In this document: piece by piece, positions 1 through 39,423 of the stretch
How the letters are laid out: each line of letters opens with the position of its first letter
Numbering within the stretch: the stretch's first letter is position 1
DNA from: Pseudomonadota bacterium
Lineage (GTDB): Bacteria > Oederibacteriota > Muellerivitia > Muellerivitales > Muellerivitaceae
DNA: 39,423 nt
Direction of reading: 5' to 3'
Assembly (NCBI GenBank): GCA_021324075.1
Contig: JAJPJW010000086.1
Span: 1-39,423 of the forward strand
Made by a program: the position numbers and the translations under genes
The notes under the pieces: generated by a model
Seen by the model: only the letters and a program-made list of their open reading frames with translations
The model's database searches: none
What the model was told of the DNA's origin: nothing

Positions 1-313
1 AGAAAGCCGTTCCCGAGAACAAGCCACCGCTGTCCACCAGGAGGATGTTTTTGGCCCCCACTTCCTGGGTGATTTTCTTGATCAAGGCCGCCCGGCGGGT
101 CACCCCGCCCACGGGTTTGGAGGCGTCGTCGCTGGCCACGGGTTCCACCTGGCCCAGGTGGTCGTTCGTGAATAGGATCGTCAGGTGGACTTCCCGGGCC
201 AGGCAGAGGCCGGGGAAAAGAGAAGTGGCGGAGAAAAGGAACCAAAACGCGATAACAAGTGGTTTGGAAAAGGTTTTTTTTCCGAAGGGGCGGTTCGCGT
301 CTTCGCGGTTCAT
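1..313 (-). CDS. 5'-nucleotidase/UshA-like metallophosphatase, exported, partial (runs off left edge)
   Basis: Only the first 104 codons are in the window. The start is the ATG at 313, 11 bases after the STAS gene stop, with no clear Shine-Dalgarno. The protein has a basic N-terminus, a hydrophobic stretch (about residues 19-39) ending in a signal-peptidase-like LCLA, then ILFTNDHLGQVEP (46-58), GGVTRRAALIKK (69-80) and ILLVDSGGLFSGT (90-102). These match the opening motifs of the UshA/5'-nucleotidase metallophosphatase family, which is periplasmic and hydrolyses nucleotides or UDP-sugars. Odd: the usual D-x-H metal motif reads D-H-L, and the usual GD aspartate is Gly97, so two expected metal ligands are missing. 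The enzyme may be inactive or altered. It is the last visible gene of the smc-ftsY operon. Family call fairly sure, activity unsure. Confidence 0.75.
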   Translation of the reverse strand, partial: MNREDANRPFGKKTFSKPLVIAFWFLFSATSLFPGLCLAREVHLTILFTNDHLGQVEPVASDDASKPVGGVTRRAALIKKITQEVGAKNILLVDSGGLFSGTAF

Positions 314-324
314 TACGGGCGGGC

Positions 325-675
325 TTAAAACTCGCTGATGGCGTCTTGCTCGGTTTTCAGGATGTGAAAAAGTCCCGGCAGTTCCAGCAGGTCGAACACT
401 TTATAGATATCCGGGCTGACGTTGGCGATCTTGATGTCGCCCCGGTTTTTACGCACGTCCTTAATGATCGACATCAAAACACCGAAACCCGCGCTGGAAA
501 TATAGGTCAGTTTTTTCATGTTGAGGACAATCTTATATTGTTTCTTCTTGAAGAGCTCCTGGAGGATGGCCTCAAACTCGCCCACCGTGTTGATGTCCAG
601 CACTCCCTCGATGTCAACCACGGTAACCGATGTATTGGACATGGCGGCTCGCGATGCAAGCACCAGACGTTCCAT
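325..675 (-). CDS. STAS-domain protein, anti-sigma factor antagonist (SpoIIAA/RsbV-like)
   Basis: A 116-residue single STAS domain. The pattern VVDIEGVLDINTVGEFE followed by MKKLTYISSAGFGVLMS is that of SpoIIAA/RsbV-type anti-anti-sigma factors. In those, the serine in the D/S-S-A/S-G motif is phosphorylated by a partner kinase and controls anti-sigma binding; the equivalent here is the ISSAG serine pair. The start at 675 is preferred over the internal Met12 because AAGGAGG sits about seven bases upstream of it. It lies 12 bases after ftsY and 11 before the 5'-nucleotidase-like gene, so it is probably co-transcribed. No partner kinase (RsbW/SpoIIAB) or PP2C phosphatase is in the window, so the regulated sigma factor cannot be named. 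Confidence 0.88.
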   Translation of the reverse strand: MERLVLASRAAMSNTSVTVVDIEGVLDINTVGEFEAILQELFKKKQYKIVLNMKKLTYISSAGFGVLMSIIKDVRKNRGDIKIANVSPDIYKVFDLLELPGLFHILKTEQDAISEF

Positions 676-687
676 TCAAAAGCCTCC

Positions 688-1611
688 TTAAACGTTAACC
701 AGCGGATCCGGTATCAAAGCCTCGGAAAAAAGCTGCGGGTCGTAAGGGACCAGGTCTTCCAAGCCTTCCCCCATCCCCAAAAACCGCACGGGAAGCCCCA
801 ACTCCTCGCAAAGGGCGACGGCGATCCCGCCTTTGGCCGTCCCATCCAACTTCGTCAGGACCAATCCTGTTAAGGGTGTTCCCTTATTGAACTCTCGGGC
901 TTGGTTCAAACCGTTTTGACCCGTGTTGGCGTCCAGGACCAGCCACTTCTCCAAGGCAATGCCCGGTGCGGCTTTTTCAGCAACCCGGGAAATTTTTTGA
1001 AGCTCTTCCATCAAATTCTGCCGGTTATGAAGCCGGCCGGCCGTATCCACCACAAAACAGTCCACACCGTGGGAAAGGCCGGATTTTAACGCGTCAAATA
1101 CTACCGTCGAGGGGGCCGCCCCATGGGAGCCCCGAACGAACTCTACTTTAGCACGGGAGGCCCATTCCGTCAGCTGTTCTTCTGCGGCGGCGCGAAAGGT
1201 ATCGGCAGCCGCCAACAGCACCTTTCGTCCGTCTTTGGAAAAGCAGGCCGCCAACTTGCCGGCCGTCGTCGTCTTCCCCGCCCCGTTAACCCCGGCCAGG
1301 AGGATAACAACAGGGGTTGGAGGATTCCAAGGGGAGTAGGCCTTGGAAAGCCGCCGGGAGATGGCCCCCCTCAACTGGCGGGTAAGGCTGCCCGGATCCG
1401 CTCTTCCTTCCTTTTTGACCGCTTCGACCGTTTCCTTGATGATGGCTTGCGCGGTGGCCGCTCCCATATCGGCAGCAACCAACCTTTCTTCCAATTCCTG
1501 TAAAGTTGCGCTTGAAAGGGCTTCCGGCCGCTTCAAAAAACTTTCCAGGGGGGCGGTCAGCTGTTGGGCGGTTTTTCGGAGCCCATTCTTAAATTTGTCG
1601 AATAAACCCAT
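688..1611 (-). CDS. ftsY: signal recognition particle receptor FtsY
   Basis: FtsY is the SRP receptor GTPase that docks ribosome-nascent-chain/SRP complexes at the membrane translocon. The 307-residue protein has the helical N domain (about 1-95) and the G domain with GVNGAGKTT (107-115), ADTFRAAAEEQL (136-147), DTAGRL (189-194), TKLDGTAKGG (253-262) and the closing GMGEGLEDLVPYDP. The acidic A domain found in some FtsY proteins is absent; this short form is common. It sits 33 bases after a GT9 glycosyltransferase gene that overlaps smc, giving an smc-GT9-ftsY order. smc-ftsY linkage is known in many bacteria. The Shine-Dalgarno is weak, but the MGLFDKFKNGL start is typical of the family. Confidence 0.97.
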   Translation of the reverse strand: MGLFDKFKNGLRKTAQQLTAPLESFLKRPEALSSATLQELEERLVAADMGAATAQAIIKETVEAVKKEGRADPGSLTRQLRGAISRRLSKAYSPWNPPTPVVILLAGVNGAGKTTTAGKLAACFSKDGRKVLLAAADTFRAAAEEQLTEWASRAKVEFVRGSHGAAPSTVVFDALKSGLSHGVDCFVVDTAGRLHNRQNLMEELQKISRVAEKAAPGIALEKWLVLDANTGQNGLNQAREFNKGTPLTGLVLTKLDGTAKGGIAVALCEELGLPVRFLGMGEGLEDLVPYDPQLFSEALIPDPLVNV

Positions 1612-1644
1612 TCTAGATGATCCAAAAAAGGGATGAACTGTTTG

Positions 1645-2763
1645 CTATTGCCGCTTTTGCCGTGAATGGCGGAGGGCCTTTTCAATTTCCTTCAAAACTT
1701 CTCCTGGAGGGACTGAGTCACATTGACAATCTTTTGAACGCAGGATCTTGGGCTTCAAATTCCCCGCCTTCAAAGGCGCCCAGCGGGAGGGCTCACTGGG
1801 CCCGAAAACCGCCAGGACCCTCGTCACCAGGGCGGCCAAATGCATCAAACCACTGTCATTACAAACAAACAACTCAAACCGTTTGGCGGCCTCTAGTATA
1901 AATAAAACATCGTTCTCCGGTAAGGCAAAGAGGTTCGGAATTTTGGCACAGAGGCCCTTAAATCGTTGCAAGCGGTCTTCCTCCCCCAAGCCATGGACCA
2001 GCAGGATCTTAACCCCAGGGAAGAAAGCCGCTTTTCGCACAACATGGGCGTAATGCTCCAAAGACCAGCGGTTATCCACCTTTAACAGGGTCGGGTGGAG
2101 GGCCAAGACAAAGGTCTTTGGACCCACCCCAATCCGGTCATAAAAAACCTGGACGCGGTTGCGAATGCCCTTCCCAACATTCGGAAGGGACAACCTGATT
2201 TCGGCGGATTTATGCGGGTTCAATCCAAGGGGCTTTAGCAATAAAAGGCTTTTTTCCATTTCATGGAGATTCTCCCCGGGCGGTGGTACCCCCAGGTTGA
2301 AAACCCTCCTGGAGGCCTCCCTTGATTTGCCCGCGTCCCAAAAACCGACGCGGCGGGAACAGCCGGGGCCCAGGGCCAGGATGGCCGATGTGGTTGAAAA
2401 AGGATAGGAATGAAAATCGACAACCAGGTCGTAGCGCCTTGTTTTCAACCGCAAAAAAAGGGCGATGCGGCTTAAAAAGTTTTTACGGAAGACAAGGATT
2501 TCTGCGCGGGGAAAAAGGAACTTCGCAATGGAAGCGTTGCGTTCCCCGGCGACCACGGTCAGCCGTCCAGTGGCACCCAACTGGCTTTCCAGAAACTGAA
2601 GCGCCGGTGTGGAGAGGAGGAAGTCCCCCAGCCGGTCGGGGCGCAAGGCCAGTACCGACATGCCGGGTTTCAACCGGAAGGGGCCGGCGGCGGAAGCCTT
2701 CGGGCCCAGCCCTTTCCAGAATAGTTTTTTGGCGGTCGATTCAAAAAAGGCGGCGGGACTCAA
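1645..2763 (-). CDS. glycosyltransferase family 9 (ADP-heptose:LPS heptosyltransferase-like)
   Basis: A GT9-type protein of 372 residues. MSVLALRPDRLGDFLLSTPA (35-54) is the N-terminal nucleotide-sugar-fold signature of the WaaF/WaaC/RfaF group. Near the C-terminus, FVCNDSGLMHLAALVTRVLAVFG followed by PSEPSRWAPL is the donor-binding GT9 motif. Family members add heptose or similar sugars to lipid A-core glycans at the inner face of the cytoplasmic membrane. The reading frame opens with TTG at 2763 inside a TTGA overlap with the smc stop, suggesting translational coupling. An internal ATG at residue 35 would give a more canonical N-terminus, but a short basic extension like this one is common in the family. 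The substrate cannot be told from sequence. Confidence 0.88.
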   Translation of the reverse strand: MSPAAFFESTAKKLFWKGLGPKASAAGPFRLKPGMSVLALRPDRLGDFLLSTPALQFLESQLGATGRLTVVAGERNASIAKFLFPRAEILVFRKNFLSRIALFLRLKTRRYDLVVDFHSYPFSTTSAILALGPGCSRRVGFWDAGKSREASRRVFNLGVPPPGENLHEMEKSLLLLKPLGLNPHKSAEIRLSLPNVGKGIRNRVQVFYDRIGVGPKTFVLALHPTLLKVDNRWSLEHYAHVVRKAAFFPGVKILLVHGLGEEDRLQRFKGLCAKIPNLFALPENDVLFILEAAKRFELFVCNDSGLMHLAALVTRVLAVFGPSEPSRWAPLKAGNLKPKILRSKDCQCDSVPPGEVLKEIEKALRHSRQKRQ

Positions 2764-5700
2764 GACACCGGGGATTCTTCGGGGGAGTTTTCCCTGAACT
2801 TGGTGGAAATGATCTTGGAGACGCCCGATTCCTGCATGGTGACGCCGTACATGACGTCGGCCGTCTCCATGCTGACCTTGCTGTGGGTGATCATGATGAA
2901 CTGCGTCTTCTTGCTGAATTCCCGGAGCAGGTGGGTGAAGCGTCCCACGTTGACGTCGTCCAGGGGGGCATCGATCTCATCCAGCAGGCAGAAGGGACTG
3001 GGCTTGACCATGAACAGCGCGAAGAGTAGGGCGATGGCCGTCAGGGCCTTTTCGCCGCCCGAAAGCAGGGAGACCGACTGCAGGCGCTTGCCGGGGGGCC
3101 GGGCCACGATCTCGATGCCCGATTCCAGCACGTCGCCCTCGTCGATGAGGATCAGTTCGGCCCTTCCGCCCTCGAAAAGCCGCTGGAAGGTATCCTTGAA
3201 GTTTTCCTGGACCGTGGCGAAGGTCGAGGTGAAAAGCTCCTTGGAGGTCAGGTTGATCTTGTTGATGGCCTTCTGGAGGTCGTCCTTGGCCTTCAAGAGG
3301 TCGTCCCTTTGTTCGGTCAGGAACTTATACCGTTGGTTGAGCTCGTCGTATTCCTCGACGGCCACCATATTGACCAGCCCCAGGCGCTCGATTTTGGCGC
3401 GCAGCTCGATGGATTCCTTTTCCGCCGACTCCTCGTCAAAGTCCTTTTCAAGGGCCACCGGGGGGTTGTCCAGGTCCACCTTGTACTCCACTTGGAGCTT
3501 TTCCTCGATGTTGCGGGCCTCGACGTTCACCTGGGCTTCCTGCACCTCGAAACCGTGGAGGTCCTTTTGGATCTCCTCGGACTTGCCCCGGGCCTGCCTT
3601 ACCTTTTCCGCCCGCTCTTCGGTTTCCATGGCGGCCTTCTCGCGTTTTTCGACGATGATCTTGACCCGGGCGTCGGCCGCTTGCTTGGACTCGGAAAGGC
3701 CCCCCACCTTTTTTTCCAGGTCGTCCAGGTCCAGCGACATCTGTTGTTCCTGCAGGTCGATCTGCTGGTTCTCCTCCCTTTTTTGGGCCACCGACTGGGT
3801 CAATTGATCCTGTTCGGTCTGGTAGCGTTCCGCTTCTTCCTTGGACCTTGCGGCCACTTCATCCAAGGCGGAGAGTTCAAGTTCCACCTGGAGGATTTGT
3901 TTTGAGATTTCCTCTTTTTGGGACTGCAGTTCCTGCAGGTGGCGGCGGGCCTCCGAAATCTCCTCTTGGGTCAGATGATGGGCCTGCTCGCTTTCAGCCA
4001 AAAGCCGGCTCAATTCCTGGATGCGATTCTTATCGGTGTTCCAATGCTCTTCCAGTGCGGCCTTTTCTTTTTCTTCAGCGACCTTCTCGGTTGAAAGCCG
4101 GGAAAGGGTTTCCTGGGACTGGGTGATTTCCTTTTCCATTTCCGCCAGGCGGATTTTAATCTGTTGGCGGCGGGTTTCGGCAGCCAAAAGCCGGTCTTCG
4201 ATCTCTTTCCGATTCTTCTTCGTTTCGCTCAAAAGTCCTTCGGATTGCTGGATTTGCACTTCCAGCGACTTGATTTTCTCGGAGAGCTCTGTCATTTCGC
4301 GGTGGCGGCCCAAGAGGGAAACCCCGGTCACGGCCGATCCGGCCTTGATAAAGCCCATCGGGCCCATCCGGTCGCCTTCCTGGGTGACAAAGCGGACCTT
4401 GGGATAGCTTCCGGTCAAGGCCTCGGCGACGGAAAGATCCCGGACGAAGACGTCCTGGTCGAATAGGAAGCGGACAACCGGTTCCATCTGGGGATCGTAC
4501 TTTAGAAAGGAAACGACCGAAGCTTCGACGCCGGTTTCCGAAAGTACCTTCTCCGGCAGCCGGTCGGAGGGCGCCTGGCGGAGGTCCTCCAAAACGAAAA
4601 GGGAGACTTTTCCTTGCCCCTCGGATTTCAAATAATCGATCACTTTGTGGGCCGTAGCCCGGTTCTGAACCACCAGGGATTGCAGTTGCCCCCCTAAAAG
4701 GGCTTCCACTGCGTTCTCATGGGCCTGGTCCACCGAGATCAAGTTGGCCACCACACCGAGGACTTCCTGCCACATCAGGGGTTCGGTTTGCTTGGCCTGG
4801 AGGATGACCTTCACCCCCGCGTCATAGCCGGTGAGCTTGTTTTGCAGCTCTTCCAAAACGCCATAGCGCGACCGCACTTCCGAGTAATTGTTGTTGAGTT
4901 GTTTGAGGCTGGCGTTGATCTCGTCGATTTGGGTTTCCTGGTGGGCCAGGGTTCCTTGGAACTGCAGGATATTCTCATCCAGTTGGGTTTCCTCGGATTG
5001 GACCGCGCCTTTTTCCGCGTTGATTTTCGAGAGCCGTTGTTCGGTCTCGTTGAACTCCCGTTGCAGCCGATCGACCTGGGCGGTCAAGTCAGCCACCCGG
5101 CGCGACGTCTCCTCGTCCTGGGATTTGAGCGATTCCAGTTCCGCCTTCATCTGGGCGGCCTTTTTGACCAGGTCCATGGCGGCCGCATTCTTGGTTTCCA
5201 GGTCCTGGTTCTTGGCTGAGAGGTCGCCGTCAAGGGCGGAAAGTTTTTCTCCCAGGCCCGCCTTGAGTCCGTCTTTTTCCTTCTTCTGGGACTCCTTGTT
5301 CTGGAGAAGCTGGAGCCGTTCCGCCACCCAGACCTTCAACTGTTCGATCCGGCTTAAGGCTTCGGCCGCCTGTTGTTCGTTGCGTTGTTTCTGGTCGGCC
5401 AGCATGTTGCGGTGCCGCCTGGTGCCTTCCACCCGGCCCTGGGTGACTTCCACTTCGCTGGCGGCCTTATAGGCTTGTTCCCTGACGCCCGCCAGTTCCT
5501 GCTCGATCTCGTTGAGTTGGGCCCGATGGCCCTTCTCGTCCTGTTCCAGTTTGTGGGTTTCGGATTGGGCCCCTTCCAGGCGCTCCCTCACCTGGGTCAT
5601 CTTATGGTGCAGGTCCTTGAGCTTGTTTTTAAGCTTGGCCGACTTGTCCAAGTGGATCTGGACCTGCAGCTTGGCGAGTTCTTCCTTGTACTCCCGGTAC

Positions 5701-6341
5701 TTCTCGGCCTGCTTGGCCTGGCGTTCCAGGGTGGAAATCTGGCGTTTGATCTCGGCGATGATGTCGGAGATGCGGATCAGGTTCTGGTCCGTGGCTTCCA
5801 GTTTGCGCAGGGCCTCCACCTTGCGGGCCTTGTACTTGGTGATGCCGGCGGCTTCCTCGAAGATGGCCCGGCGTTCGGCGGGTTTGGACATGACGATCTG
5901 ATCCATCTGGCCCTGGGCCATGACCGAATAAGTACTGACCCCCAACCCGGTCCCCATGAAGAGTTCCTTCACGTCCTTGAGGCGGGCCGGCGCCTTGTTG
6001 ATAAGGTATTCCCCTTCGCCGGAGCGGAAAACCCGCCGGGTGATGGAGATTTCGTTGTAGTCCAGGGGAAGGGTCTTGTCCTCATTGGAAAGGGTCAGGG
6101 TGACTTCGGACATGCTCGAAGGCTTGCGGGAATCCGTGCCGTTGAAAATGACATCCGTCATCTCAGCGGCGCGCAGGCCCTTGGCCGATTGCTCGCCCAT
6201 GACCCAGCGGATGCTGTCGGCCACGTTGGTTTTTCCGCAGCCGTTGGGTCCCACTACGGCGGTAACGCCGGGTTCGAAAATCAGCTCCGTTTTATCGGCG
6301 AAAGATTTAAAACCGTGGATTTCGAGTTTTTTCAGGAACAA
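2760..6341 (-). CDS. smc: chromosome segregation protein SMC
   Basis: SMC is the condensin ATPase that loops and organises the chromosome with ScpA/ScpB. The 1193-residue length is normal. The Walker A is GPNGCGKT (31-38), preceded by LEIHGFKSFADKTEL. The N-terminal head continues with QGQMDQIVMSKPAERR and FEEAAGITKYKARK. Two long coiled coils flank a hinge that opens near TGYDAGVKVILQAK and includes VLGVVANLISVD. The C-terminal head has the LLSGGEKALTAIALLFA signature and Walker B FCLLDEIDAPLDD. The start is TTG at 6341 with GGAG eight bases upstream. A GT9 gene overlaps its stop by four bases and ftsY follows. scpA and scpB are not in the window. Confidence 0.98.
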   Translation of the reverse strand: MFLKKLEIHGFKSFADKTELIFEPGVTAVVGPNGCGKTNVADSIRWVMGEQSAKGLRAAEMTDVIFNGTDSRKPSSMSEVTLTLSNEDKTLPLDYNEISITRRVFRSGEGEYLINKAPARLKDVKELFMGTGLGVSTYSVMAQGQMDQIVMSKPAERRAIFEEAAGITKYKARKVEALRKLEATDQNLIRISDIIAEIKRQISTLERQAKQAEKYREYKEELAKLQVQIHLDKSAKLKNKLKDLHHKMTQVRERLEGAQSETHKLEQDEKGHRAQLNEIEQELAGVREQAYKAASEVEVTQGRVEGTRRHRNMLADQKQRNEQQAAEALSRIEQLKVWVAERLQLLQNKESQKKEKDGLKAGLGEKLSALDGDLSAKNQDLETKNAAAMDLVKKAAQMKAELESLKSQDEETSRRVADLTAQVDRLQREFNETEQRLSKINAEKGAVQSEETQLDENILQFQGTLAHQETQIDEINASLKQLNNNYSEVRSRYGVLEELQNKLTGYDAGVKVILQAKQTEPLMWQEVLGVVANLISVDQAHENAVEALLGGQLQSLVVQNRATAHKVIDYLKSEGQGKVSLFVLEDLRQAPSDRLPEKVLSETGVEASVVSFLKYDPQMEPVVRFLFDQDVFVRDLSVAEALTGSYPKVRFVTQEGDRMGPMGFIKAGSAVTGVSLLGRHREMTELSEKIKSLEVQIQQSEGLLSETKKNRKEIEDRLLAAETRRQQIKIRLAEMEKEITQSQETLSRLSTEKVAEEKEKAALEEHWNTDKNRIQELSRLLAESEQAHHLTQEEISEARRHLQELQSQKEEISKQILQVELELSALDEVAARSKEEAERYQTEQDQLTQSVAQKREENQQIDLQEQQMSLDLDDLEKKVGGLSESKQAADARVKIIVEKREKAAMETEERAEKVRQARGKSEEIQKDLHGFEVQEAQVNVEARNIEEKLQVEYKVDLDNPPVALEKDFDEESAEKESIELRAKIERLGLVNMVAVEEYDELNQRYKFLTEQRDDLLKAKDDLQKAINKINLTSKELFTSTFATVQENFKDTFQRLFEGGRAELILIDEGDVLESGIEIVARPPGKRLQSVSLLSGGEKALTAIALLFALFMVKPSPFCLLDEIDAPLDDVNVGRFTHLLREFSKKTQFIMITHSKVSMETADVMYGVTMQESGVSKIISTKFRENSPEESPVS

Positions 6342-6504
6342 GCTTTTGTCTCCAAAAAAGGGGATTTAAAAGGCAAATGGCGAGGAAAGGTGGCGGAAAG
6401 GCCTTCGAAGCACGAATTTACCATCCCCACAGGTAGATGGCAAGGGGATTCAAACTACCAAATGTAGAGGCCGTGGGGAGTTCTGGGTTGTCCGGTTCGG
6501 CGGC

Positions 6505-6978
6505 TTAATTGAATTCCAAAAGCGAGAAGGCCAGGTTGGTGCGGCGCAGGCGGTTGGAAATCAGGCTGATCAAGGTACAGAACACGTCGTAAGCCACTTC
6601 GGGATTCTTCTTGAGGAATTTTTTGAAGTCCTCACCTTTGATCACGTGCACCGAGCAGTCCTCCCGCGCCTTCACCGTAGCCGAATAGGGTGCGTCATCA
6701 AACACGCTCATTTCGCCGAAGATGGACCCGCGGTTGAGGTCCGCCAGGTATTTCTTTTCGCCCGGTTCCTTGCCCGATTTGGAAACCTCGGCCCGGCCGC
6801 TGATCATGATGTGGAGGCTTCCGCCCGGCTGGCCCTCCTCGATGATGGCCTGGCCCGCCTTGAAATTCTGGACCTTGCCCAGTTTGAAGATCTGGCTCAA
6901 GGTCTTGTCTTCCATCCCGTCGAAAAGGCTGACTTCCTTCAGAAAATCCGTAACCGGCGCTTCCTTGCGGGCTGACAT
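6505..6978 (-). CDS. cyclic nucleotide-binding (CAP_ED) domain protein
   Basis: A 157-residue stand-alone cNMP-binding-fold protein with no helix-turn-helix or kinase domain. The beta-roll is seen in KLGKVQNFKAGQAIIEEGQ, LHIMISGRAEVSKSG, NRGSIFGEMSVFDDAPYSAT and CSVHVIKGEDFKKFLKKNP, followed by C-terminal helices. The phosphate-binding cassette reads FGEMSVFDDAPYSAT. The Arg that contacts the cyclic phosphate in CRP/PKA (PRAA pattern) is Tyr here, so it may bind another ligand or none. The start is set by GGGAGGAG five bases upstream. It is separated from smc by 163 bases with no gene. Such small proteins often act as regulatory subunits, but no partner is evident. Confidence 0.88.
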   Translation of the reverse strand: MSARKEAPVTDFLKEVSLFDGMEDKTLSQIFKLGKVQNFKAGQAIIEEGQPGGSLHIMISGRAEVSKSGKEPGEKKYLADLNRGSIFGEMSVFDDAPYSATVKAREDCSVHVIKGEDFKKFLKKNPEVAYDVFCTLISLISNRLRRTNLAFSLLEFN

Positions 6979-7043
6979 AGGGCTCCTCCCTGGCTTCTTA
7001 AGATGAACTGGTTATGGGGTGAATAATGTTGAACGGGGCAAAC

Positions 7044-7181
7044 CTAGCGGCGGGGCCGAGGACCCCCTTCTTGTCTTTCTTTTTTAGACTTCCAGACCAA
7101 GTAATAGGTCCGGGCCAGGGAAAAAACCAGACCGCAGAACCCCAGGCCATAAAGCAGATAAGCGGCCACATGGTTCGACAT
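7044..7181 (-). CDS. small single-pass membrane protein (45 residues)
   Basis: A short frame of 45 codons from ATG at 7181 to TAG at 7044. It starts MSNHVAAYLLYGLGFCGLVF, continues with a hydrophobic helix (about residues 5-29) and ends in a strongly basic, charged tail (WKSKKERQ... PRPRR). Size, the Tyr-Gly at the start of the helix and the basic cytoplasmic tail resemble CcmD-type proteins, but no cytochrome c maturation genes are nearby, so that link is weak. It lies 15 bases after the stop of the proline-rich exported protein on the same strand. There is no good Shine-Dalgarno. It is probably real because of the clean membrane-helix-plus-basic-tail pattern, but chance cannot be excluded. 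Confidence 0.5.
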   Translation of the reverse strand: MSNHVAAYLLYGLGFCGLVFSLARTYYLVWKSKKERQEGGPRPRR

Positions 7182-7196
7182 GGCCGGGGCCTGCGG

Positions 7197-8024
7197 CTAC
7201 TTATCCGCCGAGGCGACGGAATAGCGGTAAGGCGCATCCCAGCTTGGAACTATACGGTTGGGCGAGAGTCGGCGTCCGAATTTCTTCTGGAGAAGGTGGA
7301 GGACTTTCAGGTCCGCATCCCGCATTTTTTGGGATTGCATCAAGGACGTTTCAGAGGGGAAAACTCCCTCGTCCGGCCCCACCCGGAGCCAAACCCTCTT
7401 GTTGGACGCCTGTTTGACATAAACCTGGACTGCTAATTTGGACTTGGGGACCAGGAAATTGAACTCCCGCCATTGGCTGCCCTCCTGTCCCTGGTAATTG
7501 CCCTCCTCGGGTTTTCCCTGGCCAGGGCTGACCAGCTTGTATTTCTTGAAAATCAAGGCATTCAATACTTCCTGGGAAGTCCAGGCCATACGGGAAGTTT
7601 CATTGCCCCCCTTGGCCCTCACCCAACCCCCAAAGATGACGTTGGGACGGTATTTGGAGTGGATGTAAGGATTCCCGCCCGACGCCGCTTTTTTCTCCGG
7701 TTTAGACTCGGTAACAGGTGCGGCCGTTTCGGAGGCCGGGGCGGCAGCGGCAGTACCCGCATCTCCCGGCAAGGGCGGATTGGCGGCGGCCGCAGTAGCG
7801 GGAGCCTGCTGGTTGGGAAGGGGCGGCAATGCCTGCCCTTGGCTGTCGGCCGCGGCGGTTGCCGGCGCCTGGGAATTGGGCAGGGGCGGAAGTGCGTTCG
7901 TCGTGGCTGGGGCGGCGGAAACCGTGCCTTGGTTCGGCAGGGGAGGCAGGGGCGGCATGTCCTGGGCGAAGAGGCTCTTCGCCGCCAAAATCAGGAGAAG
8001 GAATAGCGCAAGCCGTTTGATCAT
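7197..8024 (-). CDS. exported protein with PPLPN repeats, function unknown
   Basis: A 275-residue protein not recognised as a known family. A signal peptide (MIKRLALFLLLILAAKSLFA) is followed by a low-complexity Pro/Ala region (about 22-115) carrying repeated PPLPN units separated by Gln/Ala-rich spacers. A globular C-terminal part (about 118-275) has several beta-strand-like stretches (NVIFGGWVRAK, WREFNFLVPKSKLAVQVYVK, RVWLRVGPDEGVF). The Pro-rich arm probably spans periplasm or extends from the surface; this is inference. AAGGAG lies about seven bases before the ATG at 8024. The next gene on this strand, 8143-8640, also encodes a small exported protein, so this may be an envelope cluster. 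Confidence 0.8.
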   Translation of the reverse strand: MIKRLALFLLLILAAKSLFAQDMPPLPPLPNQGTVSAAPATTNALPPLPNSQAPATAAADSQGQALPPLPNQQAPATAAAANPPLPGDAGTAAAAPASETAAPVTESKPEKKAASGGNPYIHSKYRPNVIFGGWVRAKGGNETSRMAWTSQEVLNALIFKKYKLVSPGQGKPEEGNYQGQEGSQWREFNFLVPKSKLAVQVYVKQASNKRVWLRVGPDEGVFPSETSLMQSQKMRDADLKVLHLLQKKFGRRLSPNRIVPSWDAPYRYSVASADK

Positions 8025-8142
8025 GCCAAAGCTCCTTGCTTATATTAGGAAAGTCTTTTTGGAAGGCCCTTATTTTAACCCGATTGGTAAAAGCCCCAAC
8101 AAAATTCTTTTTAGGGGCCGGCCCCAGGTTAACGAGTGCCGT

Positions 8143-8640
8143 TCAAAATCGGGCCGTTACCAAGGGGACATCAAAAGCCAAATGCCGGGGGGTGGGCGAA
8201 GTTTCAACGTAAGTGGTCGTTCCTGGCGGCGGATATTTATTCGTTAAAACGGAAACGCAGGCAATCGTCGTGGTCCCGGCCAAGGTCAGCCCCAAAAAGG
8301 GCAGGAAATAGTCGCCCCCCACTTGAAAGTTGCCTGTTGAGGCCAGGGAAACCATGCCTGTCACCAGGAAGCTGGCACCCGCCGCAAAGGGGGCGGAGGT
8401 GATGAAGATGACCTGGAAGTCTTCTGATTGGTTCTCGTGGTAGTCCACCCCTTCCGGATCATAACCATAAGCCTGGCGTTCATACTCGTAGGGCTTGGCG
8501 AAGCCGCCCTGGCTCAAAGCTTCGTCCAGTGAGGACTTTTGGTCAGGAATAGACAATTGGGCCCAGCTGAGGGCCGGACAAACCCCGAACAAAGCCAAAA
8601 GCAATGAAAGATGGAAGACTCGTTGGAACATGCCCGTCAT
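8143..8640 (-). CDS. exported/membrane protein, function unknown
   Basis: A 165-residue protein starting at ATG 8640, chosen because GGGAG lies six bases upstream. A TTG 21 bases further upstream lacks such a site. There is a signal peptide (MTGMFQRVFHLSLLLALFGV... LSWA), then a Gln/Asp/Tyr-rich stretch (YEYERQAYGYDPEGVDYHEN), and two hydrophobic segments (IFITSAPFAAGASFLVTGMV and YFLPFLGLTLAGTTTIACVS). The C-terminus is polar and Pro/Thr-rich. No family recognised. It lies 118 bases upstream of the PPLPN-repeat protein on the same strand. Confidence 0.7.
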   Translation of the reverse strand: MTGMFQRVFHLSLLLALFGVCPALSWAQLSIPDQKSSLDEALSQGGFAKPYEYERQAYGYDPEGVDYHENQSEDFQVIFITSAPFAAGASFLVTGMVSLASTGNFQVGGDYFLPFLGLTLAGTTTIACVSVLTNKYPPPGTTTYVETSPTPRHLAFDVPLVTARF

Positions 8641-8684
8641 TTTAAGCTCCCGCAAATTCAAATGAAATAGGCAAGAAGTTCCTT

Positions 8685-8879
8685 TTATTCGGACTCCGTT
8701 TGGACCTGAACTCCGGCCCCGGCCGGGAACTCCCCTTGTTTAAGCTTTTCTTGCAATCCCCAATCGCTTTTCAAGTAGGCGTCCCAATGCATTTCGGTTC
8801 CCCATTCGAAAATGGGGATCCCCAAAATGAAAGGACCCTTCAGAAATCGATGCGCCTCATAAAAAAATCTTTTTTTCAT
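8685..8879 (-). CDS. small hypothetical protein (64 residues)
   Basis: A short frame with start ATG at 8879; a GTG two codons upstream at 8885 is the alternative. The product is rich in aromatic and charged residues (MKKRFFYEAHRFLKGPFIL, FEWGTEMHWDAYLK, ending QVQTESE), with a natural-looking soluble composition and no membrane helix. It is on the same strand as, and 45 bases upstream of, the 8143-8640 exported protein, so it may head that group. Shine-Dalgarno is poor (GGGCGGG upstream). No family recognised. Confidence 0.45.
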   Translation of the reverse strand: MKKRFFYEAHRFLKGPFILGIPIFEWGTEMHWDAYLKSDWGLQEKLKQGEFPAGAGVQVQTESE

Positions 8880-9054
8880 TTTCACCCGCCCAAGGCCAAA
8901 ACAGTTTTTCGTTTAACAAAACTTTTTGCCCGTCCGGCCGAAAAGATTAGCGCCGAAATAGGTCTGGCACCCTGGAAATCATTCCCTTTTGAGAACTGAA
9001 CGGTTAAACTCTTTTTCGCCGCTTCAGTCCACAAACCTTCGTGGGAGAAGCTCG

Positions 9055-11199
9055 ATGCCCTTCCGCACCCGACTCAAAAGTACCCTCCAAGCGGCTCTTC
9101 TTTTCACTTTATTCCTCATTCCACCCGTCTTTGCCCAACAACCCGCCAGTAATGGCTTTTTCACCACCAGCGACGGCGTCAAGCTCCACTACTTGGAGGC
9201 AGGCCAGGGTGAAACGCTGCTTTTTATTCCCGGCTGGCTGATGCCGGCGGACATCTGGCAAAAGCAGATAACGGACCTTTCCCAGGACTACCATGTCGTG
9301 GCCCTGGATCCCCGTTCCCAGGGCCAATCGGACATGACGGCCCAGGGTAATGACCCTTTCCGCCGCTCCAAGGACGTCAGCGAACTCTTGGACCATCTCC
9401 AGGTGGATTCGGTGGTGCTGGTCGGCTGGTCCTTGGGCGCCTTCGACGCCCTGGCCTACCTGCACGAATTCGGTGCGGATCGGGTGAACGGCTTGGTGCT
9501 GGTAGACAGCCCCCTGGCGGCCCCCTCGGGCCCTGCGCCCGCCCAACGCAGCCCCTTCCTGCAACGGTTCCAAAACGACCGCGAACACGTGGGCGACGAC
9601 TATGTCTGGAGCCTGTTCAAGAAACCCCTGCCCTCCCCCCTCCGCAAGACCTTGGAAAAAGCCCAAGCCCGCGTCCCAACCGATATCGCCTTGGCCACCT
9701 TGGACAACACCCGCCCCGGGGATGCCTGGGAACCCAAACTTTCAGTCTTGAAGAAAGTCTCCATTCTTTATGTCATCACCCCGACCTATACCTCCCAAGC
9801 GGATTACCTTAAGGAGATTGACCCGGATGCCCGGGTCGAAACCTTTGAAAACTGCGGCCACGCCTTGTTTGTGGATGAATTCCAGAAATTCAACGATGTG
9901 TTGAGGGACTTCCTCAAGCAGGCTTCCCTTTACTCCTCAACTACCTCTTCCCCAAAACCCGGGAAACCGGCGGCCGCACCATCCACCGCTTCCCGGCCCA
10001 CAACCGTCCAGCCGACTCTCCAACCCGTTGCGGGCCCGACAAAACAGCCCGTTTTAGAATCCACTCCCATCCCAACAAAGCCCGCCACTCCACGCCCGAC
10101 CCGCACGCCCCGAAAAACGGCAACCCCTACTCCCTCTTTCACCCCTGGACCTTCTCCCGCGCCCGCGAAAGCCCGTCCCACCCCTCGTCCGACTCGCACA
10201 CCCAAAAATACTCCGACGGCCACAACGGCTCCTACACCCCACCACCGCAAGGTCACACCCAGCCCGGCCGCCACACCCCTTCCTCAACAACCGACCCAAC
10301 GCCCGGCTGCAAAACCGTCCAAATCCCCAGCTTGGGCGTCCAGCGGCAACCCGATCCAGGATGGCTACTTCACCACCAGCGACCACATGAGACTGCATTA
10401 CCTGGAAGCCGGCACCGGCCTGACCTTGGTCTTCATCCCCGGATGGCTCATTTCCGCCGAAGTTTGGATGCCCCAACTACAGGACCTCTCGGCCGACTAC
10501 CATGTGGTGGCCCTGGATCCCCGCTCTCAAGGACTTTCCGACATGACCCCCCAGGGGGATGAGCCCATGCGCCAGGCCAGGGACATCCAGGAATTGTTGG
10601 ACCACCTGCAACTTTCCACCGCGGTTTTGATCGGCTGGTCCCATGGGGCCTTCCATGTTTTGTCCTACGTAAACGAGTTTGGAACCAACCGGCTCTATGC
10701 CTTCGTGCTCGTGGATTCTTCGTTGGGCGCCGCCCAGGCCCCCCCGGACAGCAGCACCCGGCAGGCAAAATTCATCGAGGAATATAAGAAGGATCCCCAA
10801 ACGGCCCTCAGGGGTTTCATTTGGGGACTTTTCAAGAATCCGCCCCCGGCAAACTTTACCAAGGACTTGAATCAGTCCGCCCTGCGCACCCCTCCGGAGA
10901 TCGCCCTGGGGCTCATGAACAATATCTACCCAGGCGATAAATGGCAGCCTCCCATCCAAACCGTCCGCCAAGTGCCCCTTCTTTACGCCGTTACCGATAA
11001 ATTCGCCTTCCAGGCCCAATACCTCACCCAGGTGGACCCCCTGGCCCGGGTGGAAATTTTCCAAAATACGGGCCATGCCTTGTTTGTCGATGACTCCTTG
11101 CACTTTAATACCGTCCTCAGGGATTTCTTAAGGTCGGCCAGCCGTTACCCGTCGGGCTGGCCCACCCGTCCAAAACCGACGGCGACGCCGCACCCATAA
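9055..11199 (+). CDS. exported protein with two tandem alpha/beta hydrolase domains
   Basis: A 714-residue protein. The start at ATG 9055 is chosen over the upstream in-frame ATG at 8989 because GGGAG lies seven bases before it and the signal peptide (about 1-28, ending VFAQQ) follows directly. It holds two homologous alpha/beta hydrolase domains (about 32-292 and 434-695) joined by a Pro/Thr/Arg-rich linker (about 295-430). Both have the IPGWL oxyanion-type loop, DYHVVALDPRSQG, a nucleophile elbow (GWSLG, Ser126; GWSHG, Ser529) and a terminal GHALFVD histidine (His269; His674). The catalytic acid is not obvious in domain 1 (ITPTYTSQADYL); domain 2 has an Asp nearby (VTDKFAFQAQYL). It is the first gene of a three-gene unit. 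Substrate unknown; esterase, lactonase or peptidase-type chemistry are all possible. Confidence 0.88.
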   Translation: MPFRTRLKSTLQAALLFTLFLIPPVFAQQPASNGFFTTSDGVKLHYLEAGQGETLLFIPGWLMPADIWQKQITDLSQDYHVVALDPRSQGQSDMTAQGNDPFRRSKDVSELLDHLQVDSVVLVGWSLGAFDALAYLHEFGADRVNGLVLVDSPLAAPSGPAPAQRSPFLQRFQNDREHVGDDYVWSLFKKPLPSPLRKTLEKAQARVPTDIALATLDNTRPGDAWEPKLSVLKKVSILYVITPTYTSQADYLKEIDPDARVETFENCGHALFVDEFQKFNDVLRDFLKQASLYSSTTSSPKPGKPAAAPSTASRPTTVQPTLQPVAGPTKQPVLESTPIPTKPATPRPTRTPRKTATPTPSFTPGPSPAPAKARPTPRPTRTPKNTPTATTAPTPHHRKVTPSPAATPLPQQPTQRPAAKPSKSPAWASSGNPIQDGYFTTSDHMRLHYLEAGTGLTLVFIPGWLISAEVWMPQLQDLSADYHVVALDPRSQGLSDMTPQGDEPMRQARDIQELLDHLQLSTAVLIGWSHGAFHVLSYVNEFGTNRLYAFVLVDSSLGAAQAPPDSSTRQAKFIEEYKKDPQTALRGFIWGLFKNPPPANFTKDLNQSALRTPPEIALGLMNNIYPGDKWQPPIQTVRQVPLLYAVTDKFAFQAQYLTQVDPLARVEIFQNTGHALFVDDSLHFNTVLRDFLRSASRYPSGWPTRPKPTATPHP

Positions 11200-11211
11200 G
11201 AAAGGTTCCGA

Positions 11212-13722
11212 ATGCCTCCTTCTTTTGAAGGCCGCACCCAACTTTCCAAACCGGGCAAGCAACTGCTGGGCGCCCTCTTCGCGGTTTCGGCCGCCAGCAT
11301 CGGCTTTGAGATCATGCTCACCCGCTACTTCGCCATCGCCAGTTGGTCCGAGTACGGCTACTGGGTCATTTCCATCGCCATGGCCGGCTATTCGGCCAGC
11401 GGGGTATTTTTAAGCCTCTTCCGGGATTTCTTCTTCAAACATGCCCACCGTTTCTTCTTCTTCATCCCTCTCCTCCTGCCGCCTTTGGCCTGCTGGGGCT
11501 TCTACATGGTGACCATCAACCCCTTCAACCCCTTGGAATTCCAGAATCCCGACCTGTGGATGGACCAGTTCCAGAATATCGCCCAATACTACGGGGCCTT
11601 GTTCCCGGTCTTTTTCCTCTCCGGCCTTTATATCAGCCTGAGCTTTTTGGCCCTGACCAACGAAAAGATCGCCTCGGTTTACGCCGCCGACCTGGTGGGC
11701 GCGGGGGCCGGGGCCTTGGTCATCCTTTTTGCCATGTTCTGGGTCCACCCCTTTTATCTTCTTTGTACCTTGATTCCATTTTGGATCGTGGCGTCCCTTT
11801 TGGCACTGCCCCGGGCCCGGTTCCAGGCCAAACCCTGGGTCTATTGGATCGCCGCCGCCCTGGTTCTTATCGGGGGGGAATTTGGCGCCGTGAGATGGAA
11901 CAAAGCCCGGTTCTGCCAATACAAGATGATCACCCCCGCCCTCAACGTGGCGGACGCCTATGTCCGGAAACGCATTTATTCACCCTGGGGCTATTACATG
12001 GTCCTGGACAATTTCACCGAGCGCCTGGACATCGACCTTTCCAATAATTATGTGCTGTTGAAGGTGGATGGGCCGCCTCGGGCCTTCGGCCTGTACTTGG
12101 ATGGAAACCGGATCGACTGCCTACCCCGCACCGCCAAGAACGACCTCACCTATGACAAGGCCGCCTTGGACATCTTCCCCTATGTTTTAAAACCGGGCAG
12201 CCGCAGTCTTCTAGTCGGTTCGCGGGGCGGCTTCCGCGTCGGCGAGGCCATGGATTATAAAGCCTCGGAAGTGGTGGCCTTGGAAACCGACCCCAACCTC
12301 GTCGGCTTGCTCCAGGGCACCCTGGCCGACAACGAGAAACGCTGGCTGAAAAACAAGGCCGTAACCCTCCTGCGCCAGCCGCCCGAGTCCTATTTGGCCT
12401 CTTCCAAGAAGGGCTTCGACATCATCGACGTTTCTTCGGAGTTCCTCGACCAGGCCGACGCCAACAAATACGCCTTCACTAAAGAGGCCTTTCAACGCTA
12501 CTACCAGGCCCTGAACGCCGGCGGCGTGGTTTCACTGCCCGTCAACATGCGCGAATTCACCGTCTATGCCTTGAAGTTGTTGGAAACAGCGCGGGAAGCC
12601 CTGGACGACCTGGGGATCAAGGACCCCAATACCCATCTGGTTTTTTACCGTTCGGCCTGGAACGCCCGCCTGCTGGTGGCAAAGGACCCCTGGACCGACG
12701 ACCAGATCAAGGCCCTGAAGGATTTCTGCGACCAGCGTTCCTTCGATATTTCCTACTATCCCGGCATCAAGCCCGGAGAATCGGAAATCTTCAACGACCT
12801 CCCCCCCACGGTTTGGGGCGTGGACGACGTGACTGCGCCCAAGGACGTCTCCGACGCCTTGATGGACGACAGCCTCAAGCTCCTCTCGCCCCAGGGGGAC
12901 AATTTCCTGAAATACCACTTCTTCAACCTACGGCCTTCCACGCAGGACCGCCCCTTCTTTTACTCCGTACTCCGCCTGTCGCGGCTGCAGGAGATCATCC
13001 AGAACATCTCGCAGATCCCCCGGGAAGAGATCGGCTACCTCATCAACCTGGCCGTCCTGCTCCAATCCCTGGCCTGGGCTCTTTTGGTGCTCATCCTGCC
13101 GTGGCTTCGGCCCCACCGGGCCCAGTTCCCCATCCTGCAGGTCTTCAAATCGCTCCTTTTCTTCTCCTGCCTGGGATTGGGTTTTCTCTTCGTGGAAATT
13201 TTCCTCATCGAGAAAGGGGCCTATCTCCTGGGGGACCGCACTTATTCTTTTTCCGTGATCCTAGCCGCCATGCTGGTCTTTACCGGCCTGGGGAGCTGGC
13301 TTTCCAGCCTCTACCTGAAGGCTCCGCGGGAGGGGCTGCGCCTGGCCGCCGTCGTCCTGGGTGTCTGGCTGGTCGTAACCTATTTCTTCCTCAACGGCAT
13401 CTTGGGCTCCCTGCTTTCCTGGTCCCTTTTCGCCAAGTGCTTCTTCCTGATCTTCTGGTCGGCCCTGGCTTCCGTGCCCCTGGGCTTTTTCTTCCCCTTG
13501 GGGCTAAGCCGCCTTCCGCGTGAAAGCGGGCTCATCCCCTGGGCCTGGGCCTTGAACGGGGCCTTCTCGGTGGTGGCTACGCCCCTGGCCAATTTATTGG
13601 CGGTCACCGAGGGATTTCATGTGCTGGTTCTCGCCGGCCTCCTCCTTTACGCCCTGGCCTTCCTGGCTTTCCCGATGGCAGCGGTTGCCCCCAAGTTTCC
13701 GAACCCCTTGAGGCGCTCATGA
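11212..13722 (+). CDS. polytopic membrane protein with spermidine-synthase-like domain
   Basis: An 836-residue protein with a membrane-soluble-membrane layout. About seven N-terminal hydrophobic helices (19-230, starting GALFAVSAASIGFEIMLTRY) are followed by a Rossmann-like aminopropyl/methyltransferase-type domain (about 235-610: SRSLLVGSRGGFRVGEAMD, VVALETDPNLVGLLQG, KGFDIIDVSSEFLDQA, LNAGGVVSLPVNMREF). A second block of helices follows (about 620-830). This is the architecture of the membrane-fused spermidine-synthase-like family, whose biochemical roles are mostly unknown. The GGGDGG loop and the catalytic Asp pattern of true spermidine synthases are altered, so polyamine synthesis should not be assumed. 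It starts 12 bases after the hydrolase gene and overlaps the next gene by four bases (ATGA), implying an operon. Confidence 0.82.
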   Translation: MPPSFEGRTQLSKPGKQLLGALFAVSAASIGFEIMLTRYFAIASWSEYGYWVISIAMAGYSASGVFLSLFRDFFFKHAHRFFFFIPLLLPPLACWGFYMVTINPFNPLEFQNPDLWMDQFQNIAQYYGALFPVFFLSGLYISLSFLALTNEKIASVYAADLVGAGAGALVILFAMFWVHPFYLLCTLIPFWIVASLLALPRARFQAKPWVYWIAAALVLIGGEFGAVRWNKARFCQYKMITPALNVADAYVRKRIYSPWGYYMVLDNFTERLDIDLSNNYVLLKVDGPPRAFGLYLDGNRIDCLPRTAKNDLTYDKAALDIFPYVLKPGSRSLLVGSRGGFRVGEAMDYKASEVVALETDPNLVGLLQGTLADNEKRWLKNKAVTLLRQPPESYLASSKKGFDIIDVSSEFLDQADANKYAFTKEAFQRYYQALNAGGVVSLPVNMREFTVYALKLLETAREALDDLGIKDPNTHLVFYRSAWNARLLVAKDPWTDDQIKALKDFCDQRSFDISYYPGIKPGESEIFNDLPPTVWGVDDVTAPKDVSDALMDDSLKLLSPQGDNFLKYHFFNLRPSTQDRPFFYSVLRLSRLQEIIQNISQIPREEIGYLINLAVLLQSLAWALLVLILPWLRPHRAQFPILQVFKSLLFFSCLGLGFLFVEIFLIEKGAYLLGDRTYSFSVILAAMLVFTGLGSWLSSLYLKAPREGLRLAAVVLGVWLVVTYFFLNGILGSLLSWSLFAKCFFLIFWSALASVPLGFFFPLGLSRLPRESGLIPWAWALNGAFSVVATPLANLLAVTEGFHVLVLAGLLLYALAFLAFPMAAVAPKFPNPLRRS

Positions 13723-14708
13723 AAAAGACAACGATTCATCCAATCCTTTTAACCGGCCTATTGGCGGCCCTGTCCTGGCTTTGTCCGGGGATGCCGTCCA
13801 AAGCCGCGGACGACTCCAAGGACAAGCCCGCCACTGGCCAGGATTGGACTTACAAACAATTCCTGAAAGATTTCAAGAAAAGCGGCCGGACCACCCATTT
13901 GACGGCGGCTGAATTCGCCCGGGTACAAGCCCGTAAGGACGCCTATTTGAAGGACATCCACCGCTATCTCACCCGCAAATTCGGATATGCCGATCCCAAG
14001 GTAATGAAAGCCTTCGAGGACTTGCCCCGCGAATATTTCCATTTCGATTACCAGGGTGACGAGGATTACTGCAAGACGGCCTATGAATATCCTCCCCGGA
14101 CCTGGGCCCTGGGATGGGGCTCGGCCTTGAGCGACTATGAGGGGCAGGCCTATATGGCGCAGCTGGCCCATCCCACCTCCAAAGAAACGGTTTTGGAGGT
14201 CGGAACCGGCAGCGGATTCAACATTTCCCTGCTTTCACGGATGGTCAGGGACGCCTATTCCATTGAGATCATCAAGCCCCTGGGACAGGCCGTATCCCAT
14301 ATCTTCAAACCTCTAGGTTACAAGAACGTCCATACCCGCGTCGGGGACGGCTATTACGGTTGGAAGGATGTGGGGGGGTTCGACATCATCATGTTCACCT
14401 GCGTGGCCCAGTTCGTGCCGCCGCCCTTGTTCAACCAGCTTAAGCCGGGCGGGCGGATCATCATCCCTATCGGCCAGCCCTTCAAGCACAACCAGGTGCT
14501 TTACGTCTACCACATGGACAAGCGAAAACGGGTCCATTCCAAGAAATATATTCCGGTTTATTTCATCCCCATGAAAGGCACCATGGGGGTGGCCGCCGCC
14601 CAGATGGGCATCACCGTTCCCGGACTCAAGAAGGACCACAAACCCAAGCCCAAATCGGCGTCCGAAGAGGCCCCGCCTGAAAAATTACGGCTCCGTCCCG
14701 TTCCCTAG
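13719..14708 (+). CDS. exported protein-L-isoaspartate O-methyltransferase-like protein
   Basis: A 329-residue protein with a signal-peptide-like N-terminus (MKKTTIHPILLTGLLAALSW, cleavage likely near SKAA, about 30). A PCMT-type domain follows: YLTRKFGYADPKVMKAFEDL then PREYF (the family's MxxVPRExF-like region), the SAM motif I ETVLEVGTGSGFNISLLSRM (156-175), YSIEIIKPLG, HTRVGDGYYGWKDVGGFDII and LKPGGRIIIPIG. PCMT repairs L-isoaspartyl residues in damaged proteins using SAM. Export is odd because SAM is cytoplasmic; the N-terminus could instead be an uncleaved anchor with the domain inside. The start overlaps the upstream gene stop (ATGA), so translation is coupled. A Lys/Pro-rich tail ends the protein, then a strong terminator. 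Confidence 0.82.
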   Translation: MKKTTIHPILLTGLLAALSWLCPGMPSKAADDSKDKPATGQDWTYKQFLKDFKKSGRTTHLTAAEFARVQARKDAYLKDIHRYLTRKFGYADPKVMKAFEDLPREYFHFDYQGDEDYCKTAYEYPPRTWALGWGSALSDYEGQAYMAQLAHPTSKETVLEVGTGSGFNISLLSRMVRDAYSIEIIKPLGQAVSHIFKPLGYKNVHTRVGDGYYGWKDVGGFDIIMFTCVAQFVPPPLFNQLKPGGRIIIPIGQPFKHNQVLYVYHMDKRKRVHSKKYIPVYFIPMKGTMGVAAAQMGITVPGLKKDHKPKPKSASEEAPPEKLRLRPVP

Positions 14709-14725
14709 CCGGCTTCTCCCGAAAT

Positions 14726-14767
14726 AAAAAAGCCCCCCATCCTGGAAAGGATGGGGGGCTTTTTTTT
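14726..14767. terminator. bidirectional rho-independent terminator
   Basis: A perfect 17-bp stem (A-tract plus GCCCCCCATCC paired with GGATGGGGGGC plus T-tract) around the loop TGGAAA. Runs of A on the left and T on the right let it work on both strands. It separates the convergent PCMT-like gene (plus) and TPR gene (minus). Confidence 0.95.
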
Positions 14768-14786
14768 GAACGGCTAAACTTGGGTC

Positions 14787-15371
14787 TTACTTGGAAGCGG
14801 GAGTGGCGGCAGCAGCGGGCTTGCCACCGTTCTTCTTGGCTTCCTTGGCGGCCGCCTTATCCATGCGGGCCTGCAAGGCATCCAGGTTGCCCTGGGCCTT
14901 CGCCGAGTCGCTGCCGGCGTCTTTGGCCGCGTCAACGGACTTCTGGTAGGCGTCCTTGGCCTTGTCCAGGTCTCCGCTGTTCTCATAAGCGGTTCCCAGG
15001 TTGTTCCAGGAAATGGCGTTCTTGTCATTGGCCGCCGTGGCCGCCTCGAGGAGAGAGACAGCCTTGGCATTGTCGTCGACCTTCAAATAAACATTGGCCT
15101 CGTCGGTCAAGCGCCAGCATTCCAGGTTCTTGGTCTTGGTGGTGATTTTCTCGAAGGCCGCGACGGCAGCCGTCGTGTTGCCGGCCGAATCCAGGTCGAT
15201 CGCAGCCTGGATGGCGGCAATCGTCGGATTGCCGGACTTGGCCTTGGGAGCCGATTGGCTGGCCGGTGCGGCGGCGGGCGTCATGGAGGCGGCAGGTTTG
15301 TCATCCGCCATCACATTTCCGGCCGTCAGGGCCAATCCGGCCGCAAAAAGCAACAGATTACGCTTCTTCAT
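14787..15371 (-). CDS. exported TPR-repeat protein
   Basis: A 194-residue protein with a signal peptide (MKKRNLLLFAAGLALTAGNVMA) and an Ala/Pro/Ser-rich spacer (24-48). TPR-like helical pairs follow (about 50-165: IQAAIDLDSAGNTTAAVAAF, EANVYLKVDDNAKAVSLLEA, ISWNNLGTAYENSGDLDKAKD with the canonical WxxLGxxYxxxGxxxxA pattern). The tail is Lys/Ala-rich. The start is fixed by AAGGAGG seven bases upstream. Such proteins usually scaffold envelope complexes; the partner is unknown. It is monocistronic or follows the 3'-phosphoesterase gene 142 bases upstream, and ends at the bidirectional terminator. Confidence 0.87.
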   Translation of the reverse strand: MKKRNLLLFAAGLALTAGNVMADDKPAASMTPAAAPASQSAPKAKSGNPTIAAIQAAIDLDSAGNTTAAVAAFEKITTKTKNLECWRLTDEANVYLKVDDNAKAVSLLEAATAANDKNAISWNNLGTAYENSGDLDKAKDAYQKSVDAAKDAGSDSAKAQGNLDALQARMDKAAAKEAKKNGGKPAAAATPASK

Positions 15372-15513
15372 AGTCTTCCTCCTTGGAGTTGAACAGCAAA
15401 GCTTGGACCGGCTTAAATCTGAGCATCTCGTTCACAACGGTTGAACCCGGCATACAACCTACCGCGGGAAGATTCTATGCGAAGTAAATTCAATTTAAAA
15501 GCGGCGAAAAGCC

Positions 15514-16062
15514 TTAACCACCCGGGAATGGGTTTAACGGATAACCCTTAAATAAGGGTAGAAAATCGTTCACATTCCTTCTTTTGCCTCCCAGTTTCTG
15601 GATTTTCTCGGGTGTCAAAATATGCGGGAACTTGAAAGTCAAATCAACTTGGTCATCCCATTCCTTTTTCCAAATCCAAACTTTGCTATATGAACCCAAT
15701 CGCTTCAGGAAAAAGTCTCCACGAAGCAGCCCGCCTTTTAAGTGAATACGCACGCGGCCATAGGTAACCTGGACTGAGCGGTGCATCGGGCCTAAAAAGC
15801 TGTAAACGCCTTTGTCCCCCACCGCTGTCGGACCTGCTCCTGGCATACCGGCAGGAATAATCCTTTCTGATAACAGATATTTCAACTGGTGGTCTTTTAC
15901 CCGAATAAGCTTGATCGGTTGATCGGGATTCAAATGAGGCGGGATATCCGAAACAAAGGACAAAAGTCTGCTCTCAAATTCGAACCGAAAATCCCAATGC
16001 TCTGTGGTTGCGTGATGTTCCCTGATGGCAAATTGTAAGTCACCGAACTGAATAGCCTTCAT
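15514..16062 (-). CDS. stand-alone LigD-type DNA 3'-phosphoesterase domain
   Basis: A 182-residue protein matching the phosphoesterase (PE) module of bacterial LigD, which trims 3'-phosphates and ribonucleotides at DNA ends during non-homologous end joining. The signature FAIREHHATTEHWDFRFEFE (11-30) keeps the His/His/Asp/Arg set (His17, His22, Asp24, Arg26). IRVKDHQLKY (53-62) keeps the His and Tyr of the LigD VEDHPLDY motif, and HLKGGLLRGDFFLKR plus VWIWKKEWDD matches its C-terminal half. The start at 16062 is chosen because AAAGGGG lies about six bases upstream; longer in-frame starts lack one. No ligase, polymerase or Ku gene is in the window. The gene and its flanks look more AT-rich than the surroundings. 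Confidence 0.88.
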   Translation of the reverse strand: MKAIQFGDLQFAIREHHATTEHWDFRFEFESRLLSFVSDIPPHLNPDQPIKLIRVKDHQLKYLLSERIIPAGMPGAGPTAVGDKGVYSFLGPMHRSVQVTYGRVRIHLKGGLLRGDFFLKRLGSYSKVWIWKKEWDDQVDLTFKFPHILTPEKIQKLGGKRRNVNDFLPLFKGYPLNPFPGG

Positions 16063-16141
16063 AACAGCCCCTTTCATTTCATTCCACACAAAACCAGTCG
16101 TTGGCCTCTTTGTGGGTTTGAAAGGGAGTTGGAAGGGCGGC

Positions 16142-16183
16142 TGTTTTGATGTAGGTATACTTAAGTATACCTACATCAAAACA
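16142..16183. repeat. perfect 42-bp palindrome
   Basis: Each 21-base half is the exact reverse complement of the other, with the centre between 16162 and 16163 (TT|AA) and no loop. The left half begins TGTTTTGATGTAGGTATAC and includes GTATAC on both sides of the centre. It lies between typA (ends 16264) and the phosphoesterase gene (starts 16062), 79 bases upstream of the latter. No T-tract follows on the minus strand, so it is not a standard terminator. It could be an operator for a dimeric regulator, a cruciform, or a recombination or target site. Confidence 0.95.
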
Positions 16184-16263
16184 ATAAAATCATCTGGGTG
16201 GCATTAAGGATCTTGGATGACGAATTTGTTTTTCAACAGGATGGGTTTGTGAACCGTGAAGCC

Positions 16264-18135
16264 TCAAGCCCTAGGGTTCTTGGCCATCTCTTCCATGATC
16301 TGCTTGGCCGAACTCTTGGCCGTCTGCTTCTCGGCCTTCATGCGCTCGTTGTTATTGAGGATCTTCTTGCGCATGCGCAGGTTCTGGGGAGTGACCTCCA
16401 GGAGTTCGTCATCCTGGATGTATTCCAGGCACTGTTCCAAGGAAAAAATAGTAGGAGGTTCCATGGTCAAGGCTTCGTCGGAAGCCTTGCTGCGCATATT
16501 GCTCAAGTGCTTGGTCTTACAGGGATTGACGGCGATGTCGTTTTCGCGGGTATGTTCACCCACGATCATCCCCTCGTAAACTTCCATGCGGGGATTGATG
16601 AAAAACTTGCCACGGTCGGCCAATTGGAACATGCCATAGGCGGCCGTCACACCGGCTTCGAAGGCCACCAACACGCCGCGGCTGCGGCCCGCGACTTCGC
16701 CCTTGAACTCGCCGTATCCGGCGAAAACGTGGTGAAGGACGCCTTCCCCCTTGGTATCGGTCATGAACTCGGTCCGGAAACCCAGCAGGCAGCGGGCGGG
16801 GATGTAAAACTCGATGCGGGTGGTGACCTCGGAAAGGGGGGTCATGTTCTTCATTTCCCCCTTCCGGGCCCCTAATTTCTCCATGGCCACACCCACGCAG
16901 TTGTTGGGGATGTCCACGATCAGGTTCTCATAGGGTTCCTGGAGCTGGCCATCCACCATCTTGAAAATAACCTGGGGACGGGATACCTGGAACTCATAGC
17001 CTTCCCGGCGCATCGTCTCGATCAGGATGCCCAAGTGCAGTTCCCCGCGGCCCGCGACCTTATAGGCGTCCGGGCTCTCGGTGTCGGTGATTTTCAAAGT
17101 CGGGTTGGCTTCGGCTTCTTTATAGAGGCGGTCCCGCAAGTGGCGCGAGGTGACGAACTTGCCTTCCTTGCCCGCGAAGGGGCTGTTGTTGACCGAAAAG
17201 ATCATGGACATGGTGGGTTCGTCGATGGTGATGGGAGGCAGGGCCTCAGGCGCGGCCGAAGAGGCCACGGTTTCGCCGATCTGCACGTCCTCAAGGCCGG
17301 CCAGGAGGATGATGTCCCCGGCCACCGCTTCCTGGCACTCCACCTGCTTGATGCCCTGGTAAGTAAAGAGTTTGGTGGCGTTGCTGTTGACCTTGCGTCC
17401 GTCGAGCTTGATGAGGGTGATGGGATCGTTCAACTTGATCTTGCCCCTTTTGACGCGGCCTACGGCCATACGGCCAAGGTATTCGTTGTAGGAAGTGGTC
17501 GTCACCAGCATCTGGAAGGGGGAATCCAGGTCCACTTCGATGGGTTTGAAATGCTTCACGATCGTGTCGAAAAGGGGTTTTAAATCCGTGCCCGGCTTGT
17601 CGAGGTCCAGGGCGGCCTTTCCTTCGCGGGCGATGGCGTAAACCACCGGGTAGCCGATCTGGTGCTCGTTGGCGCCCAGGGCGATAAAAAGGTCCAAAAC
17701 CTGGTCCACCACCTCGTGGGGACGGGCATCCTTACGGTCGATCTTGTTGATGACCACGATGGCATCGAGGTTCTGTTCCAGGCTCTTACGCAACACGAAC
17801 TTGGTCTGGGGCAGGGGCCCTTCGGCCGCGTCCACCAACAGCAGCACACCGTCCACCATGGAAAGGATGCGCTCCACTTCCCCGCCGAAGTCCGCATGGC
17901 CCGGGGTATCGACGATATTGATGCGGACGTTGTTCCACATGACCGAGGCATTCTTGGAGAAGATGGTGATGCCGCGCTCTTTTTCCAGGTCGTTGGAATC
18001 CATGACCCGTTCTTCCATGTGCTCATTGGCGCGGAAGACGCCCGATTGTTTGAAGAGGGCGTCCACCAGGGTGGTTTTGCCATGGTCGACGTGGGCGATG
18101 ATGGCAATATTTCTTAAGTCATTCCTTAAAGACAT
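16264..18135 (-). CDS. typA: translational GTPase TypA/BipA
   Basis: TypA/BipA is a ribosome-binding GTPase of the EF-G-like superfamily involved in 50S assembly and stress adaptation. The 623-residue length is normal. The G domain has AHVDHGKTT (14-22), ERGITIFSKN, DTPGHADFGGEVERIL and VINKIDRKDARP. Then come domain II and the EF-G-like domains, with the family-specific GRGELHLGILIETMRREGYE and PARCLLGFRTEFMTDTKGEG, and the BipA C-terminal domain (ENDIAVNPCKTKHLSNMRSK). The start at 18135 is set by GAGG five bases upstream of ATG; a longer in-frame upstream start (18210) runs through a terminator hairpin and is rejected. Confidence 0.97.
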   Translation of the reverse strand: MSLRNDLRNIAIIAHVDHGKTTLVDALFKQSGVFRANEHMEERVMDSNDLEKERGITIFSKNASVMWNNVRINIVDTPGHADFGGEVERILSMVDGVLLLVDAAEGPLPQTKFVLRKSLEQNLDAIVVINKIDRKDARPHEVVDQVLDLFIALGANEHQIGYPVVYAIAREGKAALDLDKPGTDLKPLFDTIVKHFKPIEVDLDSPFQMLVTTTSYNEYLGRMAVGRVKRGKIKLNDPITLIKLDGRKVNSNATKLFTYQGIKQVECQEAVAGDIILLAGLEDVQIGETVASSAAPEALPPITIDEPTMSMIFSVNNSPFAGKEGKFVTSRHLRDRLYKEAEANPTLKITDTESPDAYKVAGRGELHLGILIETMRREGYEFQVSRPQVIFKMVDGQLQEPYENLIVDIPNNCVGVAMEKLGARKGEMKNMTPLSEVTTRIEFYIPARCLLGFRTEFMTDTKGEGVLHHVFAGYGEFKGEVAGRSRGVLVAFEAGVTAAYGMFQLADRGKFFINPRMEVYEGMIVGEHTRENDIAVNPCKTKHLSNMRSKASDEALTMEPPTIFSLEQCLEYIQDDELLEVTPQNLRMRKKILNNNERMKAEKQTAKSSAKQIMEEMAKNPRA

Positions 18136-18147
18136 GGGAACCTCGCA

Positions 18148-18187
18148 CAAAAAATAAGAAGCCGGTCGGTTAAAGCCGGCCGGCTTC
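18148..18187 (-). terminator. rho-independent terminator
   Basis: On the minus strand, GAAGCCGGCCGGC pairs with the CCGACCGGCTTC arm (one wobble) around a TTTAA loop, followed by TTATTTTTT. It ends the hydrolase transcript (18250-19065) just upstream of typA, so typA should have its own promoter or depend on read-through. Confidence 0.85.
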
Positions 18188-18249
18188 CAGGGGAGCGAAA
18201 GTATACCCAAAAGGGTTTAGATTTCAAAGGTTTTCGGGGAAACGGCGGG

Positions 18250-19065
18250 TTAAACCGTGCGGCTTTCCCGCAGGAATGGCACCAATACCTTAAGGAATCC
18301 CTCCGGGTTGTCGCGGAAGACCGCATGCTCGGCCCTTTCCACCACGACAAAATGCCCCTGGGGCAGCAGGCCTCTGATCTTGTCGGCTTCTTCGGGGGAA
18401 ACATAACGGCTATCGCCGCCTTTGATGAAAAGGATGGGACATTTCACTTTGTCCAGCCAATCGTAGGCTTCCTTTTCCCGGCCCAGTTTCTGGGTCTTCC
18501 ATGCGGCCTGGGGCGAAAAATTCCAATTCCACTCGCCGTTGTCCATCTTCCAAAACTGTCCCTTGTAATAAACGAAACGCGCCTCATCACCCCGGAACTT
18601 CCTGTGCAAAAATGCATCGAGGATCCCTTCGTTGGGAAAAGGGGCGGGATATTCGGAATAACGTTGGAGGTATTTTTTCCAGCTTTCCTCGTCCTTCGTA
18701 AGGGTTTGATCCACGATCGTCAGGGTCAATACCCGCTCCGGGAACAAGGCGGCGAAGAAAAGGGCGTTGCGGCCGCCCGTGGAATGCCCCACAACGTGGA
18801 GTTTCAAGTGGCCCAAAGCTTCGGCGCAGGCTTCAACATCCTGCGCATGGTCCTCGGGGGAATAACCCGACTCCGGTTTGTCCGATTGGCCGTGGCCCCG
18901 CATATCGAAGGCAAAAACATGGAAACCCGTCTTGGCCAGCATGTCGGGGATGCCCTGCCAATCCTGCGACTTGGCGGTCAGGCCGTGCAGCAGGTAGACC
19001 ACCGGACCGGAAGACCGGAACTCCTGGTAAAAGAATTTGCCGCGCGGGGTTTGGATGAGGGGCAT
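18250..19065 (-). CDS. alpha/beta hydrolase
   Basis: A 271-residue cytoplasmic alpha/beta hydrolase with no signal peptide. Features in order: VVYLLHGLTAKSQDW (oxyanion HG), FAFDMRGHGQSDKPESGYS, nucleophile elbow VVGHSTGGRNALFFA, catalytic acid region ILFIKGGDSRYVSPEEAD, and catalytic His in VVERAEHAVFRDNPEGF. All three triad positions are present. This pattern fits esterases, epoxide or haloalkane-type hydrolases; the substrate cannot be assigned. The start at 19065 has GAGG five bases upstream. It follows the frameshifted membrane gene by 26 bases and ends at a strong terminator. Confidence 0.92.
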   Translation of the reverse strand: MPLIQTPRGKFFYQEFRSSGPVVYLLHGLTAKSQDWQGIPDMLAKTGFHVFAFDMRGHGQSDKPESGYSPEDHAQDVEACAEALGHLKLHVVGHSTGGRNALFFAALFPERVLTLTIVDQTLTKDEESWKKYLQRYSEYPAPFPNEGILDAFLHRKFRGDEARFVYYKGQFWKMDNGEWNWNFSPQAAWKTQKLGREKEAYDWLDKVKCPILFIKGGDSRYVSPEEADKIRGLLPQGHFVVVERAEHAVFRDNPEGFLKVLVPFLRESRTV

Positions 19066-19091
19066 TTAAACCTCGATGGACCGGCTAAAAA

Positions 19092-19554
19092 TCACTTCAA
19101 AAATTCTAAAATTTCAGGAGCCAAAACAGCCGCAGGCGCTTTCCATTTCAGGATTTCAAAAAACTCCCGGTGCTCGGCCTTGGTCATCAAGCCAAAACCA
19201 GAAACCATGACTTTCGGCCTCTTATTGCTTTTCGTATAAAAGGAAAAAAACTTGTTCACTCTCATAAAAATAGGCGAATAAATTTCGGCGCGTTCCAATT
19301 GTTCCCACTGGATCTCAAAATGCTCAAACAGGCCGGTATAACTAACCCCCCCCGTCTGAAACTTCCAGTTTGAAAATAATTCCATAGGCTATAAGGACAA
19401 CAGCCATCAAACCAAGGCCTGCGCCAAAGGGAAGGAATTTATCGTTCGGGTGCATTCCCCTGTACAAAATCGAGACAAATGCGAAGGCGCCTAGCTGGAG
19501 AAGCCAATATCGGGAAGAAGGGCGGTAGGTTTTGGGCAATTGGGTATCGGGCAT
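19092..19554 (-). pseudogene. small membrane protein with PH-like domain, split by a G8 frameshift
   Basis: Two overlapping frames together look like one gene. The first (19554-19342) encodes 70 residues with two membrane helices (YWLLQLGAFAFVSILY; GAGLGLMAVVLIAYGIIF) and ends FKLEVSDGGG. The second (19385-19092) continues as GGVSYTGLFEHFEIQWEQLE and RAEIYSPIF, a PH/bPH2-like beta pattern, and ends in an aliphatic helix. They meet at a run of eight G on the minus strand (19346-19353). Dropping one G joins them as KLEVSDGGVSYTGLFEHF, a natural-looking junction. The cause could be sequencing error, a true mutation, phase variation or slippage. It lies 26 bases upstream of the hydrolase gene on the same strand. 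Function unknown. Confidence 0.72.
19346..19353. repeat. homopolymer tract C8 (G8 on the minus strand)
   Basis: Eight C in a row exactly where the two halves of the membrane/PH-like gene change frame. With seven, the frames fuse into one protein of about 153 residues. This is a typical site for slipped-strand change or for a base-calling error. Confidence 0.9.
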
Positions 19555-19634
19555 ATGGGACCCAAAATATCTTAATACAACCCGGCGTTGAGGAACTTTT
19601 TATTAGCCGTTGAAGCGGATACAATGCCGTTCCC

Positions 19635-20915
19635 ATGTCCCCCCCGAACCGCCGCGAGCCCTATGCCGCCTTCCGCTATGCCAATTTCCGGTCCTATACC
19701 TTCGGCGTGTTTTTCGCCGAAATCGGGGAGCAAATGGTCCGCGTGGCGGTGGGTTACGAGATCTTCCAACGGACCCATTCCCCCCTGGCCCTGGGGTTCA
19801 TCGGCCTTTCCATCTGGCTGCCCATCTTCATTTTCACCCTTCCGGGCGGGGCGGTGGCCGACCGTTACAACCGGAAGGCCATCGTCCTGGCTTGTTCCCT
19901 GCTCTTCGTCCTCTGCGCGGTGGGCCTGGCCCTGGCCCCCAGGGCCTCCAACCCCGTCGCCGTGATGTACGGACTGCTCTTCATGACAGGCCTGACCCGC
20001 GCCTTCAACGATCCGGCCCGCCGGTCGCTCCTGCCCCAGTTGGTCCCCCGGCAGCAGTTCACCAACGCCATTACCTGGAGCAGCAACGTCTTCCAGGTAG
20101 GTTCGGTGGCCGGGCCCGCTTTGGGTGGAATGCTGTATTCCGTCATCGGCTACTCGAACAATTGCCTGCTGGTGGCAGCCGCCGAACTGGTCTTCTTCGG
20201 CGGCATCCTGGCCATCCGCCAGGTCCCTGTGGACTACAAGGGTGACCCCGTGGGGTTGAAGTCACTGCAAACCGGGCTCAAGTTCGTCTGGAAGACCAAG
20301 TTGATCCTGGCCACCATCACCATGGACCTTTTCGTGGTTCTGCTGGGCGGGGCCACCGCCATGCTGCCCGCTTATGCGGACGACGTCCTGCATTGCGGTG
20401 CGGCAGGTTACGGCTGGCTGCAGGCCGCCCAATCCTTGGGGGCTTTTGTGGCCTCCATGCTCATCGCCCACCGCGCACCCATGAAGAAAGCGGGATCGGC
20501 CTTGCTTTGGGCGGTGGCAGGGTTCGGCGCGGCCACGGTCATCTTCGGTGTCTCGCGGTGGTTCTGGTTGTCTTTCGCCATGCTGGTGGTGGCCGGGGCC
20601 CTGGACCTGATCAGCGTCATCGTGCGGTCCACCCTGGTGCAAGTGCTGACCCCCGATTCCATGCGGGGCCGGGTCAACGCAGTCAGCGCGATTTTCATCT
20701 CGTCTTCCAACGAATTAGGCGGGTTCGAGTCGGGGGTGGCTGCCCATTTCCTCGGATTGGTGCCTTCGGTGGCTTTGGGGGGAGTGGGAAGCATTATCGT
20801 GGTATTGGCGGTGATACGGATATGGCCCGAAGTGGCCCGGTTGGGCCCCCTTCACCAAGTCCAGAAAAGATTAGCGCCTCGGCGCCGAGACCTCAAGTCG
20901 AGGCGCGGCCATTGA
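19635..20915 (+). CDS. MFS transporter (EntS/MFS_3-like exporter)
   Basis: A 426-residue protein with about twelve hydrophobic helices. It starts with the FRYANFRSYTFGVFFAEIGEQM motif of the MFS_3/EntS-like group, followed by SPLALGFIGLSIWLPIFIFT and the loop 2-3 motif GGAVADRYNRKAIV, which is typical of major facilitators. EntS-type members export siderophores and other small molecules; the substrate here is unknown. The C-terminal tail is Arg-rich, and its coding DNA contains a GCGCCTCG/CGAGGCGC inverted repeat. It is divergent from the split membrane gene (80-base gap) and convergent with the cupredoxin gene. There is no clear Shine-Dalgarno before ATG 19635. Confidence 0.9.
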   Translation: MSPPNRREPYAAFRYANFRSYTFGVFFAEIGEQMVRVAVGYEIFQRTHSPLALGFIGLSIWLPIFIFTLPGGAVADRYNRKAIVLACSLLFVLCAVGLALAPRASNPVAVMYGLLFMTGLTRAFNDPARRSLLPQLVPRQQFTNAITWSSNVFQVGSVAGPALGGMLYSVIGYSNNCLLVAAAELVFFGGILAIRQVPVDYKGDPVGLKSLQTGLKFVWKTKLILATITMDLFVVLLGGATAMLPAYADDVLHCGAAGYGWLQAAQSLGAFVASMLIAHRAPMKKAGSALLWAVAGFGAATVIFGVSRWFWLSFAMLVVAGALDLISVIVRSTLVQVLTPDSMRGRVNAVSAIFISSSNELGGFESGVAAHFLGLVPSVALGGVGSIIVVLAVIRIWPEVARLGPLHQVQKRLAPRRRDLKSRRGH

Positions 20916-20918
20916 GGT

Positions 20919-20941
20919 GTTGATCCCGAACAGGGATCAAC
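20919..20941. other. hairpin at convergent gene ends
   Basis: GTTGATCCC and GGGATCAAC form a perfect 9-bp stem around GAACA. It sits between the MFS stop and the convergent cupredoxin gene and overlaps the latter's stop codon. No T-tract follows on either strand, so it may protect 3' ends or act as an inefficient terminator. Confidence 0.6.
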
Positions 20942-23048
20942 GAAGAAGAAGTAGTTTCCCGACCGACTGGCGGGACCCGTCGGTCAGCACCACATAGTAG
21001 AGGCCGCTGGCCAGCGGCGTTCCTTTGTTGTCCTTCAGGTCGAACGAGAACTGGTAAACACCCATCGGCAGGTTCCCCAGGGGCTTTTCCAAAACCTTCC
21101 TAAAGGCCGTCGTGAATAGCTGGAGCCGCACATCATTGGCCGGGCCGCTCAAACTGAAGGCCACCTGCTCCGGCTGGTTCCCATTGGAGGGATTGGGGAA
21201 AACCACCGGACCACCGGAAACCGGGACGGTCGTGGAAGTGGACGTCGGCGTTGAAGTCAAAACAGCCGCGGACGTGGCCGTCGGCGTGGATGTGAAGGTA
21301 TCGGAAGGCACGAGGGTCGCGGTGGAAGTCGGTGTGGAGGTCGCCGTACTGGTGCCTGTTGCGGTCGGCGTATTGACCGGGGTATTGGTTCCAGTGGCCG
21401 TCGGGGTCAGGGTTGCCGTGCTGGTCGGGGTGGAAGTTGCGGATGTGGTGGCCGTATCCGCCAGTGTCGCCGTCGGGGAGGAAGTTGCCGTTTCCGTTTT
21501 CGTCGAAGTCGTGGTCGAGGAGGGCGTGGCCGTTCCCGTCAAGGTGGTGGTTGAACTGGGTGTCGAGGTTGCCGTAAGGGTCGCGGTGTCGGCCAGGGTG
21601 GGAGTCGAAGTGGAAGAAGGCGTCTGGGTCGCCGACGCCGTGGTGGTCCGGCTTGCGGTAAAGGACGGCGTCGCCGTCGTGGAACTGGTAGGCGTGGAAG
21701 TGGCGGAATAAGTGGCGGTCAAACTGGCCGTAGACGTCGGGGTCAGGGAAGGGGTCGGGGAGGCCGTCAAACTCGCGGTCAAAGTGGCGGTGGAAGTCTC
21801 GGTATTGACGGGGGTCAATGTGCCCGTGGAAGTCGCAGTAAAGGAGGCCGTTGCCGTGGCCGTCCGGCTTGGGGTGGGGGACGGCGTCGCCGTCATCGAA
21901 CTGGTGACCGTGGCCGTCACTGTGGAAGTCGTCGTGGACGTGGTGGTCAAGCTGGCGGTTGAAGTGGGGGTGGAAGTTTGCGTGGAAGAAGCCGTTGAAG
22001 AGGGCGTTGGGGTCGTGGTGGCGGTGGCGGTCCGGGTCGCCGTCGAGGTGGCGGAAGAGGTTGGCGTGCCCGTTTGGCTTGAGGTGGCCGAAGCCGTCGG
22101 GGTGGAAGTCTCGGTGGATGAGGGCGTGGACGTACGGCTGTTGGTTGGACTACCCGTCATGGTGGCGGAAGGAGTGGACGAAACGGTCGAGGTGGGGGTG
22201 CCGGTGGGGCTGGAAGTGGCCGTACCCGTGGGTGTGCCGGTAGGAGAGGCCGAGGCGGTGTCGCTGGGCGTTCCCGTAGAAGTGCGGGTCACCGTGGCGC
22301 TGGCCGTGAAGCTGGGGGTGCCCGTGGCCGAGGAGGTGGGGGTATTGCTCGCGGTCTCGGTGGAGGTTCGGGTGAGGGTGGAAGTGGGGGTTGAAGTCGG
22401 GGTGGCGGTTGCGGTCAAGGTCAGGGTTCCCGTCGCGGTTTTAGTGGCGGTAAAGCTGGCGGTCAGGGTGGGGGTACCCGTAGGGGTCTGGGAAGGCGTT
22501 GAGGTCAGGGTGTGGGTGGAAGTCCCCGTGGCGCTGAAAGTGGCCGTATTGCTGACAGTGGCGGTTGGGGTGGAAGTGGCCGTATTCGCAGGGGTGAACG
22601 TTGGCGTTCGGGTCGCCGTGTTAGTCGGTGTATTGGCGGCAGCCGCGTTGACAATAACTGTGCAGGCCATGCCGCCGCAGCCGGTGGCTGTGCAGGAAGT
22701 CGTCGTGCATCCCGTGGCATGGTTCCCGCAATGGAACCAAAAGGTGCCGGCCGTATTAAAAGTGAAGGAAAAGCCGCTAGGGGCCGTATTAGGGCAGGGG
22801 GATATCAACGAACCCGTGGCACTGTTGAGGTAAAGGGGATGGATGGTGGTGTTGGTCGTATCCCAGGTGAGCGAGTCCCCCTGGTTGATGGTGACCGCAG
22901 TGATGGCGGTCGTGGAACCTGTGGTCGTATAGCGGAATTGGGTCCCCGTAGGGTTGATGACGCCGATCGAAACGGTGGCCGCTGGGGCCGATGCCGCCGC
23001 GAATCCCAGCCACAAACCGAACCAAAAATTTTTCCGTGTCAGCGGCAT
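20937..23048 (-). CDS. exported cupredoxin with giant Thr/Ser/Pro-rich region and FlgD-like C-terminal domain
   Basis: A 703-residue protein; the start at ATG 23048 is set by GGAG about seven bases upstream. It has a signal peptide (about 1-24, ending APAA) and a plastocyanin-like cupredoxin domain (25-134): INQGDSLTWDTTNTTIHP, FNTAGTFWFHCGNH and GMACTVIVN. The likely copper ligands are His70, Cys107, His110 and Met127. A Cys/Thr/Gly-rich insert separates His110 from Met127 (normally about four residues). Residues about 138-608 are almost pure Thr/Ser/Pro/Ala repeats. Residues 609-703 (VVFPNPSNGNQPEQVAF... GLYYVVLTDG... VGKLLLLR) resemble FlgD-like or sorting-type C-terminal domains. Probably a secreted or surface copper or electron-transfer protein on a long stalk; this is inference. 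Confidence 0.85.
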   Translation of the reverse strand: MPLTRKNFWFGLWLGFAAASAPAATVSIGVINPTGTQFRYTTTGSTTAITAVTINQGDSLTWDTTNTTIHPLYLNSATGSLISPCPNTAPSGFSFTFNTAGTFWFHCGNHATGCTTTSCTATGCGGMACTVIVNAAAANTPTNTATRTPTFTPANTATSTPTATVSNTATFSATGTSTHTLTSTPSQTPTGTPTLTASFTATKTATGTLTLTATATPTSTPTSTLTRTSTETASNTPTSSATGTPSFTASATVTRTSTGTPSDTASASPTGTPTGTATSSPTGTPTSTVSSTPSATMTGSPTNSRTSTPSSTETSTPTASATSSQTGTPTSSATSTATRTATATTTPTPSSTASSTQTSTPTSTASLTTTSTTTSTVTATVTSSMTATPSPTPSRTATATASFTATSTGTLTPVNTETSTATLTASLTASPTPSLTPTSTASLTATYSATSTPTSSTTATPSFTASRTTTASATQTPSSTSTPTLADTATLTATSTPSSTTTLTGTATPSSTTTSTKTETATSSPTATLADTATTSATSTPTSTATLTPTATGTNTPVNTPTATGTSTATSTPTSTATLVPSDTFTSTPTATSAAVLTSTPTSTSTTVPVSGGPVVFPNPSNGNQPEQVAFSLSGPANDVRLQLFTTAFRKVLEKPLGNLPMGVYQFSFDLKDNKGTPLASGLYYVVLTDGSRQSVGKLLLLR
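21236..22631. repeat. low-complexity Thr/Ser/Pro-codon repeat tract
   Basis: About 1.4 kb inside the cupredoxin gene encoding degenerate units such as TSTPTSTATLTPTATGT. Units are 4-8 codons and vary, so this is a diverged repeat, not an exact tandem array. It gives rise to long antisense frames on the plus strand made of Val/Glu/Gly repeats, which are not genes. Repeat number may vary between strains. Confidence 0.9.
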
Positions 23049-23231
23049 GCACAAACTCCAATTGTTTAAAAAAAGCGTACCACTGGTTTTCAACCTGGGT
23101 GGCAAATGCGGAAAGAAAATTCAAAAAATCGTTTTATCGTTGCGCCAAAAATTTTTGGGACTTTCAAAAGGATGAATACAAAGGAAGAGGTCAAAAAGTT
23201 TCTGGATTAAGCAGATTTGAGGGTAATGGCT

Positions 23232-24605
23232 TTACCGGCCCAATTCCCAGCCAAGGGCCGGTTGCAAATCAGGGAAAAGAAAGGAGAAACCCGAAGAGGT
23301 TAATCGAGCCGGTTCCACCCTTTGGCCTTCCAGGAGAAGGGCTTCCCCCATTTCGCCAAAAAGAGTTTTCACCATAAACCCAGGTAGGGGAAAAAGAACG
23401 GGCCGGCCAAGCACCCGCCCCAGGATTTGGGTGAATTCACGGTTGGTAACCGGCCGGGGGGCCACCGCATTGACCGGGCCTGAAATATCCTTGGTATGGA
23501 TTAAGTAGTGGAAAACACCGATGAGATCCTCCAGCGAAATCCAACTCATCCATTGGTTCCCCGTCCCAATGACCCCTCCCAACCCCAGTTGGAAGGGTGG
23601 CAGCATTTTGGCCAAGGCCCCGCCCAGGGACGACAAGACAATTCCCGTCCTCACATTCACGACACGGATTCCAGCCTTCCGGGCGGGCTCGGTTACCGCC
23701 TCCCAGGTTTGGCAGACTTCAGTGAGGAAACCCCGGCCCGCGGCGCTTTCTTCGGTGAGGATTTCATCGTTGCGGTTCCCGTAAATACCGATGGCCGATG
23801 AGCAAATAAAGGTCTTGGGAGGGTGTTTAAGCGAAGCGAGCGTCTCGCAGAGAAAGCGGGTACCTTCCACCCGGCTTTTCAGGATGAGGTCTTTTCGCGC
23901 GGCGGTCCATCGTCCGCCGCCTATATTTTCACCCGCCAGATGGATCACCACGTCCAGGCTTTCCATGGAAGCCTTGTCCAGCTCTCGGTGGGTGGGGTCC
24001 CAAAAAATCTCCTGGCTTTCCAGCTTCGGAGGCCGCCGCACGAGGATCTGGACCTGGTTTCCTGCGCAAGACAAGAAGGTGGCAAGCGCATGGCCGACCA
24101 AACCCGAAGCCCCGGTTAGGGCGATCCTTAAAGGCGGCTGTTGGGCGTAGGGGTGGAGTCGCTTTAGGTCATTGCGCGTCCTGGCATGTCGAAAGGCGAA
24201 AAGCCGATCCAGTTTCCTGCGCAGGTAGAGCCTGGCCGCTACTTCCCCTAAAAATGCCAAGGGCGGCTGATATTCGATATGGTCGTCCAGAAGGCTGGTC
24301 GTTTCGGTTTCGGGCAGCATCCGGTGGGTATGGACCCATTTGGTGAATGGGCCCTGGAGCTGCTCATCCACGAACTGGCTGCCCTCCACGTAATCCCCGT
24401 GCACCGCCACCCAGCGCCGGCGGAAAGGCCCCTGTTTAATTTCCAGGACCATCCGGCCGCCCGATTGGATGCCGCCCTGTCGTTCCACCACCCTCACCTT
24501 TTCCCAAGGCGGCGTGAGCCGCTCAAAAGCCAAGGGGCTCTTGTGCCAGTTGAACAGTTCCTTGACCGGAACCTCGATACGGGATTGTTTCTCAAAGATG
24601 GACAT
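23232..24605 (-). CDS. SRPBCC domain fused to TIGR01777-type NAD-dependent epimerase (SDR39U1/YfcH-like)
   Basis: A 457-residue two-domain protein. The N-terminal SRPBCC/START-like domain (about 1-150) begins SIFEKQSRIEVPVKELFNWH and includes GDYVEGSQFVDEQLQGPFTK and ARLYLRRKLDRLFAFRHART. The C-terminal extended SDR domain (about 158-457) has the nucleotide-binding IALTGASGLVGHALATFLS, VVIHLAGENIGGGRWTAARK (characteristic of TIGR01777) and GNQWMSWISLEDLIGVFHYL. The final part is a DUF1731-like C-terminus. Family members are thought to be nucleotide-sugar-type oxidoreductases, but their reaction is not established. The start at 24605 is set by GGAGG five bases upstream, over a longer in-frame start. 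Confidence 0.93.
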   Translation of the reverse strand: MSIFEKQSRIEVPVKELFNWHKSPLAFERLTPPWEKVRVVERQGGIQSGGRMVLEIKQGPFRRRWVAVHGDYVEGSQFVDEQLQGPFTKWVHTHRMLPETETTSLLDDHIEYQPPLAFLGEVAARLYLRRKLDRLFAFRHARTRNDLKRLHPYAQQPPLRIALTGASGLVGHALATFLSCAGNQVQILVRRPPKLESQEIFWDPTHRELDKASMESLDVVIHLAGENIGGGRWTAARKDLILKSRVEGTRFLCETLASLKHPPKTFICSSAIGIYGNRNDEILTEESAAGRGFLTEVCQTWEAVTEPARKAGIRVVNVRTGIVLSSLGGALAKMLPPFQLGLGGVIGTGNQWMSWISLEDLIGVFHYLIHTKDISGPVNAVAPRPVTNREFTQILGRVLGRPVLFPLPGFMVKTLFGEMGEALLLEGQRVEPARLTSSGFSFLFPDLQPALGWELGR

Positions 24606-24650
24606 TAAGCCTCCAGGTTCGATGGCCCTATCATAACCGCAGGGGCCCAA

Positions 24651-24688
24651 TAAAAAAGCCGCTCCGGAGGGCATCCGGGAGCGGCTTT
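24651..24688 (-). terminator. rho-independent terminator
   Basis: On the minus strand AAAGCCGCTCCCGGA pairs with TCCGGAGCGGCTTT (one bulge or mismatch) around a short loop and is followed by a TTTTTTATT tract. It ends the Spy-like gene transcript, 28 bases after its stop. Confidence 0.9.
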
Positions 24689-24715
24689 CGGTCGGCGTTG
24701 GTGGGTGTTGGGTCT

Positions 24716-25282
24716 TTAGGTGTTATCCCCACCGGTCGCGGGCTTGTTATCGTCATCCCCTCCCTTGGCAGCGCCGTCCTTACCGTCCTTTTTCCAGCCG
24801 TGGTGGTCCTTCCACCGCTCCATCATGCCCATCTTCCGCATGCCCAGGACCATCTTGGCCTGCTGGGTAGGAGTGAGGATCGCGCGCAGCTGGTCTTTCA
24901 TTTTTTCCCGGCCGGCCTGCATCTGTTTGTTGTCGGTCTCCAGCTTGTCCAACAGCTTCTTGATGTCGGCGTCCGAAGCCTTAGCGTCAACCTTTTGTTG
25001 CAGGGTATCCACGTCAATCTTCATTTGGTCCCTTAAGGGCTTGTTGGCCTCCATCTGGCTTTTGAAAACATCCTTCAGTTTGGCCGCCTGGTCATTGGTC
25101 AAACCCAATTTTTCCTTCAACTTATCCAGGTGTCCCCCGCCCATCATGCCGCCGTCCATCCCATGGCCCATCCCCGGATGGTCGTCACCACCCGCAGGTG
25201 CGGAATCATCCGCCAGCGAAAGCGCCGCGGGGCTCCAGGCCAGGACCACCAAAAGCGCGGCCCAAATAATTGATTTTTTCAT
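24716..25282 (-). CDS. Spy/CpxP-like periplasmic protein (LTxxQ)
   Basis: A 188-residue exported protein with start ATG 25282, set by AAGGAGG six bases upstream. There is a signal peptide (about 1-24), then a His/Met/Gly-rich stretch (HPGMGHGMDGGMMGGGH) that could bind metal, then a long helical region with two LTxxQ-like motifs (LGLTNDQAAKLKDVF and ILTPTQQAKMVLGM). The C-terminus is Lys/Asp/Gly-rich. LTxxQ proteins (Spy, CpxP, ZraP) are periplasmic chaperones or metal-responsive envelope-stress sensors. It is divergent from the 25467 exported gene, so the two may share an envelope-stress control region. Function by family only. Confidence 0.82.
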   Translation of the reverse strand: MKKSIIWAALLVVLAWSPAALSLADDSAPAGGDDHPGMGHGMDGGMMGGGHLDKLKEKLGLTNDQAAKLKDVFKSQMEANKPLRDQMKIDVDTLQQKVDAKASDADIKKLLDKLETDNKQMQAGREKMKDQLRAILTPTQQAKMVLGMRKMGMMERWKDHHGWKKDGKDGAAKGGDDDNKPATGGDNT

Positions 25283-25399
25283 GTCCTTCCTCCTTGTTAT
25301 GAAATCCGCAGGCATTTCCGTTTCGCGGACTTGAGGTTCAGACGATACCCGCTGTGGAAAAGTGTCAGAGGGATCGATTATGCTCTTCCGGACGTAACA

Positions 25400-25433
25400 T
25401 CTCCTGAAACTTCAGGAGAAGATGCTCGTCTAA
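25400..25433 (+). promoter_or_regulatory. inverted repeat with possible ECF-sigma promoter
   Basis: TCTCCTGAA (25400-25408) and TTCAGGAGA (25411-25419) form a perfect inverted repeat with a 2-base centre. Overlapping it, GAAACTT (25406-25412) and GTCTAA (25428-25433) with a 15-base spacer resemble an ECF-type -35/-10 pair. It faces the 25467 exported gene. Inference from pattern only. Confidence 0.35.
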
Positions 25434-25466
25434 AAGTTAGAGATGAAAAAAAATCAAGGAGGCTTC

Positions 25467-26195
25467 ATGAAAACGCTTTCGGCCGTCGTCGTGCTGGTGT
25501 TGGGTTTGGCCCTGTTCGCCCAAACCGCCCGGGCCCAGTTCCAGGCGGGCATCTCGGCGGGCCCCAATGGCGTGAATGATTTCTACCTTTCCATCGGGAA
25601 CTATTTCAGCGTTCCGCCAGCCCAAGTGGATGTCATCCGCCAAAGGGATATTCCGGACGACCAAATCCCCGTGGTCCTTTTCATTGCCCAAAGGGCCCAT
25701 GTGGATCCCCAGGAGGTCATCGAACTTCGGGAGGAGGGCTTTTCCTGGATGGAAGTGGCCCTGCGTTTCGGCATCGGGCCGGAAGCTTTCTATGTGAACG
25801 TGAGCAATTACGCCCATACCCCCTATGGACACGCCTATGGTTACTACCGGCATTACGACAAGAAGAAATGGCGGCATATCCGTTTCTCGGACGACGATAT
25901 CGTCAACCTGGTGAACCTACGGTTCGTTTCCGAATCCAGCCACCATACACCCGATGAGGTGGTACGCCTGCGCGGCCAGGGCCGTACTTTCGTCGATATC
26001 AACGAGGGATGGCGGCCCCAGGCCCGGCCCGACGAACGGGATCGGGACGATCACGGCGAACACCGCGGTTGGGATAAGGACCACCCCGGCCATCCCGGTG
26101 ACGAGGACCATCCCGATGACCCGGACCACCGCGACGACAATGGGAAGCACCATTTTCACCATGACGGGGACCACCCAGGTGACGACGGGCAATAA
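25467..26195 (+). CDS. exported protein with two helical repeats and His/Asp-rich tail
   Basis: A 242-residue protein; the start at ATG 25467 is set by AAGGAGG four to five bases upstream. It has a signal peptide (about 1-24, MKTLSAVVVL... ARAQ) and a conserved-looking domain (DFYLSIGNYFSVPPAQVDVI, IPDDQIPVVLFIAQRAHVDP, VIELREEGFSWMEVALRFGI). A weaker second copy follows (FSDDDIVNLVNLRFVSESSH, PDEVVRLRGQGRTFVDIN). From about residue 190 it is Asp/His/Gly/Pro-rich (DHPGDEDHPDDPDHRDD), a likely metal-chelating or disordered tail. I recall similar uncharacterised proteins in other environmental bacteria but cannot name a family. It is divergent from the Spy-like gene and followed by a terminator. 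Confidence 0.8.
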   Translation: MKTLSAVVVLVLGLALFAQTARAQFQAGISAGPNGVNDFYLSIGNYFSVPPAQVDVIRQRDIPDDQIPVVLFIAQRAHVDPQEVIELREEGFSWMEVALRFGIGPEAFYVNVSNYAHTPYGHAYGYYRHYDKKKWRHIRFSDDDIVNLVNLRFVSESSHHTPDEVVRLRGQGRTFVDINEGWRPQARPDERDRDDHGEHRGWDKDHPGHPGDEDHPDDPDHRDDNGKHHFHHDGDHPGDDGQ

Positions 26196-26223
26196 GGTCC
26201 GGCTTCAAAACCAAAACCCGGTG

Positions 26224-26255
26224 AAAAAGGCGGGGTTCCCCCGCCTTTTTTATTT
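26224..26255 (+). terminator. rho-independent terminator
   Basis: AAAAAGGCGGGG pairs with CCCCGCCTTTTT around TTC, followed by TATTT. It lies 28 bases after the stop of the His/Asp-rich protein gene. Confidence 0.93.
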
Positions 26256-26353
26256 GCAACCCAAAATGGCTCATTTGCCGCTGCAACCTTCCGGCTCTTC
26301 CCTCCGTCCAATGGACGTAGGATGCTTCAAACCAGAGCAAGGAGAAAGAAACC

Positions 26354-26683
26354 ATGAAAAATCACAGCGTTGCATTGGCCGCCGCGTTGTTCGTCGCTTC
26401 GACGGGATTGGCCTTGGCCCAGGACGCCAACGGCAATAACCCCGCCATGAGCCCCGGCGCCCGCCTGGAGCGCCAGCATGACCGCATCGAGCAGGGCGAG
26501 AAGGACGGGACCATCAACAAGCAGGAACACCGCAAACTGGCCCGCCAGGGGGAACGGATCAACCGCCAACGCAAGCGGGATTTGAAGAAGGACGGTGGGA
26601 CCCTCGATAAGAAAGACCGTCACAAGCTGGAAAAAGAAGAAAACCACCGGTCCAATGAGATTTACAAGGACAAGCACAACTAA
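26354..26683 (+). CDS. small exported highly charged protein
   Basis: A 109-residue protein with a signal peptide (MKNHSVALAAALFVASTGLA then LAQ). The mature part is about 85 residues of Lys/Arg/Glu/Asp/Gln-rich helix with loose repeats (RLERQHDRIEQGEKDGTINK; HRKLARQGERINRQRKRDLK; GGTLDKKDRHKLEKEENHRS). D-G-T-I/L-x-K within these recalls a weak EF-hand-like or helical-hairpin repeat. The start has AAGGAG about eight bases upstream. It stands alone between two terminators. No function known to me; probably periplasmic. Confidence 0.8.
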   Translation: MKNHSVALAAALFVASTGLALAQDANGNNPAMSPGARLERQHDRIEQGEKDGTINKQEHRKLARQGERINRQRKRDLKKDGGTLDKKDRHKLEKEENHRSNEIYKDKHN

Positions 26684-26700
26684 GAAGGTCCGGTAGACGC

Positions 26701-26737
26701 AAAAAGGGCGGGGAGATTTCTCCCCGCCCTTTTTTTA
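26701..26737. terminator. bidirectional rho-independent terminator
   Basis: AAAAAGGGCGGGGAGA pairs with TCTCCCCGCCCTTTTT around a TTT/ATT loop, with A and T runs at the two ends. It lies between the charged-protein gene (plus) and the TPR gene (minus, stop 26775). Confidence 0.93.
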
Positions 26738-26774
26738 TGTGCTTTTACCGCCGACTGTCATCTATCGACTGCCG

Positions 26775-27275
26775 TTACTCCGCAATGTATTTTCCGATGG
26801 TAACCTTGTTGGCGATGGCACCTTCCACGTATTCCTTGGCCAGCTTGGCCTTGGGCGAATCGGCCGGAGCCAGTTCCACGTACTTCTTCCAGCATTCAAC
26901 GGCCTTTTCCTTATAACCACGGTTGAGGTAAATGCCGCCCAGGTGGAAATGCACGTCGACATGGTTGGGATCCAGTTGAAAGACCCTTTCATATTCCACC
27001 ATGGCTTCCTCCCACCACATCTTGGCGTAATAGGCGTTGCCCAGGTGGAAATGGGCCGAGGGATGGTCGGGCCTTAACGAAACCGCCTTGGTGCATTCCT
27101 TGATGGCCTCGTCATACTGGCCTTCTTTAAAGAAGAGAATGCCCAGGTTCAATTGGGCCGGAAAATAGGTGGAATCCAGGCCGATGGCCTGGCGGTAAAG
27201 ATTTTCCGCTCCGACAAAATCCTGGCTCCGGTAGAGTTCGATTGCTTTGTTGTTCAGTTCTTCCGGTGTGGCCAT
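26775..27275 (-). CDS. TPR-repeat protein (cytoplasmic)
   Basis: A 166-residue protein of about four TPR units with no signal peptide: NNKAIELYRSQDFVGAENLY, AQLNLGILFFKEGQYDEAIK, AHFHLGNAYYAKMWWEEAMV and VHFHLGGIYLNRGYKEKAVE, then a capping helix (SPKAKLAKEYVEGAIANKV). The start is ATG 27275; a TTG 18 bases upstream is in frame but less likely. It begins 23 bases after the hisG stop on the same strand, so it is probably co-transcribed with hisG. No his-pathway role is known for such a protein. Confidence 0.88.
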   Translation of the reverse strand: MATPEELNNKAIELYRSQDFVGAENLYRQAIGLDSTYFPAQLNLGILFFKEGQYDEAIKECTKAVSLRPDHPSAHFHLGNAYYAKMWWEEAMVEYERVFQLDPNHVDVHFHLGGIYLNRGYKEKAVECWKKYVELAPADSPKAKLAKEYVEGAIANKVTIGKYIAE

Positions 27276-27298
27276 CCCGCTTCCGTCTCCCAACCCGT

Positions 27299-28174
27299 TT
27301 AGGGGATCACTTTATTAAGGGGGTACTCGACGATGCCTTCGGCGCCCGCGTCCTTGAGCTTGGGGATCATGGTTCGGACGATCTTCTCATCCACCACCGT
27401 GTCCACGTCCACCCAGTTCTTGTCCTGCAGGTCCGCCACTGTGGGCGAATTGAGCGAGGGCAACACCTTCAAGACTGCGTCCAGCTTGGTGCGGGGCACG
27501 TTCATTTTCAAGCCAACCTTTTCCTCCGCGGCGAGGGCGCCCTTAAGGAGCAGCACCATATCTTCGATCTTCTTTTTCTTCCAGGGGTCGCCCCAAGCGG
27601 CCTTATTGGCGATGACCAGGGTATTGGATTCCATGAGGGTTTCCAGGATCACCAGGTTGTTGGCCCGCAGCGATGAGCCTGTCTCGGTGACCTCGATGAT
27701 GGCGTCGGCCAGTTCGGGCGGTTTGGCCTCGGTGGCTCCCCAGGAGAATTCCACCTGGGCGTTGACGCCGTTCTTCTTTAAATATTCCTTGGAAACGTTC
27801 ACCAATTCGGTGGCGATCTTCTTGCCTTCCAAATCCTTGACCGACTTGATGGCGGAGTTGGCCGGGGCGGCCAAGACCCAGCGCACGGGCCGCAAACCGG
27901 CCTTGGCGTAGATCAACTCGGCCACTTCCTGCACCTTGGAGCCGTTTTCCATCACCCAGTCCCGGCCCGTCATGCCCACGTCGAGGGTGCCGTCTTCCAC
28001 ATAGCGGCTCATTTCCTGCGCGCGGATCAACATGGCCTTCATTTCGGGATCGTCGATGGCTGGAAAATAGGAGCGGGAGGTCGAGGAGATCTTGTACCCC
28101 GCCTTGCCGAAGAGATGAAAGGTGGATTCCTGGAGGCTGCCTTTGGGTAATCCCAGTTTCAGTAAATTGGACAT
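27299..28174 (-). CDS. hisG: ATP phosphoribosyltransferase HisG, long form
   Basis: HisG catalyses the first step of histidine synthesis, joining ATP and PRPP to give phosphoribosyl-ATP, and is feedback-inhibited by histidine. The 291-residue length and the C-terminal regulatory domain (about 210-291, ending [15 protein letters not shown]) identify the HisG_L form, which needs no HisZ. Visible motifs are [16 protein letters not shown] at the N-terminus, [14 protein letters not shown], and the PRPP-binding region [26 protein letters not shown] lies eight bases upstream of ATG 28174. It is isolated from other his genes here and has a long, structured leader (28251-28336), which may control it. 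Confidence 0.97.
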
Positions 28175-28250
28175 TTCCGTTTATCCTTATAGAAAACTTG
28201 GCCCGGTTGGGCCGGCTTGGGCTGTATTACGCAATCCATCCAAATAAAAA

Positions 28251-28336
28251 GGGGCCTCCGGCCCCAAAATTGAGAACTGTGTGGTCCTCATTTCCTTAAA
28301 TCGGGCTAAGCCCGACCTGATTAAGGAAAATGAGGA
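28251..28336 (-). ncRNA. double-hairpin element, copy A (hisG leader or small RNA)
   Basis: Read on the minus strand: a long hairpin whose outer arms are TCCTCATTTTCC and GGAAATGAGGA and whose tip is TCGGGCTTAGCCCGA, then a linker containing CAGTTCTCAAT, then GGGGCC-GGA-GGCCCC followed by TTTTTATTT. The second hairpin therefore looks like an intrinsic terminator located 77 bases before hisG. Copy B (31257-31344) shares the same order, loop types and linker. Possibilities: an attenuator or riboregulator for hisG, a separate small RNA ending at the T-tract, or a mobile palindromic repeat. Confidence 0.6.
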
Positions 28337-28354
28337 TAACGCCCGACCTTGGCT

Positions 28355-28383
28355 TTGACAAGGTCTGATTATATCTTTAAAGG
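28355..28383 (+). promoter_or_regulatory. possible sigma-70-type promoter of rlmN
   Basis: A perfect TTGACA (28355-28360) is followed after 17 bases by TAAAGG (28378-28383), a weak -10. Transcription would start near 28390, about 45 bases before the rlmN start. It overlaps the opposite-strand TATAAT assigned to hisG. Confidence 0.4.
28368..28373 (-). promoter_or_regulatory. TATAAT -10 box facing hisG
   Basis: The minus strand reads TATAAT here, about 32 bases upstream of hairpin 1 of element A. No convincing -35 is seen. It would start a transcript beginning with the double-hairpin element and running to hisG. Confidence 0.4.
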
Positions 28384-28436
28384 GGTTTGGAACTTCTGTA
28401 GACTGACGCCTTTCGAATCTCCCGGAGACAATCATC

Positions 28437-29513
28437 TTGGAAAACGCCGTCCAATTTTACGATTACACCCGCCCCGAACTCGTGCGCCTTTTAGGCGAAT
28501 GGGGCTCCCCCCGCCACGTGGGCACCCAGGTCTTCCATTGGCTCTACCGGAAGCACGCCAGGAGCTTCGGCGAAATGACCGACCTTTCCAGGGAACTGCG
28601 GGGTGAACTGGAAACCAAAGCCGCCCTTTCCCCCTTGAAGCTGCATACCCGGCAGGCCTCCCAAGACGGTACGGTGAAATACCTTTGGCAGTTGCCCTCC
28701 GACGCCAAGGGCCAGTCCGCCCTGGTGGAAAGCGTGCTCATCCCCATGGCCCGGGATGAGGAAGGGGAGCCCTCCCGTTATACCGCCTGCCTTTCCACGC
28801 AGGCCGGCTGCCGCATGAAATGCGCTTTTTGCGCCACCGGGGTCCCCAAGTTCCAGCGCAACCTGACGACCGCCGAAATCGTGGCCCAGATCATCGGCAT
28901 GGAGCAGGACTCGGGCACTCCCTTTAATAACGTCGTCGTCATGGGCATGGGAGAACCCATGGATAATTATGAGAATACGCAGAAAGCCATGCGCATCCTG
29001 CACGACCCCGAGGGGCTCAACCTGGGCCGCCGCCGCATCACCATCTCCACTTCCGGCCTCCTGGAACATATCGACCGCTTTATCAAGGACGATTGGCCCG
29101 TTTCCCTGGCCGTTTCCCTGCACAGCGCCGATCCCGAAATCCGCAGCCGGATCATGCCCATCAACCGCTCCAATCCCCTGGACAAGCTGCGCAAACTCAT
29201 GCGCAAATATACCTTCGTGCGGCGCCTGCCCGTGACGCTGGAATACATCCTTTTAAAGGACGTGAATGACCGCCCGGAGGACGCCGACAAACTGGCGGCC
29301 TATTGCAAGGACCTGCTATGCAAGGTCAACTTGATCCGCTATAACCCGGTACCGACGCTTCCCTTTGACTCCCCGACCGAAGAAAAGGTGCTGGCCTTCC
29401 GGGAACAATTGAAGGCCAAGGGAATGCGGGTTTTCCTGAGGGAACGCAAAGGCGTGGATATCGCCGCGGCCTGCGGCCAATTGGGGTTTGAAAACACCCC
29501 CGCCGTAAAATAA
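28437..29513 (+). CDS. rlmN: dual-specificity 23S rRNA/tRNA m2A methyltransferase RlmN
   Basis: RlmN is a radical-SAM enzyme that methylates A2503 of 23S rRNA and A37 of some tRNAs. The 358-residue protein keeps the 4Fe-4S motif CRMKCAFC (Cys125, Cys129, Cys132), the catalytic Cys118 in TACLSTQAGC and the C-terminal cysteine in DIAAACGQLG (Cys346). It also has NVVVMGMGEPMDNYENTQKA and the SAM-binding TISTSGLLEHIDRF with SLAVSLHSADPEIRSRIMPI. The start codon is TTG at 28437 with CGGAGA eight bases upstream. A PASTA-domain gene follows after 12 bases, so they probably form one operon. Confidence 0.97.
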   Translation: MENAVQFYDYTRPELVRLLGEWGSPRHVGTQVFHWLYRKHARSFGEMTDLSRELRGELETKAALSPLKLHTRQASQDGTVKYLWQLPSDAKGQSALVESVLIPMARDEEGEPSRYTACLSTQAGCRMKCAFCATGVPKFQRNLTTAEIVAQIIGMEQDSGTPFNNVVVMGMGEPMDNYENTQKAMRILHDPEGLNLGRRRITISTSGLLEHIDRFIKDDWPVSLAVSLHSADPEIRSRIMPINRSNPLDKLRKLMRKYTFVRRLPVTLEYILLKDVNDRPEDADKLAAYCKDLLCKVNLIRYNPVPTLPFDSPTEEKVLAFREQLKAKGMRVFLRERKGVDIAAACGQLGFENTPAVK

Positions 29514-29525
29514 CACGAGGAACCG

Positions 29526-30503
29526 ATGAAACTTCCTTTTGAAAACATCAAACTCACCCCGGCCGAAAAAAACCTCACGCGGCGGGCCCTCGCCATCCTG
29601 GGAAGTTTTACGGCCATCACCTTCGTCACCGCCCTGGCTTCCATGCTTTTCACCCAGCTTCACGAACCCATGATCGTCCCTAAGATCGTCGGGATGGACC
29701 AATCCCAGGCCGAGGGCGCCCTTTCCTCCAAGGGGCTTCACCTCAAGGTCACCCGGTCCCAATACGACGAGCATATGCCCCTGGGCCTGGTCAGCGAACA
29801 GTTGCCCAAGGCCAACAGCTATGCCAAACGGGGGCAGGTGGTGGAAGTGGTCTTGAGCAAGGGCAACCCCAAGGTGAAGGTGCCTTCGGTGGTCCAAATG
29901 TCCTTCCCCCAGGCGCAGATCGCCCTGGCCGGGGCCCATTTGAGGGTGGGCCGGGAGTCCTTGATGAACTCCCAGGAACCCCAGGATACGGTGCTGGCCC
30001 AGATGCCCTCCGCGGACGAAGTGGCCGATTCTTTCACGGAGGTCAACCTGCTGGTGGCCGCCGGCCCTCCCCAGCCGAGCTTCATCATGCCGGACCTGAA
30101 GAACCAGCCGCTCCAAAAGGCCTTCAAGGCCCTCCGGCCCGCCGGCATCACCATCCAGAACATCAAGAGTGAAGTACACGATGACCTGGATTCGGAAACC
30201 ATCCTCTCCCAAGTCCCACCCTCGGGCACCCGGCTCCAGGAAAAAGACAATGTCTCCTTCACGGTCAGCTCAAAAAGCACCGACTCCCTCAAGGCCCGCT
30301 ACGCCAAGATCGCCTTTGACATGCCCGAGGGGAACCCCCGCCGCCTACAAATCGACGTCTTCGACAGTTCCGGCACCCAAACGATCTACAACAAGATGGA
30401 GTCGCCCAAGGACCACGTGGAAGTCGGCGTCTCGGTCAAGGGCACGGCCTCGGCCCAGATTTATCTGAACCAGGAATTCGTCAAAGAGATACCCATCGAA
30501 TAG
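29526..30503 (+). CDS. membrane-anchored PASTA-domain protein
   Basis: A 325-residue protein. A short cytoplasmic N-terminus and one membrane helix (about 22-44, ALAILGSFTAITFVTALASM) are followed by three PASTA repeats: 51-115 (VPKIVGMDQSQAEGALSSKG... GQVVEVVLSKG), about 117-186 (VPSVVQMSFPQAQIALAGAH...) and about 190-258 (MPDLKNQPLQKAFKALRPAG...). A beta-rich C-terminal domain of about 65 residues is not recognised. PASTA domains bind peptidoglycan-like ligands and usually sit on Ser/Thr kinases or PBPs; here no kinase or transpeptidase is attached. GAGG lies five bases before the ATG. It follows rlmN by 12 bases. Confidence 0.9.
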   Translation: MKLPFENIKLTPAEKNLTRRALAILGSFTAITFVTALASMLFTQLHEPMIVPKIVGMDQSQAEGALSSKGLHLKVTRSQYDEHMPLGLVSEQLPKANSYAKRGQVVEVVLSKGNPKVKVPSVVQMSFPQAQIALAGAHLRVGRESLMNSQEPQDTVLAQMPSADEVADSFTEVNLLVAAGPPQPSFIMPDLKNQPLQKAFKALRPAGITIQNIKSEVHDDLDSETILSQVPPSGTRLQEKDNVSFTVSSKSTDSLKARYAKIAFDMPEGNPRRLQIDVFDSSGTQTIYNKMESPKDHVEVGVSVKGTASAQIYLNQEFVKEIPIE

Positions 30504-30530
30504 CCTGAATAAGATTCACGGGAAGGTCTC

Positions 30531-31130
30531 ATGTCAAAACCGCTTCTTTTTTTATTTTTGATTATTTCAATGTTTTATCCAAATCGCGTCCTAGCCCAAA
30601 GCAAGGTCCTGCGGACCATCGACACCATGGACATCCGGGGCGTGGAAGAAGATGACCCCCTCCTGGCCAAACGCTTCTCCCAAAAAGAGGCCTTCTATTC
30701 CGTCCGGCCACCCGCCAACTGGAAAGCCCAGGCGGTCGGCGATACGGAAAAGCCGCTTCAATATGCCGTGAAGTTCAAAGACCCCAAGACGACGGATTTT
30801 ATGAGCCTCGGCCTCATTCAAGGCGGACCGCAGGATTTGAGCATCGGGGGTTTGAGCAAGTTCCGGGGGGATTTCCTGGGCACCGTCCGGAAAAAGGGGC
30901 TTGGGCAGATCGTTGGAAGCGACCTTTTTCATTTCGGCCATTACACCTGCCTCCAGGTGATCGCAAAGCACAACAAGAACGTCGTACTCCAGCTTTTGAT
31001 CTTCGACGAACCCGGCTCCTTCCTCCAACTGGCCTTTTCAGTGGACCAAAGCCGCTACCACCCCCTGGCCCGGGCCATGGAGGCCTCGATTGCCTCGGTG
31101 GAGTGGCCCAATTTCGAAACTTCAAAATAA
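30531..31130 (+). CDS. exported protein, possibly PsbP/DcrB-like
   Basis: A 199-residue protein with a signal peptide (MSKPLLFLFLIISMFYPNRV then LAQ). The mature part has FYSVRPPANWKAQ, LQYAVKFKDPKTTDFMSLGL, CLQVIAKHNKNVVLQLLIFD and a closing helix YHPLARAMEASIASVEWP. This order of strands ending in one helix resembles the PsbP/DcrB (Mog1-like) fold, but similarity is judged by eye only. It starts 27 bases after the PASTA gene with GGAAGG upstream, so it is probably the third gene of the rlmN operon. Confidence 0.75.
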   Translation: MSKPLLFLFLIISMFYPNRVLAQSKVLRTIDTMDIRGVEEDDPLLAKRFSQKEAFYSVRPPANWKAQAVGDTEKPLQYAVKFKDPKTTDFMSLGLIQGGPQDLSIGGLSKFRGDFLGTVRKKGLGQIVGSDLFHFGHYTCLQVIAKHNKNVVLQLLIFDEPGSFLQLAFSVDQSRYHPLARAMEASIASVEWPNFETSK

Positions 31131-31231
31131 ACGCCGAAAAACCTGGGATTGCCATGCCGGCAAATGCCCCGATTGGGGCGCCTCCCCGCAACGACAGCTC
31201 ACAAACACCTTCCCGCCTCTTTTCCAACAGG

Positions 31232-31237
31232 TATAAT
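31232..31237 (+). promoter_or_regulatory. TATAAT -10 box before element B
   Basis: A perfect TATAAT with no good -35 (TTCCCG at about 16 bases is poor). Transcription would start near 31244, just before the double-hairpin element and about 140 bases before the Bor-like lipoprotein gene. Confidence 0.45.
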
Positions 31238-31256
31238 GCCCCCAGTTTCGAGCGGT

Positions 31257-31344
31257 ACCCTCATTATCATTTTAAGGAATCGGGCTTCGCCCGATGAAGG
31301 TTATGAGGGTGATGCAGTTTTCCCAATGGAGGGCCGAAGGCCCC
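31257..31344 (+). ncRNA. double-hairpin element, copy B (leader of lipoprotein gene)
   Basis: Hairpin 1 has outer arms ACCCTCAT (31257-31264) and ATGAGGGT (31303-31310) and a tip ATCGGGC-TTC-GCCCGAT region (31279-31295). A linker with CAGTTTTCCCAAT leads to hairpin 2, GGGCC-GAA-GGCCC (31331-31343). The same parts in the same order occur in copy A facing hisG. No T-tract follows hairpin 2 here, and the lipoprotein start codon lies 41 bases downstream. Confidence 0.6.
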
Positions 31345-31384
31345 GAATGAGTGGATAAACTGTATAGAAATCCAAGGAGGTTTT

Positions 31385-31690
31385 ATGAAAAAGGCTCTTT
31401 GTCTGCTGCTTTGTTGCGGCTTCCTTTCCATTTCCCTTTCGGGTTGCTACACCCTGAATCACACCGTCGGCAATGGCGGTAACGGGCAAACGGTGGCGAG
31501 CAACCGCGAGTGGTACATCCTTTGGGGCTTGATTCCCTTGAACAACGTGGATGGGGAAAAGATGGCCTTGGAAAATAACCTGACGAACAACTACACCATC
31601 ACGTCCCAAATGAGCTTCGTGGACGTGCTGTTGAGCATCGTGACGGGGATTGTCACAATCCACGCCCAGACGGTCAGCGTCTCAAAGTAA
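31385..31690 (+). CDS. Bor-like small lipoprotein
   Basis: A 101-residue lipoprotein with start ATG 31385, set by AAGGAGG four to five bases upstream. The signal peptide ends in a lipobox LSGC (Cys21). The mature part includes TVASNREWYILWGLIPLNNV and NYTITSQMSFVDVLLSIVTG followed by IVTIHAQTVSV. This resembles the Bor/outer-membrane lipoprotein group (short, WxxxGL and a final T-V motif), whose members are surface lipoproteins of unclear role. It is preceded by a TATAAT and the double-hairpin element B, and followed by a strong terminator, so it is probably monocistronic and regulated through its leader. Confidence 0.78.
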   Translation: MKKALCLLLCCGFLSISLSGCYTLNHTVGNGGNGQTVASNREWYILWGLIPLNNVDGEKMALENNLTNNYTITSQMSFVDVLLSIVTGIVTIHAQTVSVSK

Positions 31691-31702
31691 CTTCCCTGCC
31701 GT

Positions 31703-31747
31703 AAAAACAAAAACCCCCGTGCCATAAGGCCGGGGGTTTTTGTTTTT
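31703..31747. terminator. bidirectional rho-independent terminator
   Basis: A perfect 17-bp stem, AAAAACAAAAACCCCCG against its complement, with an 11-base loop that can itself pair GCC/GGC. It lies between the Bor-like gene (plus) and the FecR-domain gene (minus). Confidence 0.95.
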
Positions 31748-31768
31748 CAGGATCCTCGCGAATCAGCC

Positions 31769-32740
31769 TCAGGGCGCGGGAGGTTCCACCTTTTTCTTTT
31801 TGGCCTTCAATAACTTCTCCCGGTCCTCTTGGGCCCTTCTTTCCGCGTCTTTTCTTTCATTAAGGTTGTCCGCCCGGGCTTGGAGGGCCCGGTCGACCGC
31901 CTGGAGCCGGTCCTGCTGGTTCTTTTCGCGCATCATCAGCCGGAGGACCTTGAAACGGTCCCTATCCCCGGCCTTCTGGAGCTTCTCCCACAATTGGGTT
32001 TTGTCGTCCTTAGGCAAGGCGTCAAAGGACTTCAGGGCCCCTTCCCTTTCCTTTTGGCGCTGGGCGATAAGATCGCGGTACTTTTGCCAGTTCTGATAAC
32101 GCTCCCTTTCACGGTCGTTCAAAAGCCTTTGGAGGTGGAACAAGCCTTCATCCCCGGCGAATTCGGAATGCCGCCCGGCGGGCACTTTTTGGGATTGGTC
32201 CGCCTTGTCCATCTCCACCAGTCCCTCATAGGTATTGGTCGAGATGGAGGAACCTTCCTTTTGCACTTCGAAAGCGGTGCCTCGTACGCCGCAAACGACG
32301 CCTCCGGACTCGATCTCGAAGGACGAATGGCTGGAGCCCATCTTTTGAACCTGGGCCAAAACCCGGCCGGCGAGAAGCTTGAGCCGGCTCAAGAAACCCT
32401 TCGGGCCCGGCTTGGCCAGGTCCCCCACCTTGAGGTGGCTGCCGCCGGACAATTGGATCACCGCCGCATTATTGAAGGCGAGGGAAGCCTGCGAGCCCTC
32501 GGGTACCGTGACTTCGTCGCCCGTTTGCACGGTCTGGTCGGGCTCGGCTGTCACGGGCTTGGAAGCGCCCTTGGGCAGGATGAAGACCTGGCCCTTGATC
32601 TCGTCCACGACGTAACCGGTGGGAAGTTGGGAAGAAAGGTTCGCGGACGAATTTTCGTCGGCTTTCACGGCTTTCAATGGAAGGGCAAAGAGAACGGCAA
32701 CAAACGCGAAACTTGAAACGATGCGGAGGTTCCTGTTCAT
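31769..32740 (-). CDS. exported FecR-domain protein with coiled-coil tail
   Basis: A 323-residue protein with a signal peptide (about 1-27). An N-terminal FecR-type beta domain (about 42-205) includes GYVVDEIKGQVFILPKGASK, VQTGDEVTVPEGSQASLAFN, AAVIQLSGGSHLKVG and FEIESGGVVCGVRGTAFEVQ, which is the FecR signature. The rest (about 205-323) is a long, highly charged helix (ERERYQNWQKYRDLIAQRQK; a DUF3106-like Arg/Gln/Lys pattern) ending in Lys/Pro. FecR domains outside TonB/sigma systems are generally uncharacterised surface or periplasmic modules. It is divergent from rpe with an 81-base gap. No Shine-Dalgarno is evident before ATG 32740. Confidence 0.87.
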   Translation of the reverse strand: MNRNLRIVSSFAFVAVLFALPLKAVKADENSSANLSSQLPTGYVVDEIKGQVFILPKGASKPVTAEPDQTVQTGDEVTVPEGSQASLAFNNAAVIQLSGGSHLKVGDLAKPGPKGFLSRLKLLAGRVLAQVQKMGSSHSSFEIESGGVVCGVRGTAFEVQKEGSSISTNTYEGLVEMDKADQSQKVPAGRHSEFAGDEGLFHLQRLLNDRERERYQNWQKYRDLIAQRQKEREGALKSFDALPKDDKTQLWEKLQKAGDRDRFKVLRLMMREKNQQDRLQAVDRALQARADNLNERKDAERRAQEDREKLLKAKKKKVEPPAP

Positions 32741-32821
32741 GCCGACATTCTAGGGCATGGGTAGGATGTTGTAACCCTTTTTGCTAAGATACGCGCCTAA
32801 GCTTAAATTACGAGGTCATCC

Positions 32822-33484
32822 ATGCCCATCAAAGTCTCCGCCTCCATCCTCTCCGCCGACTTCGGGGACCTTCTCAAGGACGCCCGCCAGGCCATCGAGG
32901 CCGGTTGCGACATGCTGCACATGGACGTCATGGACGGCCATTTCGTGCCCAACATCTCCTTTGGGGCCCCGGTCATCGCCAGCCTCAAGGGCAAGGTCAA
33001 CGTCCCCTTGGACACCCATTTGATGATCGAGAACGCGGAAAAATACATCCCCGACTTCGTCAAGGCGGGTTCCACTTACATCCTTTTCCACGCCGAGGCC
33101 ATCGAAAACCCCCAATCCACCATCCACCTCATCAAACAGGACGGCTGCCGGGCGGGCATGGTCCTGAATCCTACGACGTCCGAGGAAGTCCTCAAGCCCT
33201 TCATGAAGGACCTGGATTACATCCTCTTCATGTCCGTTTGGCCTGGTTTTTCGGGCCAATCCTTCATCCCCGACGTGGTGCCCAAAATCGCCCGCTTTTC
33301 CAAGTGGTGCCGGGAAGAAGGCCTCTTCCCCGAGATCGCCGTGGACGGGGGCATGAACGCCAAAACCGCGCCTTTGGTAGTCGAAGCGGGCGCCACCTTG
33401 CTGGTGGCGGGAAATGCCGTCTTCAAGGCGCCCAATAGGCTGGAAGCCGTCGAAGCCCTCAAATCCGCCGGAAAAGGCCGTTAA
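32822..33484 (+). CDS. rpe: ribulose-phosphate 3-epimerase
   Basis: Rpe interconverts ribulose-5-phosphate and xylulose-5-phosphate in the pentose phosphate or Calvin pathways. The 220-residue TIM barrel has the family motifs VSASILSADFGDL, MLHMDVMDGHFVPNISFG (metal His33 and Asp35), PLDTHLMIENAEKYI, YILFMSVWPGFSGQSFIPDV and EIAVDGGMNAKTAPLVVEAG, then LLVAGNAVF. Trp replaces the usual Glu or Asn in the MSV(E/N)PGF(G)GQ loop, and Ser the following Gly, a modest deviation. GAGG lies six bases upstream of the ATG. No other pentose-phosphate gene is nearby. Confidence 0.96.
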   Translation: MPIKVSASILSADFGDLLKDARQAIEAGCDMLHMDVMDGHFVPNISFGAPVIASLKGKVNVPLDTHLMIENAEKYIPDFVKAGSTYILFHAEAIENPQSTIHLIKQDGCRAGMVLNPTTSEEVLKPFMKDLDYILFMSVWPGFSGQSFIPDVVPKIARFSKWCREEGLFPEIAVDGGMNAKTAPLVVEAGATLLVAGNAVFKAPNRLEAVEALKSAGKGR

Positions 33485-33491
33485 CCAAATC

Positions 33492-33596
33492 AGCCACGGA
33501 TAAACACGGATGAACACGGATAAGACGCAAATCCTTCCAAAACGGTTCGGGAATAGTCTTTTGAATATCCGTGTGTATCCGTGTCCGTCAGCGGCT
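33492..33596. repeat. CACGGAT-type imperfect inverted repeat (interspersed-repeat-like)
   Basis: The left arm (33492-33521) holds three CACGGAT units. The right arm (33566-33596) holds ATCCGTGT units in the opposite sense, and both ends carry AGCC/GGCT. The arms pair imperfectly over about 30 bases with a 44-base loop. Repeats of this 'CACGGATAAACACGGATGAA' kind are scattered in many environmental genomes and contain no gene. This copy lies between rpe and the next lipoprotein gene and contains that gene's apparent start codon. Confidence 0.75.
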
Positions 33597-35594
33597 AAAA
33601 ATTACTTTTTCGCTTTCGCCCTGTCCGTGGTTTTGTCTGGTTGTGCGACGGCGCCGGTGACGAAACCCGTTTCCGGCGAGGAAGCCCAGACCCAGTCCCT
33701 CCTCTCCCGGGCCGCCAGCCAATTCGCTTCACCCAATCCGCCCAAGGCCCTGACCCTCGACGACCAGGCCCAGGTCGAATGGCGGCCCGACCGGAGCTTG
33801 CGGGTGACCGTCCACCAGTTTTGGGCCGCCCGGGTCAAACCCGACCATCCCTTGCCCCTGCTGGCCAGCATCAACCAAGATTCCCAGATCCTGAACATCC
33901 AGACCTTGAAACTTTACCAGCAGGATGCCAAAGGTAATTTCCTGCCCGTTGACCCCCAACCCCAGGTTGCTTGGGTGCCGCCCCAGGACAATCTCCCGTT
34001 GAGCCTTTCCAAGATCACCTCCTGCCGCCTGCCCGACCTCGAAGCGGGCCAAGCCCTGGAGGTGAAATACAGCCTGGAAACCAAAACCTCGTCCCTCTTG
34101 GTGGACAAGGACATGATGAACAACCCCACCAAACCCCATCCCGTGGCGCCCGAGCCCAGCTTCGCTTTCCGTTGGAACGACTACACTCCCTCGCTCCAAA
34201 AGGACATGACCCTCCATATCCCGGCAGGCCTGGAACTCTACGGCACCCGGCTGAGGCTGCCGGCGGACTTCGTCTCCGACGAACCCACCGTGCCCAAGGG
34301 CCATGAGAAAACCGTGCACCTTTCCATGGGTCCCCAGGACCCCATCCCCTACGAAAGCTACCAACCCGCTTTGCAGGACCTGGTGCCCCTGACCGCCTTT
34401 ACCCTCAACAAGTCCTGGGAAGAAGCGGTCATGCCCTACCGCATCCGCATCAAAAGGTACATGGACGGGGACCTCACCAAGGTGGAGGACCTCATTGGCG
34501 ACGCCGGGAACAATACCGGCGAAGCCTTGGCCGACCGGGTGGCCGAGGTCAAAAGGGCCATCGAGCAGAAGGTGGACTTCGTGGATACGGGCCTGCCCGT
34601 TTACCTGAACCCCGACCGGCCCGTGACCGAGATCATCGACAGCGGCAAAGGCACCGCACACGACATGGCGGTCCTTTTGGCTACGGCCCTCAAATCCATA
34701 AAACTCAACGTTTCGGTCTACCTTTACCGCCAGGCCTCCAGCGGTGAGTTGGTCACGGACCTTCCGGCCCTGTCCCAATTCAACGGTGTCCTGGTGGCCA
34801 TTCCCTCCGGCAAGGACACCCTCTGGGTCGACCCAACCGAACCCCTGGCCGCCCCCGATGTACTGCCCATCAACGCCCTGGACCGCAAGGCCTTGGGGGT
34901 TCTGACGCCCCTCAATTGGAAGCTGACCCCTTCTTTCGCCGCCAAGGACCATCGCAAACACCGCGACGCGGTGATGGATCTGGACCCCCAAGGCAACCTG
35001 AACTGCACCGTGGATATCCTGGCCTATGGCTCTTCCGAATTGGCCCTTCGCCAGTTTTTCAGGGCCACCACCGACGACAAACGGCGGGACCTGGTTTACC
35101 GGGGCCTGGCCAAGCTTTTCCCAACGGTCACGCTGACCGACTACCGCTTCGGGGATTACCGCGACATTTCCAAGCCACTGGACGTGCACTACGCCTTCCA
35201 GATCCCCTCCTACGCCAAATTCATCAAGGGCGGCGGCATGGTCTTTTTCCCGGTGGTCTTCGAGGATGTGGAGGACTTTTTTTCCGTTTTACGGGATACC
35301 CGCCAGACCCCGGTGGTGGTGCCCCAAAACTTCAATTCGGAAACCCAAACCATCGTGAAGCTGCCACCGGGCTACCAGGCTGGGGATCTGCCCAAGGACA
35401 TCACCTTCGCCAATGCCGTGGCTGAATTTTCCTCCACTTCCAAACTGGACTTCGGCACCCTCAGCTATGACCGGTATTTGGGCGTGAAGGAAAGAACCAT
35501 CGCCCTGGGCAAGGATTACAAGGATTTGCTGGCCTTTTACCAGGCGGTCCTAACCCAGGACCGGAAACCCTTTACGGCGGTCCGGAAAAAATAA
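33510..35594 (+). CDS. lipoprotein with DUF3857-type and degenerate transglutaminase-like domains
   Basis: A 694-residue frame. The first about 30 residues are translated from the CACGGAT inverted repeat, so the true start may be an internal TTG or GTG or may have been created by the repeat. No Shine-Dalgarno precedes ATG 33510. A lipobox LSGC (Cys45) follows a hydrophobic segment (FFAFALSVVLSGC). The DUF3857-like beta domain is about 85-275 and the transglutaminase-like domain about 300-445. In the latter, the usual GxGDCKD reads GKGTAHD (379-385) with Ala383 at the Cys position. The usual FNHxxV reads FNGVLVA with Gly426 at the His position; only WVDPT (Asp441) remains. A beta-rich C-terminal part follows. 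Probably non-catalytic and envelope-bound. Confidence 0.78.
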   Translation: MNTDKTQILPKRFGNSLLNIRVYPCPSAAKNYFFAFALSVVLSGCATAPVTKPVSGEEAQTQSLLSRAASQFASPNPPKALTLDDQAQVEWRPDRSLRVTVHQFWAARVKPDHPLPLLASINQDSQILNIQTLKLYQQDAKGNFLPVDPQPQVAWVPPQDNLPLSLSKITSCRLPDLEAGQALEVKYSLETKTSSLLVDKDMMNNPTKPHPVAPEPSFAFRWNDYTPSLQKDMTLHIPAGLELYGTRLRLPADFVSDEPTVPKGHEKTVHLSMGPQDPIPYESYQPALQDLVPLTAFTLNKSWEEAVMPYRIRIKRYMDGDLTKVEDLIGDAGNNTGEALADRVAEVKRAIEQKVDFVDTGLPVYLNPDRPVTEIIDSGKGTAHDMAVLLATALKSIKLNVSVYLYRQASSGELVTDLPALSQFNGVLVAIPSGKDTLWVDPTEPLAAPDVLPINALDRKALGVLTPLNWKLTPSFAAKDHRKHRDAVMDLDPQGNLNCTVDILAYGSSELALRQFFRATTDDKRRDLVYRGLAKLFPTVTLTDYRFGDYRDISKPLDVHYAFQIPSYAKFIKGGGMVFFPVVFEDVEDFFSVLRDTRQTPVVVPQNFNSETQTIVKLPPGYQAGDLPKDITFANAVAEFSSTSKLDFGTLSYDRYLGVKERTIALGKDYKDLLAFYQAVLTQDRKPFTAVRKK

Positions 35595-35604
35595 AGGAGG
35601 CTAT

Positions 35605-36171
35605 ATGGCGGGCGTTGATTTGAGTGAGCTAGGACCGTTGAAAAGCCTGGTGGGAACCTTCAAGGGGAACATCGGCGACGACGTGGCCCCTTCCGACGAC
35701 CGGGGCGCCGAAAACAACAAATACCACGAAGTGATCGTGTTCACCCACATCCTGCCCGCCCAGAACCACGAACAAACGCTTTACGGTTTACGGTACCACC
35801 AGCAGGTCTTCCGCCACGGTGAGGAATTCCCCTTCCACGACCAGGTGGGTTACTGGCATTGGGACCCCAAAGCCAAGCAGGTGATGCAGTCCCTCACTAT
35901 TCCACGGGGCCAGGCGGTCTTGGCGGGAGGCCACGCCGAGGAGAACTCCAAATCCTTTAAGCTCAAGGCCGAACTGGGCTCCAAGACCTTCGGGATCGTC
36001 TCCAATCCCTTTTTGGACAAGGAATTTCAAACAATAGGCTATGAAATCCAACTATCGTTCCCGGACGATGAAACCTTCGTTTATGAACAGGTGACCAAGA
36101 TCCAGATCAAGGGCCAACCCAAAGTCTTCGAGCACCGCGACAAGAACACCCTCAAGCGGACAAGTGCTTAG
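35605..36171 (+). CDS. nitrobindin-like heme-binding beta-barrel protein
   Basis: A 188-residue cytoplasmic protein resembling the nitrobindin/THAP4-type (DUF1794) beta-barrel. Visible are LGPLKSLVGTFKGNIGDD (family GTWxGxG position), YHEVIVFTHILPAQNHEQTL, HDQVGYWHWDPKAKQVMQSL followed by TIPRGQAVLAGG, and the C-terminal FEHRDKNTLKR. In the last, His177 is at the place of the axial heme ligand. Trp is replaced by Phe in the first motif. Nitrobindins bind ferric heme and act on NO or peroxynitrite; the role here is unproved. AAGGAGG four bases before ATG sets the start. It follows the transglutaminase-like gene by 10 bases. Confidence 0.75.
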   Translation: MAGVDLSELGPLKSLVGTFKGNIGDDVAPSDDRGAENNKYHEVIVFTHILPAQNHEQTLYGLRYHQQVFRHGEEFPFHDQVGYWHWDPKAKQVMQSLTIPRGQAVLAGGHAEENSKSFKLKAELGSKTFGIVSNPFLDKEFQTIGYEIQLSFPDDETFVYEQVTKIQIKGQPKVFEHRDKNTLKRTSA

Positions 36172-36228
36172 TTCATCCAGCGGGTAAAACCATTCATTGA
36201 AAACTTGAACTGTTCAAAAGGAGGAAGA

Positions 36229-36879
36229 ATGGGACGCGAAAATCGGCCGGGGAAAGAAGTGGATAACAACCCGAGAGCCCTTTTCACCGTTTTTTTCCTG
36301 CTTTGGATATCTCCGGCTTTTCCGGACTCCAAGCCAGCTACTTGGGCGGCTCCGGCCGCAGCCATTCTCAAGGTCGATGACTTCGAGTCGAGCAAGCCCG
36401 CCTTTGGGGCTAAGTGGTGGACCATGTGTGATAACTACAGCAAACTTTCCCCCAAGCCCTTTGCCGTGCTTCCTGGCGGCTCTCCAAAGTCCCCCGGCCA
36501 TTGCGCCGGCATAAAGGGCTACATGGGAAACTTCAAGAACGGAAGCTGGGCGGCCCTTTTCCTTTCACTGGACCCGGCTGAAAAACCCGTCAACCTCTCC
36601 GCCTACAAAGCCGTGCGTTTTTACGCCCAAGGGGATGGCAGCACCCATTTCTTGGGATTGAAAAAAACCTCGCGCCAGGAATTCCTGGGCCTCAAAGCGG
36701 GCTTCATCGCTCCCAAAACCTGGACGCAAGTAACCATCCCTTTTAAGTCCATCACCCTATCCAACGGAGGGCGCCACGTCCTAGCGGAATTTGATGATGT
36801 TTCGGACTTGATCTTCTCCGCGGGCGACGACAACGCGAATTTCGACATAAAAATTGATGACGTGGAATTCTTGAAATAA
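36229..36879 (+). CDS. exported CIA30/CBM-like jelly-roll protein
   Basis: A 216-residue protein; ATG 36229 is chosen because AAGGAGG lies four bases upstream, over an in-frame ATG at 36205. A long basic N-terminus and a hydrophobic segment (ALFTVFFLLWISPAF) suggest a signal peptide. The mature part has VDDFESSKPAFGAKWWTMCD, GSWAALFLSLDPAEKPVNLS followed by AYKAVRFYAQGDGS, WTQVTIPFKSITLS and a closing FDIKIDDVEFL. This order matches CIA30/CBM11-type beta-sandwich domains, which often bind carbohydrate. It is in a plus-strand run with its neighbours but has a 57-base gap upstream. Confidence 0.75.
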   Translation: MGRENRPGKEVDNNPRALFTVFFLLWISPAFPDSKPATWAAPAAAILKVDDFESSKPAFGAKWWTMCDNYSKLSPKPFAVLPGGSPKSPGHCAGIKGYMGNFKNGSWAALFLSLDPAEKPVNLSAYKAVRFYAQGDGSTHFLGLKKTSRQEFLGLKAGFIAPKTWTQVTIPFKSITLSNGGRHVLAEFDDVSDLIFSAGDDNANFDIKIDDVEFLK

Positions 36880-36952
36880 GCGGCTTCGGGACCGGGATGC
36901 CCCAAGCGGGCGAAAGACTCATGCGCCACCTTGTCCACGAAGGGGAGGCCAA

Positions 36953-37525
36953 ATGAAAACAATCATTATTCTTATCGTGGCCTCGGCCTTCTTGTCCTCA
37001 TGTGGAGAGGCGCAATCCCCCAAGGCCGACAACGGCGGCGTGAGCCAAATCCACGCGGGAGGCGGTTTCACCTTCCTGATCCGGGATACCGGACAGCCCC
37101 TCAGCATGGGCAGTGGAAACGGCGACAACACCAATAATGAATTGTGGCTGATCAACGACTCCACGGGGGATAAACGCCTCTTGGCGGCGTGCAAAGACGC
37201 GCAAGAAATGGAAAATGAAATTTGTGATATTGAAAGCCCGCAGTTCTCCTTGGATAAATCGAGGGTTTATTTCGAGTCTTCCGCCTGGGCGACTTCCGGG
37301 GCCATTCATGTGGTGGACCTTAAAAACGGAAAGGAAAAATACCTATGCCCCGGGAACGGGCTCCAGGTGATTGGCTCGGGAAAATACAAGGGCGATATCG
37401 TCACCAGCATGCACAAATACAGGGGCGGCGAGGGAGGTTCCTACGATCATTTTTTCGTGGTCGGCCCCGACGGCAAGGAGTTGAAGGATTTGGGGGAAGA
37501 ATTGGATAAAAGCAAGCTGCATTAA
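36953..37525 (+). CDS. lipoprotein with partial beta-propeller-like pattern
   Basis: A 190-residue lipoprotein. The short signal peptide MKTIIILIVASAFLSSC has a lipobox LSSC (Cys17). The mature part shows TolB/WD-like blade patterns: ELWLINDSTGDKRLLAA, ESPQFSLDKSRVYFESSAWA and GAIHVVDLKNGKEKYLC, with YDHFFVVGPDGKELKDLG at the end. Only two to three blades fit, so it cannot form a complete propeller alone. GGGAGG lies four bases before the ATG. It is followed immediately by a perfect hairpin. Function unknown. Confidence 0.75.
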   Translation: MKTIIILIVASAFLSSCGEAQSPKADNGGVSQIHAGGGFTFLIRDTGQPLSMGSGNGDNTNNELWLINDSTGDKRLLAACKDAQEMENEICDIESPQFSLDKSRVYFESSAWATSGAIHVVDLKNGKEKYLCPGNGLQVIGSGKYKGDIVTSMHKYRGGEGGSYDHFFVVGPDGKELKDLGEELDKSKLH

Positions 37526-37527
37526 TA

Positions 37528-37557
37528 CCGTTCACGACGGGAACCCGTCGTGAACGG
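37528..37557. other. perfect hairpin at convergent gene ends
   Basis: CCGTTCACGACGGG and CCCGTCGTGAACGG form a 14-bp perfect stem around AA, three bases after the lipoprotein stop and 32 bases before the helicase stop. There is no T-tract on either side. It is analogous in position to the hairpin at 20919-20941. Confidence 0.7.
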
Positions 37558-37589
37558 TTCACAAAATAGCAAAAACCGGCTGTTGCATC

Positions 37590-39423
37590 TCAGCGCGGCC
37601 GGAAATTCCCGGGCCTGGAGTTTCCGCCGTCCGGCCGCCTGAACCCGCCTTTGGGGCGGAAGTTCCCTCCTGGCCGGGGGGGCCGGTTGCCCCCCTCGGG
37701 ACGATGCCCCTGGTGCCTTTGTTCTCCGAAGCGGTTTTCCGGACGGTTGCGGTGTTCCCCGGAAAAAGGCCGCTGTTCCCCTTGCCGATGCTCAAAACGG
37801 TCCCGCTGTTGCCCCTGGGACGGCCTTGGACGATGCTTTCCGCCGCCGAACCCGCCTTCTTTGCGGAAGCCCTGGCGGTCATCCCGTGAAAAGCCCCTGT
37901 TTTGGTGCCGGGACTTGTCGCCACCAAAGAATTTATTGCCGATCTTCTGGATAAAGCTCTCCGGCTTCGTCCAATTACGGGACTCATTGGAAAGCGGTTG
38001 TTTCTCATCGTCCTCATTGAAAGGGACATTGCTATTCCGCGACTCTTCCCGGGGCCGTTGAAACCGATCCCGGTGTTGTTCCGACCTTTGCTGGTGCCGC
38101 CCGTCCGGATGACGGTTTTTTCCGTGGAAATCCTTCGATGGGGAATCCCGGTGGCCGCCTTGGAATCCCCGGTTGTCCTGCTGCCGGTGCTGCTGGGACT
38201 GCCGGGGTTGGAAATCCCTCTGTCCCCTGTCTCCCGAGCCCTGTTGGGGCCAGTCCCGGTGGGAATTTCGGTGTTGTGGGTGCGCTTGTCCTTGGGGATG
38301 GCGCCCTCTTGGGGGTTGGCCCTGGTGTGGAGACCCGTGTTGGGATTGTGGGTGCCTCGGCGAGGGGGTTCCGGGTTGGGGGGACTTTTCTTCCTTTGGC
38401 GCGGTGAAGCCGAACCGGGAGGTCTTGACGGGAATGGACTTGGGATCGGCGCCGATGAGCCGCAATATCCGCCGCCAAAGGTCGTTGTCCTCGGGAGTGA
38501 TAAAGCAGAGGGACTCTCCCTCGGCTCCCGCCCGGGCCGTGCGCCCCACCCGGTGGATGTAATCTTCCGGGTTGCGCGGCAGGTCGTAGTTGATGACATG
38601 GGCAATGTGGTGGATGTCCAGCCCGCGCGCCGCGATGTCGGTGGCCACCAGGACGTCGAAACTCCCTTCCCGGAACTGGTCGATGGCCTGCCGCCGTTGC
38701 GATTGGGTGCGCCCGCCGTGGATGCGGGTGATTTTGACGCCGCTTTCCTTCAGGCGGTTCATGATGCGGTCCACCCGGTGCTGGGTGCGGGCGAAAATAA
38801 GCACCGATCCCCGACGTTCCTTCAACTCCCCCAGCAATTCCTCGGGCTTCTTGGCCTCGGTGGTATAGAGCACCTTTTGGGCGATCTTGGTGACCGGTTG
38901 GGTGGCCGAGCCCACCGTGATGCGCACCGGGTCCTTCAGGTACTTGGACCCCATGGCCTGGATGTCCGGCGGGAAGGTGGCGGAAAAAAGCAGGGTCTGC
39001 CTTGTGCCGGTGAGGCGTTTGCGGATTTCCTCCAACTGGGGCGCGAAACCCATGTCCAGCATCCGGTCGGCCTCGTCCAGCACCAAAAAACCCGTGGTGG
39101 ACAGGTTGAGGGAGTTCCGGTTCAAGTGGTCGATCACCCGGCCGGGTGTTCCAATAATGAGTCTTGGTCTTTTGGCCAGGACGGCAAATTGGGCTTTCAT
39201 GTTGGCCCCGCCGATGAGAAGGACGCCGCCGCCGACGTCGTGGCTCCCGGCGAGGTTTTTCAAAACATCCAAAACCTGCACGGCCAATTCGCGCGTGGGC
39301 GTGAGGACCAGGGCGGTCTTATCCTTGTTCTTGTCCAGGTAGGTAAGGATGGGAAGGCCGAAGGCGGCCGTCTTTCCGGTGCCGGTCTGGGCCGAGGCGA
39401 TGACATCCTTTCCTTCCAGGGCC
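37590..39423 (-). CDS. DEAD-box ATP-dependent RNA helicase with long Gln/His/Arg/Gly-rich tail, partial (runs off right edge)
   Basis: The visible 610 residues lack only the N-terminal Q-motif region. The reading frame continues to the edge, beginning ALEGKDVIASAQTGTGKTAA (motif I). Motifs in order: PTRELAVQ (Ia), GTPGR (Ib), VLDEADRML (II), SATFP (III), VLIFARTQHRVD (IV), ATDIAARGLDI (V) and HRVGRTARAG (VI). This is the RhlE/CsdA-type core used in ribosome assembly and RNA turnover. The tail of about 290 residues is extremely rich in Pro, Gln, His, Arg, Gly and Asn (many RG and GNFRP-type pieces), longer than in most bacterial members. It is probably disordered, RNA-binding and perhaps phase-separating. 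The gene is convergent with the 36953-37525 lipoprotein. Confidence 0.95.
   Translation of the reverse strand, partial: ALEGKDVIASAQTGTGKTAAFGLPILTYLDKNKDKTALVLTPTRELAVQVLDVLKNLAGSHDVGGGVLLIGGANMKAQFAVLAKRPRLIIGTPGRVIDHLNRNSLNLSTTGFLVLDEADRMLDMGFAPQLEEIRKRLTGTRQTLLFSATFPPDIQAMGSKYLKDPVRITVGSATQPVTKIAQKVLYTTEAKKPEELLGELKERRGSVLIFARTQHRVDRIMNRLKESGVKITRIHGGRTQSQRRQAIDQFREGSFDVLVATDIAARGLDIHHIAHVINYDLPRNPEDYIHRVGRTARAGAEGESLCFITPEDNDLWRRILRLIGADPKSIPVKTSRFGFTAPKEEKSPQPGTPSPRHPQSQHGSPHQGQPPRGRHPQGQAHPQHRNSHRDWPQQGSGDRGQRDFQPRQSQQHRQQDNRGFQGGHRDSPSKDFHGKNRHPDGRHQQRSEQHRDRFQRPREESRNSNVPFNEDDEKQPLSNESRNWTKPESFIQKIGNKFFGGDKSRHQNRGFSRDDRQGFRKEGGFGGGKHRPRPSQGQQRDRFEHRQGEQRPFSGEHRNRPENRFGEQRHQGHRPEGGNRPPRPGGNFRPKGGFRRPDGGNSRPGNFRPR

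Follow-up and report, generated by a model that had tools for sequence, protein, structure and literature searches.

A two-hairpin intergenic repeat next to hisG and bor, very probably a MITE-like mobile element, in one family of the uncultured phylum FCPU426

The window, meaning the whole stretch of 39,423 nucleotides that was analyzed, contains two copies of a two-hairpin repeat. Copy A lies in the 5' region of hisG, with the divergently oriented rlmN on its other side, and copy B lies upstream of a small lipoprotein gene (bor). The repeats, their parts, and the neighboring genes are as follows.

27299-28174, minus strand: hisG, ATP phosphoribosyltransferase, downstream of copy A (PF01634 and PF08029)
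28225-28338, minus strand: copy A, two-hairpin repeat in the hisG 5' region (covariance model R1, 99.9 bits)
28228-28282, minus strand: copy A hairpin 2, ACACAGTTCTC...GGGGCCggaGGCCCC...GGATTGCGTA, outer 3' arm partly decayed (fold; match to the H2 model)
28282-28338, minus strand: copy A hairpin 1, ATCCTCATTTTCC...TCGGGCttaGCCCGA...GGAAATGAGGA (fold; pairs counted on alignment A3; match to the H1 model)
28368-28373, minus strand: TATAAT upstream of copy A, host promoter-like and outside the element (kept in congener G001 and in congener G002, which lacks the element)
28437-29513, plus strand: rlmN, divergent neighbor on the other side of copy A (PF04055 and PF21016)
31232-31237, plus strand: TATAAT upstream of copy B, host bor promoter-like and outside the element (bor orthologues have TATAAT without the element)
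31256-31369, plus strand: copy B, two-hairpin repeat (covariance model R1, 103.3 bits)
31256-31257, plus strand: TA, left junction of copy B (TA flanks inserted copies on both sides and is single in empty alleles)
31256-31312, plus strand: copy B hairpin 1, ACCCTCATT...ATCGGGCttcGCCCGAT...ATGAGGGT (fold; match to the H1 model)
31312-31366, plus strand: copy B hairpin 2, ATGCAGTTTTC...GGGCCgaaGGCCC...GATAAACTGTATA (fold; match to the H2 model)
31365-31366, plus strand: TA, right junction of copy B (on the same evidence as the left junction)
31385-31690, plus strand: small Lambda_Bor lipoprotein gene, downstream of copy B (PF06291)

An earlier note on this DNA had described two similar double-hairpin copies; both are present, with wider boundaries (those listed above). 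The repeat unit is ~110 bp long (about 112 bp), larger than first described, and consists of two consecutive long hairpins. In canonical orientation, it reads TACCCTCATT-(variable)-ATCGGGCtncGCCCGAT-(variable)-AATGAGGGTgATRCAGTTyTC-(variable)-GGGCCgaaGGCCC-(variable)-gATAAACTGYATA; hairpin 1 is formed by TACCCTCATT...AATGAGGGT, and hairpin 2 is formed by ATRCAGTTyTC...GGGCC/GGCCC...AAACTGYATA. The view that loops and linker are kept as well as stems, beyond a chance palindrome, was borne out for the stems, which are conserved and show compensatory changes, but the CAGTT-TC “linker” is in fact the 5' arm of the long hairpin 2, closing on AAACTG ~40 nt downstream. The AAACTG-side arm is intact in copy B (GATAAACTGTATA) and partly decayed in copy A (GATGGATTGCGTA). 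Each window copy folds as two independent hairpins, with fold z-scores of -5.4 and -5.75 for the two copies. Elsewhere in the window (21286-22450), a long run of imperfect GTGGCCGTC-type direct repeats lies inside two large ORFs that overlap on opposite strands (minus, 20937-23105; plus, 21112-22833).

We built a covariance model of the element from 15 copies and used it for genome-wide copy counts; analyses of copy context used 77 copies from three genomes. The search of the whole genome and of related genomes that the earlier note had proposed identified about 33 distinct sites (E ≤ 1e-4) in the 3.57-Mb genome to which the window belongs (the window genome), together with strong covariation in the stems. 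At E ≤ 0.01, there were 46 matches in G001 and 34 in G002; of five further members of the family, G006 had none and the other four had 1 to 11 each. At the same threshold, none of 31 genomes outside the family had a match. Copy A as a 126-base query returned five more nucleotide matches in the window genome at E ≤ 1e-6, and copy B was absent among its nucleotide matches in that genome at E ≤ 0.001. Based on the nucleotide matches, the ~33 model sites, and the fold z-scores, the copies are far beyond chance. When 85,000 species genomes were scanned for an exact pattern, matches were limited to metagenome-assembled genomes of candidate division FCPU426; the element had no counterpart in plasmid, phage, or viral collections. 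Within the collections searched, the element is confined to one family of this uncultured phylum.

In stretches compared between three congeners, 16 tests of an orthologous site gave no copy and 14 gave one; species within a single genus differ in where the element is inserted. The site of copy A is filled in G001 and empty in G002. Clean junctions were read in two comparisons (locus L147 with L127, and L099 with L118), each with TA present once in the empty allele; in the second, the empty allele reads GGGTTAGGAGCG and the filled allele reads GGGC-TA[CCCTC...CTGCA]TA-TGAGCG. The filled allele at L099 has TA on both sides, and at L147 the left side reads TG. Several empty alleles are not base-perfect because the intergenic DNA has diverged. 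In several copies of a second repeat, E2, the element sits at one fixed TA (CGGTCCCT|TA|GNTCGG; CCCT|TA|GNTCG), whereas other E2 copies are uninterrupted, and model matches overlap by 2-3 bp at this TA; the filled E2 copies may all go back to a single event. Within a tandem array of the element on contig C94, neighboring units share one TA.

The unit is bounded by TA or TG and inserts at a TA/TG dinucleotide that then flanks both sides. The two ends agree: TA..TA in 38 copies, TG..TG in 19, TG..TA in 4, and TA..TG in none (p = 4e-12, with copies treated as independent). The agreement extends into hairpin 1, where the stem partner of the terminal A/G (alignment column 64) is U in 37 copies with TA at left and right and C in 18 copies with TG at left and right. 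The copy tree is poorly resolved; four or more switches of the TA/TG label fall on its well-supported branches. The coupling can be read in two ways: the stem partner adapts after duplication of the target dinucleotide, or target choice is directed by the stem base. An enzyme acting in trans would recognize the two hairpin ends, as a folded single strand or as a cruciform, and the same enzyme would make a 2-bp staggered insertion at TA/TG.

Several other repeats occur in these genomes. E2 is about 140 bp long (CCTAACCCGG...GGTCCCTTAGNTCGG...CGANTAAGGGACTA), with a terminal hairpin (for example, L136:2171-2316 and 5553-5698; L121:367-502), and has about 44 matches in G001, 12 in G002, and 4 in the window genome; its copies matched nothing in Rfam above threshold. 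A third repeat-like sequence, E3 (CCTAACAGGGTG...CACCCTGTCTACAGCCACGGGTTAGGAGCGAATCG...CGATTCGCGAC; L099 about 9800-10060, L118 about 2270-2420), is split by the element in the window genome and intact in G001. Among repeats of the form GTCATTGCGAGGAG...GACGAAGCAACC (L033 about 2850-3100; L153 about 1900-2200), one holds the two-hairpin element and one sits between hisG and rlmN in G002. TG-type copies often lie within (TTTTGAG)n heptamer arrays, many of which are without the element; in the DNA fetched, there were 26 such arrays in 335 kb of G001, 19 in 185 kb of G002, and 1 in 373 kb of the window genome.

Genes are avoided and both orientations are used. Based on gene predictions from a simple codon-usage script, for which individual boundaries are approximate, any overlap with a predicted gene is ≤30 nt in 71 of the 77 copies, as opposed to 10% of random 112-mers. 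Relative to the downstream gene, 34 copies have the same orientation and 42 the opposite (n = 76, p = 0.42). Copies in the window genome have 47% GC, compared with 58% for the DNA fetched from that genome and 49% for its intergenic DNA. The element is thus short, non-coding, multi-copy, mostly intergenic, and more A+T-rich than the genome, with insertion polymorphism and target-site duplication, as is typical of MITE-type elements; it departs from that type in having no true terminal inverted repeats between its ends. A mobile palindromic repeat was among the options that the earlier note had offered, and it is the one to which the empty orthologous sites, the insertion into another repeat, the TA junctions, the random orientation, and the intergenic location all point. 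We consider it very likely that the window sequences are diverged copies of one non-autonomous, MITE-like, small intergenic palindromic mobile element. Against this reading stand the lack of a linked transposase and of such end repeats, the slower change of stems than of loops at shared sites, and the imperfect match of several empty alleles.

The other two options were a cis-regulator and a small-RNA family; the earlier note had also reported a TATAAT box upstream of each copy and a same-strand gene downstream. Boxes and genes are both there, with 29 nt between box and element for copy A and 18 nt for copy B; however, the boxes belong to the host genes. At hisG, TATAAT and its surroundings are conserved in the window genome, G001, and G002, the last without the element. 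The bor orthologues of G003 and G005 have no element either, yet TATAAT lies a short distance before their start codons. Since the boxes persist without the element, we rejected TATAAT as part of it; with one mismatch allowed, TATAAT is near 12/77 copies, as opposed to 25% for control intergenic DNA, and so is not enriched. A lineage-specific leader, that is, a structured 5' UTR controlling the downstream gene (hisG, bor, or others), would account for the position of both window copies between a box and a same-strand gene, for the covarying stems, and for the hisG copy common to two congeners, but sites are not conserved between congeners, the empty sites contradict it, and the orientation is random. 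We regard such a leader as extremely improbable, and for hisG we rejected it given the empty sites, the random orientation, and the host-owned boxes. An Rfam scan of the window gave no match at the gathering threshold, T-box, His leader, and riboswitch families included, in agreement with the earlier note, which had recognized no T-box or other known leader; scans of the individual loci gave sub-threshold chance matches only.

The suggestion that hairpin 2 of copy A and the T-run after it could end a transcript before hisG did not hold as a family feature: a comparable run follows hairpin 2 in 7 of 73 copies, so that a conserved terminator was rejected, and a T-run follows the whole element in 12 of 77. 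The same counts bear on a small RNA gene family spread in the genome, which would fit the very stable folds and the covariation in the stems. The copies, however, share no promoter or terminator of their own, the TA junctions and nested insertions indicate a unit inserted at the DNA level, and no Rfam family reached threshold in the window; we judge this reading very improbable. The preferred explanation is that copies A and B inserted into 5' regions, shortly downstream of promoters that were already there. The hisG and bor mRNAs therefore probably contain them as a stable double hairpin. If the copies affect these mRNAs, the effect would be incidental or exapted later and would not explain why the element exists.

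For the structure test, we used an alignment of 73 copies that was not fitted to the structure. Standard pairs occupied 94.7% of pair cells, and double changes occurred in 23 of 28 pairs (157 cells). None of 500 shuffles matched the observed pairing, and sliding the partners lowered pairing to about 40%. Pairing was thus kept at 95% while mean identity between copies was 63%. Covariation alone is no proof of RNA function, since both covariation and pairing can arise and persist in palindromes through template switching (PMC8794818). Among the 20 window-genome copies in alignment A3, the nearest within-genome relative was ≤74% identical; with no aligned pair above this value, activity in the window genome is old, and to judge from these sequences the element is probably a relic there.

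At six sites shared between species, changes affected 34 of 336 stem positions and 94 of 324 loop positions. In the three well-aligned pairs, the numbers were 9/168 for stems and 31/171 for loops (Fisher p = 0.0003), and four double compensatory changes were found at two shared sites. The slower change of stems than of loops after insertion hints at constraint, although the sample is small and template-switch correction of palindromes could contribute to the difference (PMC8794818). A mobile origin after which many copies were kept by selection as mRNA-structure elements, for example in protecting or processing mRNA ends, is compatible with the best explanation and draws on this slower stem change, on the compensatory changes, and on the pairing retained among diverged copies. 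Template switching during replication can, however, keep a palindrome paired (PMC8794818), and independent insertion is possible at two of the six shared sites compared; we therefore hold such exaptation to be possible yet doubtful.

We compared the element with known repeat families. The Caulobacter CcrM-associated intergenic repeats (CIR; PMC2229807) are similarly about 110 bp long and intergenic, with TA termini and two long hairpins joined by a short linker. CIR contain a conserved GANTC methylation motif (PMC2229807), whereas GANTC occurs in 8 of 77 copies of the present element and is rarer there than in control intergenic 112-mers (95/335); CIR are also known from alphaproteobacteria, whereas the present element was seen in one FCPU426 family only. 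ERIC (enterobacterial repetitive intergenic consensus; also IRU/RU-1) resembles the element in being non-coding and intergenic, with tens of copies, TA termini, target duplication, and no known transposase. In ERIC, the 5' and 3' ends pair with each other (PMC2229807), whereas each half of the present element pairs with itself; the lineage is also different, and the element is set apart from ERIC by this description. RUP and other IS630-type MITEs are comparable in being about 107 bp long and intergenic, with TA as target, and in having inserted into other mobile sequences. The terminal inverted repeats of RUP match a resident IS630 element (PMC2229807), whereas the ends of the present element (TACCCTCATT and, in reverse complement, TATRCAGTTT) agree little beyond TA, and no IS630-type DDE_3 (PF13358) was above cut-off in five genomes of the family. 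REP, REPIN, and BIME repeats with RAYT (Y1_Tnp) share intergenic hairpins, a paired-hairpin unit, and tandem arrays; REPs are 20-40 bp palindromes with an end tag (PMC3733652) and are associated with a Y1 transposase. The present element differs in that the window genome has no Y1_Tnp and elsewhere none is linked to element copies. It is a new repeat family, closest to CIR in architecture and to ERIC and RUP in behavior, but for each of the three it lacks a defining feature that was examined. A limited literature check found no paper that names it, and this small mobile repeat of FCPU426 appears to be undescribed.

No transposase could be tied to the element in the Y1_Tnp and DDE_3 searches; ERIC and CIR likewise have no known mover. 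A profile search (PF01797) found no Y1_Tnp in the window genome or in G003, though both have copies of the element. Y1_Tnp (HUH) proteins of about 320 aa are encoded in G001 (several), G005 (one), and G007 (one), at L165, L166, L170, L172, L173, and L174. Searches of two genomes with models of hairpin 1 only and hairpin 2 only revealed no larger element sharing these ends; the two halves nearly always occurred together. Hairpin 1 stood alone in a few copies in G001, of which two or more lie inside E2 repeats.

A unit of REP/REPIN type or derived from IS200/IS605, which a Y1 HUH transposase would move in single-stranded form, with the terminal dinucleotide read via base pairing in hairpin 1, would agree with the subterminal hairpins at both ends in place of terminal inverted repeats, with the joint switching of terminal A/G, stem partner, and far end, with the repeated label changes on the tree, and with the Y1_Tnp genes in three genomes. 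The poor resolution of that tree counts against it, as do the copies in two genomes without Y1_Tnp and the loci around Y1_Tnp genes, which hold no copy; moreover, IS200/IS605 elements insert without target duplication. We consider this reading unlikely. It is improbable, in our estimate, that hairpin 1 reads its own integration dinucleotide, with the partner of the terminal A/G as guide, and is moved by an enzyme not yet recognized. If such a guide base existed, replacing U with C would make TG instead of TA the target at both ends, and TG-type copies would have colonized the TTTTGAG arrays of two congeners.

As a MITE-like repeat, the element accounts for a recurrent structured motif that might otherwise be mistaken for a riboregulator, and it serves as a warning that strong covariation and a promoter box are insufficient for calling a leader. 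The coupling of terminal dinucleotide, stem partner, and far end provides a testable handle on target choice by bacterial repeats of the transposase-less type.
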